Shown here piece by piece: positions 1-64,000 of a DNA stretch of 64,000 nucleotides (its first letter is position 1; each line of letters opens with the position of its first letter). The stretch spans positions 1-64,000 of the forward strand of contig JASANC010001923.1 in assembly GCA_030248135.1 (NCBI GenBank), in the 5' to 3' direction. The translations under genes were made by a program, and so were the position numbers. Source of the DNA: Theristus sp. LFF4_11. Taxonomy: Eukaryota > Nematoda > Chromadorea > Monhysterida > Xyalidae. Under the pieces are notes generated by a model. That model had not been told where the DNA came from and made no database searches. It saw nothing but the letters and a program-made list of their open reading frames with translations.

Positions 1-394
1 ATGGGCAACTGGCAATTGTTGCTGCTCAAAACTTGACGAGCGACTGCGAAAGATGTAACAAAACCGTCTCTGAAGAAAGTTAGTTTTTTAATTGGGTCGA
101 AATGGTATTTACCATTCATTTTCACTTTGCAAAATGTTTGGGTCATGTTGGGGTAAACGGGTAAAAAAAGCAGCGATAATTTCAACGTAACGCACGATGG
201 GCAACTGGCAATTGTTGCTGCTCAAAACTTGACGAGCGACTGCGAAAGATGTAACAAAACCGTCTCTGAAGAAAGTTAGTTTTTTAATTGGGTCGAAATG
301 GTATTTACCATTCATTTTCACTTTGCAAAATGTTTGGGTCATGTTGGGGTAACCGGGTAAAAGAAGCATTAGCTTTTTAAAACGGGTATTTTTT
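1..394. repeat. Tandem repeat, two copies of a ~196-bp unit
   Basis: The unit beginning ATGGGCAACTGGCAATTG at position 1 recurs at 197 almost base for base, through the GGGTCATGTTGGGGTAA stretch (about 143-160 and 339-356). No convincing gene overlaps it: the open frame across 109-369 on the minus strand simply reads through the repeat twice. Confidence 0.85.
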
Positions 395-439
395 AATGAA
401 AAAACGTTAATTTTTTTATTTTTTATTCAATCTTACTTA

Positions 440-700
440 ACTTACAAAAAGGCTTGACTTAGGTTAGTGTGAACGGGTAAAAATAGCAAAATCATAAACT
501 TCGCATTTTCACTTTACAAAAAAGGCTTGGCTTAGGTAAACGGGTAAAAAAGCATTAGCTTTTTAAAACGGGTAAATGAAAAAAACCGTTAGTTTTAATA
601 TTTTTATTCAATTTTACTTCACTTACAAAAAGGCTTGCCTTCGGTTAGGGTAAACGGGTAAAAATAACAAAATCATAAACTTCGCATTTTTTATTTATTT
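440..700 (+). repeat. Dispersed AAAGGCTTGGCTTAGGTTAGG-like motif cluster
   Basis: Three spaced copies of a motif resembling AAAAGGCTTGGCTTAGG followed by TTAGGGTAAACGGGTAAAAA lie at about 448-482, 522-552 and 628-662. The GGCTTAGG core resembles the nematode telomere repeat TTAGGC but is not a clean tandem array. The same motif recurs elsewhere in the window (about 6169-6215, 17705-17850, 18240-18270, 18490-18515, 24990-25035, 39840-39860, 42640-42660, 61910-61930). Confidence 0.6.
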
Positions 701-995
701 AAATACATTAAAAAAATATTGTATTGTAGGCGGCTTCACGGCAGCACAAGGTAAATTTTCTTCAGGGTTATTATTCAGTAAACGTTACTGTTTTTTCTTT
801 CTAAGTCAATGCCACTTCACCAAAAAGGCTTGGCATTGATTAAGCCACATACGCTCGGGTCAATAGGCTAGTGTCACCAATGGCTGCAATTCAGTCAGCT
901 GACCATCATTGGCATTAGAATTACGTTTTTGGGCAGGTCTGATCTGGCCAATCAACCTGCCCATCAGCAACCAGCTTCTTCAGCCAGCGCCAGTC

Positions 996-3900
996 CTATC
1001 CAAATGATTCAAAAATTCCTTTTGTCCAGTTGAAATTTCTAAGTGAAGCGAAATAAAGCCAACCAGCCGTGCACATGGAAGCACAGCGAACCTGCCAGCA
1101 GTTGCGACAATAATATCGATAGCATTTCAGGTCGCGACAAAAGTACGGGCCCGGGTTACGCTGGCAGATGTCGCACAGGGCGTCCTCCAGGAACGGATCG
1201 ATCTGGATGCGCTTGTTGAACTTGGCCGTCTTGATTTCGACGTAGGCGGCGCGGATGGCGCGCATGTACGAGTCGCGCTGCTTGAACGTCACGCGACCGG
1301 AGCCTGCGGAGAGTTTTTGGTGTGAAATGTTGGGAGAACTAGAAAATTGAAGTTTAGACATTCTCGGTAGGTGCACGTGCACCATGCTGCCCATCAGGTC
1401 ATGTGGCGTGCAAACTGTTTGCACGGTAAAATATTCAGTTAACGGATGTGTCAGCATATTTAGTTGACAATTTACTCGACAGTTTTGTTGACAATCGGCA
1501 ATCATTCACGCGCAAAAAAACCGTGAACCATACTAAAATTCTGGAACCTGTGCAACAACAAAACATGTTCGAAGAAATCAACAACAGAGACTGATTGCAC
1601 GGGAAAACTTCTCGAGATCGACCACGTCTGGCTTTCCGTTTCTACACTTGTAGCTGGCTTGGCAGGCAATTCTAGTGGAAACGAAACGAGTCCCGGAGCG
1701 CAAGTTGTTCCCAAAAGTCAAAACAAACAACAAACCGTCCCATCCAACAACAAAACCTCTCCGCTTATCCAACACGAACCAATCGGGTATCGATATTTGT
1801 CCGTGTCAATCGACGTGTAGACGACGTCGCCAAAGAGATCGTTCATGACACTCGCGAGAATTTCTGCGGTCACCATGCCGTGCAAGGCGCCAACGAACAC
1901 GGTGGTGTCCTTGTGCTGGTTGCCTGCAACGCTTGGGGCCAACTGATTGCTTGTTTGTGCGTGTCCGTGTCCGTAGTCCAGTCCACATCACATGCTGCTT
2001 ATAGTTTTCCAGCTCATGTGGCTGGAGATGAGCACATCTCTAATTTGGGCACATGCTCTTCTGCATCTAATGTTGGCCAGGCCGAAATGCAGAGAAGCTT
2101 CGTATAATTTGTTTGATTATCATGCTTTTTCGCAAATTGAAGCAGACAGATGGAACATAGAATGCAACATAAAATTGGACCATTAAAAATCCATTTCCTG
2201 ACACGACTTACCAGCACCGCCCGGCTGTTGAGAGTTGTCAGACGGATGCAACTGGTACGTGCTGTCGCCGATGACCCACGGAATAATTTGCACCTGATAC
2301 ACGTTGCCAGAAATTGAGTGACGGTGAATATGTACGTGCCACGGTGCCACCAAACACCGTCACATTTTCTGACCAACTCGCCCACCAAATAAAAAAGTCT
2401 TTGCTCCAACAAACAACCGCCCCTAGCCATGATAGAAGAGCCCCACAGTAAAATCTGCTTTGTCGCCGAGCACAGATCTTAATGGGTGAACGTGTACAAA
2501 GCGCAGAGCGTGTGCGACCTGGCGTATCTCGCGTGTGCGTGCGCGTTGCGCCGTCAACTTGAAGTACCAATCGCCGGCGTAGCCAAAGTTCTGCGAGCAA
2601 TCCTGCAGCACGCCACGCACCGAGTACTCGTGCTCAAAGATCATGTACACGTAGCCGTTCGCTGCAACATTCACAAACTGGTGTGACAAAGAAATTAGAT
2701 GGGGACCCACACAACACACTAACCGTAACCGTGGGTTTACTAATGTGTTCAAACTGCTCCAAAATGGCTGTCAGTCAACAGCACTGAAAAGGCAGGAAAT
2801 AAATGCTACTTCAGAGAAGGAAGTCTAAAATGACAACTGTTTTGTTCCGCAGCCGACTTCGGCCATCAAATTCCATACAAAAACAGTGATTCGAAGCATT
2901 TTCGAGGAGCAAAGAACATTCGCGTAAAATAGGTTGCAAGTTTTTTTGAAGTGTTTCTGACACCTATTCAGGCGTAAAAAGCCCGTGTGGACGCACGGCA
3001 GCAGCCAGGACAACCGAAAAGCTCTAACCCTTGCCCCGTGGCGGCAGTGGTTTGCCCGGTGACCGATTGCGGGTCTCCTTGCCCGGCCACTCGACGCGAC
3101 ACGGCCCGTAGCGGTCGAACGCCGATAGGAGCGCCTCTGGAGACAGTTGCACATTTTGTAAGCAGTTTTGCGGAGTTGCATTTGCTAACAGGATCACAGC
3201 ACCATGAAAGGAACGCCAACGAGTGAGGGAAGACAGGCAAGGCACTTTGGCGTGGTACCAAAGACGTGGGTTCTTCGAATTCCACTCAAGTGATTTTTCA
3301 TGACGTAACTCGGCGCCTATTATAAAATGTATATTTGTAAATACAAATTTCTTTTGAAAAACACTAAAATTTCAAAATCCAATAAACAACTTTTCAGCCC
3401 TGCAAAAAACCGACCATCCGTAATGTCCCACGGTACACCACCGACAAACACTTTACACGAGAAGATGGGGCCGCGGAGGTCACGCTCGGGAGGATCGCTA
3501 GGCCACGGCGATGGCACGGACAACGCCGCCGCCGTCGAATGCATCGATTTTGGCGCGTCGAAGGCTGACAGGAAACAAAACTCTTTCATACTCGTTACTC
3601 CATTTGCAACAACGAATGTGGCGGTAATGGACGACAAAAAACAGCAACACACATCGATCGCTTCCGTTTACCTGGCTGGCCGTCCGGAAACAACATCGAC
3701 CAAATGGACGACGCGGCCGCTTGCTGTTCGGGGCTCATCTGCTGAGTGGCTGGCGTTTGGCTGCTGTGGGCCATCAGGAACTGACTCAACGCTGACTGGG
3801 TGACTGCCCCAGCGCCAACGAACTTTGAGTCGTCCGCACAGCCAGCAGCACTCTGCGACGCGTTGTTGCTCAGTTGACGCATGTTCGCCTGAGACGATGG

Positions 3901-5534
3901 AAAAACATCACAGCTGTCGGCTTCCTTCTACCCACCCATCATTTTATTTCGCAAAAAAGGCAGGAAACTCCAAATGCTTGGATGTCGGCCTTCAAGCCCC
4001 TCAGCGTATTAATGTGTTCATCACAAAGTTTTGTTCAGTGAATTGAAACCCAAACTAAAAAAAACTTTGCGAAACTACAAAAAAATTGACAAGCTTCGCC
4101 TTGGTCGAACACAATAAAAATTATGAAAAATCTTTCCCATTTAGAAAACCGCACAAACCATGAGTTGCTCGAGCTGCTCCTGCGTCAACATCTGCACTTC
4201 GTTGATCGGCGGTTGTTGCTGCTGATGGCCGATGGGCGGCGCCAACGAGGGGGGCGCCACGATCGCAGCCGTCGTCGCACGCCAGTCGCCGACCTGACTC
4301 TGGTGTTGTTTCGGTGGTGGCGCACCCGATTGATTGCGAGCGGCGAGAGGCGACGGCACGAACAAGTGCGCGGCGTCTTGACGGTGGTCTGGTGGCTGTT
4401 GCGACGCAAGCAAATCGCCAGCACTTGGCGCGCTGCAGCTGATCATTTCAAGTGGACTGATTGGTGTGGTTGATGTTGCGAGGACGTCGATGCTTTCGTT
4501 GTTGTTGAGGCCGGTGGCTGTCGGACTGTGGATGAAAGAATAAAGGAGTCAAAATGGGACCACAAAAACAATTCAAACTGACTGAACTGACTACAATTCC
4601 ACCAATTATTATTATCATTAAACCGGATGAGTGTCAGAGCACAATATTTTGCATATTGGGGCCAATCCACAAAAAGGATACAAATTCAAACCAGAAAACA
4701 GTTTGAGAAATCCTGAGAAATCCAAAAAACGTCCAGCGCCCAATTTTCACCCAGTGACAGACGCCGCCAAGGTGAAACTGTCATTCGTTGTCGTCGTCGC
4801 CGCCTTCGACGGATCGATTGCCGCCATCGATTCCACACGCAATTTCGCTGAGCTGCTGCTGTTTTGCGTGGACAGAATCGGACGGGCCACACTTGACGCC
4901 CCACGCTCGTTCGTGTTTTTGTTTGTCGCAACGTCGCCATCGAGGTCTTCGGCTGAAAAAACAGATTAAAAAACATTGGAATTGCGGTACAGGTGCTTCC
5001 AAACTTCCTTGCATTTGGTTCGCCACGATGTCAAAAACCCACGACCACGATGTTGCGATGGTTAGTGCCGCAAACAAGTGAATCCAACAGGAACACTGAA
5101 CAAGTCCTTTGTTAACAACAACCTTAACAACAACCTATTGAACAAAAACGGCAACCGAAAAAACATGCCAGAACCAGAGCCGTCGTTCCTGCACGGCGAC
5201 ATCACGACGCCACTGTCCTTGTTGTTCAACGAGCTTGCCGCCGAAAACAATGTGCGAAGGTCGTGTTCATCTGAGGCAGACACTAAAATGGGTTGAAAAT
5301 ACCGGCGCACAGCCATGAGAACCAAAAAACCGCACCATCCAATTCGACAAAATCACTCGTTTGCGAGGCTTCATGCTGGTTTTGTGTGGTCGGCGGCGGG
5401 CATCGCAGGCTGGTCAAGCGCGCGTTCTTGACAACGGCGGTGCGGTGCAAACGAGACACAACGGACTCGTCCGTGGTGGCGCTGTTGTCAATAATCTCCC
5501 ACGACTGCGACGACGACGTTCTTGATGGGCAGTT
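996..5534 (-). CDS. CPEB-family cytoplasmic polyadenylation element-binding protein (5' end missing)
   Basis: CPEB proteins bind U-rich 3'UTR elements and control mRNA translation. Minus-strand exons with matching phases: 5336-5534, about 5097-5282 (donor uncertain), 4751-4952, 4159-4525, 3672-3888, 3415-3564, 3029-3136, 2519-2661, 2212-2293, 1780-1923, 996-1303; the sum is 2106 nt, divisible by three. The N-terminal half is low complexity (Ser/Thr, Gln, Pro). RRM1 starts [19 protein letters not shown] (join of 3415-3564 and 3029-3136) and includes [21 protein letters not shown]2 is [11 protein letters not shown]...YPIGSGRVTF. A C-terminal ZZ-type zinc region follows, with [15 protein letters not shown] and [10 protein letters not shown]. 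The first exon used here opens with an acceptor, not an ATG, so the start codon lies upstream and was not found. The last exon reads through a possible donor (CAG|GTTCGC, about 1090) and lacks the usual final zinc-binding histidines, so its 3' end is uncertain. Confidence 0.95.
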
Positions 5535-6160
5535 CTGCAGAAACACACAAACAAACGCAGACGTCAGTTCAATCGCATTTGCATTTGATTTAAGTTCAAG
5601 ACTCAAAAGTTTTTAATTGTCAAAGTGGCAAAAATTAGAACGATTTCCATTGTTTCTGTCTGTCACCACAAGAAAGCATGCCGACAAGTCGTTGTATCCT
5701 TTATATCCTTTACATATTTTTGTTTGAGAACCTGAGAACGAACCATGTTCGAGTTGGAAGCAGTAGCCGACGACAACATCGTCACTGATCGATAGCGTAA
5801 AGTTTCAAAACAGAAAAGGACGACGGAATTTTGTGACACAATGGTGATCTTATTTTTGGTTGCTCAGTTCTTTCTTCTCTCTGTTGAATCGTTGCAATAA
5901 ACTTGGTTCAAAATGAAAAAGTCAATTAACTTTGGGTGGGATCGTGGGAATTTCGGTCTCTGATCTAAAAATGGAAACTGAATAACATAGTCGTTACAAA
6001 GCCGGGGGGTTGGGGACGACGATATAACCCGCAGCGCTTCATTATGATATGCACCTGCCCCGCATCCGCATTGCTCATTGCTCATGATCCACTGGCGCGC
6101 ATGCACACGCTCCGCACTCAACATAAACTCGTTCAAAACGCAGTTATTTTTATTCTTGCT
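5535..6160. other. Intergenic; no supported gene
   Basis: This should hold the promoter and first exon of the minus-strand CPEB gene. I could not identify a start exon. The open frame at 5864-6136 (-) has no recognisable motif and no splice support. Confidence 0.4.
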
Positions 6161-6164
6161 TTCT

Positions 6165-6250
6165 TAAAAAGGCTTGGCTTAGGTTAGGATTAGGTTAGGA
6201 ACAGGTTTTGCTTAAGATTAGGCTTAGGTTTGGTTTTTAGGTTTAGGTCC
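6165..6250 (+). repeat. Degenerate telomere-like GGCTTAGG/TTAGG repeat
   Basis: An AAAAGGCTTGGCTTAGG motif continues into a short run of GATTAGGTTAGG-type units. It resembles the other dispersed copies and is too short and irregular to be a functional telomere. Confidence 0.6.
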
Positions 6251-6754
6251 GTTTTAGCGATGTCCGAGAACATCCAACTGTGGAGCGTGAGTTAACTGGA
6301 GCGTAATATCATAAAACGTGCCAACCCGATATAACCAGAGATGCCAAAAAAATTCTATTTTTTTTTCTTTAAAAAAAATTTTTAATTTTTTTTTTAAATC
6401 AAAGTTGTTCAGAATTTTTCAGGGAGTCCGAATATCACCATCTGAGGAGCCACCGACTTACCATATGACCCCCACTCATATGGGACGAGGGTGAAAATTT
6501 CAGACTTGGTTTCGGCGACCCCATTTTCCCACCGACGACATCACGTCTCGTGTTTTGCCTCTCAATTCACCTCAAATAACACGGAAACAAGTTCAACAAC
6601 AAACCGGTGTGATCATGCTGACGACACGAGGCGAAACAGCAACGAGCAACCAACGAAGTTACGCTCAGTAGCGAAAGCGGGACCTCGGGTGAGGGGGGTG
6701 TTTGCTTTGAGATTCCCTTACTTTATTCCCTTTACCAAGCTAGATTAAGGTTGT

Positions 6755-6925
6755 TTTGCACGCAGATTTTAAATTTCAGCTTTCCGGATTACGGTAACGC
6801 CTGGTTTGGTCTCAAAACGATGTTAGTTTTATCAACAACTCATAAACAGCTTGGTAACCGCAACCAAACCGCTGAAACAAGTTACCGTAATCCGGAAAGC
6901 TGAAATTCAAAATCTGCGTGCAAAA
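6755..6925. repeat. ~170-bp imperfect palindrome plus two downstream partial direct repeats (to ~7215)
   Basis: GCACGCAGATTTTAAATTTC at about 6755 pairs with GAAATTCAAAATCTGCGTGC ending near 6922, and CCGGATTACGGTAAC pairs with GTTACCGTAATCCGG. The right half, containing GGTTGCGGTTACCAAGCTG, is repeated twice more in direct orientation up to about 7215. Confidence 0.75.
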
Positions 6926-7289
6926 CAACACTAATCTAGCATGTTTCGCCGGTTTGGTTGCGGTTACCAAGCTGTTTGTGGGTTGTTGATAGAACTAAGA
7001 TCGTGGTGAGACCAAACGAAGCGTTACCGTAACCCACAAGGTTTAAATTTGAAATCTCCATACAAAACAATCCTAATCTAACTTGTTTCACTACTTTGGT
7101 TGCGGTTACCAAGCTGTTTGTGGATTGTTGACGGAACTAAGATTGTGTTGGGACCAAACCGGGCGTTACCGTAACCCACAAGGTCAAAATTTGAAATCTC
7201 CGTGCAAAATAACGTATATTTACAAAGTTTCGGGGCTGAAATAGCTTTAAATGAGCTGTTTATATGTTGATACGCTAAAATAGGACAGT

Positions 7290-7480
7290 ACCAAGCCCTA
7301 TCCTATTTTAGCGTAACATATTGAAAGTTACGCTAAAATATCAAAGTTACGGTAAAATATCTAGGTTACTTTTTTTGTTGAAAGTTACGCTAAAATATCA
7401 AAGTTACTTTATTTGTTGAAAGTTACGCTAAAATATCAAAGTTACTCTATTTGTGGAAAGTTACGCTAAAATAGGAAAGC
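7290..7480 (+). repeat. Short tandem repeat, AGTTACGCTAAAATATCAA unit
   Basis: About six iterations of a GTTACGCTAAAATA(T/G) unit separated by TTATTTGTTGAA-like spacers. No gene overlaps it. Confidence 0.75.
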
Positions 7481-7892
7481 GCCACAGGGACCCTCCTTGC
7501 AAGGGCTCATTGATACAGGGCCTTAAAGAACTCCGCAAGATCTTTCACGTGATTACTGTGTGAGGTTCCCGAACTGTGCAACAACGAGATACGGTAGGGC
7601 TAAAATTGGATATTGGATTATTGGATATAGTACATTGGATATTATTCAAAAAATTGACATTGTTTTTCTGGTTTCAGGAGCAATGCAAACATTACGGCGT
7701 ATATTCACATATACGATAGCGTACACCAGTTGTGTCGAAGCGTGAACTTTCGGCCTCGTACAGAGGGCTCGACGAACATCGAACAATCAAAGTAAGGGAA
7801 TCTCAAAGTTTTTAGCTTTTTTATACTGATCTGGTGACTTTTTGGGTTTCGTGCTCCTTTCTTGCTTGATTTGCTATATTTGCTTACACTAG

Positions 7893-9191
7893 CTATGCAG
7901 CAGAGCGGTACACAGCCAGAACTGCGTCATGTGTCGTATGTTGACGAACATACTGCTGTGTGACCACATGAACGTTTTCGTCGTTGTATTGTAGCCATCT
8001 TTCTGCTGCGTTTTCTTTTAAGAAACAGACGTAGTGACCTGAACAAATAGATCGTTTGGTAATGAAAATGGCCAGAAGGCTCGTTAAAGATAGAGTCACA
8101 AAAAAATCATCGCGCACCACGGTTCGCATCGCACTCTGCACCATAATGCACAATGGCGCCGACGAGCTCCATTTGCTGCTGTTTCGCACCACCGTCAACA
8201 TCGCCAACTGGAACTTCGACATTGGCGCTCAGTTCCATCGGTTGTCTGCTTTTTTGCATTCTGCCGTCATCGCTCGGATTTGCTCGATGAATGATGACCA
8301 GAATGTGCCTGATGAGGATTTGGAAAAGTGTGAGGATTTCACTGAAACCTTTAACTCGCTGCCATTGGTTGTTCTTATTTGCTTACATTATAAAGTTGTT
8401 TTGTGGCAATTAATGAGATGTTCTTACCCTGGAAGCGTCGAAATCCAGTACTCCTGCATTCGGTTGCCCTGACATCCGGCAGAATTGCAAGTCAACCCAG
8501 TGGGATGACGCATATTGACTCGAATCGCGTCTTGTAGCGTTGTTTGCTGTCCGTGATGCTCGGGCATTCGGATTCTTATGCCCCAGTCGGAGGCGTCAGC
8601 GTGTTGAGCTTGACCGCAACTGTCGCATCGCAACTCGTATTCCATTACGAGCCAGAAGGACGGTTCAACCAATGCGATGTTCTCCCTGCGCAACGCGTTC
8701 AAAACGCCGTTTAACAGCTCGAGTGCGTCCTAAAATGATTATTTATTATTCGACAGCTTATTGGCTTGTTAGCTGTGAACAACGGTGCATGAATTAAGTG
8801 TGACTAAAACTTGCCTGTTGATTGTCGACATTTTGGCGGCATTGCTGCATGATCGTTTCTGCCAACTGCTCGACCATTGTTTGTCGCTCTTTTCTCGTTT
8901 CTGCACCGTTTTGTATTGCCGTTAGTGCGGTCAACTTGCTGAAAAGGTGGCTATTTGGCTTGTACATTTGTTTTGAATCGTCGGCATATGCTTGTGTCGG
9001 TACTTTTTGGTGATGCTGTTCCGTTTCTGTGTTGACATTTAGACATTTTAGATTACCGTGTAATGACCGCATGACCGGGCATGTCACTCGCATCAACTGA
9101 CAAGAGCTGTGTACGCATGGCACTTGGCAGACGAATCAACATTTGAGCGATTGAGATTGCGTAGCACATAGTGCCCCTTGCGTTTCGTATT
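7893..9191 (-). CDS. Ubiquitin-specific protease (peptidase C19) catalytic domain, apparently the C-terminal half of a MULE transposase chain
   Basis: USPs remove ubiquitin from proteins through a Cys-His-Asp/Asn triad. Minus-strand exons: about 9076-9191 (5' edge firm at 9191), about 8815-9020, 8428-8729, 8118-8341, 7893-8038 (stop). The Cys box reads GIRNARGTMCYAIS across the upstream splice, compare the family GLxNxGNTCYxNS. QQDALELLNGVL spans a splice. A zinc ribbon carries CDSCG and CNSAGC. LPGEILTLFQILIRHILVII resembles the core beta strand. The His box is NRGHYVCFLKENAAERWLQY, followed by NDENV, which could supply the third catalytic residue. The intron after 8815 uses a GC donor (CAG|GCAAGT). 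Phases match at 9302/9191, 8815/8729, 8428/8341 and 8118/8038. The joint between the first two exons (9191 and 8815 blocks) is not resolved. Coding potential is intact, so this is not an obvious pseudogene. Confidence 0.85.
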
Positions 9192-9301
9192 CTAAAACAA
9201 GCGGTAAAACTATTACAACGCTTCAATAAATAACTAAATAACCATAAGTCATTTTTTCAACACAAAAAATTCACAAAAATGTGACAATAAAAAAGTTATA
9301 C

Positions 9302-12300
9302 CCTCGAATCAACGACAATTGCTTTTGCTGTTGCTGTTGGAAGTGTTGCTGTTGCTGTTGGAAGTGTTGCTGTTGCCGTTGGAAGTGCTGCTGTTGCTGG
9401 TGATGCTGCTGTTGGAAGTGTTGCTGTTGCTGTTGGAAGTGCTGCTGTTGCTGGTGATGCTGCTGTTGGAAGTGTTGCTGTTGCTGTTGGAAGTGCTGCT
9501 GTTGCTGGTGATGCTGCTGTTGGAAGTGTTGCTGTTGCTGTTGGAAGTGCTGCTGTTGCTGGTGATGCTGCTGTTGGAAGTGTTGCTGTTGCTGTTGGAA
9601 GTGCTGCTGTTGCTGGTGATGCTGCTGTTGGAAGTGTTGCTGTTGCTGTTGGAAGTGCTGCTGTTGCTGATGATGCTGCTGTTGGAAGTGCTGCTGTTGC
9701 TGTTGGTGCTCATTGTCGTTGATAGAGTCTGCACGATTTCGCTTCAGCTCTCGCGGCTTGCCCGTGCCGCATAAGTGAGATGCCGCACTCAAAAACCGGT
9801 TGATGACCATCATTCGAGTTGCTTCGAATCGGTTCAGCCAGGTAAACGCCAGTGCCTCAGTGCATGCACGATGCAGCCATCGAGCTCCACTCATGACGCC
9901 GCGTTGCTCAAACACCGTCGTGTCATTTTCCAGATCATCCATTGGACCGTCCTGAATTTGGTCGTCCCAATCTTCTTCGTACATTTCGCTGACCCTTGCG
10001 GCTAGCTCTGCGAACTCTGTGAAGCGGAACAGGTACTCAAGATAGTGCAGTCGCTCCATCAGCTCCACTTTGAATCTCTCCAATTTATCAGCCATTGTCT
10101 CGTATTTTGGCGTTTTCTTGAAAGAGCTTTCTGGTTCCGGCGCTCGGTCAGTGCGGTGCTCGTCGGTCGCATGATGGGCTTTCAGCCACGCGAGCAATGT
10201 AGGGGGCGAACAGTGGCGCGGTACGGTGTCACTAAAATACCTATTCAATTTTTAGCTCGACTATACGGTATGGCCGATTAAACGTGGCAGCTTTTTTCAG
10301 GGTGCAAGGTGCGCGCGAAATTTGAACTTTCTTTCTCCTTTGCACACAAAGTTGCTATTTATCTTGGCAATCTTGAAAAAGACAACTCCTAGTCTGCGAG
10401 TGTTCCCGCCTTGATGAAGAATACAAGGACTGCCTCATTTATTCGGCCATACTGTAGCAATTATCAAAAATGTCATTTGACAATCTCTGCACAGGAAAGA
10501 CGATTATTTTATGTCGTTCGCATGTTTACATTATCTGCGGTTTCATGTCAACATGCGGTCGTAACATGAGCACGACAAAATGACATGCGGTCGTAACATA
10601 ACCACGACATGTATTTTGTCTCAGCTCGTTCGCATGCAGCATAGTTTCGAATTATAAGCAGCAACTTTTAATGAGAACATGATGACGTGCCTGATACTGC
10701 GTGTAATCGCCCCCTTCACACGCAGTCGCATGTTGTTATTTCATGTGCATATAATGTGCATACAGCGCGCTAAAGAACTGAACAAATTGCTCGTTTGTTT
10801 TTCTCTAAACTATGGTTTTTAACCGCATTTCATTCCTGATTGAAATTTATTCTACATATTAATGCGTGTGTCACCAATAAAACCGTCGGTGATCAGCCAA
10901 CCGACGGCTCATACATCCTTGGCGTGTGTGTGTGCGCGTGCGTGTGTCACGAGTAAACCGTCGGTGATCAGCCAACCGACGGCTCATACATCCTTGGCGT
11001 GTGTGTGTGCGCGTGCGTGTGTCACGAGTAAACCGTCGGTGATCAGCCAACTGACGGCTCATACATCCTTGGCGTGTGTGTGTGCGCGTGCGTGTCACCA
11101 GTAAGCCGTCGGTGATCAGCCAACCGACGGCTCATACATCCTTGGCGTGTGTGTGTGCGCGTGCGTGTGTCACCAGTAAGCCGTCGGTGATCAGCCAACC
11201 GACGGCTCATACATCCTTGGCACGTGTGTGTGCGCGCGTGCGTGTGTCACCAGTAAGCCGTCGGTGATCAGCCAACCGACGGCTCATACATCCTTGGCAC
11301 GTGTGTGTGTGTGTGCGCGTGCGTGTGTCACCAGTAAGCCGTCGGTGATCAGCCAACCGACGGCTCATACATCCTTGGCACGTGTGTGTGCGCGTGCGTG
11401 TGTCACCAGTAAGCCGTCGGTGATCAGCCAACCGACGGCTCATACATCCTTGGCACGTGTGTGCGCGCGTGCGTGTGTCACCAGTAAGCCGTCGGTGATC
11501 AGCCAACCGACGGCTCATACATCCTTGGCACGTGTGTGTGCGCGCGTGCGTGTGTCACCAGTAAGCCGTCGGTGATCAGCCAACCGACAGCTCATACATC
11601 CTTGGCACGTGTGTGTGCGCGCGTGCGTGTGTCACCAGTAAGCCGACGGTGATCAGCCAACCGACGGCTCATACATCCTTGACGTGTGTGTGTGTGTGTG
11701 CGTGCGTGTGTCACCAGTAAGCCGTCGGTGATCAGCCAACCGACGGCTCATACATCCTTGGCACGTGTGTGTGCGCGCGTGCGTGTGTCACCAGTAAGCC
11801 GTCGGTGATCAGCCAACCGACGGCTCATACATCCTTGGCACGTGTGTGTGCGCGTGCGTGTGTCACCAGTAAGCCGTCGGTGATCAGCCAACCGACGGCT
11901 CATACATCCTTGGCACGTGTGTGTGCGCGCGTGCGTGTGTCACCAGTAAGCCGTCGGTGATCAGCCAACCGACAGCTCATACATCCTTGGCACGTGTGTG
12001 TGCGCGCGTGCGTGTGTCACCAGTAAGCCGACGGTGATCAGCCAACCGACGGCTCATACATCCTTGACGTGTGTGTGTGTGTGCGTGCGTGTGTCACCAG
12101 TAAGCCGTCGGTGATCAGCCAACCGACGGCTCATACATCCTTGACGTGTGTGTGTGTGTGCGCGTGCGTGTGTCACCAGTAAGCCGTCGGTGATCAGCCA
12201 ACCGACGGCTCATACATCCTTGGCACGTGTGTGTGCGCGTGCGTGTGTCACCAGTAAGCCGTCGGTGATCAGCCAACCGACGGCTCATACATCCTTGGCA

Positions 12301-15300
12301 CGTGTGTGTGCGCGCGTGCGTGTGTCACCAGTAAGCCGTCGGTGATCAGCCAACCGACAGCTCATACATCCTTGGCACGTGTGTGTGCGCGCGTGCGTGT
12401 GTCACCAGTAAGCCGACGGTGATCAGCCAACCGACGGCTCATACATCCTTGACGTGTGTGTGTGTGTGTGTGCGTGCGTGTGTCACCAGTAAGCCGTCGG
12501 TGATCAGCCAACCGACGGCTCATACATCCTTGGCACGTGTGTGTGCGCGCGTGCGTGTGTCACCAGTAAGCCGTCGGTGATCAGCCAACCGACGGCTCAT
12601 ACATCCTTGGCACGTGTGTGTGCGCGTGCGTGTGTCACCAGTAAGCCGTCGGTGATCAGCTAACCGACGGCTCATACATCCTTGGCACGTGTGTGCGCGC
12701 GCGTGCGTGTGTCACCAGTAAGCCGTCGGTGATCAGCCAACCGACGGCTCATACATCCTTGACGTGTGTGTGCGCGTGCGTGTGTCACCAGTAAGCCGTC
12801 GGTGATCAGCCAACCGACGGCTCATACATCCTTGACGTGTGTGTGCGCGTGCGTGTGTCACCAGTAAGCCGTCGGTGATCAGCCAACCGACGGCTCATAC
12901 ATCCTTGACGTGTGTGTGCGCGTGCGTGTGTCACCAGTAAGCCGTCGGTGATCAGCCAACCGACGGCTCATACATCCTTGGCACGTGTGTGCGCGCGTGC
13001 GTGTGTCACCAGTAAGCCGTCGGTGATCAGCCAACCGACGGCTCATACGTCCTTGACGTGTGTGTGTGTGTGCGCGTGCGTGTGTCACCAGTAAGCCGTC
13101 GGTGATCAGCCAACCGACGGCTCATACATCCTTGACGTGTGTGTGTGTGTGCGCGTGTGTGTGTCACCAGTAAGCCGTCGGTGATCAGCCAACCGATGGC
13201 TCATACATCCTTGACGTGTGTGTGTGTGCGCGCGTGCGTGTGTCACCAGTAAGCCGTCGGTGATCAGCCAACCGACGGCTCATACATCCTTGACGTGTGT
13301 GTGTGTGTGCGCGTGTGTGTGTCACCAGTAAGCCGTCGGTGATCAGCCAACCGACGGCTCATACATCCTTGGCACGTGTGTGTGTGCGCGTGCGTGTGTC
13401 GCCAGTAAGCCGTCGTTGACCAGCAAACCGATGTCTCATACAAGCTTGGCGTGTGTATTTGACAATGAAAAGCAGTATTTTTCACGATGCAAACTATTTT
13501 AAAGAATAAAACCTAAACAGATAAAGACGACAATAATAAAAGCTGCGCAACATGAAATGTTGCATTTAATGCAAATTTCATGCACTTTATAAGTCGCAAC
13601 TTAAAATGAGTCATAAAACGACAAACTCGCGCTTTATGTTGAATGGAAAATATGTTGCTTAAAACGACTACTTGATCACGTAGTCATGCAAATTTAAAGC
13701 CAGCATTTCACGACATAAAAAAATCGTTTTCCTGTGCTGGCCTTCAATTGCTGACCTCGAAACAATTTGGTTTTAGGGGTATTTGTGTTGTTAAGCAAAG
13801 CAAAGTTCTTCACCTTTTCATGGAGCCGTGATACCCCTCACTGGGATTATTCGTTTTTGCGCCGATGCTGTCCCAGTGGCCCCAGCGTACGATGTGCTTT
13901 GCACTATTCGGATTCAACCACTCACGCTGTTAGAGAAAGTAAATAATTGAATGGTTTGGTTTCTGTGTTGGCTGCTGTACATAAGTCTTATATTTTCATA
14001 ATACACAACCTCCATGTATTGTCTGAACCCGTTGAACAATCGCATGCCGTTGGTGCAGCCACTTTCAGCCATTTTCTCTGCCATTCGATGAACCGAGTTA
14101 GCCCACCAGCCGTCAATCAGATCTGGGTCGAGCAGCGGTAGGCTTCTGATCTACATTCATTGACATACATGAGTGAATCAATCAATTTGGTGACAAAATA
14201 AGGTCATCGCATTCAATACGGGTCATGATACCTGGTCGATCCAGGAAGCGATCGTGTGCTCAATGTTGCCGTTGTTGCTGCTGCTTTGTTTTCCAGCCCA
14301 ATTAGCGAACTGGAGCGACTGCTGCCGAATCAGTTTTACGTAGTGCCAATGACATCCACGGATCTAAATTGTTTTAACTGTTTTTTTGTTCAAATAAAGT
14401 TTCAATTACCGCGGGAAAATTATTACATAAAAGGGTATTACCGTGACACTTGTTCAATTGCTCGCCACGGCGCCTGCTCGAAATCTAGAACCGCGTATCT
14501 CCATTTGACGTGAAAGCCCCGCGCTTCCATCGCATGGCGCAATCCCTCGAACACAAGTCGGTAGGCCGCTGTTGTGCGCGTGTTCATCAAACAGTGCGCC
14601 ACTGCGACGTACGTCTCTCCGATCTAAAGACGATGTAGAGAACAATGACTGAATGGTTGTTTGTTTTATGTTGATTTGCAGTCACTGGTTTGATAAAATC
14701 AAACTTATGTCCCAGTGAGTTTTATTGAAAAATTTACCGGCACGTGGATGATGAACATCTGCCAATCGCGTGACGGAACTGGATCCCATGTACCGTCGCA
14801 GAAAATCACAATTGCCTCAGCAAGCACTCTCTGTTCGCTCGGCGCGCATAACAGCAAAATTCGCAGCTCAGTGTCACGCAAAAGTATGCGGCTAAAATGA
14901 GTTTTCATTGCTGTGCAGTTCAGTAACAATTTGTGGAAACAGTTTTCAGTAACGACGCAGATTGGTGGTATTTCGAGGGAACCATAAATTTGAACGTAAG
15001 CTGATTCGCCATACGCGTACCACTCGCGCTGTCCGTGTTCGTTTCGATAGGACAATGTGCAAAGCCGCTTAATCTGCGTCCATTCGATTCTCGACAATTC
15101 AGATTCGGGTTTGAACACGCCACGGCAGGCACAGCGTGACGGCGATGGCGACGGGCCGCTTGTTGCGCGGTTCGCTCACCGATGTTAGGCACAAGGCGCT
15201 TCAATCCAAACGCGTTGCGGCCCTGCGCACGTTCGCGCTCAATCGAGCGAATGAGAACCTGTAAGTCGTAGCTTAGAAGTTTCTTGGTCGTAGCACGTTT

Positions 15301-15989
15301 CTTGGTTGATTAAGTTGTGATTTTTAAAAATTTTCATTTTATTGATTTTTAATGTAAATTACAATCCCATTATGACCTATTTTTTCAAACGTGTCCCACT
15401 GAAATGACGTCATGTGCCACAAAACATGTGCTTGTCGTTTACAGCAAACCAGACTTTCCGTTTAGCCGATTTCTTCCCGTAAACAAATGGTGAATGTCGA
15501 ATCAGTCACACCAAACTGAAATTTTAGTGCCTGTACTTTGACAAACGGGCGTTTTTAAATAAAATGACGTCACGTTAGTCCGGACACGTTTGAATAAATC
15601 CACAATACCTTGTTCAGTGTGTGTCTGTAGTTTGCTCCTCTTTCAATTTTTCTCAGAACCTCCAGTTTGACACCTCGAGCCAGCACTTCGTGATACGTGT
15701 GTGGCTGGCACCGTGGATGATGGTTCTGGTCAATGTCGTACTGGTAGTGCTGCAATCGATTGTCTCCGTGTGCCAGTCGCCAGGTGTTGTACGCCCTTGC
15801 TGGCTCGTTGTTTGTTTCGTCCGCTGTCGCTTCCTTTCGGCAGCGGACACACGAATAGTAGGCCGCCGTGTCAGTGCTGTTGGTTTGCGTAAATTCGTAC
15901 CAGCTGTTTTCGGTGCCAGCACGTTCGGCACGTGCAAAAAGAACCCGATGCCGACGTTGCGTGCTTGGCTGACCGATCAGCAACGGTAT
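9302..15989 (-). CDS. FLYWCH zinc-finger / MULE-family transposase with Gln-His-rich C-terminal linker
   Basis: MULE transposases cut and paste Mutator-like DNA elements. Minus-strand exons: 15609-15989 (FLYWCH-type finger, SCVRCRK ... HYQYDIDQNHHPRC), 15180-15258, about 14744-15118 (5' border unresolved; contains EAIVIFCDGTWDPVPSRDWQ, the first catalytic Asp region), 14442-14623 (ETYVAVAHCLMNTRTTAAYR and VLDFEQAPWRAI), 14232-14321, 14010-14145, 13814-13926 (WLNPNSAKHIVRWGHWDS, AKTNNPSEGYHGSM) and 9302-10231. The MULE match is the DGTW...LMN-T-TAAY...DFE-A...TNN-EGYH series. The last exon ends in a 54-bp coding repeat. Its end (GAGG|GTATAAC) joins in phase to the USP Cys box at 9191. The first exon begins at an acceptor and has no ATG, so the start lies upstream, possibly cut off by the 16-kb insertions. 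Confidence 0.88.
9311..9715 (-). repeat. Coding minisatellite, 54-bp unit encoding Gln/His/Phe repeats
   Basis: Read on the minus strand in the transposase frame, each unit encodes HFQQQQQHFQQQHHQQQQ. About six full units plus partial ones sit between the transposase core and the USP domain. Repeat number stays in frame because the unit is a multiple of three. Confidence 0.9.
10266..10454. mobile_element. Mariner-type MITE (189 bp), copy A
   Basis: Inverted ends CGGTATGGCCGATTAAA and TTTATTCGGCCATACTG are flanked by TA on both sides (10264-10265 and 10455-10456), the target duplication of Tc1/mariner elements. A second copy with internal similarity is at 48155-48395. It lies in the intron between transposase exons 13814-13926 and 9302-10231. 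Confidence 0.85.
10862..13455. repeat. Minisatellite of ~33 units (~78 bp) with a perfect stem-loop and GT/GC-rich tract in each unit
   Basis: Every unit contains the stem AGCCGTCGGT and its complement ACCGACGGCT around a GATCAGCCA loop, then CATACATCCTTG, then an alternating (GT)n/GCGCGTGCGTGTGT tract of variable length. Several higher-order runs of variants repeat (for example TAAGCCGACGG with a GACGTGTGTG spacer). It fills most of the 3.58-kb intron between transposase exons. The open frames across it are simply the repeat in different frames. Confidence 0.97.
15373..15605. mobile_element. TA-flanked MITE (233 bp), copy A
   Basis: Inverted ends share TTCAAACGTGTCC and inner TGACGTCA, and TA flanks both ends. 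A second copy of exactly the same length is at 57954-58186. On the minus strand its right-hand TA is the TA of the splice donor AAG|GTATTG that ends transposase exon 15609-15989. Confidence 0.85.
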
Positions 15990-16033
15990 CTGCCAATTGA
16001 AAAATACTCAATTTTGTGAACGATGAAGTTAGA

Positions 16034-17133
16034 TGTTACTAGCAAATAACCCGTGCCTACGGCACGGTTAGCTAATGAAAACAATTATTTTTGAGTGGAT
16101 TTTGACTTTCTTGACCCGGATGATCCGGACAAAAATGCATTGGAATTTGATTTTGAGTTGCTTCAACCGACTGTTATTAATTTACCATAGCAATGATCGT
16201 TCAAAATATAAAAGCAATTTTTTAATCAGCAACAAACAACTGCTATTCCCGTTTAAAATATCAAAATTTTCCCTCTGTTAGTAGCTTCTTCATTGTCGCT
16301 AATTTTTGTTTCACTCTTCTTTGATCAGCTGTATTGCATTGTTGTTCCTGTTCAAAGTATCAAAAATCAATCTTGTTTTATTTCTTTTTCATGTCGTCAA
16401 TTGTTGTTCAACTGCCATTCCCTCTCAAAAAAATCAAAAACAACGTTGTTTGATCAGACAACGTTGTTTAATCAGCAAAAATCAACCGATACCCGTTTGA
16501 AGTATTTGAAACTTAAAAAGCAACCTGTTCAGTGTAAAAAAATGTTTTTTGTGATGCATGAATAGCAATAATCCCGTCCAAAAAGCAATCTTTTTAGCGA
16601 TCTCTTTCTACTGTCATCCCCGTTAAAAGCACGATAAAACAATTTTTAATCAGAAACAACCAACTGCTATTCCCGTTCAAAATATTAAAAGGCAATCTCT
16701 TCTGATCAGCAACATTCAACTGTTAATCGATTAAAATTAATCGATTGTATGTGGACCGTTCCACTGATTTGCTATCGATCATGGTCAGGACTTTGTTGAT
16801 GCTCTACTCAGGTCTTTGTTGATGCTGCAATCTTTTTGTAGTGGAACCTGTTCAGCCTATTTGTTCAGCAACAATCAATTGCCGTGCTTTTTAGTAATTC
16901 GATTGGTGTATATGGCGAACAGCAGCAGCAGCAGCCAAATCAAAGTTGTCGATCACAACCTAATATTTTTATTGCATGGGAATGATGATGATTTGGACTT
17001 TTCACAGAACAGAGATTGAAAAAAATTCACATGAATCATGAATAAAAAGTGGAGTGAAGCTACAGATAATGCTATATATAGCAAAAAGCTGCGGACAAAC
17101 AATCAAACAAACTTTCTTACTATCTTAGTATAA
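16034..17133 (+). mobile_element. Helentron-like non-autonomous element, copy 1 (tentative)
   Basis: It starts ACTAGCAAATAACCCGTGCC with a GTGCC-TAC-GGCAC mini-hairpin (about 16051-16066), carries irregular repeats of CAACTGCCATTCCCGTTTAAA-like text, and ends TTACTATCTTAGTATAATA. The same beginning and end flank copy 2 immediately downstream. No Rep/helicase frame is present, so family assignment rests on termini only. Confidence 0.5.
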
Positions 17134-19038
17134 TACTAGCAAATTGACCCGTGCCTACGGCACGGTTAGCTGATAAATACAACCATTATTTTTGAGTTGG
17201 TTTTCCCCTTTTGACCTTGCCCACGACGCGGACTCAAAATCCGCAACCTTTTTAATCAGCAACAAACAACTGCCATTCCCTATTAAAGTATCAAAATCAA
17301 TTCTCGCATTTATTAGCTTTTCAATGTCGCTTATTTGTCCTTTCATTCTTTTCTAATCAGTTGCATTCCACTGTCCTTCCCGTTTAAAGTATCAAAAAAA
17401 CAATCTCCTTTGATCAGCATCAATTAACAGCCATTCCCGCTTAAAGTTTTAAAATTAATCTTGTTTGGTTAGCTTTTCAATGTCGTCACATGTTGTTCAA
17501 TCGCCATTCCTGTTAAAAAAATTATAAAAAAAACAATGTCGTTTGGTTAACAACAATTAACTGATACCGGTTTAAGTTTTTGTTCCAGTTTAAAATACAG
17601 GTTTAAGAAAAGCAATCTGCTTCAGGCAGCTGTCATTTCTGAATAGGCAACACTGTTCTAAATACCCATTGGAAAGCACCCGCTTTTGACTTGGTAATGG
17701 TTTTTTACCCGCTTACCCTAACCTAAGCCAGGCCTTTTAGAGTGTAAATGTCAAAAAGGCAACACTTCTGAACCATTGTTGCAAAACGCCAACTTTCGTT
17801 TTGATAAGTTGCTTCTTTTTCCCGCTTACTCTAACCTAAGCTAAGGTTTTTAAAGTTTAAATGACGAAAAATGCAAAAAATTTCTGAATATTCGCTGCAA
17901 AACGGCCACTTTTGTGTGGTATGTTTACTACTCTTACCTTTAACCCTAACCTTAGCCAAGGATTTTTGATAGAATGGAAATGACAAAACAGCAACATTTT
18001 ACTGAATACCCGTAGCAAAGCTCACCTAAGCCAAGCCTTTTAAAGTTTAAATGACGAAAAATGCAAAACTTTTCTGAATATTCGCTGCAAAACAGCCACT
18101 TTTGTGTGGTATGTTTACTGCTCTTATTTTCAACCCTAACCTTAGCCAAGGATTTTTGATAGAATGGAAATGACAAAACAGCAACATTTTACTGAATATC
18201 CGTAGCAAAGCTCCCGCTTTTGTTTTGAATGTTTACTTCTTTTCCCCGCTTACTCTAACCTAAGCCAGTTCTTTTTGATTGAGTGCAACAAAAAGCAACA
18301 CGTTTCTGAGTACCCATTGTGTAAAACGGTCGCTTTTGTTTTGTTATGTAGCTTTTCTATCCTAAGTGATGCATTTTCTATGATAAAAAAAAACAAATGA
18401 AGGAAAAAGCAACAATTTTCTACATTTTACTGAACACCCGTAGCACTTAAAGCTCCCGCTTTTGTTTTGAATGTTTACTTCTTTTCCCCGCTTACCCTAA
18501 CCTAAGCCAGTTCTTTTTGATTGAGTGCAACAAAAAGCAACACGTTTCTGAGTACCCATTGTGTAAAACGGTCGCTTTTGTTTTGTTATGTGGCTTTTCT
18601 ATCCTAAGTGACGCATTTTCTATGATAAAAACAAATGAAGGAAAAAGCAACGATTTTCTAAATACTCGTTGTAAACACCGGCTTTATAAAAAGTCTACCT
18701 TGTAAAAAGAGCGATCAACTTGCAAGCGATTGTTTTAAAAACTCGTTTTTTGTGAAAAAACTCCATCGTCTACAATGGAGTCCTTGCAATTCTTACGATT
18801 GTCTCGCTTGAGCAAAACTCTTGAGCAAAAGGCATCATGATGACTAACGTCATGTGGAATGACTATTTGAACTTTCCATTGTCATTAGAAAATGGAGTAT
18901 GAGTATTCAGCTGATGATGACTTAAATGACATAAATAGCAAAATTGGCTCAAACTTGTAAATTTTAATAGCCAATCAACGTAGCGGAACGGACCTGACTT
19001 ACATACATACACAGTTACTATCTTAGTATTATAGATTA
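17134..19038 (+). mobile_element. Helentron-like non-autonomous element, copy 2 (tentative)
   Basis: It opens ACTAGCAAATTGACCCGTGC with the same GTGCC/GGCAC hairpin and ends TTACTATCTTAGTATTATAG, followed by GATAGATAGATAG. Internally it holds an imperfect ~130-bp duplication (about 17865-18000 against 18045-18180), another pair (about 18205-18400 against 18445-18640), and several reverse copies of the CCTAACCTAAGCC motif. Confidence 0.5.
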
Positions 19039-19572
19039 TAGATAGATAGATAGATTCGCGTACAGTACACGATTTTTGCAGGACTGGTATTTTCCTTAAT
19101 ATTTAAAATAACGATTTCTGATAAACAATGTTGAGCCTCCGATTTTTATGTGCGTACATTAACGCTTACGTTAACTCGTTAACTCATGATTTTGTGTTAC
19201 TGACATCTCGGCTCAAGTGGAGCTTTTCACGTTTTTTGTGTTCGTAAATTCTATGCCAACTTTTCTAGAGGTCGAATGCCTGCTGGTCGAGTAGACTGCG
19301 GCGTGCTGGCCTGGTCCGAACATGACATATCCACTGTTTGTTGATTTCATGGCAAAACAGCAACTGCAACACGGTGCAGACATGAGGCGCTTTTTGGTTG
19401 GTTATTGGTTTCATTTCAATGGCTTTAATTGGTCGATATTCGGTGAGAGTTTGTTTTTTTTCTTCAATAAGTCATAACTTTTGCAATTATCCACTGTTTT
19501 CCAAAATGCGCACAGAGCCGACAATTAAAACTGCCATGCGCCGGTCAAGTGAACGTTCACAAGAGCGAGCTG

Positions 19573-22416
19573 ATGTCGGAGCCGCTAAACAACGAACAGC
19601 ATCTGCGGGCGCTGATCACGTTTGCGAGGGCGTCAATGGAAGAATTCGACGGACGGATTGAGGGACAGTTGAAGGATTCGATCGATTGTATTGTGGTGGA
19701 CGTTCCGAAACTCGTGCGAAATGGTGAGTAATTGGCGGCGCTCAAGTGAATGAACACGGCGCAAAGTTCTTGCGCAAAAGTCAATCAAGAAAGCAAATTT
19801 TGTGTGTTGGATCAATGAATCAGTGAAAAATTCAAGGATGTAATTTGCATCTTTCTTCGAAAAATCAGGCCAAAAAAGAATGCAAATTGCGCCCATTTGG
19901 GTGCAAAAAGCATGGTCTATAACTGCATCAGTTTGTGACTTTTCAGTCACGTGTCTCAATTTAAATGCGCCAAAACGACGGCGTGCAGTCAATGATAAAT
20001 CGTGTCATGAGCGAGCTGAACTCCAAGTCGACAGTTGCCATACCCGACCACGAGACGTCAGTTGCACGTCAGCAGGCAACTGGTGGCACCAACAGAGCTG
20101 CGATGCCGCTCGTTTCTGGTCGGTGTTTGGTTGGCTGGACTTCAATGAAAATGGATGCACACAAAGCGTCTTGTCAACTGCTGAATGGGCGGAAACAAAA
20201 AATACAACAATGGCTTCTTCAGTCATCGAAACTAAAGTCGTCATATTTTTTCATTTGTGTGGCTTTGGTGCGCAGATCCGGCCGGTGCATTGGAGACGGT
20301 GAAATCGAAGAAATCATCACCAGGAAAACGGCATCTATCGGCGACGACCGCACGACCGTCACCGCAATCGCTGCAACGCTGGAACGAGCGGAGCCAAAAG
20401 CAGCGACGTCAACAAAGTTCAGATGTAAAAAATGGCAGGGAGAAACAGCTTTTTCACCTACATAGGTGTCATGGACGCCTGAAACTTTTTGATGACACCT
20501 AAGATTTTGAATAACTGACGTACCACTGATGCACAGGAAATCGGTGACACCGACAACTGGCGGCCGCAGAGGCTGACCGCAAGAAGACGGCAGCTGACGC
20601 GGCGAAGGCACTCGCCAAGAAGCAACAACAGCCGCTGACTGGTACTTCAACTGTATTGAGTCCAGCAAAGGAAGCAGCAGCCGGGGCGACAACAACAACA
20701 CTTGGGGCAAAGAAGACTCGTCGCACGACAATAGCTGGCAATCAGAAAGTGGCCGAACAACGAAACTTGAGGTGGTCAACCACTCGTCAACTTGATCACG
20801 CCAATTGCGCCGAGCTCAAAGGCAGCCGTTACGAAACGACGGTCGGCCGTAGAGTCCGTGGCCGATAGAAATCAGACCAAAAACGATGACGCTAAACAGC
20901 GTCAAGAAGACTACACTGTCGTCGAGGCGTCACAACAGGAGCACGTTCGGTTCGTTTGGTGTTGTTCATTGCTATTGCTGTTTGTCTGTTGTCAAGTCGT
21001 CAGACTGTTAAAGATAAATTGTATGGTCAATTTTCCCAAAAAATGTCATGATTTTCGAGATCGACAATCCTACATTTGCAGATGTTGACGTGTCTTGCGG
21101 TGTACGAGCAGCTGATGGTCTTGAAAGGAATCACGATTCTAACCGGCCACGACGTGCTAGAATTGGTTGAGGAGCCACAAGAGGCGGACAACGATAGCGA
21201 GAACGAGCGAAACACTGCGATCGCAGAGCAAGTGCAACAGTTGACGCACGATAATAAGTTGTTGCAAGCGGAAAATAATAGACTGTAGCAAAAGCACCCT
21301 GAGCTGAGAGAACAGCTTGTGTTGGATTGCTGGCACTTATGAAACTCTTGACTGTAGACCGATTGCTTTCTTTCACGTGTACTGAACAATACTTAATTAG
21401 CAGCGAAATAATGTGATGATGATGGTGGTGGTGGTGTGACTTCCAACATGATCTGGTTAAGTTGAACACAGTGCAACGAACTTCAGAGACGAGTGCTCTA
21501 TCATCATGGTTGTGAATTCAATTATGATTACAGAACCTGTCACTGCTGTGTCGTGTGCGTTTGATGCTGGACGCCAAGAGTCAAATGGAGCACGAATACA
21601 TCATGCTGACGCACCAGTGTGACATGCACGCAACAGTCACACCAGGTAGTTTCAGGTGCGTTTTGGCTTGTTTGGTAGGCTGATTTTTAACCAACTGGAA
21701 CAAGCGTTTTTTCATTGAAATTCCGATTTTGCATAATTGCGCGCTATGAAAACCATGGTTTGGTGCTATTGACAGATTCAAGAATGCCAACTGGTACTTT
21801 CCTGACGAAAAGCTAACAATTCCGCATCAAGAATATTTTTGTTCATTTTGTTCCAGGAGTCATTCGTGGATGAACAAGGGGAGAAGCTGACTGAGGCGCG
21901 TCATCGTGTGATCGATGTGATGGCCTCTAATCTGTTCAAGCTCACTGATGATGTGCACTCACAGATTGACAACGATGAACAAGGTTGGCTTGTAGCTTTC
22001 ACAGTGTGGTTTGTGCGTTTGAATCAGACATGCTGATTGGTTAATTGGTTCTATAGACCTGGTTAGACCAATCAGTCAGTTCAATTCAAAAGCAGACAAT
22101 TGTCTGTTAGTGTTACCTAGCAGTTCGACTGCAGTTCCTTTTACTTCGGAAGTTCAATTTCAACACTTTTATTTCCGCACACAAATAAAATAGTTTTCTT
22201 TGAACTTCTATATTTGTTAGACAAACCAGTGTATTTTTAGTATCACAGCGAGTGATCGGACAACGAGTGTCAAATGTCACCGCCGGTTGTCACAGCCGTC
22301 AACCGAGTTGAAGAACGACCAGCGACAAATCAAACCATTCGCAATGCAAGTGATGCGCGCGCAAATCAAAAGTGATCTTGGTGAGCGCTCAAGTGGTCTC
22401 CGTTTCACAGTCATAC
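19573..22416 (+). CDS. Unassigned multi-exon coding region(s), charged and partly coiled-coil
   Basis: Not recognised. Several splice-bounded open segments look coding: 19573-19723 (from ATG; MSEPLNNEQHLRALITFA... ending DCIVVDVPKLVRN before GTGAGT), about 20011-20130 (SMINRVMSELNSK), about 20275-20430 (basic, KKSSPGKRHLSATTARPSPQ), about 20552-20772 (DRKKTAADAAKALAKKQQQ, then KKTRRTTIAGNQK), about 21082-21288 (ends with a predicted coiled coil, IAEQVQQLTHDNKLLQAENN, and a stop), about 21534-21650, 21857-21983 (EKLTEARHRVIDVMASNLF) and about 22252-22380. Phases were not all reconciled, so this may be one gene or two. The basic Ser/Pro-rich middle with short helical ends is reminiscent of chromosomal or spindle proteins, but nothing diagnostic is present. 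Confidence 0.4.
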
Positions 22417-22849
22417 TGCTGAATGGCTGCAAAGCGATGGAAAACTCTGTATCCGTCATATATGTGTCTGTGCCGTGAGTGATGATGTGACAGACACATA
22501 TCACAGTGGCTGCACCACGTGTGGCATGCCGTTTTTTTTGTATCCTGTCATGATTACATTTCATGTTGTGCTTTGTCAGTTACAAGTTTATATGCTTCTT
22601 ACTAATTGCATACATTGTATGTGAAAACAAGTTTTCGACAGTTTAATGCGACCTTGGTTAACCTGTAATTTGAAAATCAAATCATCAAAAACAATCAAAA
22701 CGTTTGTGATTGTGTAAACGGCTAGTGGCTGCACCACATTTGAAAAATAATTGCATCCACGTACTTTTCATGCAGTGCCTTGTTGGCAAAATGTTTTCTT
22801 TACTACAATTTACTAAGCTTCTTGTTCATTGCGTGATTGGGGTAAATTG

Positions 22850-23755
22850 TTAAAATCGGATTTGACATTCGAACCCTGCAAGCATTGTGTCATTCACATC
22901 GAAAGCCTGATGTACCTCGTTCTGCGTTTCACTGCGGTCGCTGTCATTGTTGGAATCGTCATCGCCGTCATCACCATCACCGTCATCGCAACGGCCGTCA
23001 TCGCCATCGTCTGGATCGCCACCGCCGTCATCACCACCGCCGTCATCACCACCGCCGTCATCGCCACCGCCGTCATCGCCACCGCCGTCATCGCCACGGC
23101 CGTCATCGCCACGGCCGTCATCGCCACGGCCGTCATCGCCATCGTCTGGATCGCCATCGCCGCTAACGTCATCATTCCCAGTTGCTTGAGTTGGCACCTG
23201 CTATATATGGTTTAACAATTGTTTGTTAGTTTTCATCAGTTTCTTTTTAAAAACAAGAGTCAGTCTCGCTTTACATGTTGGAAAAGTCTAAGAACAAACA
23301 TTTTGCGTCTTTTCAATGATGGAATTTTTGGTTCAAAAACTGTTGTGGGCAACACGCCGTTTGCTTAAATTCGTTTTTGGATAGTTGGTTGGTTGGGTTG
23401 ACACAGTCGAACTTCGATTTTAAATATAGCTGAATTCGACTGTAGTTGGTTGATGCGCCATTTAAACTTCAGCTATGATTTTGAGAGATTATGCGCTAAA
23501 ACGGATATCAAATCAAACCGTCGTGCGTTTGTTGCGGTCTCCAGTATTGGTGCAGTTGTTCTTATTGAAATGCTTTCTCATATTTGATGGTTTTGAAAAC
23601 AATCTGCCGCATCTCGGACAATCTGTCCGTTGTCGAAATTCAGCGTCAGCAGCCTCCAAGATGAATCCGTGATTGTCCCGCAAATGTCGTCGCATCGAGC
23701 TAACATATGCGAATCGGGCGTTGCACTCCGGACAAACGACCAGATCCGCGTCCAT
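22850..23755 (-). CDS. Small C2H2 zinc-finger protein with acidic DG-repeat tail
   Basis: The two-exon minus-strand model has exon 1 at 23519-23755 (ATG at 23755) and exon 2 at 22850-23197 (stop at 22850), joined in phase 0 (ACG|GTTTGA ... TAGCAG|GTGCCA), giving 194 codons. Exon 1 encodes a classical finger CPECNARFAYVSSMRRHL...H (C-x2-C-x12-H-x4-H) and a second finger CPRCGRLFSKPSNMRKHFNK ending in Cys rather than His (C2HC). Exon 2 encodes about 60 residues of DDGGG/DDGRG repeats, strongly acidic. Zinc fingers of this kind usually bind DNA or RNA, and the acidic tail could act as an activation or chaperone-like segment (inference). A first exon upstream of 23755 cannot be excluded. Confidence 0.65.
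22945..23165 (-). repeat. Coding microsatellite/minisatellite, GGCGATGACGGCGGTGAT type
   Basis: Units of 12-15 bp repeat about 14 times within exon 2 of the zinc-finger gene and give the Asp/Gly-rich tail. All other frames are also open, which produces several shadow frames on both strands. Confidence 0.85.
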
Positions 23756-23886
23756 TTCTCGATCCTATGTTTTTAGAAAAGACAGAAAACATATGTGAAA
23801 TAAAAATCACGTGCTTCTACCTCCTTCAAATGGAGCGGAGCAAACAATGAAATGAATGAAAACCGCCGTCGTCTTTTCACCAATGT

Positions 23887-24660
23887 CCTTCACCAACGGC
23901 ATGCGGTCGATCCGGTACCGGTCGATCCGGTACGGTCAATCCGGTACCGGTCGATCCGGTACCGGTCGATCCGGTACCTGGCAATTTTCTAGGGCGGTCG
24001 ATCCGGTACCGGTCGATCCGGTACCGGTCGATCCGGTACCTGGCAATTTTCAACTGTTTTAGCATTCAATTCAATTTGTTTCTGATTTGTTTTCCATTTT
24101 TCTTCGTTTCTCTCATTTTATCTGATGTCTGAAACATTTTACCGCAGGTTTTTTCGCGGGAATATGAAAATAAAAACAACAGACATTTTTCTTCAACTCC
24201 AAAAGAGAACCGAATCAGTCTTCATATTTTTATTTTGTTCTCCTTTTCTTGCTGAGCTGATAATTTTGCAAATTTTCACCGTCTTGGAGCTTTATTCTTC
24301 TGGAAAATAGTTCAGAAAATAAAAAAACATATGGTACACTTGTTTTGCTTTTTTCAGAATCAGATTACGATTACCAAAACCAACCAAGTGTCGCAAGTCG
24401 TCGTCGTCTCATATCGTATCATCAACAATCGTATCAACAATCAACAAAGAAAAATCGAAAACATAACGAGAACGCTAAAAACCCGTAAAACAGCTGAAAA
24501 TTTCAATTGGTACCGGATCGACCGAGTACCGGATCGACCTGGTACCGGATCGACCGCCCTAGAAAATTGCCAGGTACCGGATCGACCGGTACCGGATCGA
24601 CCGGTACCGGATCGACCGTACCGGATCGACCGGTACCGGATCGACCTACAGCCTTCACCA
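23887..24660. mobile_element. Foldback element with iterated GGTACCGGTCGATCC arms
   Basis: Left arm 23905-24050 holds about eight copies of GGTCGATCCGGTACC. Right arm 24508-24648 holds about nine copies of the reverse complement. Both arms share an inner GGCAATTTTCTAGGGCGGTC-type spacer. The direct repeat CCTTCACCA flanks the element (23887-23895 and 24652-24660), consistent with a 7-9 bp target duplication. The ~450-bp centre encodes nothing recognisable. Confidence 0.75.
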
Positions 24661-24984
24661 GGGAAACTGGCGACGTTCGATTGAAGGTGAAGTCGGCTAT
24701 TTTTGTGTGTTTTGTTTTGTTCCTACTTTTAGTCGTTGATAAGAAGCAAAAGGCTTTTCCCGACTTCGACATCCGATGGTCACCGATCGGCTGCAGCAGA
24801 GACAAACTGCTAGTCACAAACTGGTTCATCAAGTTTGCCTGATCAAGGACAAAATGAAACATCATGTTCAGTTGGCTCCGCTCCATTTTATTTTAAGGAT
24901 GTAGCAGCGCAGGATTTGTATATATACTTAAAAGTGATTTTTTGATTTCTGATCAGTGGTTGCTTGCAATGAGTCGTTGTAGGT

Positions 24985-25040
24985 TCCTAATCCTAAACCT
25001 AATCCTAATCCTAAGCCAAGCCTTTTTTATAAGGTGAAAA
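24985..25040 (-). repeat. Dispersed telomere-like motif (reverse copy)
   Basis: CCTAAACCTAATCCTAATCC leads into TAAGCCAAGCCTTTTTTATA, the reverse of the motif at 448-482 and 6170-6215. Confidence 0.55.
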
Positions 25041-25447
25041 TGATCAATTTAGTTTTTGCATTTTTTTCTTTCCTGTGTTAAAGGGCAGGGGCCACCGCTA
25101 CTGCACATGCACCTGTTTTAATAATGATGCATTACGGCAGCGCAGCACGCACGGTACTGGGTTAATTAGAGAAAATTTTTTCGAATTTAAAAAATCGGCA
25201 TTTTCGTTTTTAATCACTTAAAAATTCGTTTTGTTGTTGTTTTTAACAACCCTACACTTGGCGGCGGCAGTCTAATTTTTTAGAGGACAATGAAATTAAA
25301 ATACTACACGACAATAAGAGGACGACACGACGACGACTATGATATGATATGATGATGGACAACTCTCATCATCTGCATCGAAATTCTGTTGAACTGCACT
25401 CGTTATTGCAGCGGTTTCCGTTCAGGAGACGAAGAACAGTAACAAAA

Positions 25448-28400
25448 ATGACCGCTGTTTGGTTTGTTTTGCTGTCGATTCTCAGAAACTCACGATTTGT
25501 GATTGCGTTCAACTTGGACACAAACGTTCCCGTTGTGAAACTTGGTCCACGCGGCTCATATTTCGGGTTTTCGGTGGCGCAACATTTCCGACTCGGCGAA
25601 CCACTGTGAGCTGAAAGTTTATCTGGTTTTATGCTTAATTCTTCATTGTGTATTTTAGTGTTTTTAGTGTTAGTGTGGACTTTATTTAGTATCTTCGTGT
25701 CACACAGCTGGCTGTTGGTCAACGTTTTTTTTTGTTGAGAAAATGTATCCTCACTATCAACAATTCACCAATTGTTATTTTTCGCGATGTGGCTCGGGTC
25801 TCTGGTGTTATAGAAAGATGTGTTGTGTGTGTAAAAATGGGAATTCACAGTCTGATTTTTCATTCCGGTATAACTGTTTGGTTTAAGCTAAGAATGCTTT
25901 TTTACCCACCCCACGCCAGCGATTCCATCGTCGAAAGATTTTGAACTTTCAAAATTTTCGAAATTTTTTGAGGTAAAAACTGGTTTTGTTTTTAAAGGAA
26001 AAAAACGGAAAAAGCAAACTAGTTTTTTTTGAAAAAAAGTTTCATTCCCATGCCAACCCTAGTCCAAACAATTATGTTGAAATGCAATAAATTAATTCCA
26101 GTGGTTGGAAAACTCTCGTGGTTGTTTTAGTCCGGAAGGATTGGGGCGCAATGTAAGTAGCTGAAGAAAATTTTCCAGGTATGTCGCTGAGGAAATTTGG
26201 TGGTGGGGGCAAGTGGTCTTGGGGGTGACGGTCAAAAATTTGAAATTAGGTATGATCTTCATGCATGACGCGGCAATTCAAAATTGTCAAAATGAGCCGA
26301 GGCCCCTAAATAGGGCCGAGTCACTTAGTCGGCTTTGAATTCCGAAATAGAGTTTTAGACTACAGTTTCCATTTTACGACTGCACACGCAGTGAGTCACA
26401 GAATCTAAAAAATTAGCGTCTGAATGAAGACCATGTCAAGTCAACGGGTTTCGTTCAGAAGCAAATCTCAAATTCAATGAACATCAGTAAATTCTGCAAT
26501 GAAAATCAGTAAACTCCCATTTCGCGGAAATGCATCATAGCGTTGCAGCACGTGGGTTCTGTTTCAAAACCAAAATTTTGGTGCGGAACCCTTTTTTCTT
26601 GGATTCATTTTTTTCATAGTTGTTATGCACGTCTGGTTATTTGATTCATGAATTCAGTTCGTCTAATGGAACACGGAGCGGTCATAATTCTTTCCGTGAT
26701 TAGACTACCGTAAAGCTTACCGTGTTTTTGTTTCCTATCGCCCTCTATTCGTAAAAACCAAGAAAACATTTCAGCAAGGCACGCAATTGCTGGCACAATT
26801 TGACGCCGTGTTTGTAAATCGTGTTTAAAACTCGCATCTCCTGGCCGTGCCGCCATCTTACAATGTGATTATAAATCATGTCTATTTTACTGGCCATGCC
26901 CGAGTGGATGGCAACGGGCATCATGCACAAACATAGCAGCATGACAGCTTGTTGCGAAAAAGCTGAAGCTTCGCAGTCGGTCTGGCTGGCAGTATGTGTG
27001 TAGCTACTACAGCTAAAGTAGCTGTGTCGCTTTCAGCGAAAAAATAGATTCACGGATTTTAGAGCTGTGCAAGAGGCAGCTTCAAAATTGAAAATCTCGG
27101 CTACAGTTCTTACACATCGGCTTATCACCGCTGTCAAAAGTATACTCATTCTTTTCAGCTATCGTTTAGCGTAGTTTTTTTGTCGAAGCTTAGTATTGTG
27201 TGAGTAACGTAGTGGTAAGTCTTAGCTGAACATAATAGCATTTTTGTAGTTTTTCTGTAACCTGAGCTAACCAAGGTCGTGGTGTTGTTAGCTAGCTGAC
27301 CGACGATGGTTATTTGACAGTTGAGTGTGCGTGTATCTTTGTGATGTGTGTCTGTTTTGTGTTTACTTTGGCTTCGACTCGCAAATGAATGGGGGATAGA
27401 GTAAAATTGTGACTAAGCGTTTTGAGATAAAAGTAACAAGGACCAAACATAACACATTTTCCGACACAAGCTGTCTGCCAACGTTTTAGTATTGTCGTCC
27501 TAAACTGACTTACCAAAACCGTATTCAATATGGATGGATTTTCAGCTACTATGCAAAATAAACACATCTGTGTGTATGCGTTTTTCACAAGGTATCCAAC
27601 GAAAGGCGACTCACAAAATCGAAACACAAGGTGTTGTGCGGTGTGGCAACACGAAAATGGATGTTTGTTTGTTTATTTTTAGTGCACGTGTGCGCGTTGT
27701 TCTGGTATTTTTTGTTTGCTTCGCCCTAGCCTCTTCCTCTTTTGATCGGGGAATAGAGACGGTTTTTTTTTTTGTTTTTTATCCGATATTTCGGGAAAAT
27801 AACAGAATGAGAATGACCGTTTTTTGGTCGTGGCTCGTTGTATTTCCTGGAGATAATTTTATTATCTAACGATCAAAGCATGAAAAATTTATGTATCGTG
27901 TCGTGAGTAATCAGTGTGTTGGTATGCGTTTCAGAAAATGATTTGGCTGGCTGACTCACCTGTGCAATTGCATGTATCACACGGTCACGCCGTAATAAAT
28001 TCAATTGAAAAACGACGTAAAAACGATTGAATCGGGGTGTTTTAACCGGAGGGCTTAGATTTCATGAGTTTCAGGTGTTTTTGCTGAGTCCTGAATCACA
28101 GTTTTTTATTCCCTGTAATACAATTCAGCCGCTTGGGTATTTTTGTTCGTTATTCCGCCTTTTTGTGCAATAACCTTCATCGTAACATAATTTTGAACAA
28201 ACAATCGTTGAACAGCGGCTGGAGTAATACCTACATCCAATAACAAAATGTTTTCACACCAGGACCAGACTGTAATAAACTTTCGCATTTTTGGAGATCA
28301 TGCATTGCCCTCACTCAACCGTTTGCGGTTTTTATGCATTATAACTATTGTGGGCGGTCGGTCTGGTCTGGTTTGTTGCGCAAATCATTGAATAACACTG

Positions 28401-31400
28401 AGCCCTTTGAACTGGGCTGCTGCCGGGAGAAACGTTTTTACAACCACTTTTCATAATAATTTTTATCATAACAGCAATTGTTTATGACTGGTTCGTTTCG
28501 GTGTTGTGTGTGTGTTGCACAAGTCCATGGGTTTTCAATTTCAACTTGTGCAGCAATTTTTGGCAGTTGCTCCGGAGTTTTTTCCCAGGGACGGGTCGTA
28601 AACGTTCCGACAGTGCCTGACAGTGTAACATGTTCTTGCCCCCACGGACTGAACTGACTGCTTGACTGAGTAATAAAAAGTCATGAAGTGATTTTTTGCT
28701 GCGGGGTGGTCTGTTTGGTGATAGTGGCATGGTAGGGTGTAACATGTGAATGTAACATGGTGATTTTGCTTGAATAAACATCTCAACCGAAGTGGTGAAC
28801 TCGGGTAATTGGCACAGAGTACGTTGATCAAAAGTGTGCACTCAGGGTACGATGGCAGCTCAAGCATTATAACACCACCAACTTTCGTGTGTTCATCTTG
28901 TCAAGCAAGGTTATCTCCGATGGAAATGTGTTGATGTTTGTGTTACAGCGGAGAGAGAGAGAGAGAGAGTTGTCAGTGATTATTCGTGGTTGGTGTGTTT
29001 TGTGTTGGGAATGTGTATTTTTTCGGGATTGTTAAAAAACGAAAGGCCTTGATATTTCTATCTCGGCTTTTTCTATACATTGCTCTGCTGAATAATTGGC
29101 TGTATCAGCTCTAGGGGTGGTAAAAAACGGTTTTTTTCAAATCCATGTATATAAAACGGTTTTTTATACCGCGTCCGGTTCTTTATACCCGGTTTTTTTA
29201 CCGACCCAGTATCTGAAGAATCCTGTGATTGCGACAATTTCTGGTACTCTGATTTTACGCAAACCGCTGAATAATGAGTAAAAGACCACAATTCTAGCCA
29301 GAAACTGTATGTGTGTTCAATGGAAACGTATTCCAATCTTGATTTTATTTGAATCGGTGGCGCTTAGAGAGAATGCAGCATCAGAAAAATTATCAGATGC
29401 GAGTTTAAAACAAAAAAAGCTAACGCAAAACAGATTGACATGTGCAACAGCAAGGAATGTGATACATGCAAATCAATTGAACTGTCATGATCGAGAGATA
29501 TGTAACTGCACAACAATTTTACCGCATTTCTAAACACAAAAGATCACCGAAATCACGAACCCGCACAGACGAAAGAAGTGAACCAAGAACAAAATTGAAA
29601 GAGCAAAAAAATCAGATGGAGATTCGGGTCACTATCACCAGTAAAACAGCACGAAGACATCACCAACAAAACTTTCAGCACTTTCCGAGTTCAAAGACAC
29701 AAAATTTCAAGAAATTTGACTGAATAAATATCGCGGCGTTTCTCGTTTATTGTTGAAAATTTAACCGAATTTTGAAAAATAACCAAATCTTTGCTGTATT
29801 AGTTTCTTCACTTTGTCAACAAAAGAACTAGCATAAAAAGCGCAAGCGGCAGATTTAAAGCGGAAAAAGCGTGAAGCTGTTAAACTACGAAACACAACAT
29901 TGCCATGTAGACCAAACTTGAACAGATAAACAAAGAACAAAGCTGGAAAATAAAGCGAACGCCGACCAGAGCCAGCCCATTGGCGGTCGACCGAGATGGG
30001 ACATGGAAGGAGAGGCACGGGTCTCAGGGTGCTTTATTTATACCAAGAGCGTGAATTGTGTTCTCCAGAACATCAAGTTATGAAGTGGCGAAAATGAAAA
30101 TTGAAATGGATATGCGGAATACAGTGCATTTTGAGTGATTTCAAAAATTGAAATTTGGGTCCTTCGGCGGTATAAAAAACCGGAAAAAAACCAAAATTTA
30201 CGCGGTAAAATATCGGTAATTTATTTTGGCTATTTTTTGGCGCCGGTATAAAAAACCGTTTTTTATACCGTTTTTTATACCGAAAAAAACCGTTTTTTAT
30301 ACCGACCCACCCCTAATCAGCTCAGCACGCAACAACGAATCTCCGTTTTAAAATTTCCACAAAATGTATAAAAAGTTACGAGATTTTCAACCTCAAACGC
30401 GCAGCATCGGATTTTTTTTTCAATTCTAACTCATTTTCAAACAGCCGTGCTGGAAAAATTGCTGTTACATGTTAAATGAGCCACAAAACAAAGGTAAGTG
30501 GCTTTCGAAGCGAAACCGGAGTTTAGAGCTATTGCTCATTGCTGATACCGGGACGTGACATGACTGTGACCGAAAATCGCTCTATGCAAACATGAGGCAT
30601 GATTTCTGGCCTGTGAAATTGTCAGTCTGAAATTGTGAGTCTAGTCGTGTCGTGCCATGCGTTGGCCTTTGCTTGGAATGATTGAGGGGACAGTGGGACA
30701 GACAGCCAAATACACACACAGAGAAACTGCTTGCGTTCATTCGCGGAAGGCGTTTGTTTTATGGTTTTGGTGGTTTGATTATGCGCTGCTTATTAAGAGA
30801 AAACGCGCAGAATATCAAGCCTGTGCTTGGTGGGTGCGGTTTGCATTCTAGATTTGATGGTGCGACAGACATTTGGAACCGAATATAAGCCTATAAATAA
30901 ACACATTGGCTTGCTTGAGCTTTTGCGTCATTGCAAAGTGCAAAGGGGCAAATACGCATGCTTGAATTACGATTGGTAGAATATATCATTATAATATTGT
31001 GTTAAATGGTGGAGATGCCGATGCCAGTCGTTGTATAGAATTGAAACAAGCCGAGCTTTTCAATCCGTGTTGTTATTCTGGCAAATTTCATTTTCTGATG
31101 GGGGAAGCCTTTGCATGTGCAGAAACGAATGGTACTCGTTTGAATTCAGTTATGGCGGTTTTCAGTTTTGTTCAGTGTGTGAAATTTCTGAATGAAGCGT
31201 GTGATTTTGATTGGGTGGTCAAAGTGATTTTGTGGAGTATTTTGAAAATCAGATTTTTCGGTTTCCGGGGTGGTTGACTTGAACTCTTGTGAGACAATTA
31301 CGTGTTCATTAAATGCTGAATTGAAAGCGATGCAGTTTTTTCTTCATTTGATTGAAGTCGAAAGGGAAGAATAAAACAGCATGCCAACGTGCAGAACACG

Positions 31401-34400
31401 AAGAAAACGTTGAAATAAAAAATTATAATGCTAAAACCACTGTCGAAAGAAAATGAAATGATGAAAACAAACACGATTGACAAAAATTGCTAAAAACATT
31501 TGAAATCACTGCCACAAAGAGAACTAAAACACTGAACACCGTTTCAGTTTGCTGGTCGGCGCACCGCGGGCGAATGGCACGCAACCGGAGACGGTCGAAC
31601 CGGGCGCCTTGTACGCGTGTCCCCTGAACATGGTGCCACGGGGCTCGGGTGCAGACTGGTGCACGAACGAAATGGTCGAGTATCCGCCGCCATCCGAGTC
31701 CAACAGATACACCGACTATTATCAGTGTTTGTTGTTCTTTTATGCTTCATCGATTGATTGTAGCTGTGATTTTATGATTTCTGGCTGAAATTGATTTTTC
31801 CAGCCCGAGCGTTAACAGATTATCAATGTTTGTGGTTTACTTCATGTTTCATCAATTTTCTGCTGACTCTGGCTGAAATTGATTTCTAAAAGCCAACAGT
31901 TTCACCTGTAAACTGACAGCTTTCATTCAGTTGACAATGGCGACGGTAAAGACGGTAGGTGTATCATCATAGAATCTTTGAACGAACTCGATTTTTTTGG
32001 TTTTTATGGAGAGATTTGGTGAGAGGTATTTATGGTAAACGAAATATTTCCATTTAAGAAACGATAATTGCTCTAAACTTTCAGTGCCACCGGAGAATTC
32101 CACCGTGGCCAACTATCCACTTCACGAGCACGGAAAGAATGGCCAACTGCTCGGGTACTCGGTGTCGAGCGGTGGAAACGACGACAGCAAAGCAGTGGTA
32201 CGTGGCAATTCGAGGTTTTTTTAATCGAAAAAATGAAAGTGATCCACAAATTGTAATTTAACTGTAGGTCTAAAGTCCAAATCACTTAGTTTGTGGCTAG
32301 CGCATTCAATTGTACGCAGCCTTAATTGTATATAATGTGAATAGGAGATGCATGCAGTGTTAAATAATCGAATGAGAATGGGGGACGTCCAGACACTGGG
32401 GCTGAATTTTGTGTTGCAACAGTAGTTTTTAATTCTAACCTTAGCACCTAAATCCACAAGCAGGTTCCAAACAATGTCTCGGTTGAATTCAGTACAATCT
32501 GCTATTTTCTCGTGACGCAGGTGTGTGCGCCACTGCTGCGCTTCGAGACGATGGCGTACACGCAAGGTGTCTGTCACGTGCTGCACAATGACCTGTCCTT
32601 GTATCGCTCGTTTTCACAGTGTCAACCGTTCGACAAGAACAGGCGGCACAACACGTATGGCGCTTGTCTCGATGGCTACAGCGCCAACATTGACGAGGTT
32701 GCAATGATACTGATGATGTGGTCAATTGAGTGGTGCTTTGGGGTTTGCATACTGAACGACTGCACAACATTTCGGCACTTATCCGATAGTTTCTCCCGCG
32801 GCGTTCATAGAAGACTCAGCTAGCGGTCTGTCCTAACTAACTGGACGGTTAGCGCGTCAGCAATAACAAAACGCCTATCGATTGATAACTCTATGATTGA
32901 TGAGGCTGGAGGGCAGCACCTGATTCGTTTGTGTTGCAGCACCTGAACATGACGCTGTTCTCGCACGGCCTGCCGGGTGCGACCAACTGGAAGGGCGGCG
33001 TCGTCGTGAGCAACTTTGACCGCACACGATACACGATCAACACGCAGCACGTCAGCGATAAAACCGTGCAGGCCGACAACGTCATGAAACACTACGATTA
33101 TCTCGGTGCGTCTGAGCTGGCAAACGCATGCGCACTTGCACTCGCGTGTTGTCGTCTGTGATCTGAGTCTTGTTCAGAATTATAACAACGAGTTTAGGCA
33201 TAGATATTTTCTTTCTTTTTTTGTGTTCTGCGACTTAATGTATTTGTAAACATGTCGAAAAAAAATTGTTTCACGTAATGATGCGGGAATTCAAAAGTGT
33301 CTGAGTGTGCCACTGTCGTGTGTATCTCAGGACTCAGCAATCACTCAGGTCACGTCAGCAATTTTGAATTGCCGCGTCAAGCATAAAACTGAACTCCTAT
33401 TTCTGCGTGATTTGACTAGCAGAACCAAAAAGATATGAGAAAATACTTGAAAAATCTTGTCTGCACACGACAAATCTTCCTCGCTATGCCCACCCCAATA
33501 AAGCCCGGATTTCACCGCAGGTTTCACGGTGCAGACGGGCCGTTTCGGTTTCTGGTACGAGACGGGCGGCCGCAGCGGCAACGTGACCGTCGTGAGCGGG
33601 GCGACCCGTGCGAACGAGGCCAAGGGCGCCGTGGTGTTCCTGGCGTACAGTCCGTCGGACTCGGCTGAGTTGCTGCACAACAATTACATGCTGCTGTTGG
33701 AGGACAGATTCATGCTGCGTGGCGAGCAGCTCGCATCCGCATTCGGATACTCGCTGTTGGCGATCGACATCAACATGGACGGGTGGGTGTGCCGGGGTTG
33801 GTAGGGGAGTGATTGGATGCGGTGCACATGAACTGGTGGGAGAGATTTCTCGTTTTTCTGAAAACTTTGTAATTGAGTTTGTAAAGACTTGTTGTGGCGC
33901 TGTGAAGATGCACAGTTGCAAACACGCAGCAGCGCACGTATGTCAGCATGCGTGTTTGTCTGTGACTGCAGCACCACTGTGTTGCAAACAGAGTGGTATA
34001 TATATTCAGAATAAAACCATTTTAATTGCTCCGAATGAGATTATTTTTCCGAGGTTTAGCATTAGTGATTTTGTTAATTAAGTTTTTTTTAGTTTGACAA
34101 TTTGAGTTTTCAGTTTCGATGACCTGATCATCGGTGCACCGTTCCTGCAAGAATTCGGCGGTGACAGCGGCAAAGATCGCAAGAGCGGCGCCGTCTATGT
34201 TTATTTCTCGAGAGGACAACGACAGGTGATTGGTTGCCCGTTTGGGTTTTGCTAAAGGGTGTCTTTGGTTCAGGGAGAGGGAAATTGTGTGTTTATTGCT
34301 GACGAGTCCAAACGGTGTCGGCGTCCAACGAATAATTGGCGAAATGCCTGACAAATTTACCAAATAATTTGATTGCATTTGTGGAACTACTTTTCGTAAT

Positions 34401-37400
34401 TTTTTTCTTTGGGAAAATCCAGTATTTGCAAAATTCTCAGTTTTATTGTGATCTATTCATTCTATTGCAGCCTCGCGGTGCTAATGATGACGTGTTTCAT
34501 GATCCGATCAGACTCGTCGGCAAAGACGCCAGTCAGTTTGGTACATCCGTAGCGAAACTTGGCGATCTGAACAAAGACGGCTACAACGGTAAGCCAGTTG
34601 TAAACTCCGTTCGAAAGCTCTGTGCATACTTGTTATTTTTGAAGTCACCTGATTTTTCAAGAGAAGGCATGGGGATGGGAAACACGCACCTTTCATTGAT
34701 AATAAGGCGACTGATTTGTTGAGCTGAGCCATTCAAAACAACATGTTCATAGCTTTCGAACGTTGTTTGTTTTTTTCTATATTTCTCTGTTTTGCGTGCC
34801 ATGTTGAATATTTTTTGTGATAGATAATATTTTTGAGAACAATTTCAAATACATTACAGATTTCGCCGTTGGCGCTCCATTTGACCAGGATGGTGGCGCT
34901 GTCTATGTCTATCACGGTGTTGCGACACCCGAGGACTTGTCTGGGAAACCGGCGCAGGTGGCTAGTTTGTGACTTGTTCTTTGGTCATTTCGACTCGTTG
35001 ATTGGTTAAAGCAACGGGCTGTCCACTGAACTCCACCTGTTTGTGTTATCTGATCAGCATAGTTTTCCTTTGTCTCAGGTAATCACGGGCAAGACCGTTC
35101 ACGAGGCCAGTGGCGGTTTCCCATCTCTGACCACTTTCGGCTGGTCACTAAGCGGCGGTCTGGATCTGGATAAAAATGGTTATCCGGATCTGGCGGTGGG
35201 GGCCTGGCAGAGTGACGCCGTCGTCGTGTTGCGGTGAGTTTTTTTTCGGACAGAAACCGAATACCGAAAATGTGAAGTTAGCTGTTTGCTGTTTGTGGTT
35301 GTGGACGCAGTGCCCGTACGGTACCCCGGTGAAACGCACTGGTTCATAAAGCATCGATGGGGAATTGATAATTTCGTTTGTTTTATTGATAATGCTCGTT
35401 TTCTGAAGATCGCAACTCGAGGTGTTCTTTTTGTCAGATCTCGACCAGTGATCAAAGTGATGGCCGATTTGGACGAATCCACACAACTGTCCGTCGATAA
35501 AGATGAACCGTGCGCGACTGACAGTTGGGCGCAGGCGTGGTGAGAAAGTTGTTTTAGCGTCATTTATGATGAAAATTCAAAAAAGCGCCAATCGATTTTG
35601 CAGACGCAAACGATGAACATCAATTGTCCAACGCAGTTCTGTTTGCGCCTGTTGCAGTTTCACCATCCGAACGCGCGTGCGTGTGCAACGCTCGGCCGAT
35701 GCGCTCGTGGGCGTGCAGTTTGATCGCGACCTGTTCACGTGCCGTCTGGAGATTCTGCCGCACGCCAAGGGCGTCCCTCTGAGGGCGTCTTTCAACTCCG
35801 GCGGTGCCAATTCGACCGAGTGGCCTTGTGGGCGCAACGTGGACAGACAGCCGCAGCTGCACTCGACGCAAGTGTTCTTGCCGGTGCGTGTGGTCGAGCT
35901 TTCTATTTCATGGTATCTCCCCACTCTTCCGCTTCCAGAAACCCGGAGGTAAAACTCCGGTGGTTGGTGGGTGGTGGTTGAAGCTTTTGTTTCACAGTCA
36001 TAATATTGCAGCGCAACAACAAAGACTGGCTGCGGCCGTTGAAGTTCAAGTTTACGGTTCAGCTGGCGTCCAATGTTGGCCCGCCGCGGTCACGGCCAAA
36101 TGACCCGCTGATAAATTTGGACCGTTACCCGGTGATCGACAAGGACGGGTCGGAGCATGAATTCGCGGTTAATGCTTTGTGATGTTTATGTTTTTTCAGT
36201 TTTTTGTTGTATTTTTTATTGTTTTTTTTTGGCAGCGAATTGTTCCGCCTGTTTCTTTCTTGCTGTTTCTTCAGTTCTGTTTTTCTTTTGTATGCAGGTT
36301 GATTTCGACAAGAAGTGTGGCGCCGACAACAAATGTCACAGTAATTTGCACGTGAAGTGTCTGTTCAAGAATTTACCGTGAGTTTTTTTCTCCTTTCTCC
36401 TGGTTTCACTATCGCTATTTGCAGTTTTTTGCTTTTGACAAATCTAGGAATACTCGAGAAAGTTTATCGCTTCGTAATAAAGTGAACAAGTTTGCACTTT
36501 TCTTTAAACAATCAAAGAGGATTGTATCGTCCTCCGCAAGTGGCGAGGGTACTGAGCAACTGTATGCTGAGCCGTCCGTTCCCGACATCGATAAGGGGAG
36601 GGGGCGTGCTTCAAAAATTAAGAGTCGAAATTGAAAAACTCAGTTTTCATGTTAGTTTCGACGAATCCACGGGAACGTACGTGAAACACGTCGGCGCTGA
36701 CGACTCGCTGGATTTAATGTTCGAGATTGAGAACAGAGGGGAACGAGCGTATGAGAGCATGCTCTATGTGCGCTACGATAGTCTCGAGTTGGACAGGCCA
36801 ACCGTGAAGTTGGCGCAGGCGTCCAGGAATCAGGTGGGGGACAGAGCTGGAGTTTGGAGTTAGCTTTCTTGAACTTTGTTGATGATAATTGGTTGATTTG
36901 TGTCGTTGCTGTGACCGCAAGCTTCCTGCTTGTCCATTTCGTAATAAATAAAATGGGTGCATAAGCCACCGTTCTTGAATTAAAACAAACCTGTTGTTTT
37001 GAATCAATCAAGATTGACAACCGAAGGATTTGAATTTTTTTACATTTTCGATTTTCTTCTTCAGAGAGTGATCGACGAAGGTGCGATCAAGGATCTGATC
37101 ATGTTCTCATTCGGCAATCCGTTTCACGAAGGCGCAAAGGTGCGACTGACAATTCTTTGGCTGACTGTTCTTTTTTTCATTTCAAAATGTTCCATGCGAA
37201 AACATTCAAAATTTTCATGGTTTTCATATCAACGCAGAATCAAATCAACAATTTTTTTATTAAATTCAGCTGGTTTTTGCGATGCAATTCCGGATAGCGC
37301 GCGGCGAGACGGAGGCCATCGGACGAGCGCTCGAGTTCGCCGTCCATGCAAACACGTACTCGATTTCTTGTTGTTGTTTACTGCAAACCCTGATGCGTTG

Positions 37401-40400
37401 TGTTTTTTGTTGAAGGTTCTGAAATTGTGCTCTTCACGAGGTGACCACAAAAAAGAACCGATAAAAAAACGAAAAAAATCTTCTTTTATTGCAGCACGAG
37501 CGTCGAAAACGACCTGACCAACAACAATTGCTCTGCTCGTGTTCGCGTGATAAAAGAGGCAGAATTGGAGTTGGTCGGGTAAGTGGTCTCTTCGTTTTTT
37601 CCGTTTCAAGATCTTAGATTAGATTTTCTTGATTTTAGTTGTGCACCCTCCAATTGGTGTTGCCTTTAACGAAGAACGCATTTTCTGCGTTCTCTGTTTT
37701 AGTTATCCCGTTTTTATTTTCACGTGTTCTCCATGCAGAGCGTCCGATCCGAGCTTAACGTATTTCGGCGGTCCATTCTTCCAAGGTGCCGATATCGAGC
37801 ACGAGGCCGAAGTCGGCCCGATGGTGCTGCATCGGTAGGTCTTGGTCTTGCTCGCCACGATCATTCGGCAGGTTGGCAGGTGCCAGTGTCACACGCTGGT
37901 TGGCTGTGTCTGCACTCAGTCTGGTCGTGCCTGTGCCAAAACACGCAGCCGCTCAGGTGCAACTCAAGTCAGCTGGGACCTGATTGGTTGATTGATTGAG
38001 CCATCAATTGTTTGATCGCATTCAAATTTCTGAACGCTCGCAAATCAGCGAAGCCGTCTCTGTTCAAAGAGAACCCCAACTCATTCTTGCTTCACCATAT
38101 TTCCTCACCTCACCCCACCCTCACAGCTACACGCTGACCAACCACGGTCCGTGGGGCGTGAAACGCGTCAAAGTGCGCATCGACTGGCCGTTCGAGGTGC
38201 AATCGCCGTACGACCATGGCAAGTTCGCGTTGTACCTCGTCGAGAAGGCGGTACACCGCACGATCGTGCCCGGTCGCGAACCCCGCGTCCGCTACTGCAG
38301 TGTGGATCTCGCTGCGGAACGCGTGAACCCGTGGGAACTGAAGGTCTGAGCGGATGGCTGGAGGGTTTCTGGTAGCATTTTTTTGGTTTGATCTTTCCTG
38401 CAGTCACTGTGCAGTCAAATGGCCAGTTTTATTAAAAGCTTCGTATTCGAGTGGTGCTACAAACCACTGACTGAGCCCCTCAATAAAATTGTGAACCGCC
38501 ACAGTTTCGTTTTTTTCACGTGAACTTGTTCGCCAGCCAGTCTGCTGTGCAACATGACATGATGTGAGCAAATTGAAATGTGTTGTCGTCTCGAGAATTC
38601 GTGCAGGTGATCAGTGGTGTAGCACCATCAAACTAATGAGCTTCCATGAGACTGGCCTTCGGAGTTTTTCGGAATCCCTGAATTAATGTTTTCTTTGCTC
38701 TTTCCTGCAGTCACTGTGCAGTCCCAGCACACGTTTGTATGAAACCGATACTGAATCAGGATGCTTGGGGCATTAATTAGTGTTGCTTGCTATATCTGCG
38801 TTGACGTATGAAACGACCAGTTTTTTACTCTCTGTTTCGTATGAACAGCTCAGAGCGAACTAACACTGTCCATCTTGAAGGGTTAGCTGCAATTTATTCA
38901 GTTGCTTCTTAATTTATTTTTTTACCCTTTTTTACCCAAACAGCTTGACATTCGTCATATTCTCGATCGCGAATTACTGCAACAGGGCAACCGAGCGAGA
39001 CAGCAGCGTAGAAGAAAGGTAGCAAACATTCTTGTGTGCTCGCTCGTCTTTTTTAGAAATAGTTCGGCTTGCTTTCCATTGCTGTTTTTTTTGTTTTGCT
39101 TTTTGTCGGCTTTCGGTTGCTCAGTGTTTGTTACGATATACAAAAAGTGTGACATTTGTTCAATTGATTTCATTGATTCAGTTTTGTTGAAAGACAAAAG
39201 TTTTTTTGACGACGGTTCTGTGCAGTATGACGGTTAAAACGTCTTGCACATAAGAACGGTATGAAATGCCATATGGGGTGCTCGATGGCCAAAAAATGGA
39301 ATTTTGATATTTTGGGCTAAAACGATGCTACTAAGTGTCCTGAGTAAGCGCACAAAATTTTTCGGCCAAACACCTACCGTAACCCGAGTTATGGCCATTT
39401 TATGTGTTGGCCAACGGGCGCCGGTGACTCCGGCGACCGATCGTCGATTTGCATTTTTTGAGCTTTTAAAGCAATTTTACGCAAATCCGAGGTAACCACG
39501 TGAAAGAGGAGAACAAACTGAATCAGATCCACTACTTTTTGATTAAATTTGGCAAATTTTTAGTTGTGCCCTGAAATTCTGGCTTGTACGACAGAGATTT
39601 TAAAAAAGCGCCCGGCTCTAACGGTTTCAAAAAATTTCGCAAAAACAGAAAGATAGCCCAGATTCTGGGCTTTACGATGATGCCAAAATCGTGCCCCGTT
39701 ATTACTTTTTGGCTATTTTAAGATAGGCTTTTTCACAATACCGACCCTCCTTAGGCACAATTTCAAAAAAGTTTTCAAATTTAGTCAAATTTAGGACCAA
39801 TCGAACCGCCTTGATGCCCTGAGTTTGAAAATCATATTTTTATCCTAATCCAAGCCTTCTTTATGCTTCAAAATTAGAAAAAACCTAATTTTCGACCCCT
39901 TTGTAGTAAAACTGCTCTAGCTCGCTTCTACTTGAAGCTATTATCAAAAATCAAACACCAATCGATTCCCCTTGTGCTCGCGCACATTTTTCGTTTTTAT
40001 ACTATGGGTTGAAAACGTTTTTTCATGCTCTGTATTTTTAAAAAACTGCAGAGGTTGGTGGTTTTTTACGTTTTTCGGTACTTTAGAAACGTTTGTGGGG
40101 TATAGTTGCTAAGTAATTCTGAAAGATCTACGAAAAATGTATATCCATGTAAAACTTCAGCTTCATAAAGCGTCGCCGGGAGTCACACGATACAAAACAA
40201 AATGGCTTGTCGCATGCGTTTTTGGTACATGTGCCGCATGCATATTGTACATGCGCGCGCACACACAGTCACAGTGCACGCAAGCAGTGTGTGCGAAAAC
40301 TGCGCTTGCAAGTTGTTTGTTGTTCGCTTTGCACAATCACGATGTAGCGCGTAAACTGCGCTTGCAAGTTGTTTGTTGTTCGCTTTGCACAAAAAATCAC

Positions 40401-43400
40401 GATGTAGCGCGTAAAGTGCGCTTGCAAGTTGTTTGTTGTTCGCTTTGCACAATCACGATGTAGCGTCTCGTTGCAACGCAACAGAACAACTCAAATAGGT
40501 ACGCATCGAATAAAGAAAGATGCGCATGCGTGCACGCTTTTTCTGCAACGTTGATCAAATGAAGCTTCAAATAAAAATATCGCAACTTTCATTCAACAAA
40601 AAAGTATCAAAAGTATAATGAGCGGACCGGAACTCTTCAGGCCTTTTCAGGCCACATTTAGAGGGCCGCAATTATACCCCTCCCGTCGGGGTCTTGCCCC
40701 GAGCGTTTTTCCGAAACTTTGAGTTCAGGGACCGGACACCGCGGCGGACAGGAGTAGGACATCGGACACAAAGTCGGACATTTTCATTTAGCGTGCGGTC
40801 ACTACGCGATCTTTTGACTGTGGCTGTGTTGTCTTAATCTTCTCATTGTGCCGTGTTTGTCCGTCCGTCCTTTTTTCGGTACTCTCAAAATATGGGTCCG
40901 CTCAAACTTCATCGAGCGGTGATTGATGGTCATATGAAGCTCGTTTGTGGGTAATCTGTGTATGGGTTTTTTGAAATTCAAAATTTTGAAGAATTTTTGT
41001 TATTTGAATTTGAATTTTTGATTAAAAGCGTCTGTGGTGGGCGTGTACAGTGCACTGAAAGTTGTATTTATGTGCTTGATAGATATTTATGATGGATACC
41101 GTTAATGATATTGATGAGCATGAAACAGTCATACGTTGAAAGTAGGGCCACGGGTTCAGTACGAAGACGTGGGGGGGGGGGGGGGTACGTACACCCCTCC
41201 CCTCACATGGACCTTAAGTTACAGTGACAACCCCAAAAATTTTCTCGGACCATCCAAAAATCATGAACTTTTGCTTAAAAATCATGATTTTTTTGTCTAT
41301 AAAGTCCATAATATAAGCTGAATATTCTTCATTGTAATTTTGCCGCAAAATTTAGCGTTTTCCCTTCAAAATTTAAGCGAAAAAATATCATGGGTGGGGT
41401 GGGGGGTGTGCACCCCCAGAAATTTTTCTACAATAGTGCACCCCCAACAAAGTGAACAACAAACAACTTACAAGCGCAGTTTACGCGCTACATCGTGATT
41501 GTGCAAAGCGAACAACAAACAACTTACAAGCGCAGTTTACGCGCTACATCGTGATTGTGCAAAGCGAACAGCAAACAACTTGCAAGCGCAATTTACGCGC
41601 TACATCGTGATTGTGCAATGTGAACAGCAAACAACTTGCAAGCGCAGTTTACGCGCTACATCGTGATTGTGCAAGACGAACAACGAGCAAGTTGCCAGCG
41701 CAGTTTAGGCGCTACATCGTAATTGTGCAAAGCGAACAGCGAACAACTTGCAGGCGCAGTTTACGCGCTACATCGTGATTGTGCAATGTGAACAGCAAAC
41801 AACTTGCAAGCGCAGTTTACGCGCTACATCCGTGATTGTGCAAAGCGAACAACAAGCAAGTTGCCAGCGCAGTTTAGGCGCTACATCGTAATTGTGCAAA
41901 GCGAACAACAAACAACTTGCAAACGCAGTTTTATGCGAACGCTTTTTTTATCGTATTGGTTTTTTTACATTTCAACTGCATGTAACAAAAGATAAAACTT
42001 TCACTAATCAACCAAATTGTAGAATGGTTCTCTGCATTTCGGCCTTGGTAACATCATATGCAGAAGAGGTTTGGCCTCAATGTTGTGCAACATGTGAAAC
42101 TGAGCAATTTTCAGCAGCTTGTTTTTTTTGGTACGGCTAAAGTGTCATGGGTAATATTTTTAGGTGTATTGCATAACAGCAGGGTGAATGGGGTGAACAG
42201 CAGCGCACACACTGCTTGCGTGCACTGTGACTGTGTGTGTGCGCGCATGTACAGTATGCATGCGGCATTTTGACCAAAAACGCATGCGACAAGCCATTTT
42301 GTTTTGTATCGTGTGACTCCCGGCGACGCTTTATGAAGCTGAAATTTTACATGAATATACATTTTTCACAGATCTTTCAGAATTACTTAGCAACTATACA
42401 CCACAAACGTTTTTAAAGTACCGAAAAACGTAAAAAACCACCAACCTCTGCAGTTTTTTATAAATACAAAGCATGAAAAAACGTTTTCAACCCATAGTAT
42501 AAGAGCGAAAAATGTGCGCGAGCACAAGGGAAATCCATTGGTGTTTGATTTTTGTTCATAGCTTCAAGCAGAAGCGAGCTAGATCAGTTTCACTACAAGG
42601 GGGTCGAAAATTTGGTTTTTCCAAATTTTGAAGCATAAAAAAGGCTTGGATTAGGATAAAAATATGATTTTCGAACTCAGGGCATCAAGGCGGTTCGATT
42701 GGTCCCAAATTTGACTGAATTTGAAAACTTTTTTGAAATTGTGCCTAGAGGTGTGAAGGCCGGGTCGGTCGACTCAAAAAGCCTATCTTAAAATAGTTTT
42801 CCGCCGGCCTGGTGGCCAAAAATGTCAAAAAACGGCTTTTTTGCCATATTTTCCTAACTCTTGTCTGCCAGGGTCATCGCATTCTGCTCTAAACTTGCTG
42901 ACGTGACCTTCTGCTGTACTCTGAGTAAGTTTGATTTTCTAAATGACCCAATGGAAACTCCATCCAAGCAAAAATATGGCTGTTTTTCAATCGATTTTGG
43001 CCGAAAATCACGTGACTACCGGCTGTTACCACTGATACTGAGAACTATGGAGATTGTTATGTTGGTAGAAAGTTAAGCTAACTCTTTAGATACAATGTGG
43101 TACTCAGATTGTGACCAGTCATAAATTACTGAGTTTGTAAAAGCTTTTTTTGCTTCATCAAATGTGGCAAATATAGCCAAAAATAGTGTTTTTCGCATGC
43201 TTTTATGTATGTGTACTCATGTACAGGGTATTTCCTAGTGTGACGACAAATTGCGGAGCAACGGTGACAAAATCCAAGAACGTGTATTAGAGCAACTTTT
43301 TGCGCTGAATCCGAAAAAATGGTACCGTTGTTAAATTTTGCTACAGTAATTCAACATTCAGGATTTTTGGTCTTTTGGGTTGTTTCTGGTCCGTATGGTG

Positions 43401-46400
43401 TTATACTTGAACTAATAATAAGACTAAATTTAGTATCAATCAATTCTCTTTAATCAGATAATCAGTTTTAATTTAATACCGTAATCATATCGTAACTGCC
43501 GTAACCCGAAAAGCACGCTTTTTACCATTTTAACCATTTTTAAGCTTGAAAGTGGCATTTTTTATTCCTGTAGTGTTCTTGAAAGAAAGTTCTAGTCAAA
43601 TTCAGCATCAATCGACTCCCCCTGATCAGCCACAACAACTTTAATTTAGATACCGTAGTTATTACTTAATACCGTGTTTAAAATTGATAAAAACTACGGT
43701 ACTGAATGAAAGTTGTTCAGCTGATCACGGGGAGTCGATTGATAGCAACTGTGGCTTGATTCGTTCTAGTATAACACCCCATGGACCAAAAAAGCCAATT
43801 TCAGGCCTGAAAATGGTGAAAATAGGTAACATACCGTGCTTTAAGGGTTACGGTAGTCAAGCTATAGTTACGGTATTTGAATGAACGGTGTTCACGACCA
43901 AGTGTACTGATTGTTACCAAATTTGATTCGAATGATACCAGTTCGAAAAACTAAAACACTACAGGCTTGCCATTTTCAAGCCTAAAAATGGTTAAACATG
44001 GTAAAAATCGTGATCTACGGGTTACGGTAGTTACGATATGGTTACGGTATTTAAATTTCCATTATTCGCCTAATCAAGGGGAGCCGTGATACTAAATTTG
44101 ACCTGATCAGTTTTAGTATAACACCACACAGACCAGAAACAACCCAAAAGGACAAAAAACTGAACATCGTGAATATAGCAAAATTTCGACACCGTACCCA
44201 CTTGTTTGGATTCAGCACAAAAAGTTGCTTTAATAGCCGTGCTTGGATTTTTGTCAACGTTGCTTCGCAATTTGTCGTTATACCAGGAAATACCCTGTAC
44301 ACGGACGGACACATCAAAATATTCGAAAAACACTATTTTTGCTATATTTGCCACATTTGGTGAAGCAAATAAAGCCTTTACAAACTCAGCAATCTATGAC
44401 TGGTCATTACCTGAATACCGCATTGTAGCCAAAAAGGTAGTTTAACTTTCTACCAAAATAAGAATCTATCTACATAGTTCTCAGTTAGTGGTAACAACCG
44501 GTAGTCACGTGATTTTCGGCTAAAATCGGTCGAAAAAAGCCATATTTTTGCTTGGATGGAGTTTCCTTGGGTCATTTAGAAAATCAAACTTACTCAGAGT
44601 ACAGCAGAAGGTCACGTCAGCAAGTTTAGAGCAGAATGCGATGACCTGGAGAAAGAGTTAGGAAAATATGGCAAAAAAGCCGTTTTTTCGACATTTTTGG
44701 CCACCAGGCGGCGGAAAATATTTTAAAATGCCAAAGTAATAACGGGGCACGATTTTAGCATCATCGTTAAACCCAGAATTGGGCTTCTTTCTGTTATTGC
44801 GAAATTTTCTGAAACCGTTAGAGCCGGGCGCTTTTTTAAATCTCTGTGTACAAGCCAGAATTTCAGGGCACAACTAAAAATTTGCTAAATTTAATAAAAA
44901 GTAGTGGATCTGATTCAGTTTGTTCTCCTCTTTCACGTGGTTACCTCGGATTTGCGTTTGCTTTAAAAGCTCAAAAATACAAATCGACGATCGGTCGCCG
45001 GAGTCACCAGCGCCCGTCGGCCAACAATATGGATAATCGGGTTACGGTAGGTGTTTGGCCGAAAAATTTTGTGCGCTTACTCAGGACACTTAGTAGGATC
45101 GTTTTAGCCCAAAATGTCAAAATTTCATTTTTTGGCCATCGAGCGCTAGTCATACCGCTCTTATGTGCAAGACGTTTTAAGTTTCAAAATTCACAACCAA
45201 AGTCTTTCAATCAAAAACTCAAAACCCTCAAAATCAAATCAAAACAATCACAAACGCCTGACGTGCACAGCGCGCCACCGAGTACGGCGAGTCGCAGCGT
45301 GTCGATTCGCCGACTCGCGAGGCGATCGCACTGCGAAACCTGCGACGGTCGTCGCATCCGATTGCGCCCGTCACGATCACGGAGGCACACGGCGAGAAGG
45401 TGCACGCCGTCATTGTGGTCGGTCACTGATTGATTGATTTCGTTCGACGCGGTGTAAAAAAGTGTCAGGCAAATGCACAAAGACTGGGCACATAGCCAAT
45501 AAACTGATTACCTATAAAAAACAGTGAAAACGTAAATTTTTGAATAAAAGTACCGTTGTGCCTGACAGAGTTACTATTTTTGGCTGAAATTTTTACACAA
45601 CAATTGGGGCCAAATGACTTTAAAATGGTGCAAATTTCAGCTTAACGCAGTCTACAGATCGAAGTGTTTTAAAATTTGACGTTTTTTATCACCCTGTACT
45701 TTATTTTTGTGGTTCGATTTTACGATTTTTATGGTTGGCCCGTTCGTGCAAAGTAACCAATCAGTCAACTTTGACTCGGTTCTCGAGCGTTTTCTTTCGC
45801 AGAGCTGTCAACCGCGCCACGGCAAATCACTGCCGACTGCCAAGTGTTTCCCGATCACGTGTCATTTTGACTCGCTTGGCGCTGGCGTCTCGTCAACGAT
45901 TGAAATACGCGCTCGCCTTTGGAATGCCACTTTTGTCGAGGTGCACTTGCTGTGTTTTTGTTCACGTTGCCTCTTCGGAGTATTTTATTTTGATTCGTTT
46001 CCAGGATTATCGCAACGTCGACTTTGTGCGAATCGAATCATCCGGTCAGATCGAGCTCGATCCGAATGAGGGCATCAAGGAGAACACGACCGACAATAAT
46101 CAGTTCGCGGTTGGTCTCGGCACGATTTCTGATCTCCAAGACAGACCGAAATTCGAATAACTTAATCACGTGTTTCGGAGAAAAATGTGTTGGCTTGTTT
46201 CGTACTTTTTGGTTTTTTTAATTCGTCAGGTTGCGACTCGTGCGTATCCGGATCTGCCGAAACTACCGGAACAATGGCGCATCCCGATCTGGCTGATACT
46301 GCTCGCGGTTGCGATCGGCGTTCTTCTGCTGTTGATCATTGTGCTCATCTGCTGGAAGGTTTGTGTGCCGCTTTCAGGGCTTTTCGGTTCAAGCCGATTG

Positions 46401-46810
46401 GCAGCATGTCAATTCTGTCGCATTCATTGTTCGAAGCCAGTTAGTCTGTGCTGGCCAGTCCTGATGATGGAGTGAAGGGGCATTCATGAAGCAGCATTTG
46501 GTGTCGCGTTGATGTGTTAAAACAGTTTGCTTGATGAATACCGCTTCATACTGACGGATTTTTATGTGTGTGTCTGAGTGTGTTGAGGTTTGGTTGAGTG
46601 CAGGCGACAGCAGTTTGTATGTCTGCTTGCGGGCATGGCGCGAGTTTGACTTTTTGAAATGTACGTACATCTTTTGCGGCTTTCTAATTTTTATGATCTT
46701 TTCTCTTTCAGTGCGGCTTTTTCGAGCGCAAGAATCGTTACTCCAGGGAGAAAACACTTTATCGAGCTCAGTTTCACACTGCCGAGGAGTGGACAACCAC
46801 TGAAACATAA
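25448..46810 (+). CDS. Integrin alpha subunit, complete (27 exons, 1188 codons; nematode INA-1/laminin-type like)
   Basis: Integrin alpha chains pair with beta chains as cell-matrix receptors. Exons: 25448-25605, 31548-31726, 31931-31954, 32085-32197, 32521-32697, 32940-33105, 33521-33782, 34114-34225, 34471-34588, 34860-34957, 35079-35233, 35438-35539, 35658-35883, 36012-36167, 36298-36377, 36644-36833, 37065-37139, 37270-37355, 37495-37578, 37739-37834, 38127-38343, 38944-39018, 45271-45417, 45803-45940, 46005-46109, 46230-46358, 46712-46810. All phases agree. The signal peptide [20 protein letters not shown] is followed by FNLDT, the usual mature start. FG-GAP propeller blades with Ca sites include [32 protein letters not shown] and [16 protein letters not shown] furin-type site RRRKR is formed across exons 22/23. 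The membrane segment is [20 protein letters not shown]; the tail starts CGFFERKN where GFFKR is usual. Cleavage in the stalk suggests the laminin-binding class; I cannot separate this formally from PAT-2. Confidence 0.95.
25606..31547 (+). other. Intron 1 of the integrin gene (5.9 kb), no supported exon
   Basis: The donor CACT|GTGAGC and acceptor TTTCAG|TTTGCTGG join to give GEPLLLVGAP, as expected for the first propeller blade. The intron holds the hAT-like element at 29112-30315, a GAGA run near 28953-28968, and otherwise AT-rich sequence. Open frames here show no family features. Confidence 0.8.
29112..30315. mobile_element. hAT-like non-autonomous element, 1204 bp
   Basis: The ends are TAGGGGTGG (29112) and CCACCCCTA (30315). 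The 8-bp target duplication ATCAGCTC is perfect (29104-29111 and 30316-30323). Subterminal arms are rich in GGTATAAAAAACCG-type units in both orientations. No transposase is encoded, so it depends on an autonomous relative. Confidence 0.9.
39722..42787. mobile_element. TTAA-flanked foldback element (inner, 3066 bp), nested in the outer one
   Basis: The ends GATAGGCTTTTT and AAAAAGCCTATC are flanked by TTAA (39718-39721 and 42788-42791). The inverted arms extend about 600 bp (39722-40320 against 42190-42787). Removing it restores continuity of the outer element's left arm. Inside are three tandem units near 40290-40470 and about nine inverse units at 41440-41935 of the sequence TTGCAAGTTGTTTGTTGTTC...CACGATGTAGCGCG. 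Confidence 0.85.
41440..41935 (-). repeat. ~54-bp subterminal tandem repeat inside the inner foldback element
   Basis: About nine copies of AACAACTTGCAAGCGCAGTT plus ACGCGCTACATCGTGATTGT plus GCAAAGCG occur here. Three copies in the opposite orientation lie at 40290-40470. The opposed arrays let the element fold further. Confidence 0.9.
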
Positions 46811-48033
46811 TAAAAACACACCAATTTTTTGTTTTTCTTTTTTCGTTTTTTAAAATTTTTACTCGTTAATGCATTGCCCGATGCCTTGGTGCTTCCCATG
46901 TTTTTGTTTTCATTTATTTTTTTTTGTTTTTCAAGATTTTGCGATAATTATGTTTTTTGAATGCGAACATTTTCGCTTGTCTTTTATTTGAGTTCTATAT
47001 TTTCCTTAGTCATTTGTGTCAAGTCAGTGTGTTTTTAAGGTTTGGTAGAAAGTTGTGTAAGAATACGAATAGCTTGATTTTGTTAGTTTTTTTCTTCTTT
47101 TTTTAGATTGTTGAAGAGTTCCCACCATTCATTCATCACATTGCCGACTTTTGCAGGTTGTATTTTCCTCACATTCGCATTACATTCTTTGGAGAAGCTT
47201 ATAAAATAGTTTTTTATTGATATCTTACGTTGACAAAACTGCGAACTGAAGTGACCAAATGTTCGTGTTTTATTGCTTTTATTGTTTTATTGGTGTTGTG
47301 TGGTTGTGTTGTGATTTTATTTTATAGATTTGATTTTCGGTTTTGTGTGCGAATTAGTTTGCTTGTCTGATGAGTGATTCTTTTTAGATTTGTGTGGGTG
47401 TGGTTTGATGTGTTTCCGTTTTTTGTTCTCGATTCCGGGTCCTGAATATCGCTTGTTTGCTTGAAATTGTTATTGTTTGTTATTTATTGTTCTTGTTCGC
47501 TGTATTCTTTTTTGTCTCCTGTTGTTTTTCTTTTTTGTGCCATTGCTTCGTTTAGGTGTGTAACTATAGGATTCCTCGAACCTTCTTTTTTATTGTTTCA
47601 GCAATTCACACTTTCACAGTTTGGTTTTCCCCATTGTGTTTTTTCTTTTCAATCAACTCTAAGCTTTATGTGTCAACATTAACCAAGCCAGTTTGCTTGA
47701 TTCTACAGTTTTTTAAACCACGATTTTGTTCAATCTCAGTTTGTGCAAAATTGAGATTTTTATTTCGAAAGTTCAGATTTTCTTATCAGTTCATACTTTC
47801 TGGGTTCTGCTGTGTATTTTTTGTAAATTCATCAACTCATTGTATGCCGTTGTAAATGAGAAGACAACGGAACGAATAAAGAAGATAATTCTGCTGGATC
47901 TTGCGGCTGCAATGTGCTGTTTCAAATTGGTCCCAAGCGCAATTGAAATATCTTTTGTGTAAAACTGTGAAACTTTCCAAATAAATGACAAATCGGAAAA
48001 GTCTCTATGGTGATGCCGTGATAGTGCTCAAAA
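46811..48033 (+). other. Integrin 3' region / intergenic, AT-rich
   Basis: A TAATAAAA overlaps the integrin stop at 46808-46815. Further AATAAA-type signals lie near 47874 and 47981, so the 3'UTR may run well downstream. The open frames here are T-rich and show no coding signature. Confidence 0.5.
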
Positions 48034-51000
48034 ATGAACGCCGACTTTTTAAAAATTGTAAAATTTGTCGACCTGCGATTGCACTCAGAACGGGCGAATT
48101 CCAACATGCTGGTACTGGTCGCACCATCAAGCTCACAAGAAACGGAGGAAGGTACGGGATGGCCGAGTAAACATGGCAGGTTTTTTCAGAGTGCAAGGAA
48201 CGCGCGAAAATTGAATGAAAGAAAAAGACGTTCGAAACCTGACCTGATGTTTTTTAAAATTAAAATTGATTTTTCGGTACCATGCTGTTCATTCTTTCTC
48301 CCTTGCACACAATTCGGAATTATCTTAGTAAAGACACTCCTAGTCAGCGATTTGATCGAGAATACGAGGACTGCCTTATTTATTCGGCCATGCTGCAGTT
48401 TGGGCAACAATAATTCAAATGTATGTTACTGGTCGAATATCAAAACTTTAGTAAACAGCAGAATGAATATCTGTAGTTTCATTCAGATCTGAGTTTATTT
48501 GGGTCTTTTGACCTCTCAGTCGTCAAGGAAGATATGGGATAGGAAAAATATGGGATAATCTTTGCTGACGGTTTCGGGTTTGTGCAGTGCGAGCGTTTCG
48601 TGGCCGATTACGGTAATGCCGTGCCATAGTTGTTCCAGAGCCGAGGGGTTGGGGGGGGGGGCGATATAGATAGCTGGAGCAAATTTTCTAGATAGATAGA
48701 TAGCTGGAAAATTTGGGGGGGGCCGCGGGGGGGGGGGGGGCATGTGACTTTGGGGGGGGGGGGCGGTCAAAATTTTGAAATTTGATAGATAGCTAAAACG
48801 CTAAAAAGCTATAAAAACAGCAAAATAATGCTAAAAATACACTAAAAATCAAGTATAAACGCGTATTTTACCTAAAATTAGCGAAATTTTCAAGAATTAC
48901 GAGCAAAAATGGTCAATTTTGGTCAAAAATTGACTCATTTTATGTCTTCGAAGACAAAAATTTTCAGATAGATAGCTGGATGAGAAATTTTTTTAGATAG
49001 ATAATAGCTGAGCCGAAAAAACCTGTTTGATAGAGATAGATTCGAAAATTTTTTGGGGGGGGCGGTGTCACGATTTTATTTCCCCGTGTTTTTATTTCCC
49101 CGTCCGGGTATTTAACCATGGTGCTAAATCCCCGTACGGGGAATGGACCATGGTGTTAATTCCCCGTAGCCGTTTTAAAAACCCCGTATGCAATATTTCC
49201 AAATCCAGCTGAATACAGGCTGTCACATGCCCACCATACAACGCGAATCCATGTGCGGTGCAAATGGTAACGTATCACAAATATCACTTCAACAACAATG
49301 TGAAATAAAGAGAACAAAGTGGACGCAAAGAGAAAAACACGTATCGTGTGATTTACGTAATGGTTACTGGCCACAGAAGTGAAACACTCACTAACTAGTG
49401 TGGCATGTTCACCCATGTGCACAATTACGTCACAGTTATCGATACATGAGTCCACAAAATGTCCCAGTCATGGACCGTTTTGCATTTGCAGACTGTTTTA
49501 TTCATGCTGTTCGGTTGGTTTTTTACCTGTCATTTTGTTTCGTTTGCTTTGCTGGATTCGTTTTCACTCTTACAACTCTTTCAAAGATGTTTTAATTTTA
49601 CTTTTTGATTTTAAAAGTGAACTTATATTTTTCTCTGTCAATTTTGTTTCGTTTGCTCTGCTGGATTCGTTTTCACTCTTACAACTCTTTCAAAGATGTT
49701 TTAATTTTACTTTTTGATTTTAAAAGTGAACTTATATTTTTCTCTGTCAATTTTGTTTCGTTTGCTCTGCTGGATTGTTTTCACTCATTGAACATTTTCA
49801 AACGTGTTTTTGTTTTACTTTTTGGTTCTAAAAGTGCACTTCAATTCAGTAGGCAGGCAAAAGCCGCCGAACGGTTTCACTCTTATTCACGCGTAATTAT
49901 TGGTTTTCTGTCTTCTTCTTGCAACCCCAATTTATGATTTCTGTGCTTCAAAAACTGTTGAATTTCATGTATTGTTGCTCGATTTATACAATTTGCGTTG
50001 TTGTTGTTTTGTTCTGTGCTATTTATTCAAAAGTGTTTTATTTTTGTTTGTTTTTTTCCCAAAACAACACTGCTTTTTGTGTTGTTCGAATTGCACATAT
50101 GCTCCTCACTTTGCACCTCTTTCTCACACGTGACAAATTTATTTCCTCAAGTGTGCTCCATTTCCTTATTTCTGCATGTGAATAAAATGCACACTACGAT
50201 TTGCACTGCACCGCACACGGATTTGCGTTGTATTGTGGGCATGTGACAGCCTGTATTCAGCTGGATTTGGAAATACTGCATACGGGGTTTTTAAAACGGC
50301 TACGGGGAATTAACACCATGGTCCATTCCCCGTACGGGGATTTAGCACCATGGTTAAATCCCCGGACGGGGAAATAAAAACACGGGGAAATAAAATCGTG
50401 ACACCGGCCCCCCCCCCCCAGCCCCCCCTAGAACAACTATGTGCCGTGCTCTGCGGGCCGGAGGTCACGTTAAAGTAAACTGCAGTTGAACGAAGTTCAC
50501 AAAATTAATTGATTTATAATTTTGAGAGGCTTCGCAAGTCTATGCTCTGCCAGAAATCCGTTTCAGCGGCACGCACCAATGAGCGCACTGTGCACGTGCT
50601 GTCGAGTTTGCTGTTCGCGCACTGTTTGAATCATTTGAATGCTGCCGAACACCACGAGATGCGGGTGCAGTACTTCCGTGAACGTCCCTTTGAACGTTTC
50701 CCCGCATTGGTGACCGACGCCCTTTCGGTAGCGTTTGTTTTTGAATTTTGTTTCTGTTCAATTAAGTTTCTATACAATTCGCTAGATCTGATTGATTGGT
50801 GGTCAGTCAATCAATCGGGGATTTGTAGCTTTATGTTTTGTGTTTTTGGCAGAGCACATCGCCGCGTCTGAGTTTCAGCGTGCTGCGTCGCGTGATACTG
50901 CACTATGCGGGCGGTCGGCATATTTCGGTAAGAAAAATAACAAATTCATCACAATTTTTGAATTCCATGATGGGCAAACGCAGTTCGCAGATCGGTTATG

Positions 51001-51930
51001 CCAAAATTTTAAAACCAGTAGCAATGGCTAATTGAACTGAAACAACTCGAGAATAGTGTGTATTGTTTGACTATTCGAGAATATTGTTTGGCTGTATCAA
51101 AGATTTCCTTGTGGGTTCAATTTCAAATCGTCCAGTAGTTTGTTTCAAACATATTAGCTGGCTGTAGCGTTGTGAACATTCATTTGCAATTGCAGCAGGC
51201 AAGGACTTATTACTGCAGTTCATCATTTTTGATTTGCTTCTGTCACTCAATGCGTTTGCACAGATGTGGAAAGGAAATCCATGCTTGATGCGCGGCAACT
51301 CAAAATAGGCTCAGTGAATCTGTTCTCGGGTCACTTCCTCCAGAAAGTTTGCATCGCCACGTCAAGCACGCGACGCCCGTTTCCAATGTTTGCACGCATT
51401 GAGTTGTTGGACTAGCAAAAGTCGATAAAGTCGCTTTGTCGGACTTTAAAACAAGTCAACAATAGTTTGGCCATTTGCAGACGTGCCCCCTGCACTCGGC
51501 CATTCTGCAGCACGTCGCCGCCTCCTACCACACGGCCAAGCCACGCCCCTTGGTGGTCGATTTCACCAACGCTCACCATTCCAGTGTGCCACTGGACGCA
51601 GTATCGATCGCTCCCGCACTCGCCTGTTTAGCGGATTTAGCGAATCGAATCGCTTCGAGTGTTTCAAAGAATTCTGGCAATCCTGAGCAGCATTCAGCAA
51701 CAACGGGGACTTTCGATGCGCCAGCAATGATACCCGTTGTGGTGATTTTGGAAGAGTCGCTCGCGAAGGTGGCCGAGATTTTCACGGATTTGCTGGTTGA
51801 GGCGAATGTGCAGAGCGCGGAGCAGGCAGATGAAGAGTTGAGGTTGATTGAAAGACGCTCTGGTCAAATGATGGCTACATATCGATTGGTGCACAGTGAG
51901 GATGGCGGTGATTTGTTGGAGCGCTTGTGA
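48034..51930 (+). CDS. Unassigned multi-exon gene
   Basis: Not recognised. Proposed exons: 48034-48151 (ATG; MNADFLKIVKFVDLRLHSER ... SSSQETEE), 50567-50727 (NERTVHVLSSLLFAHCLNHL ... HHEMRVQYFRERPFERFPAL), 50853-50927 (SPRLSFSVLRRVILHYAGGR), an exon ending near 51348 (QLKIGSVNLFSGHFLQK) and the last exon 51481-51930 (TCPLHSAILQHVAASYHTAK ... ending in a helical, acidic region and a stop). Phases agree for 48151/50567, 50727/50853 and 51348/51481. The link between the third and fourth exons is unsolved, so one small exon may be missing. The protein looks soluble: no signal peptide or membrane segment. A MITE abuts the first donor and a foldback lies in intron 1. Confidence 0.5.
48155..48395. 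mobile_element. Mariner-type MITE (241 bp), copy B
   Basis: Same ends as copy A at 10266-10454: CGGGATGGCCGAGTAAAC and TTATTCGGCCATGCTG, with TA on the left (48153-48154) and a decayed CA on the right. The left TA is also the TA of the splice donor G|GTACGG of the unassigned gene's first exon. Confidence 0.8.
48640..48790. repeat. Poly-G runs and GATAGATA microsatellite
   Basis: G tracts of up to 14 alternate with GATAGATAGATAGCTGG units, with a matching C tract at 50408-50432. The flanking CCATAGTTGTTCC (about 48631) and AGAACAACTATG (about 50430) are inverted, so this may be the outer edge of the foldback at 49066-50405. Confidence 0.7.
49066..50405. mobile_element. Foldback element with ~170-bp inverted ends
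   Basis: GGTGTCACGATTTTATTTCC at the left is matched by GGAAATAAAATCGTGACACC at the right. Arms of about 170 bp contain repeated CCCCGT and ACCATGGT motifs and extend through CATATGCAATATTTCC-like text to TGTCACATGCCC. The ~1-kb interior has no transposase. Confidence 0.88.
49535..49790 (+). repeat. Tandem repeat, 2.3 copies of a ~115-bp unit
   Basis: GTTTCGTTTGCTYTGCTGGA through TTTTTCTCTGTCAATTTT recurs at about 49537, 49645 and 49757, with the third copy diverging. It lies inside the foldback element. Confidence 0.85.
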
Positions 51931-52007
51931 AACTTTCGACGTTGTGGTGATTTATTTCACAATTATCTTTACTGTAAAACCCTTTTTGAATTAGGGGGGC
52001 TTCTGCA

Positions 52008-52202
52008 GTCTAACTCTACGACATATCCAACTAGCTGTTTCGTCAACGTCCACGTGATGCACTGATCGTGATCGCGATCACGATCACCAAACTTAATAAA
52101 ACTCCGCCTTCACACAACAATGCCTACATAAAATACATGCATCACGTGATCACCAACAATGAGCTAGTTGGATATGTTACAGAGTTAGACTGTAGTTGGT
52201 GG
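52008..52202. mobile_element. Palindromic MITE-like element (~195 bp)
   Basis: AGTCTAACTCTACGACATAT at the left pairs with its imperfect complement ATATGTTACAGAGTTAGACT at the right, and inner ACGTGATGCA pairs with TGCATCACGT. A GATCGTGATCGCGATCACGATC palindrome (about 52065-52086) lies between them. It sits between the unassigned gene and wolframin. Confidence 0.75.
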
Positions 52203-52884
52203 CTTGGTTTTGAACTTGAACGTCAATCGATACTAGGCAATCAGTGTGTGTAATCAGCATGTGCAAATTTCAAATTTCGACGTTTTTAAATTGTCTGAAA
52301 AAATGCTGGTTGCGAAATTGTTTACTTGTCTTCCGTCCGGTGATGTGTTTTTCTGTTAAAACTTTTGTTCAATACGGGCACAGAAGGATATTTCATTGAA
52401 AAAAACCGCACTGGACTTGCAATGAATAAAAAGTACTCTCCGCTATGGGTTGAACTAGATTTTTTTTTGCGAGCTTGCAGCTGTTTCGAAACGCTGAACT
52501 TTTTACTGAGCTCAGTAAAAACACATTCCGTGCGTTCTCATGTTGTTATGTTGCTTGGTCAGCGTGTTGCGTAGGTCTGTACTTTGTGGTTTTGAAACTT
52601 TTGCTTTCGTTTTAGTTTTCCTGACATAACACCAGTGTCATCACTTCAAATTTCACAGAACTTTGAGCGTTCAGTTCGTATTGTTTTCGAGAGCACAGAC
52701 TGTTCTAAATTTGCAAGGTTTTAGCGACTGTGGGCGTGTTTTGAGCTTCCATTCGTTTCAGTCCACGTCATTCCGTTTGGTTTGTGTTGCGGGAAGAAAG
52801 GCTTCAACAACGGTGATTCGAAAACATTTCGAAAATAAGATTGCTCAGATTTGAAACATTAGAGTGCTTGATGTGAAAGAAAAC

Positions 52885-55800
52885 ATGGACCGCCGTCGAA
52901 GCGTCTCGCACAGCGATCACGAGGACTTCAACCAATCGTCGTCACGGCATGACACCTCCGACGAAATCGACTCACCAACAATCGAACGTCACGACGTTCT
53001 GTCAAGTTGGTTGGAAACAAGTTGAAATTTGTTTATCTTTACAACTGCTCGAATAAAGTTTGGTATCTGAAATCTGCTACAACGGCTTATTTTAAGAGAA
53101 ATCGGTTTGGTAAAGTTTGAAAACCGAATTTTCATTCAGATCTACTTGGTGTCGAATCGGAAGAAGTGCCCGGTTCTATAAACCCGACAAAATACAACTT
53201 GAAACGTAAAATTAAATTGTTTTCAAAAAACATGCATGCGATTCTTTTGGAGATTTAATTATGATGTGTAGTTCCCCACCGCCCGCTAATATTTAACGGA
53301 ACATAACTTTTCCAAAGACTGACCCATTTTTCAACCACAACACCAAAATACAGTTTCTGCACAGCTAACAACTTTGCGGAAACGCTAACGGGTACTTCTG
53401 TTGATGACGGTGCGTACCCGCAATTGCTTCGTCGTTCCGACTCTGCTCAGGACTACACCCGTGCGTCTGGATCTGAAACTAACCATTTCAATAGCATTCC
53501 GTTGTTGAATTGTGGTTGCGTTGCTTGCATTGCGCTGATTGGCTATGTCTAATGGGGATGGGGCACCCAGCTACAGTCAAACTTGGACGTTAGCGAGCGG
53601 CATATACAGTCGAACTCTAAATTATAAGCTATCAAGTGATTGGTTGGTGATCACGTGATGCATGCTTTCTGTGCAGGCGTTGCTGTGGAGGTGGAGTCTG
53701 TTGAAATATCTGTGTACTAAATTTTTCAATGGCGTGCTGCTTATGTTCTGATTAACAGAAACAAATGATTTTTTGGATTCCAAAATTCAGAATTTTGCCG
53801 CGCTCTTTGCAGGTCTAGGCGACCCGTGGGCTGCCGCGGCTGAACGGTTGTACCGAACGATTTCGAGACAGGGCAATCTGAGCAATGATGAAGCGTTGGA
53901 GGTGTTGCTACGCGAGGTGCAGGAGAACGAACAGATCACTGAGACTGGTTCGATCAATCGTTTTGTTTTGTAAAAGTGACCGTATTTCACCGACGTTCTG
54001 GTTTGAAGACGTTATGCACCAATTATAACTCTCACACACACAGTCACAAACACACTAGCTCGCATACGTGGACATGCGAGCTACTCCACTATCACATCTG
54101 TCCGTTTGTCTCAGACTGTGCAACAAGCCCAAGGGAGTCTCCGCGTAGAATGTCTTTAGAGTTTCAGACTAGCACTTGGAAGTTTTCTGCTGCATATTTT
54201 TTCGTCTTTATCAGTCGCTATTGACTGAGTGTAGATTGACTGTGTGTCATGTCGATTGATAAAAAAATCTGAGTTTTTTTCTGCAGAATTATTGGATCGA
54301 TTGCATCGTGCCGCGTCGCCTCCGGACACGGCCGCTGCCACTGGCACCACCGTCGAGTCGGTCACGAAACGAAAAACGCGCAGCTGTGACGTCACACCAT
54401 CGCAGGTGCTTCTGGAATACTTTGTGATAGCAATGTGTTTGAATAGTGAAATCACCAGACGTATTTGTTCTACAGTCAAACTCTCAACTATATTCGATCA
54501 GCTGATTGGTTGGTGACCACGTAGTGCATGCTTTCTGTGCAGACATGGCTGTGTCACCCTCGTGGCCTGGATTGGGCGACAGTAGTTCCAAATGTCTGAT
54601 AGTGTATTTTCCCACGCTCTTATGTTTTGGCCTACCGTTGTACAGGGTGTGCATAAGAGCACATGAGTTGAGACTTATTTGTACTTATTGTGTTGTAATA
54701 TGAACTGATTCTTTTTACTGATATTTTGCACCAACGCCAATGCGTCAAAAGGCAAACACATGATTAACACATTACCAGTTGAACGTGATGCATTTTATGG
54801 CAAAGTGGGTGGCCCTGAAGGGGGTGAACAGCTTCGCAGTGAACGTCAGCTGTGACGGTGGGGGTCTCATGGTGTGTTTGACAGCTTGGTCGCCCCTGTG
54901 CACTGTTGCGTTGGTAGGTGCGCCGCGCAGCTTCGTGGTAGGGACAGTGGCGTTTGGCTTGGTCGAGCGCATCTGGGCTCAGCGAACGTGGGTGTGCAGG
55001 AAATCGCCATTTCCGACCGCGATGAGTGTATCCATTCGTTTGTGCACAGACACCATGAACTTGGAAAGGCCGCGTAGTTCATGATGACGGTTGAGTAGAA
55101 GGCGCGAGGGGATGAGATGTGCAGACGGAAATCGGTTGATCAGCAGAAGACAAACAATGAAGCACAACAGAACAATGGGGCTCTTATGCAATGGGAGTTA
55201 CCATTGACGTTGTGTCTGCATTCTCATGACGTGTGACTTATGACGTCGTTTTGATGGGGTTGTGGTTTTGGCGCTATGGCGACAGTCCAATAAAATGCTA
55301 CCGTTAAGCGGACTGGTCGGATCAGATTAAAGCACAATATTGTATCCAAGGATATTTTATTGACGCGTTGGCGATGGTCCAAACAAGCACTCTATAATAA
55401 GGCGCCTAATGCGTCTGAACACCTACGCTCACAAACTTATGAGATTACAAATGTTTTTATTTCGTTGGCAGATTCGTTTATTACTGGTGGTAGCGCGTTA
55501 GACTGTTGTCTGTGCGTTCGCTGGATTGAGCCGTGTCGAGGGGTGTATAGGCACTGAATGACAGGGAAAACTTGATGGGCACCCCAAAATCCAATCACCG
55601 TTCGTTCGTTCGTTCGTTCGTTCTTGGAGGCGGAGACTGTCCTGCACAGAAAACATGCATCACGTGTGATAACCAACCAATAAACTGATTGCCTATAATT
55701 TAGAGTTCGAGTGTGCATAATTTCACCGTTTTATTCACATTGTTTTACTGTTTTATTCGAATTTCACTTTTTACCTTGATCTTGTCTTGAACAAAACATT

Positions 55801-58800
55801 GTTGCAGGGGGAAAAGCTAGATTTTGTCGAAGCAAAAGAAGAAGAGCGAAGCGCACCGCCAGCTCCGGACGAAAGTGTGCTCGCGAGCAATTTACGAGAG
55901 ATCGCTCATCTGATGAGCGTCACTGGCGAGGAGGCGTACGACACGTTGGTACAACCGATCAGGCATTACTTGGTACAAGTCGCTGTCGGAACACCGTGCA
56001 CTCGGTTTTGTATAACACTGGAATGTTGCGCAGATACAAACACACAGGCACTCACTGACACGCACAGTACACACACACACACTGGCAATGTTAGAGAATG
56101 CCAGTGCAGCGTTACTGTGTTATGAAAGAGTGCACGGTCTCTTTTTTAATGTGTACTTCTGCAAACACAAACGTTGTGCATCGTGCTCTTTGTTTTATGC
56201 TGCTGTACAACAACACACGCACACCCAAAGCCCACTGGAGTAAATGCCAGTGGGTTTGTTCGTGCTGTGACCTGGCCAAGCAAATTCGTTTGTTCATTCG
56301 AATAAGTTTTCATACTTGTTGGTTTTTCATTTCAGTTCAAATCGCAATTGGACAGCCTGATTGAATACGTTCTGACGAAACTACGCGAACAATGGCACCA
56401 CATCCTCTATGCTCTATTTCCGCTTGCTCACATTCAAACGTTGTTTTTCGTCTGCTTGGTGCAGTGGATCAGGTAATTCTGTAATCTTTGTTTTTCTTTT
56501 CCTTCTACCAGTCGCCACACAATCAAACAGCCACTTGACGTATTGCAGTTGACGGGTTAATTTTTGGTGGGTAAATTGAAGAGGTTTGACAGCTTCCTTC
56601 GGTTACCATCAAACGGTTTTCCTGCGGTTACGATTAAATTTTGCGTTCGTGGTGGTTAAAATTTGTGCATTTCATTTGTGCATTAAATTTGTGATTCTTG
56701 TTTTGGTTTCTCATTTAGTTTTGTTGTTGTTCCTTCAGTGTCGGTCGACTTTTGGAACTTGCACCGATCCTGTCGTGTTACGGTGGTTTTTTCGTGATGG
56801 TGTACAATACACTGAAGATGTTTCAAACGAGAAACTCCGATCAGGAATTTGAGGTACAGTTCGGTAATAAATTTATAAATGTTTGTTTTTGAAATACAAA
56901 CGTCTGACAGTTCATGAACGCTCTTTTTTTAATTTGCGTGCTGATTTTAAACTTTGAGACGCTAAAAGCTGCAATCAATGACGGCTGCGTCGATTTCTAT
57001 GTTCATCTAAACCAAAACCTTGTTCGGTCAGGTGTGGAAACGACTCTTGACGGCTTTTGTGTCTGATTCTAGCACAACCGATCCAGTGGTGTCTGACACC
57101 ACGCCAACTGTTTATTATAGTGAGTATGATTTGAAAAAAATACCAACTTTGCTTCTATTTCTTTTTAAAACGTCGTGTATTCATCAAGGCAAAAGCGACG
57201 AGAAAGTTACAACGAAGCTTACGGATGAAAACGCCGAGGAGAAAATACAGCTGAAAGCAACGAAGGTCGCGAAAAGGCAGCTGGTAAGAGTGCGAGTTGA
57301 GGGATTTTGTCTTAATCAACAGTTTAAAACGGGGTAAAGCAGTCCTTGATAAACTTCCACTTGTCCTGTCGAACTGACGCGCTGAGGAAGTTGTACACTG
57401 CGGTGTCCCTCTAAAGTCAAACTGAAAAACGTGTGCAATTTGTGCGGGGAGAGGGTCACTGGAGTTTGGCGTGCTAATTGGCTACATCGAGCTGGTGGGG
57501 ACCAATCAGTGCGCCTAGCTTCTACGTCACTGAATACAGCTTCATGAACGCCCCGCCCCATAACCAGTGTTTGCAGTCCAGCTACTACACGTGGCACAGC
57601 GTCGAGCCGTACGCTTACTTTTTCTGTGCGTTGCCCGTGTTCGTGCTGTCGTTCGCGATCGCTGGCCCGAGCAGCTTCCCGAATGGTCTGCCGCTGTTCA
57701 CCGTCAGCGTGCTCATGTCTCTGTTCACGTTCGTGACGCTCTCGGCCAGCATCGACAGAGCGACGCTCGCTGCCACCGCGCTCAATTTGCTCTCGAGGTG
57801 AACAGCCCCCGTGTCTGTGTGTGTGAGCGTCACTGTGTTATAACTTACAAAAGGGTGCACTGTCTTAAAACTGCCTTGATATGCAGTTTTTTGTGCGGCC
57901 GATTGATTGGCGAAAATCAATTACGACGCACTGTCAGGTAATGCAGCCGAGTATGACTTATTTTTTCAAACGTGTCCCACTGAAATGACGTCATGTGCCG
58001 CCAAAGATGCGCTTGCCGTTCACAGCAAACTAGATTTTCCGTTTAGCCGATTTCTTCCCGTAAACAAATGGTGAATGCCGAATCAGTCACACCAAACTGA
58101 CATTTTACTGCCTGTACTTTGACAAACGGGCGTTTTTAAAGCAAATGACGTCATTTTAGTCAGGACACGTTTGAATTAATCCACAATACTTGATTTCAAG
58201 TCTAGTTTTTTTGACAATTCTTTTTTGGAAATGCCTGACTGGCCCTAAGGTTCAAAATTGTTTCACGATAAAAAAAAGCGAGTCTTTTCCAGTCTGCCCA
58301 TCCTCTTCAACAAACTGCACTGGCATCCGTGGCGTTTGATGCAGCCACTGATCGTGCTGGAGATCGGCTTCTTCCACGTCGCTCTTTCGTTTCCCTCGTT
58401 GGCCTATGTGCTCATGTGGGCGATTTACGTGCAGTCGGCCATTGAGATTTTTCGATCGTCCAATTTTACTAACGAAGGTCCTTTCATAAACGCCACCCGG
58501 GCGAAAACTCGTCTCGTCTACAGGAGTGTTGTGCCGCAGTTGGTTGGTGAACTGTTCCCGATTTTTTGGAGTTTATTTGTGCTCACAGGCTAAATGGTCG
58601 TGTATATGTTGGTGCGACAGTTTGAATGCATAGTTTCATGTGTAGCCAATTGCGGTAATGTCACAAAAACACGCAAACATGATTTCAGTGAACCGTTATT
58701 ACGTGTGTTTATTTTTGTCCGTCAGGTCTGCATGATGTGGACTGAGTGCGCGCTCTGCCTGTTCTTACGAGGCAACATGACATTTCAAATGCAACCGTTT

Positions 58801-61532
58801 TTATTGACCGGTCAGTGCACCGTTTATCACTCCTGAAAATTCCACTTTGTTTTGCTAATTTTGCTAATTGGCGCTATTTTTTCGCAAAATTTCTGCAGCC
58901 TATGACGACCAAAGCAATTCACAGATTTTTTACCAACCTCAATTGATGAGTATTTTTGTACCATAGTCATATGCTTGGGTTGACCAGTGGGCCACACATA
59001 CATGCCTTGAAACGAAGCTTATCGACAGTTTTTGCTTTGTGGACGGCGGACTGACACCGCGAGTGCTGGACACTGTTGTTGTTGCGCTTTTATCCGTGTC
59101 AGCGAGGCCGGTGCTGTTGTGCTCATGCGTGTTGTGTGTGCAGCTGGCCTGATGTCTCTGTTGCTGTTTCCGTCCGGCGCCGGCGTTGCACTGGTGTTCG
59201 GCATTCTGGTGGCGCAGATTCGCGCGTCACTCTCGATGGTGAGCATTTTCAAAGCGACCGTCACCGGTGCGTTGCTGCTGTTGCCGTTGGGCTACAAGAA
59301 GCTCGTGGCGTTGCTGAGCACACGCTACGGCATTTCGATCGATGGTTGGTTCAGGTTGATTGTGTCTTGTTGGCGTCTTTGTGCATTCTGGCACTTCAAA
59401 TCTGGCATGCTGGCTGGCTGCATCGACCAATCAGTACTGACCAGTCAGTGAGCCCAATTCAAAAGCAGCCAGTCTGCTGGTTGTCTATGATGTGCGGTTC
59501 GACTGTATTCAGAAAACGTTTTTGCGATTGCACTTGTGAATACGAAACATAAAACTGTCCGTGTTTTTTAGTGTTCACACGAAAAAACCAACGTCGAACC
59601 ACGTTCCTGATGTGTGTCTATGTTGGTCTGGTCCTGATGGCCATCACGATGCTCTACCATGGACGATTGGGAATCAGGTCTGGTGTCATGTTTTACAGAA
59701 CGGGAAAGCTATTTTCAATGATTTAGATCTTCAAATTATTGATAAAATAGTTTTTGATATTTCAGTTGGGAAAAACACACAACGAATTTAACGTGGACAG
59801 AGTTTGAGAACCGGTGCGGCCAATCTAGCGGTCGAAGTAATCAGCTCACTCGACAGTTGCAGTGCAGCGAATTGAAAGGTGCAACTTTTGAACGAAATTG
59901 AATTGAGTTCATAGCTCATTATTTTTTTAGTTTTTCATTCACTTTTGTTTCAATTGTTTCATCCACTTTTGTTCTTCTTCTTCAGATTCCGCAGTTTCCT
60001 GGAAGGGCAGTATTCAGTCGGTGCGAATCACGAAAATCGACAATTCACTCGAGTCGCTGCTCGACTATTTGCCAGACTCGCTGGCTGACTGGATGAAATG
60101 CTTTTATGGGGTGCCGCCGACCGCAAAATGGATACCGCGCGCTGATAGGTTGGTGAGGTTTTTTAATTTTCACATGACTGTTTGAAACACTACCCTTTCC
60201 GTTTTGCACGAATTTGAAAATCCGAAGTTACCGTACTCTGGCGGGTTTCACGTTACCATTACCATCATGCCTCATGCCAATTGACTTGCCACATGACGGG
60301 GATAGCTTGTGAGCCCCCTACTGGCTCTGGGGAAAACACCAGAGATTTGACGGCGATGTGAGGCTGCACTTTGTTAAAAGCGTTCCGCGTTTGTTTTTGT
60401 GTTTTACTCGTAAAAAATTCAACGCAGGACAAAAGCCACTCCCGAAATGACCCGGGACTGCTGGAGTATTCAAAATTTCAAAAGTGCAGTTTGCTCATTC
60501 TTGCTAGCGAATAAACTTGATGCACTAAATGGATCGCAGGTCCGGCGACTCGCACTGTACGCTGCGTTCGCATCACGTTTACACGTTCGACGTCGAGATC
60601 GTTGGACCGTTCGGTCAGGCACTGATCAGCAGCAGCAAAGGAACGGTGACCCTGAAAGCGGGACATGTGTTCAAGGAGTTGCTGTTGCTGGTGGATGAAG
60701 GTCGGTCGGTGGTTGGTGTTTGATCAGCATTTTGCTGTTTCGTTGCTTATTTTTTTATCAAATTTTTTTACTGGGCTGTGGCGCCCTTTCTTCACATTTT
60801 TTCAAAATTATGTTTTTTTCTGTATTTTTCCAATACTCGGTTTCAGGTGACGTCGTGTCATTTGTGGCGTTCTTTGAGGATTTCCCCGTATATCGTTATC
60901 CACCCAAACTGCGTCTGCTCAGTCTCGAGGTGTGTTCGGTTTTGCAAAAAAAATTAAAAGCGGAGATCCTACATTGGCGATCTTACTGTACTTTAAATCT
61001 ACACATCGGCAATGATAAGCCTTTGGATTCGCTGCTTTTCGGGGATATAGGGGCCGAAAAAAGCCATCGATAGGGCTCGGAGCACTAGTGTCCCCAGGAC
61101 AGAGTGGCGCTTAGCGGTTGTCCTTGCTCTCACAGCGAGGCCATTTGCCTGACAGAACGCTCATCTTTCACAACCAACCAGCCAAACCTGCGGCTTCCTA
61201 AAACCAGTACAAAAACAGCTAAAACTCGAGAAAAGAACAAATTCAGAAAACAGAAGCCATTTGTGCAAGCCAATTGCTTGGTGCAGTGCGTCTCGTGCGT
61301 AGCGTTTGACAAAGCCAGTCGACGCGACCGTGGGGACGCGCACGGCGGCGACGCACGAGCCCAGCAGCAGGCGTCGCACGAGCACAGAAAAGGAGCACAG
61401 ACGTCGACGACGCAGCCACGCCGTCTCGCCGTCGGACAAATGTACGGAGCGTACTTGTGGAGTCGAGTCTTTTACGCGTCGAAATTCCTGTTCAACTTCA
61501 TGTTCGGTCCGCTGTTTTTCATAAAACTGTAG
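52885..61532 (+). CDS. wfs1: Wolframin (WFS1 family), complete as modelled (21 exons, 987 codons)
   Basis: Wolframin is an ER multi-pass membrane protein involved in ER calcium and stress control. Exons: 52885-53005, 53140-53205, 53365-53514, 53813-53959 (donor uncertain), 54287-54405, 55808-55972, 56336-56472, 56739-56853, 57032-57119, 57189-57283, 57343-57389, 57492-57797 (acceptor 57492 or 57510), 58293-58542, 58726-58810, 59144-59344, 59572-59677, 59766-59878, 59986-60148, 60540-60700, 60847-60929, 61287-61532. Phases agree throughout. The N-terminus is hydrophilic. Membrane helices follow, with family blocks such as [33 protein letters not shown] and [12 protein letters not shown]. The lumenal C-terminus carries [48 protein letters not shown] and a final [15 protein letters not shown]. 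Exons before 55808 are assigned by splice phase and position rather than clear similarity. Confidence 0.93.
53600..53692 (+). repeat. Short interspersed repeat, TGATTGGTTGGTGATCACGT family (three copies)
   Basis: ACAGTCGAACTCTAAATTAT through CATGCTTTCTGTGCAG is repeated at 54472-54541 in the same orientation and at about 55642-55712 inverted. All three sit in introns of the wolframin gene; their shared CTGTGCAG end looks like an acceptor but is not needed by the gene model. Confidence 0.7.
57954..58186. mobile_element. TA-flanked MITE (233 bp), copy B
   Basis: Nearly identical to 15373-15605 and exactly the same length. TA flanks both ends (57952-57953 and 58187-58188). It lies in the wolframin intron 57798-58292. 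Confidence 0.88.
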
Positions 61533-62944
61533 ATAATTATATTGTTATTGTTTTTTTCGAAATCAAGTCGGTTATTTATTCTTCTCCGATAGGATCTCTC
61601 TGTCTGCCGAAATTCTCATCTGGAAGCTATATTTAATTTATTTTTTCTGTTCTGGTTGTGTACAGGTGCGATTTTTACGAAAAGATACCAGTGAAAAATG
61701 TGATAAACCGGTGGAAAGCGTTGATGCTTTACTCTGAACGTTAAAAAGAATTTTAGGATAGATACTTGAAAAACGAGTGGAAAGGAAATCAAAAAGTCAA
61801 CAATTTTTCATTTGTGAAAGTACTTTCTAATTATACAATGTATTTCTTTGCTTTGTTTGAAAAAAATATCTGAGAATACCCGTTGCAGAGTGCTCGCTTC
61901 TTTTGCCCGCTTACTCCAATCTAAGTCAAGCCATCAACTTCGAGATGTTCAATAAAGAAGCTGCGTCAGTTTTGTGATCATTTGAGAACATTGCGTCCAG
62001 TCCGCACGTCGCTTAATTCAGTTATCGCGTTGGCTTGTGCGCAATGTTGACTGACTGGCGGGCAATGGCAACATTTGGTGTCAAAACACGATTCTGGAAT
62101 GAAGAATGAATGTTCAAGCAATGCAATTGTGATCTGAATGGCATTTTTTATTTAGTCGCGCGCCGGTTCCGGAAACCATAAGGTACCAAACTCCGGCGGA
62201 AACGTTCCATAGGTTGCATGCATTGCGCCATCGGCAAAAGGTATTTTTGCGTTTTGGACTGTTTAATAATGGTCAATGTTTCGCTTGACATTGGTGTTTC
62301 GCAACGTCAGTTAATTTCGTTAGTGATAATTTGTGTTTGCTGCGTCAAGAGTGCGCTGCCCTAAAACCACGTTGCACAATTTTATTACGGTTGACTGGAT
62401 CGGAACCAGAATATGGAAAACGTAATGACAATATGGTTTACAAAATTCCTTTGTCACATCAAAATACTTGCGGTTTCCGCGCAACACACGATATTTCACT
62501 CTGTAATAAGCTTGTTTTCGTAAATGCGGATTAACTTGAATTAACGACCTTTAATTTTGGGATGTCCACGACTAGCAATTTGTGTTTAGAGTTTAGCCGT
62601 CGAATGACAATATATACCGAAACTTTTCATTTTCAATAGATCGAATAGCGTAACGCACAGTTTTTTTTTGGTGATGCCGATGCGCCTACGCACGAAACAA
62701 CTCGTCAGTTCAGGTTGAATGACTATTACGATTTCATCATGTTTATTGTTTTTTAAACGCAGCTTTAATTAAAATAACAGCAAAATTTGTATAGTTAAAG
62801 AGTGATATGCTACGTGCTCGGTCATTGGAACTGTAATTCATTGTTCCTGAGCCAATGAATTGCAGCCAATCAACCTGATTATTATTACAAGCAACAGCAA
62901 CTATATACTCAGTCCAAATAACCACAGCAGGAGAGAGAATTATC
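61533..62944. other. Wolframin 3' region and intergenic DNA
   Basis: No supported gene. It contains one reverse copy of the telomere-like motif (about 61905-61935, CTTACTCCAATCTAAGTCAAGCC-like) and presumably the promoter of the channel gene. Short open frames at 62331-62534 and 62743-62982 show no features. Confidence 0.5.
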
Positions 62945-64000
62945 ATGGCAAAGAAGAGTGTGTCAAAAAGATGGGCCAGCACAACGACGTGGCACGGTTG
63001 GTCTCATCTGCTCGAAACATCCAATTCTTGGGAACATCGCTTCTGGGCTGTAGTCTTAGTGATTTGTACAATTTTTCTAACCATTTCAATCATTTCAACG
63101 GTGACGTCGTATTTCGAATTGCCACCGTTTTCAACGTCGACCCAACGAGTGCACCACCACGCGATTCCATTCCCCGAAATCACACTTTGCAGTTTTAACA
63201 GGTCTGTGTCATTGCAAAAGGCTTGCAGTTTGGTGTTTTCTCTAATCCAGTTTTCTTGGTGGCATAGTTAATGTATTTCATTGGTAGGATCCTCAAGTCA
63301 GCTGCCGCACAATTCGGCCTGACCGATGAAGCCTTATTTCCACCGTTGTTGAGCGCCCTAGACGCAACGTACATTGCTCCAAAATATCGCTTCAACCAGG
63401 TGCCGCCATTTTTTTGAATGTTACATCAGTCACATGCGAGCTACAGTGAAAAGATATGCACAGAGCACAATAGAGCGCGTGCTTGCGTGGCATCGTGGCA
63501 GCGGCCGGAACATGTCGGTTGCAGAGCTGTTTCGTGTGCTGGGCATACGATGCATGCAGACGCTGGTGACGGCACGCAACGGCGATGACAGCTACTTCAA
63601 CGACAACACCGGCCGCCACGTTTGCTCGACCATGAAAAACGCGCGTGTTGCAATCCGTGAGATCGTCGATTCGACCTACGGAAAATGCTTTCGAATGACG
63701 TTCGCCGTCAACGTTACGGCTGGAGGTTTACTTTTCAAAAATAACGTTTTTTTCGTTGTTTTTTTCTCGAAAGACGATCCCATTGGAACTTTTGCCTTTT
63801 GTACGTTTCTGTTTGTTCCGTCAGTGTTTGATGTGCGTTTTCTTTCACAGGCATGAGCGGCGGGTTATCGTTTCTTTTTGTGGAGAACCCCGGCGAACAG
63901 CTGAAGGTGGTTGAGAATAATTTCTGGGACAGCGGTTATGCGATGTTTTTCGGTGACTCGTCCGAGTTTGTGCCGCTTATGCCTGGCTTTCGCACGTTGA
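62945..64000 (+). CDS. DEG/ENaC (degenerin) sodium channel subunit, 5' part, cut by window end
   Basis: Degenerins are trimeric, two-helix cation channels; in nematodes many act in touch or proton sensing. Exons: 62945-63201 (ATG), 63288-63399, 63464-63725, 63851 to the window end; all phases agree. Exon 1 encodes a short cytoplasmic N-terminus with the His-Gly gating motif in TTTWHGWSHLLE, the first membrane helix FWAVVLVICTIFLTISII and the post-helix FPEITLCSFNR signature. Exon 3 holds CMQTLVTARNGDDSYF and YGKCFRMTFAVNVTAG, and exon 4 GGLSFLFVENPGEQ, matching the extracellular finger/palm region. The cysteine-rich domain and second helix lie beyond position 64000. The specific subfamily cannot be named. 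Confidence 0.92.

Follow-up and report, generated by a model that had tools for sequence, protein, structure and literature searches.

A gene on the minus strand of the window, which is the whole stretch of 64,000 nucleotides analysed here and belongs to contig C1239 of a 159 Mb assembly of 3744 contigs, very probably encodes a fusion of a Mutator-like (MULE) transposase and a ubiquitin-specific protease (USP), as judged from sequence. The gene extends from 15989 to 7893. A sequence-only reading of the window had proposed such a fusion, and it is borne out by ten contigs of the same genome, corresponding to at most nine distinct loci, in which both the order of the two halves and the intron joining them recur. 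In copies with open frames the two halves are, in our estimation, very probably translated as one protein.

Exon layout and domains of the window gene

The first exon modelled, exon A (15609–15989), starts after an AG at 15989 and encodes a zinc-binding-like domain in which C-x2-C followed by H-H-x2-C is invariant among 7 aligned members, along with aromatic residues. This domain had initially been called FLYWCH, a label that was abandoned as Pfam FLYWCH (PF04500) matched none of the 7 family members tested, even at E=10. As a control, the model did recognise a FLYWCH domain (5.6e-11) in a different MULE of the genome, that of contig C280. The nearest family was RYYR-CCHC (PF23674), matched by 5 of the 7 members at E≤10 with a best value of 6.3e-5 and E=2 for the window exon. 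A genome search with PF23674 matched C3346 (twice), C1529 and C2210 and zero fusion loci, and a profile of exon A returned one chance-level match among solved structures and nothing else. The N-terminal domain appears at most weakly RYYR-CCHC-like.

The transposase is encoded on the minus strand by exon B (14738–15258) with the first catalytic Asp in FCDGTWD, exon C (14450–14623) with the second in LDFE, exon D (14232–14363) with GCHWHY, a CxxH-type motif, exon E (14010–14150), exon F (13814–13926) with the catalytic Glu in NNPSEGYH, and exon G (9302–10231), which holds the C-terminal MULE region and a Gln/His/Phe-rich linker. Exon B includes a stretch at about 15020–14892, placed by eye, that is spliced out in the models of relatives. 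Exons F and G are separated by a 3.6-kb intron (10232–13813) containing a 77-bp minisatellite of 33.8 copies (10863–13450), and the linker holds a repeat of a 54-bp unit (9353–9706). Pfam MULE (PF10551) was matched by C2968 at 3.4e-8 and by C3201 at 3e-6, both passing the cut-off, and by the window protein alone at 0.0034 (18.2 bits), under the cut-off; MULE was the sole transposase family listed across the three transposase regions scanned. The D, D and E of the motifs FCDGTWD, LDFE and NNPSEG, which we take to be the catalytic residues of the family, were kept in 8, 8 and 9 of 9 rows, where C969 does not reach the first two. The GCxWH motif lies in between, and its CxxH pattern was kept in every row reaching it.

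Exon G is followed by the joining intron (9192–9301), a 110-nt GT-AG intron in phase 2 on the same strand that leaves a joined GGA codon (Gly), so that the 9302|9191 join, GAGG|gt...ag|A ATA CGA, reads G-I-R-N-A-R-G-T-M-C-Y. This join, the 13814/10231 join and the Gln/His repeat between transposase and protease had all been described beforehand and were recovered, the repeat as the Gln/His-rich linker in exon G. The USP half, likewise on the minus strand, comprises exon H (9076–9191) with the Cys box GTMCYAISIAQ and, by count, the catalytic Cys codon at 9166–9164; exon I (8815–9026), which ends in the QQ of the QQD box and uses a GC donor; exon J (8428–8729), which supplies the D of that box; exon K (8118–8308); and exon L (7893–8038) with the His box GHYVCF, YNDENV and the stop codon, which ends at 7893. 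The 3' end of exon H was placed by a 49-nt GT-AG intron (9075–9027) that keeps the frame open.

The joined window USP exons matched Pfam UCH at 8.1e-22 over profile positions 5–250 of 254. With the Cys box and the His box in place, and with zinc-ribbon-like cysteines (CDSC ... CNSAGC) in exon J, this agrees with the C19 peptidase and the USP zinc ribbon named by the sequence-only reading. UCH domains were found in 8 of 8 USP rows (best 4.8e-28), and no Ulp1 (C48) domain was listed by the Pfam scan in the window protein or in these 8 rows. Against solved structures, a profile of 8 family members retrieved USPs, USP12 being the best at 2.7e-22, in an alignment whose score was carried by the C-terminal part (3.1e-15) and in which the Cys and QQD boxes aligned weakly; the window USP by itself gave weak matches to solved USPs, the best at 6.4e-4. 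The positions of the Cys box, the QQD box, the His box and the third residue are presumably active-site features. The Cys and GHY were kept in 9 of 9 rows, the QQD aspartate in 8 of 9 (Cys in C969), and the third residue was Asp or Asn in 8 of 9 (Ala in C969). From these residues, the USP of the family is predicted to be a deubiquitinase.

The transposase half of the window copy is disturbed at two points. A 1-nt frame break lies near 15119 in exon B, relative to C79, C2016 and C2968, and may be a sequencing error; a 10-nt gap lies at the 3' end of exon C near 14450, relative to C3733 and C2016, and could be absorbed by a donor a few bases upstream, as used in the free spliced model. The consistent splice phases claimed for the gene were accordingly found at the MULE-USP join and not within the MULE half. 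Between the window and C3733, the USP protein differs at 1 residue in 326. When C1239 and C3733 were modelled freely, the frame had to be broken from exon H to exon I; with the 49-nt intron the window USP frame stays open and no break is required. The 5' region is split by an insert of about 3 kb, one or more Helitron-like insertions at 16035–19043 on the minus strand upstream of exon A, whose end features we take to be Helitron-like; in the similar contig C79 the insert is absent and its flanks adjoin. Upstream DNA was looked through for a start-codon exon for window-type copies and none was found. An upstream C2H2 open reading frame with three fingers and its own ATG, present in C3201 and C2482, ends in a stop and has no common in-frame donor, and was excluded from the fusion.

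Recurrence of the fusion and of the joining intron

MULE followed by USP, on the same strand and in the same order, was found in C1239, C3733, C2016, C2968, C1623, C969, C177, C3201, C2482 and C1421, a count that leaves out the DNA downstream of the MULE matches in C2460, C1431, C158, C2608, C180, C548, C2817, C2530 and C1753, the last of which stops some 320 bases beyond its final MULE match. Among the best candidates scored in the genome search, the USP half matched at least 7 contigs and the MULE half at least 24. Six of the at least 7 USP-matching contigs belong to the ten, and C2954 has the last USP exon only. Partial MULE copies were observed in C79, C3742, C3602, C808 and C2871; no USP was seen behind them, the sequence mostly ending soon after the MULE piece. 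C2968 and C1623 are 99.2–99.5% identical along the entire length compared and probably represent two haplotypes of a single locus, hence the upper limit of nine loci. C1239 and C3733, whose DNA is 94–96% identical, could be alleles. Between loci, pairwise identity falls as low as 29% (MULE) and 21% (USP). The models of C2968, C177, C1421 and, from exon D on, C969 contain zero stops and no frame break; an earlier model of C1421 had one frame break, and that of C2016 contains two stops. No proteins resembling the fusion or the C3201 USP were found at E≤0.001 in a large protein collection of uncertain eukaryote content.

Every one of the 10 contigs with models of both halves has an in-frame GG|GT donor 1–67 nt ahead of the stop of the MULE frame, and an AG acceptor exactly one nucleotide upstream of the I/V codon that leads into P/R-N and the Cys box. 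The two sites allow a GT-AG phase-2 intron completing a Gly codon in 10 of 10; its length is 91–124 nt except in C969, where it is 299 nt. The scan behind these counts covered phase-2 sites only and had no formal null; the final 120 nt of the frame offer 2–5 phase-2 GTs per locus, and most loci also have a second phase-2 acceptor. All nine free spliced alignments reach the USP Cys exon in phase 2, eight of them through the same acceptor and that of C2968 through one 15 nt upstream. Within the USP, the nine models, built on a common profile, all have a phase-0 intron at QQ|D and a phase-1 intron ahead of GHY, the latter at two neighbouring columns. That this junction arrangement persists at 29% and 21% identity is difficult to account for unless both halves are translated as one. 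The tail of the linker varies among contigs, being Gln/His-rich in C1239, C3733, C2016 and C969, Gln/Asn/Arg-rich in C2968 and C1623, Lys/Pro/Gln-rich in C3201 and C2482, acidic in C177, and short and less simple in C1421. Such varied linkers would match a flexible tether.

Selection, exchange and mobility

Ratios of dN/dS were calculated by NG86 from codons of predicted exons, a few of which may be wrong as some were taken across a frame break. The ratio was 0.15 (MULE) and 0.37 (USP) for C3201-C2482, and 0.18 and 0.30 for C1239-C2016, a result repeated by C3733-C2016; for C1239-C3733 it was 0.31 in the MULE half, with the USP practically unchanged. In the remaining pairs synonymous sites were saturated or nearly so. 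Close pairs are under purifying selection.

The origin of the USP was addressed with a 106-column tree that placed 8 fused USPs alongside 6 from host genes, three of the host rows being C-terminal pieces only. The fused USPs formed no clade, as host C803 fell among them, and a single clade was left unrejected (AU p=0.23). The MULE data rejected a group of C1421, C3201 and C2482 (AU p=0.006) and the USP data one of C177, C3201 and C2482 (AU p=0.0085), the tested groups having been named after viewing trees with long branches. The conflict between the trees on C1421 and C177 tentatively fits an exchange of the USP between lineages.

Terminal inverted repeats were sought in five flank pairs of 1.0–4.0 kb a side with 10 shuffles each, and none of the five gave a convincing pair. 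Flanks of C2016, C2482 and C3201 had none above shuffles, those of C2968 had a best inverted match of 14 vs a shuffled maximum of 13, and the best match in the window flanks, 19, lay inside the Helitron-like insert. A perfect 20-bp inverted pair (6705–6724 / 7789–7808) flanks DNA downstream of the USP, with no link to element ends found. MULEs without inverted repeats (non-TIR MULEs) exist. The multiple genomic copies with shared ends suggested as a check were found in part: copies are multiple (10 contigs), but no large set of shared ends was seen, the 3' DNA of the fusion being present at three places only. C808 and C2871 carry pieces 94–97% identical to C1421 with deletions, lose this similarity at the same base and have about 790 bp in common beyond it; C2871 also lacks an internal stretch.

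Could the USP be a separate neighbouring gene, or a trans-spliced operon member? If the joining intron were retained, the MULE frame would reach its stop 1–67 nt past the donor, an in-frame Met occurs in 7 of 10 contigs in the open sequence that runs unspliced up to the Cys, and genes in nematode operons, too, commonly lie close together. No such Met precedes the Cys box in C3201, C2482 or C1421, however, and in C1239, C3733 and C2016 it immediately precedes the active-site Cys, while one donor, one acceptor place and one phase throughout the ten contigs are unexpected for separate genes; we regard either arrangement as very improbable. A search of the genome for SL1 RNA gave no match, and its control was likewise silent. 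The two gaps and the Helitron-like insert of the window copy would fit a pseudogene in decay, or else a chimera of the assembly, of no biological meaning. Such a reading would leave unexplained an architecture common to up to nine distinct loci, four models free of breaks and stops, and dN/dS below 1 in both halves of unsaturated pairs, and we give it scarcely any credence.

Of greater weight is a domesticated family, in which an ancient MULE-USP fusion lost its mobility and its members now serve as DNA-directed deubiquitinases, for example on ubiquitinated histones or transcription factors. Low copy number, the lack of convincing inverted repeats in the flanks searched, purifying selection in close pairs, frames that are open in some deeply diverged copies, and many introns at shared positions all speak for it. 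Yet the catalytic residues of the transposase are kept in all rows reaching them, copies that are incomplete or carry internal deletions lie scattered through the genome, and the conflict between MULE and USP trees tentatively suggests exchange of modules. Domestication is thus a serious possibility, if one we would not bet on, and old, low-copy transposon lineages appear somewhat more likely than wholly domesticated host genes.

Proposed function and known systems

The explanation we favour, at a probability of about 0.5 for the whole, is a MULE-descended family of spliced genes, each encoding one protein with a zinc-binding-like domain, a DDE core, a low-complexity linker and a USP, in which the tethered protease acts locally. 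The order of the parts, the recurrent joining intron, the conserved active-site residues and the purifying selection in close pairs can be read off the DNA; that the protease strips ubiquitin in cis, from the transposase or from chromatin, is what we infer. The zinc-binding-like domain and the transposase core would bring the protein to particular DNA, where the tethered USP would remove ubiquitin locally and in cis. A possible target is the transposase itself, which might in this way escape the proteasome; others are the transposition complex and, at the ends of the DNA, chromatin or the proteins of repair. The outcome could be that transposition is favoured, or a DNA-directed activity that replaced transposition. 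A fuller history, in which a selfish MULE lineage gained a host USP once, retained it under selection as a tethered deubiquitinase guided to DNA, where it protects the transposase or removes ubiquitin from chromatin at the element ends, and exchanged the module between lineages, is speculative and, taken as a whole, rather unlikely.

Extensive involvement of the ubiquitin pathway in transposition has been proposed, and several unrelated DNA transposons carry ubiquitin- or SUMO-pathway proteases, according to PMC2836005. A MULE and a USP that are together under purifying selection would make the idea open to test, since the enzymology of USPs is well understood and can draw on active-site mutants, ubiquitin probes and inhibitors. 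If the family was instead domesticated, it may provide a natural DNA-directed deubiquitinase.

No report of a MULE-USP pairing was found in the literature searched, which lacked most subscription papers; fusions of transposases and proteases are already known, and it is this pairing that was not met there. The plant Kaonashi type is a MULE carrying Ulp1. The FAR1/FHY3 family resembles the present one as MULE transposases turned plant host genes, and the openings of the abstracts searched name no deubiquitinase domain. In the same genome, the FLYWCH-MULEs of C280 and C753 share a MULE with an N-terminal zinc domain. They have a true Pfam FLYWCH (at the value of the control above) in one long open reading frame, whereas the fusion family is spliced and gave no FLYWCH match, and the C280 and C753 DNA examined gave no USP match at E≤0.01.

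Mutator elements of hydra, lancelet and plants are described as carrying Ulp1 (PMC2836005). They share with the fusion family a Mutator-type transposase and a cysteine protease of the ubiquitin/SUMO pathway, but theirs is Ulp1 and that of the fusion family a USP (UCH) in every row scanned. Some Helitrons carry OTU (PMC2836005). Ginger1 elements, many of which have introns, carry OTU or Ulp1 C-terminal to the transposase (PMC2836005), and are thus alike in having introns and a protease behind the transposase; their transposase is Gypsy-integrase-like, whereas that of the fusion family is Pfam MULE, and the protease family also differs. The Trichomonas vaginalis protein XP_001314237.1 combines Transposase_11 with a peptidase of family C19 (PMC2836005). 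It therefore joins, as the window gene does, a C19 ubiquitin protease to a DNA transposase domain, but the domain is Transposase_11 instead of MULE, the host is a protist, and one protein is named.

Repeats within and downstream of the predicted fusion gene

An intron of the gene predicted to join a MULE transposase to a C-terminal USP was found to contain a minisatellite (window 10863-13450) in which a 77-bp unit is repeated 33.8 times. The counterpart of this intron in the copy on contig C3733 is 135 nt in the gene model. Between the window copy (C1239) and that on C3733, roughly 5% of synonymous sites differ in the MULE halves whereas the USP halves are practically identical, a contrast that could possibly reflect gene conversion or a haplotype mosaic.

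Immediately downstream of the USP stop, a perfect 20-bp inverted pair (6705-6724 and 7789-7808) was observed with about 1.1 kb between its members. Nested inverted repeats with arms of 63-149 nt also lie downstream of the fusion gene at 6736-7222, and DNA similar to this region of the window, up to 7484, adjoins the C2016 copy.

DNA upstream of exon A

One or more Helitron-like inserts span window 16035-19043, 5' of the N-terminal exon A, with a TCTATAATACTAAGA-like 5' end and, near 16035, a GC hairpin followed by CTAG, features of the kind that mark Helitron ends. As a further hairpin end of the same type is present near 17165-17130, two Helitron-like units, nested or tandem, are suggested within this interval.

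Upstream of the C3201 and C2482 copies (stretches L080 and L082), an ORF of about 112 aa encodes three C2H2 zinc fingers (Pfam, 5.8e-17). It has its own ATG, begins a few hundred bases 5' of exon A and is 77% identical between the two contigs.

Other coding sequences in the window and genome

The window further holds an exon of a CPEB-type RNA-binding protein (996-1505; CEBP_ZZ, 8e-20) and one for an integrin alpha Ig-like domain (36492-36863; 6.4e-6). Away from the fusion loci, matches above cut-off to RYYR-CCHC, the Pfam family that exon A weakly resembles, were observed in contigs C3346, C1529 and C2210 (stretches L083-L086). Contig C280 (stretch L011) carries a FLYWCH-MULE ORF of 543 aa at 913-2544, to which a stretch of C753 is 99% identical; this is another MULE lineage.
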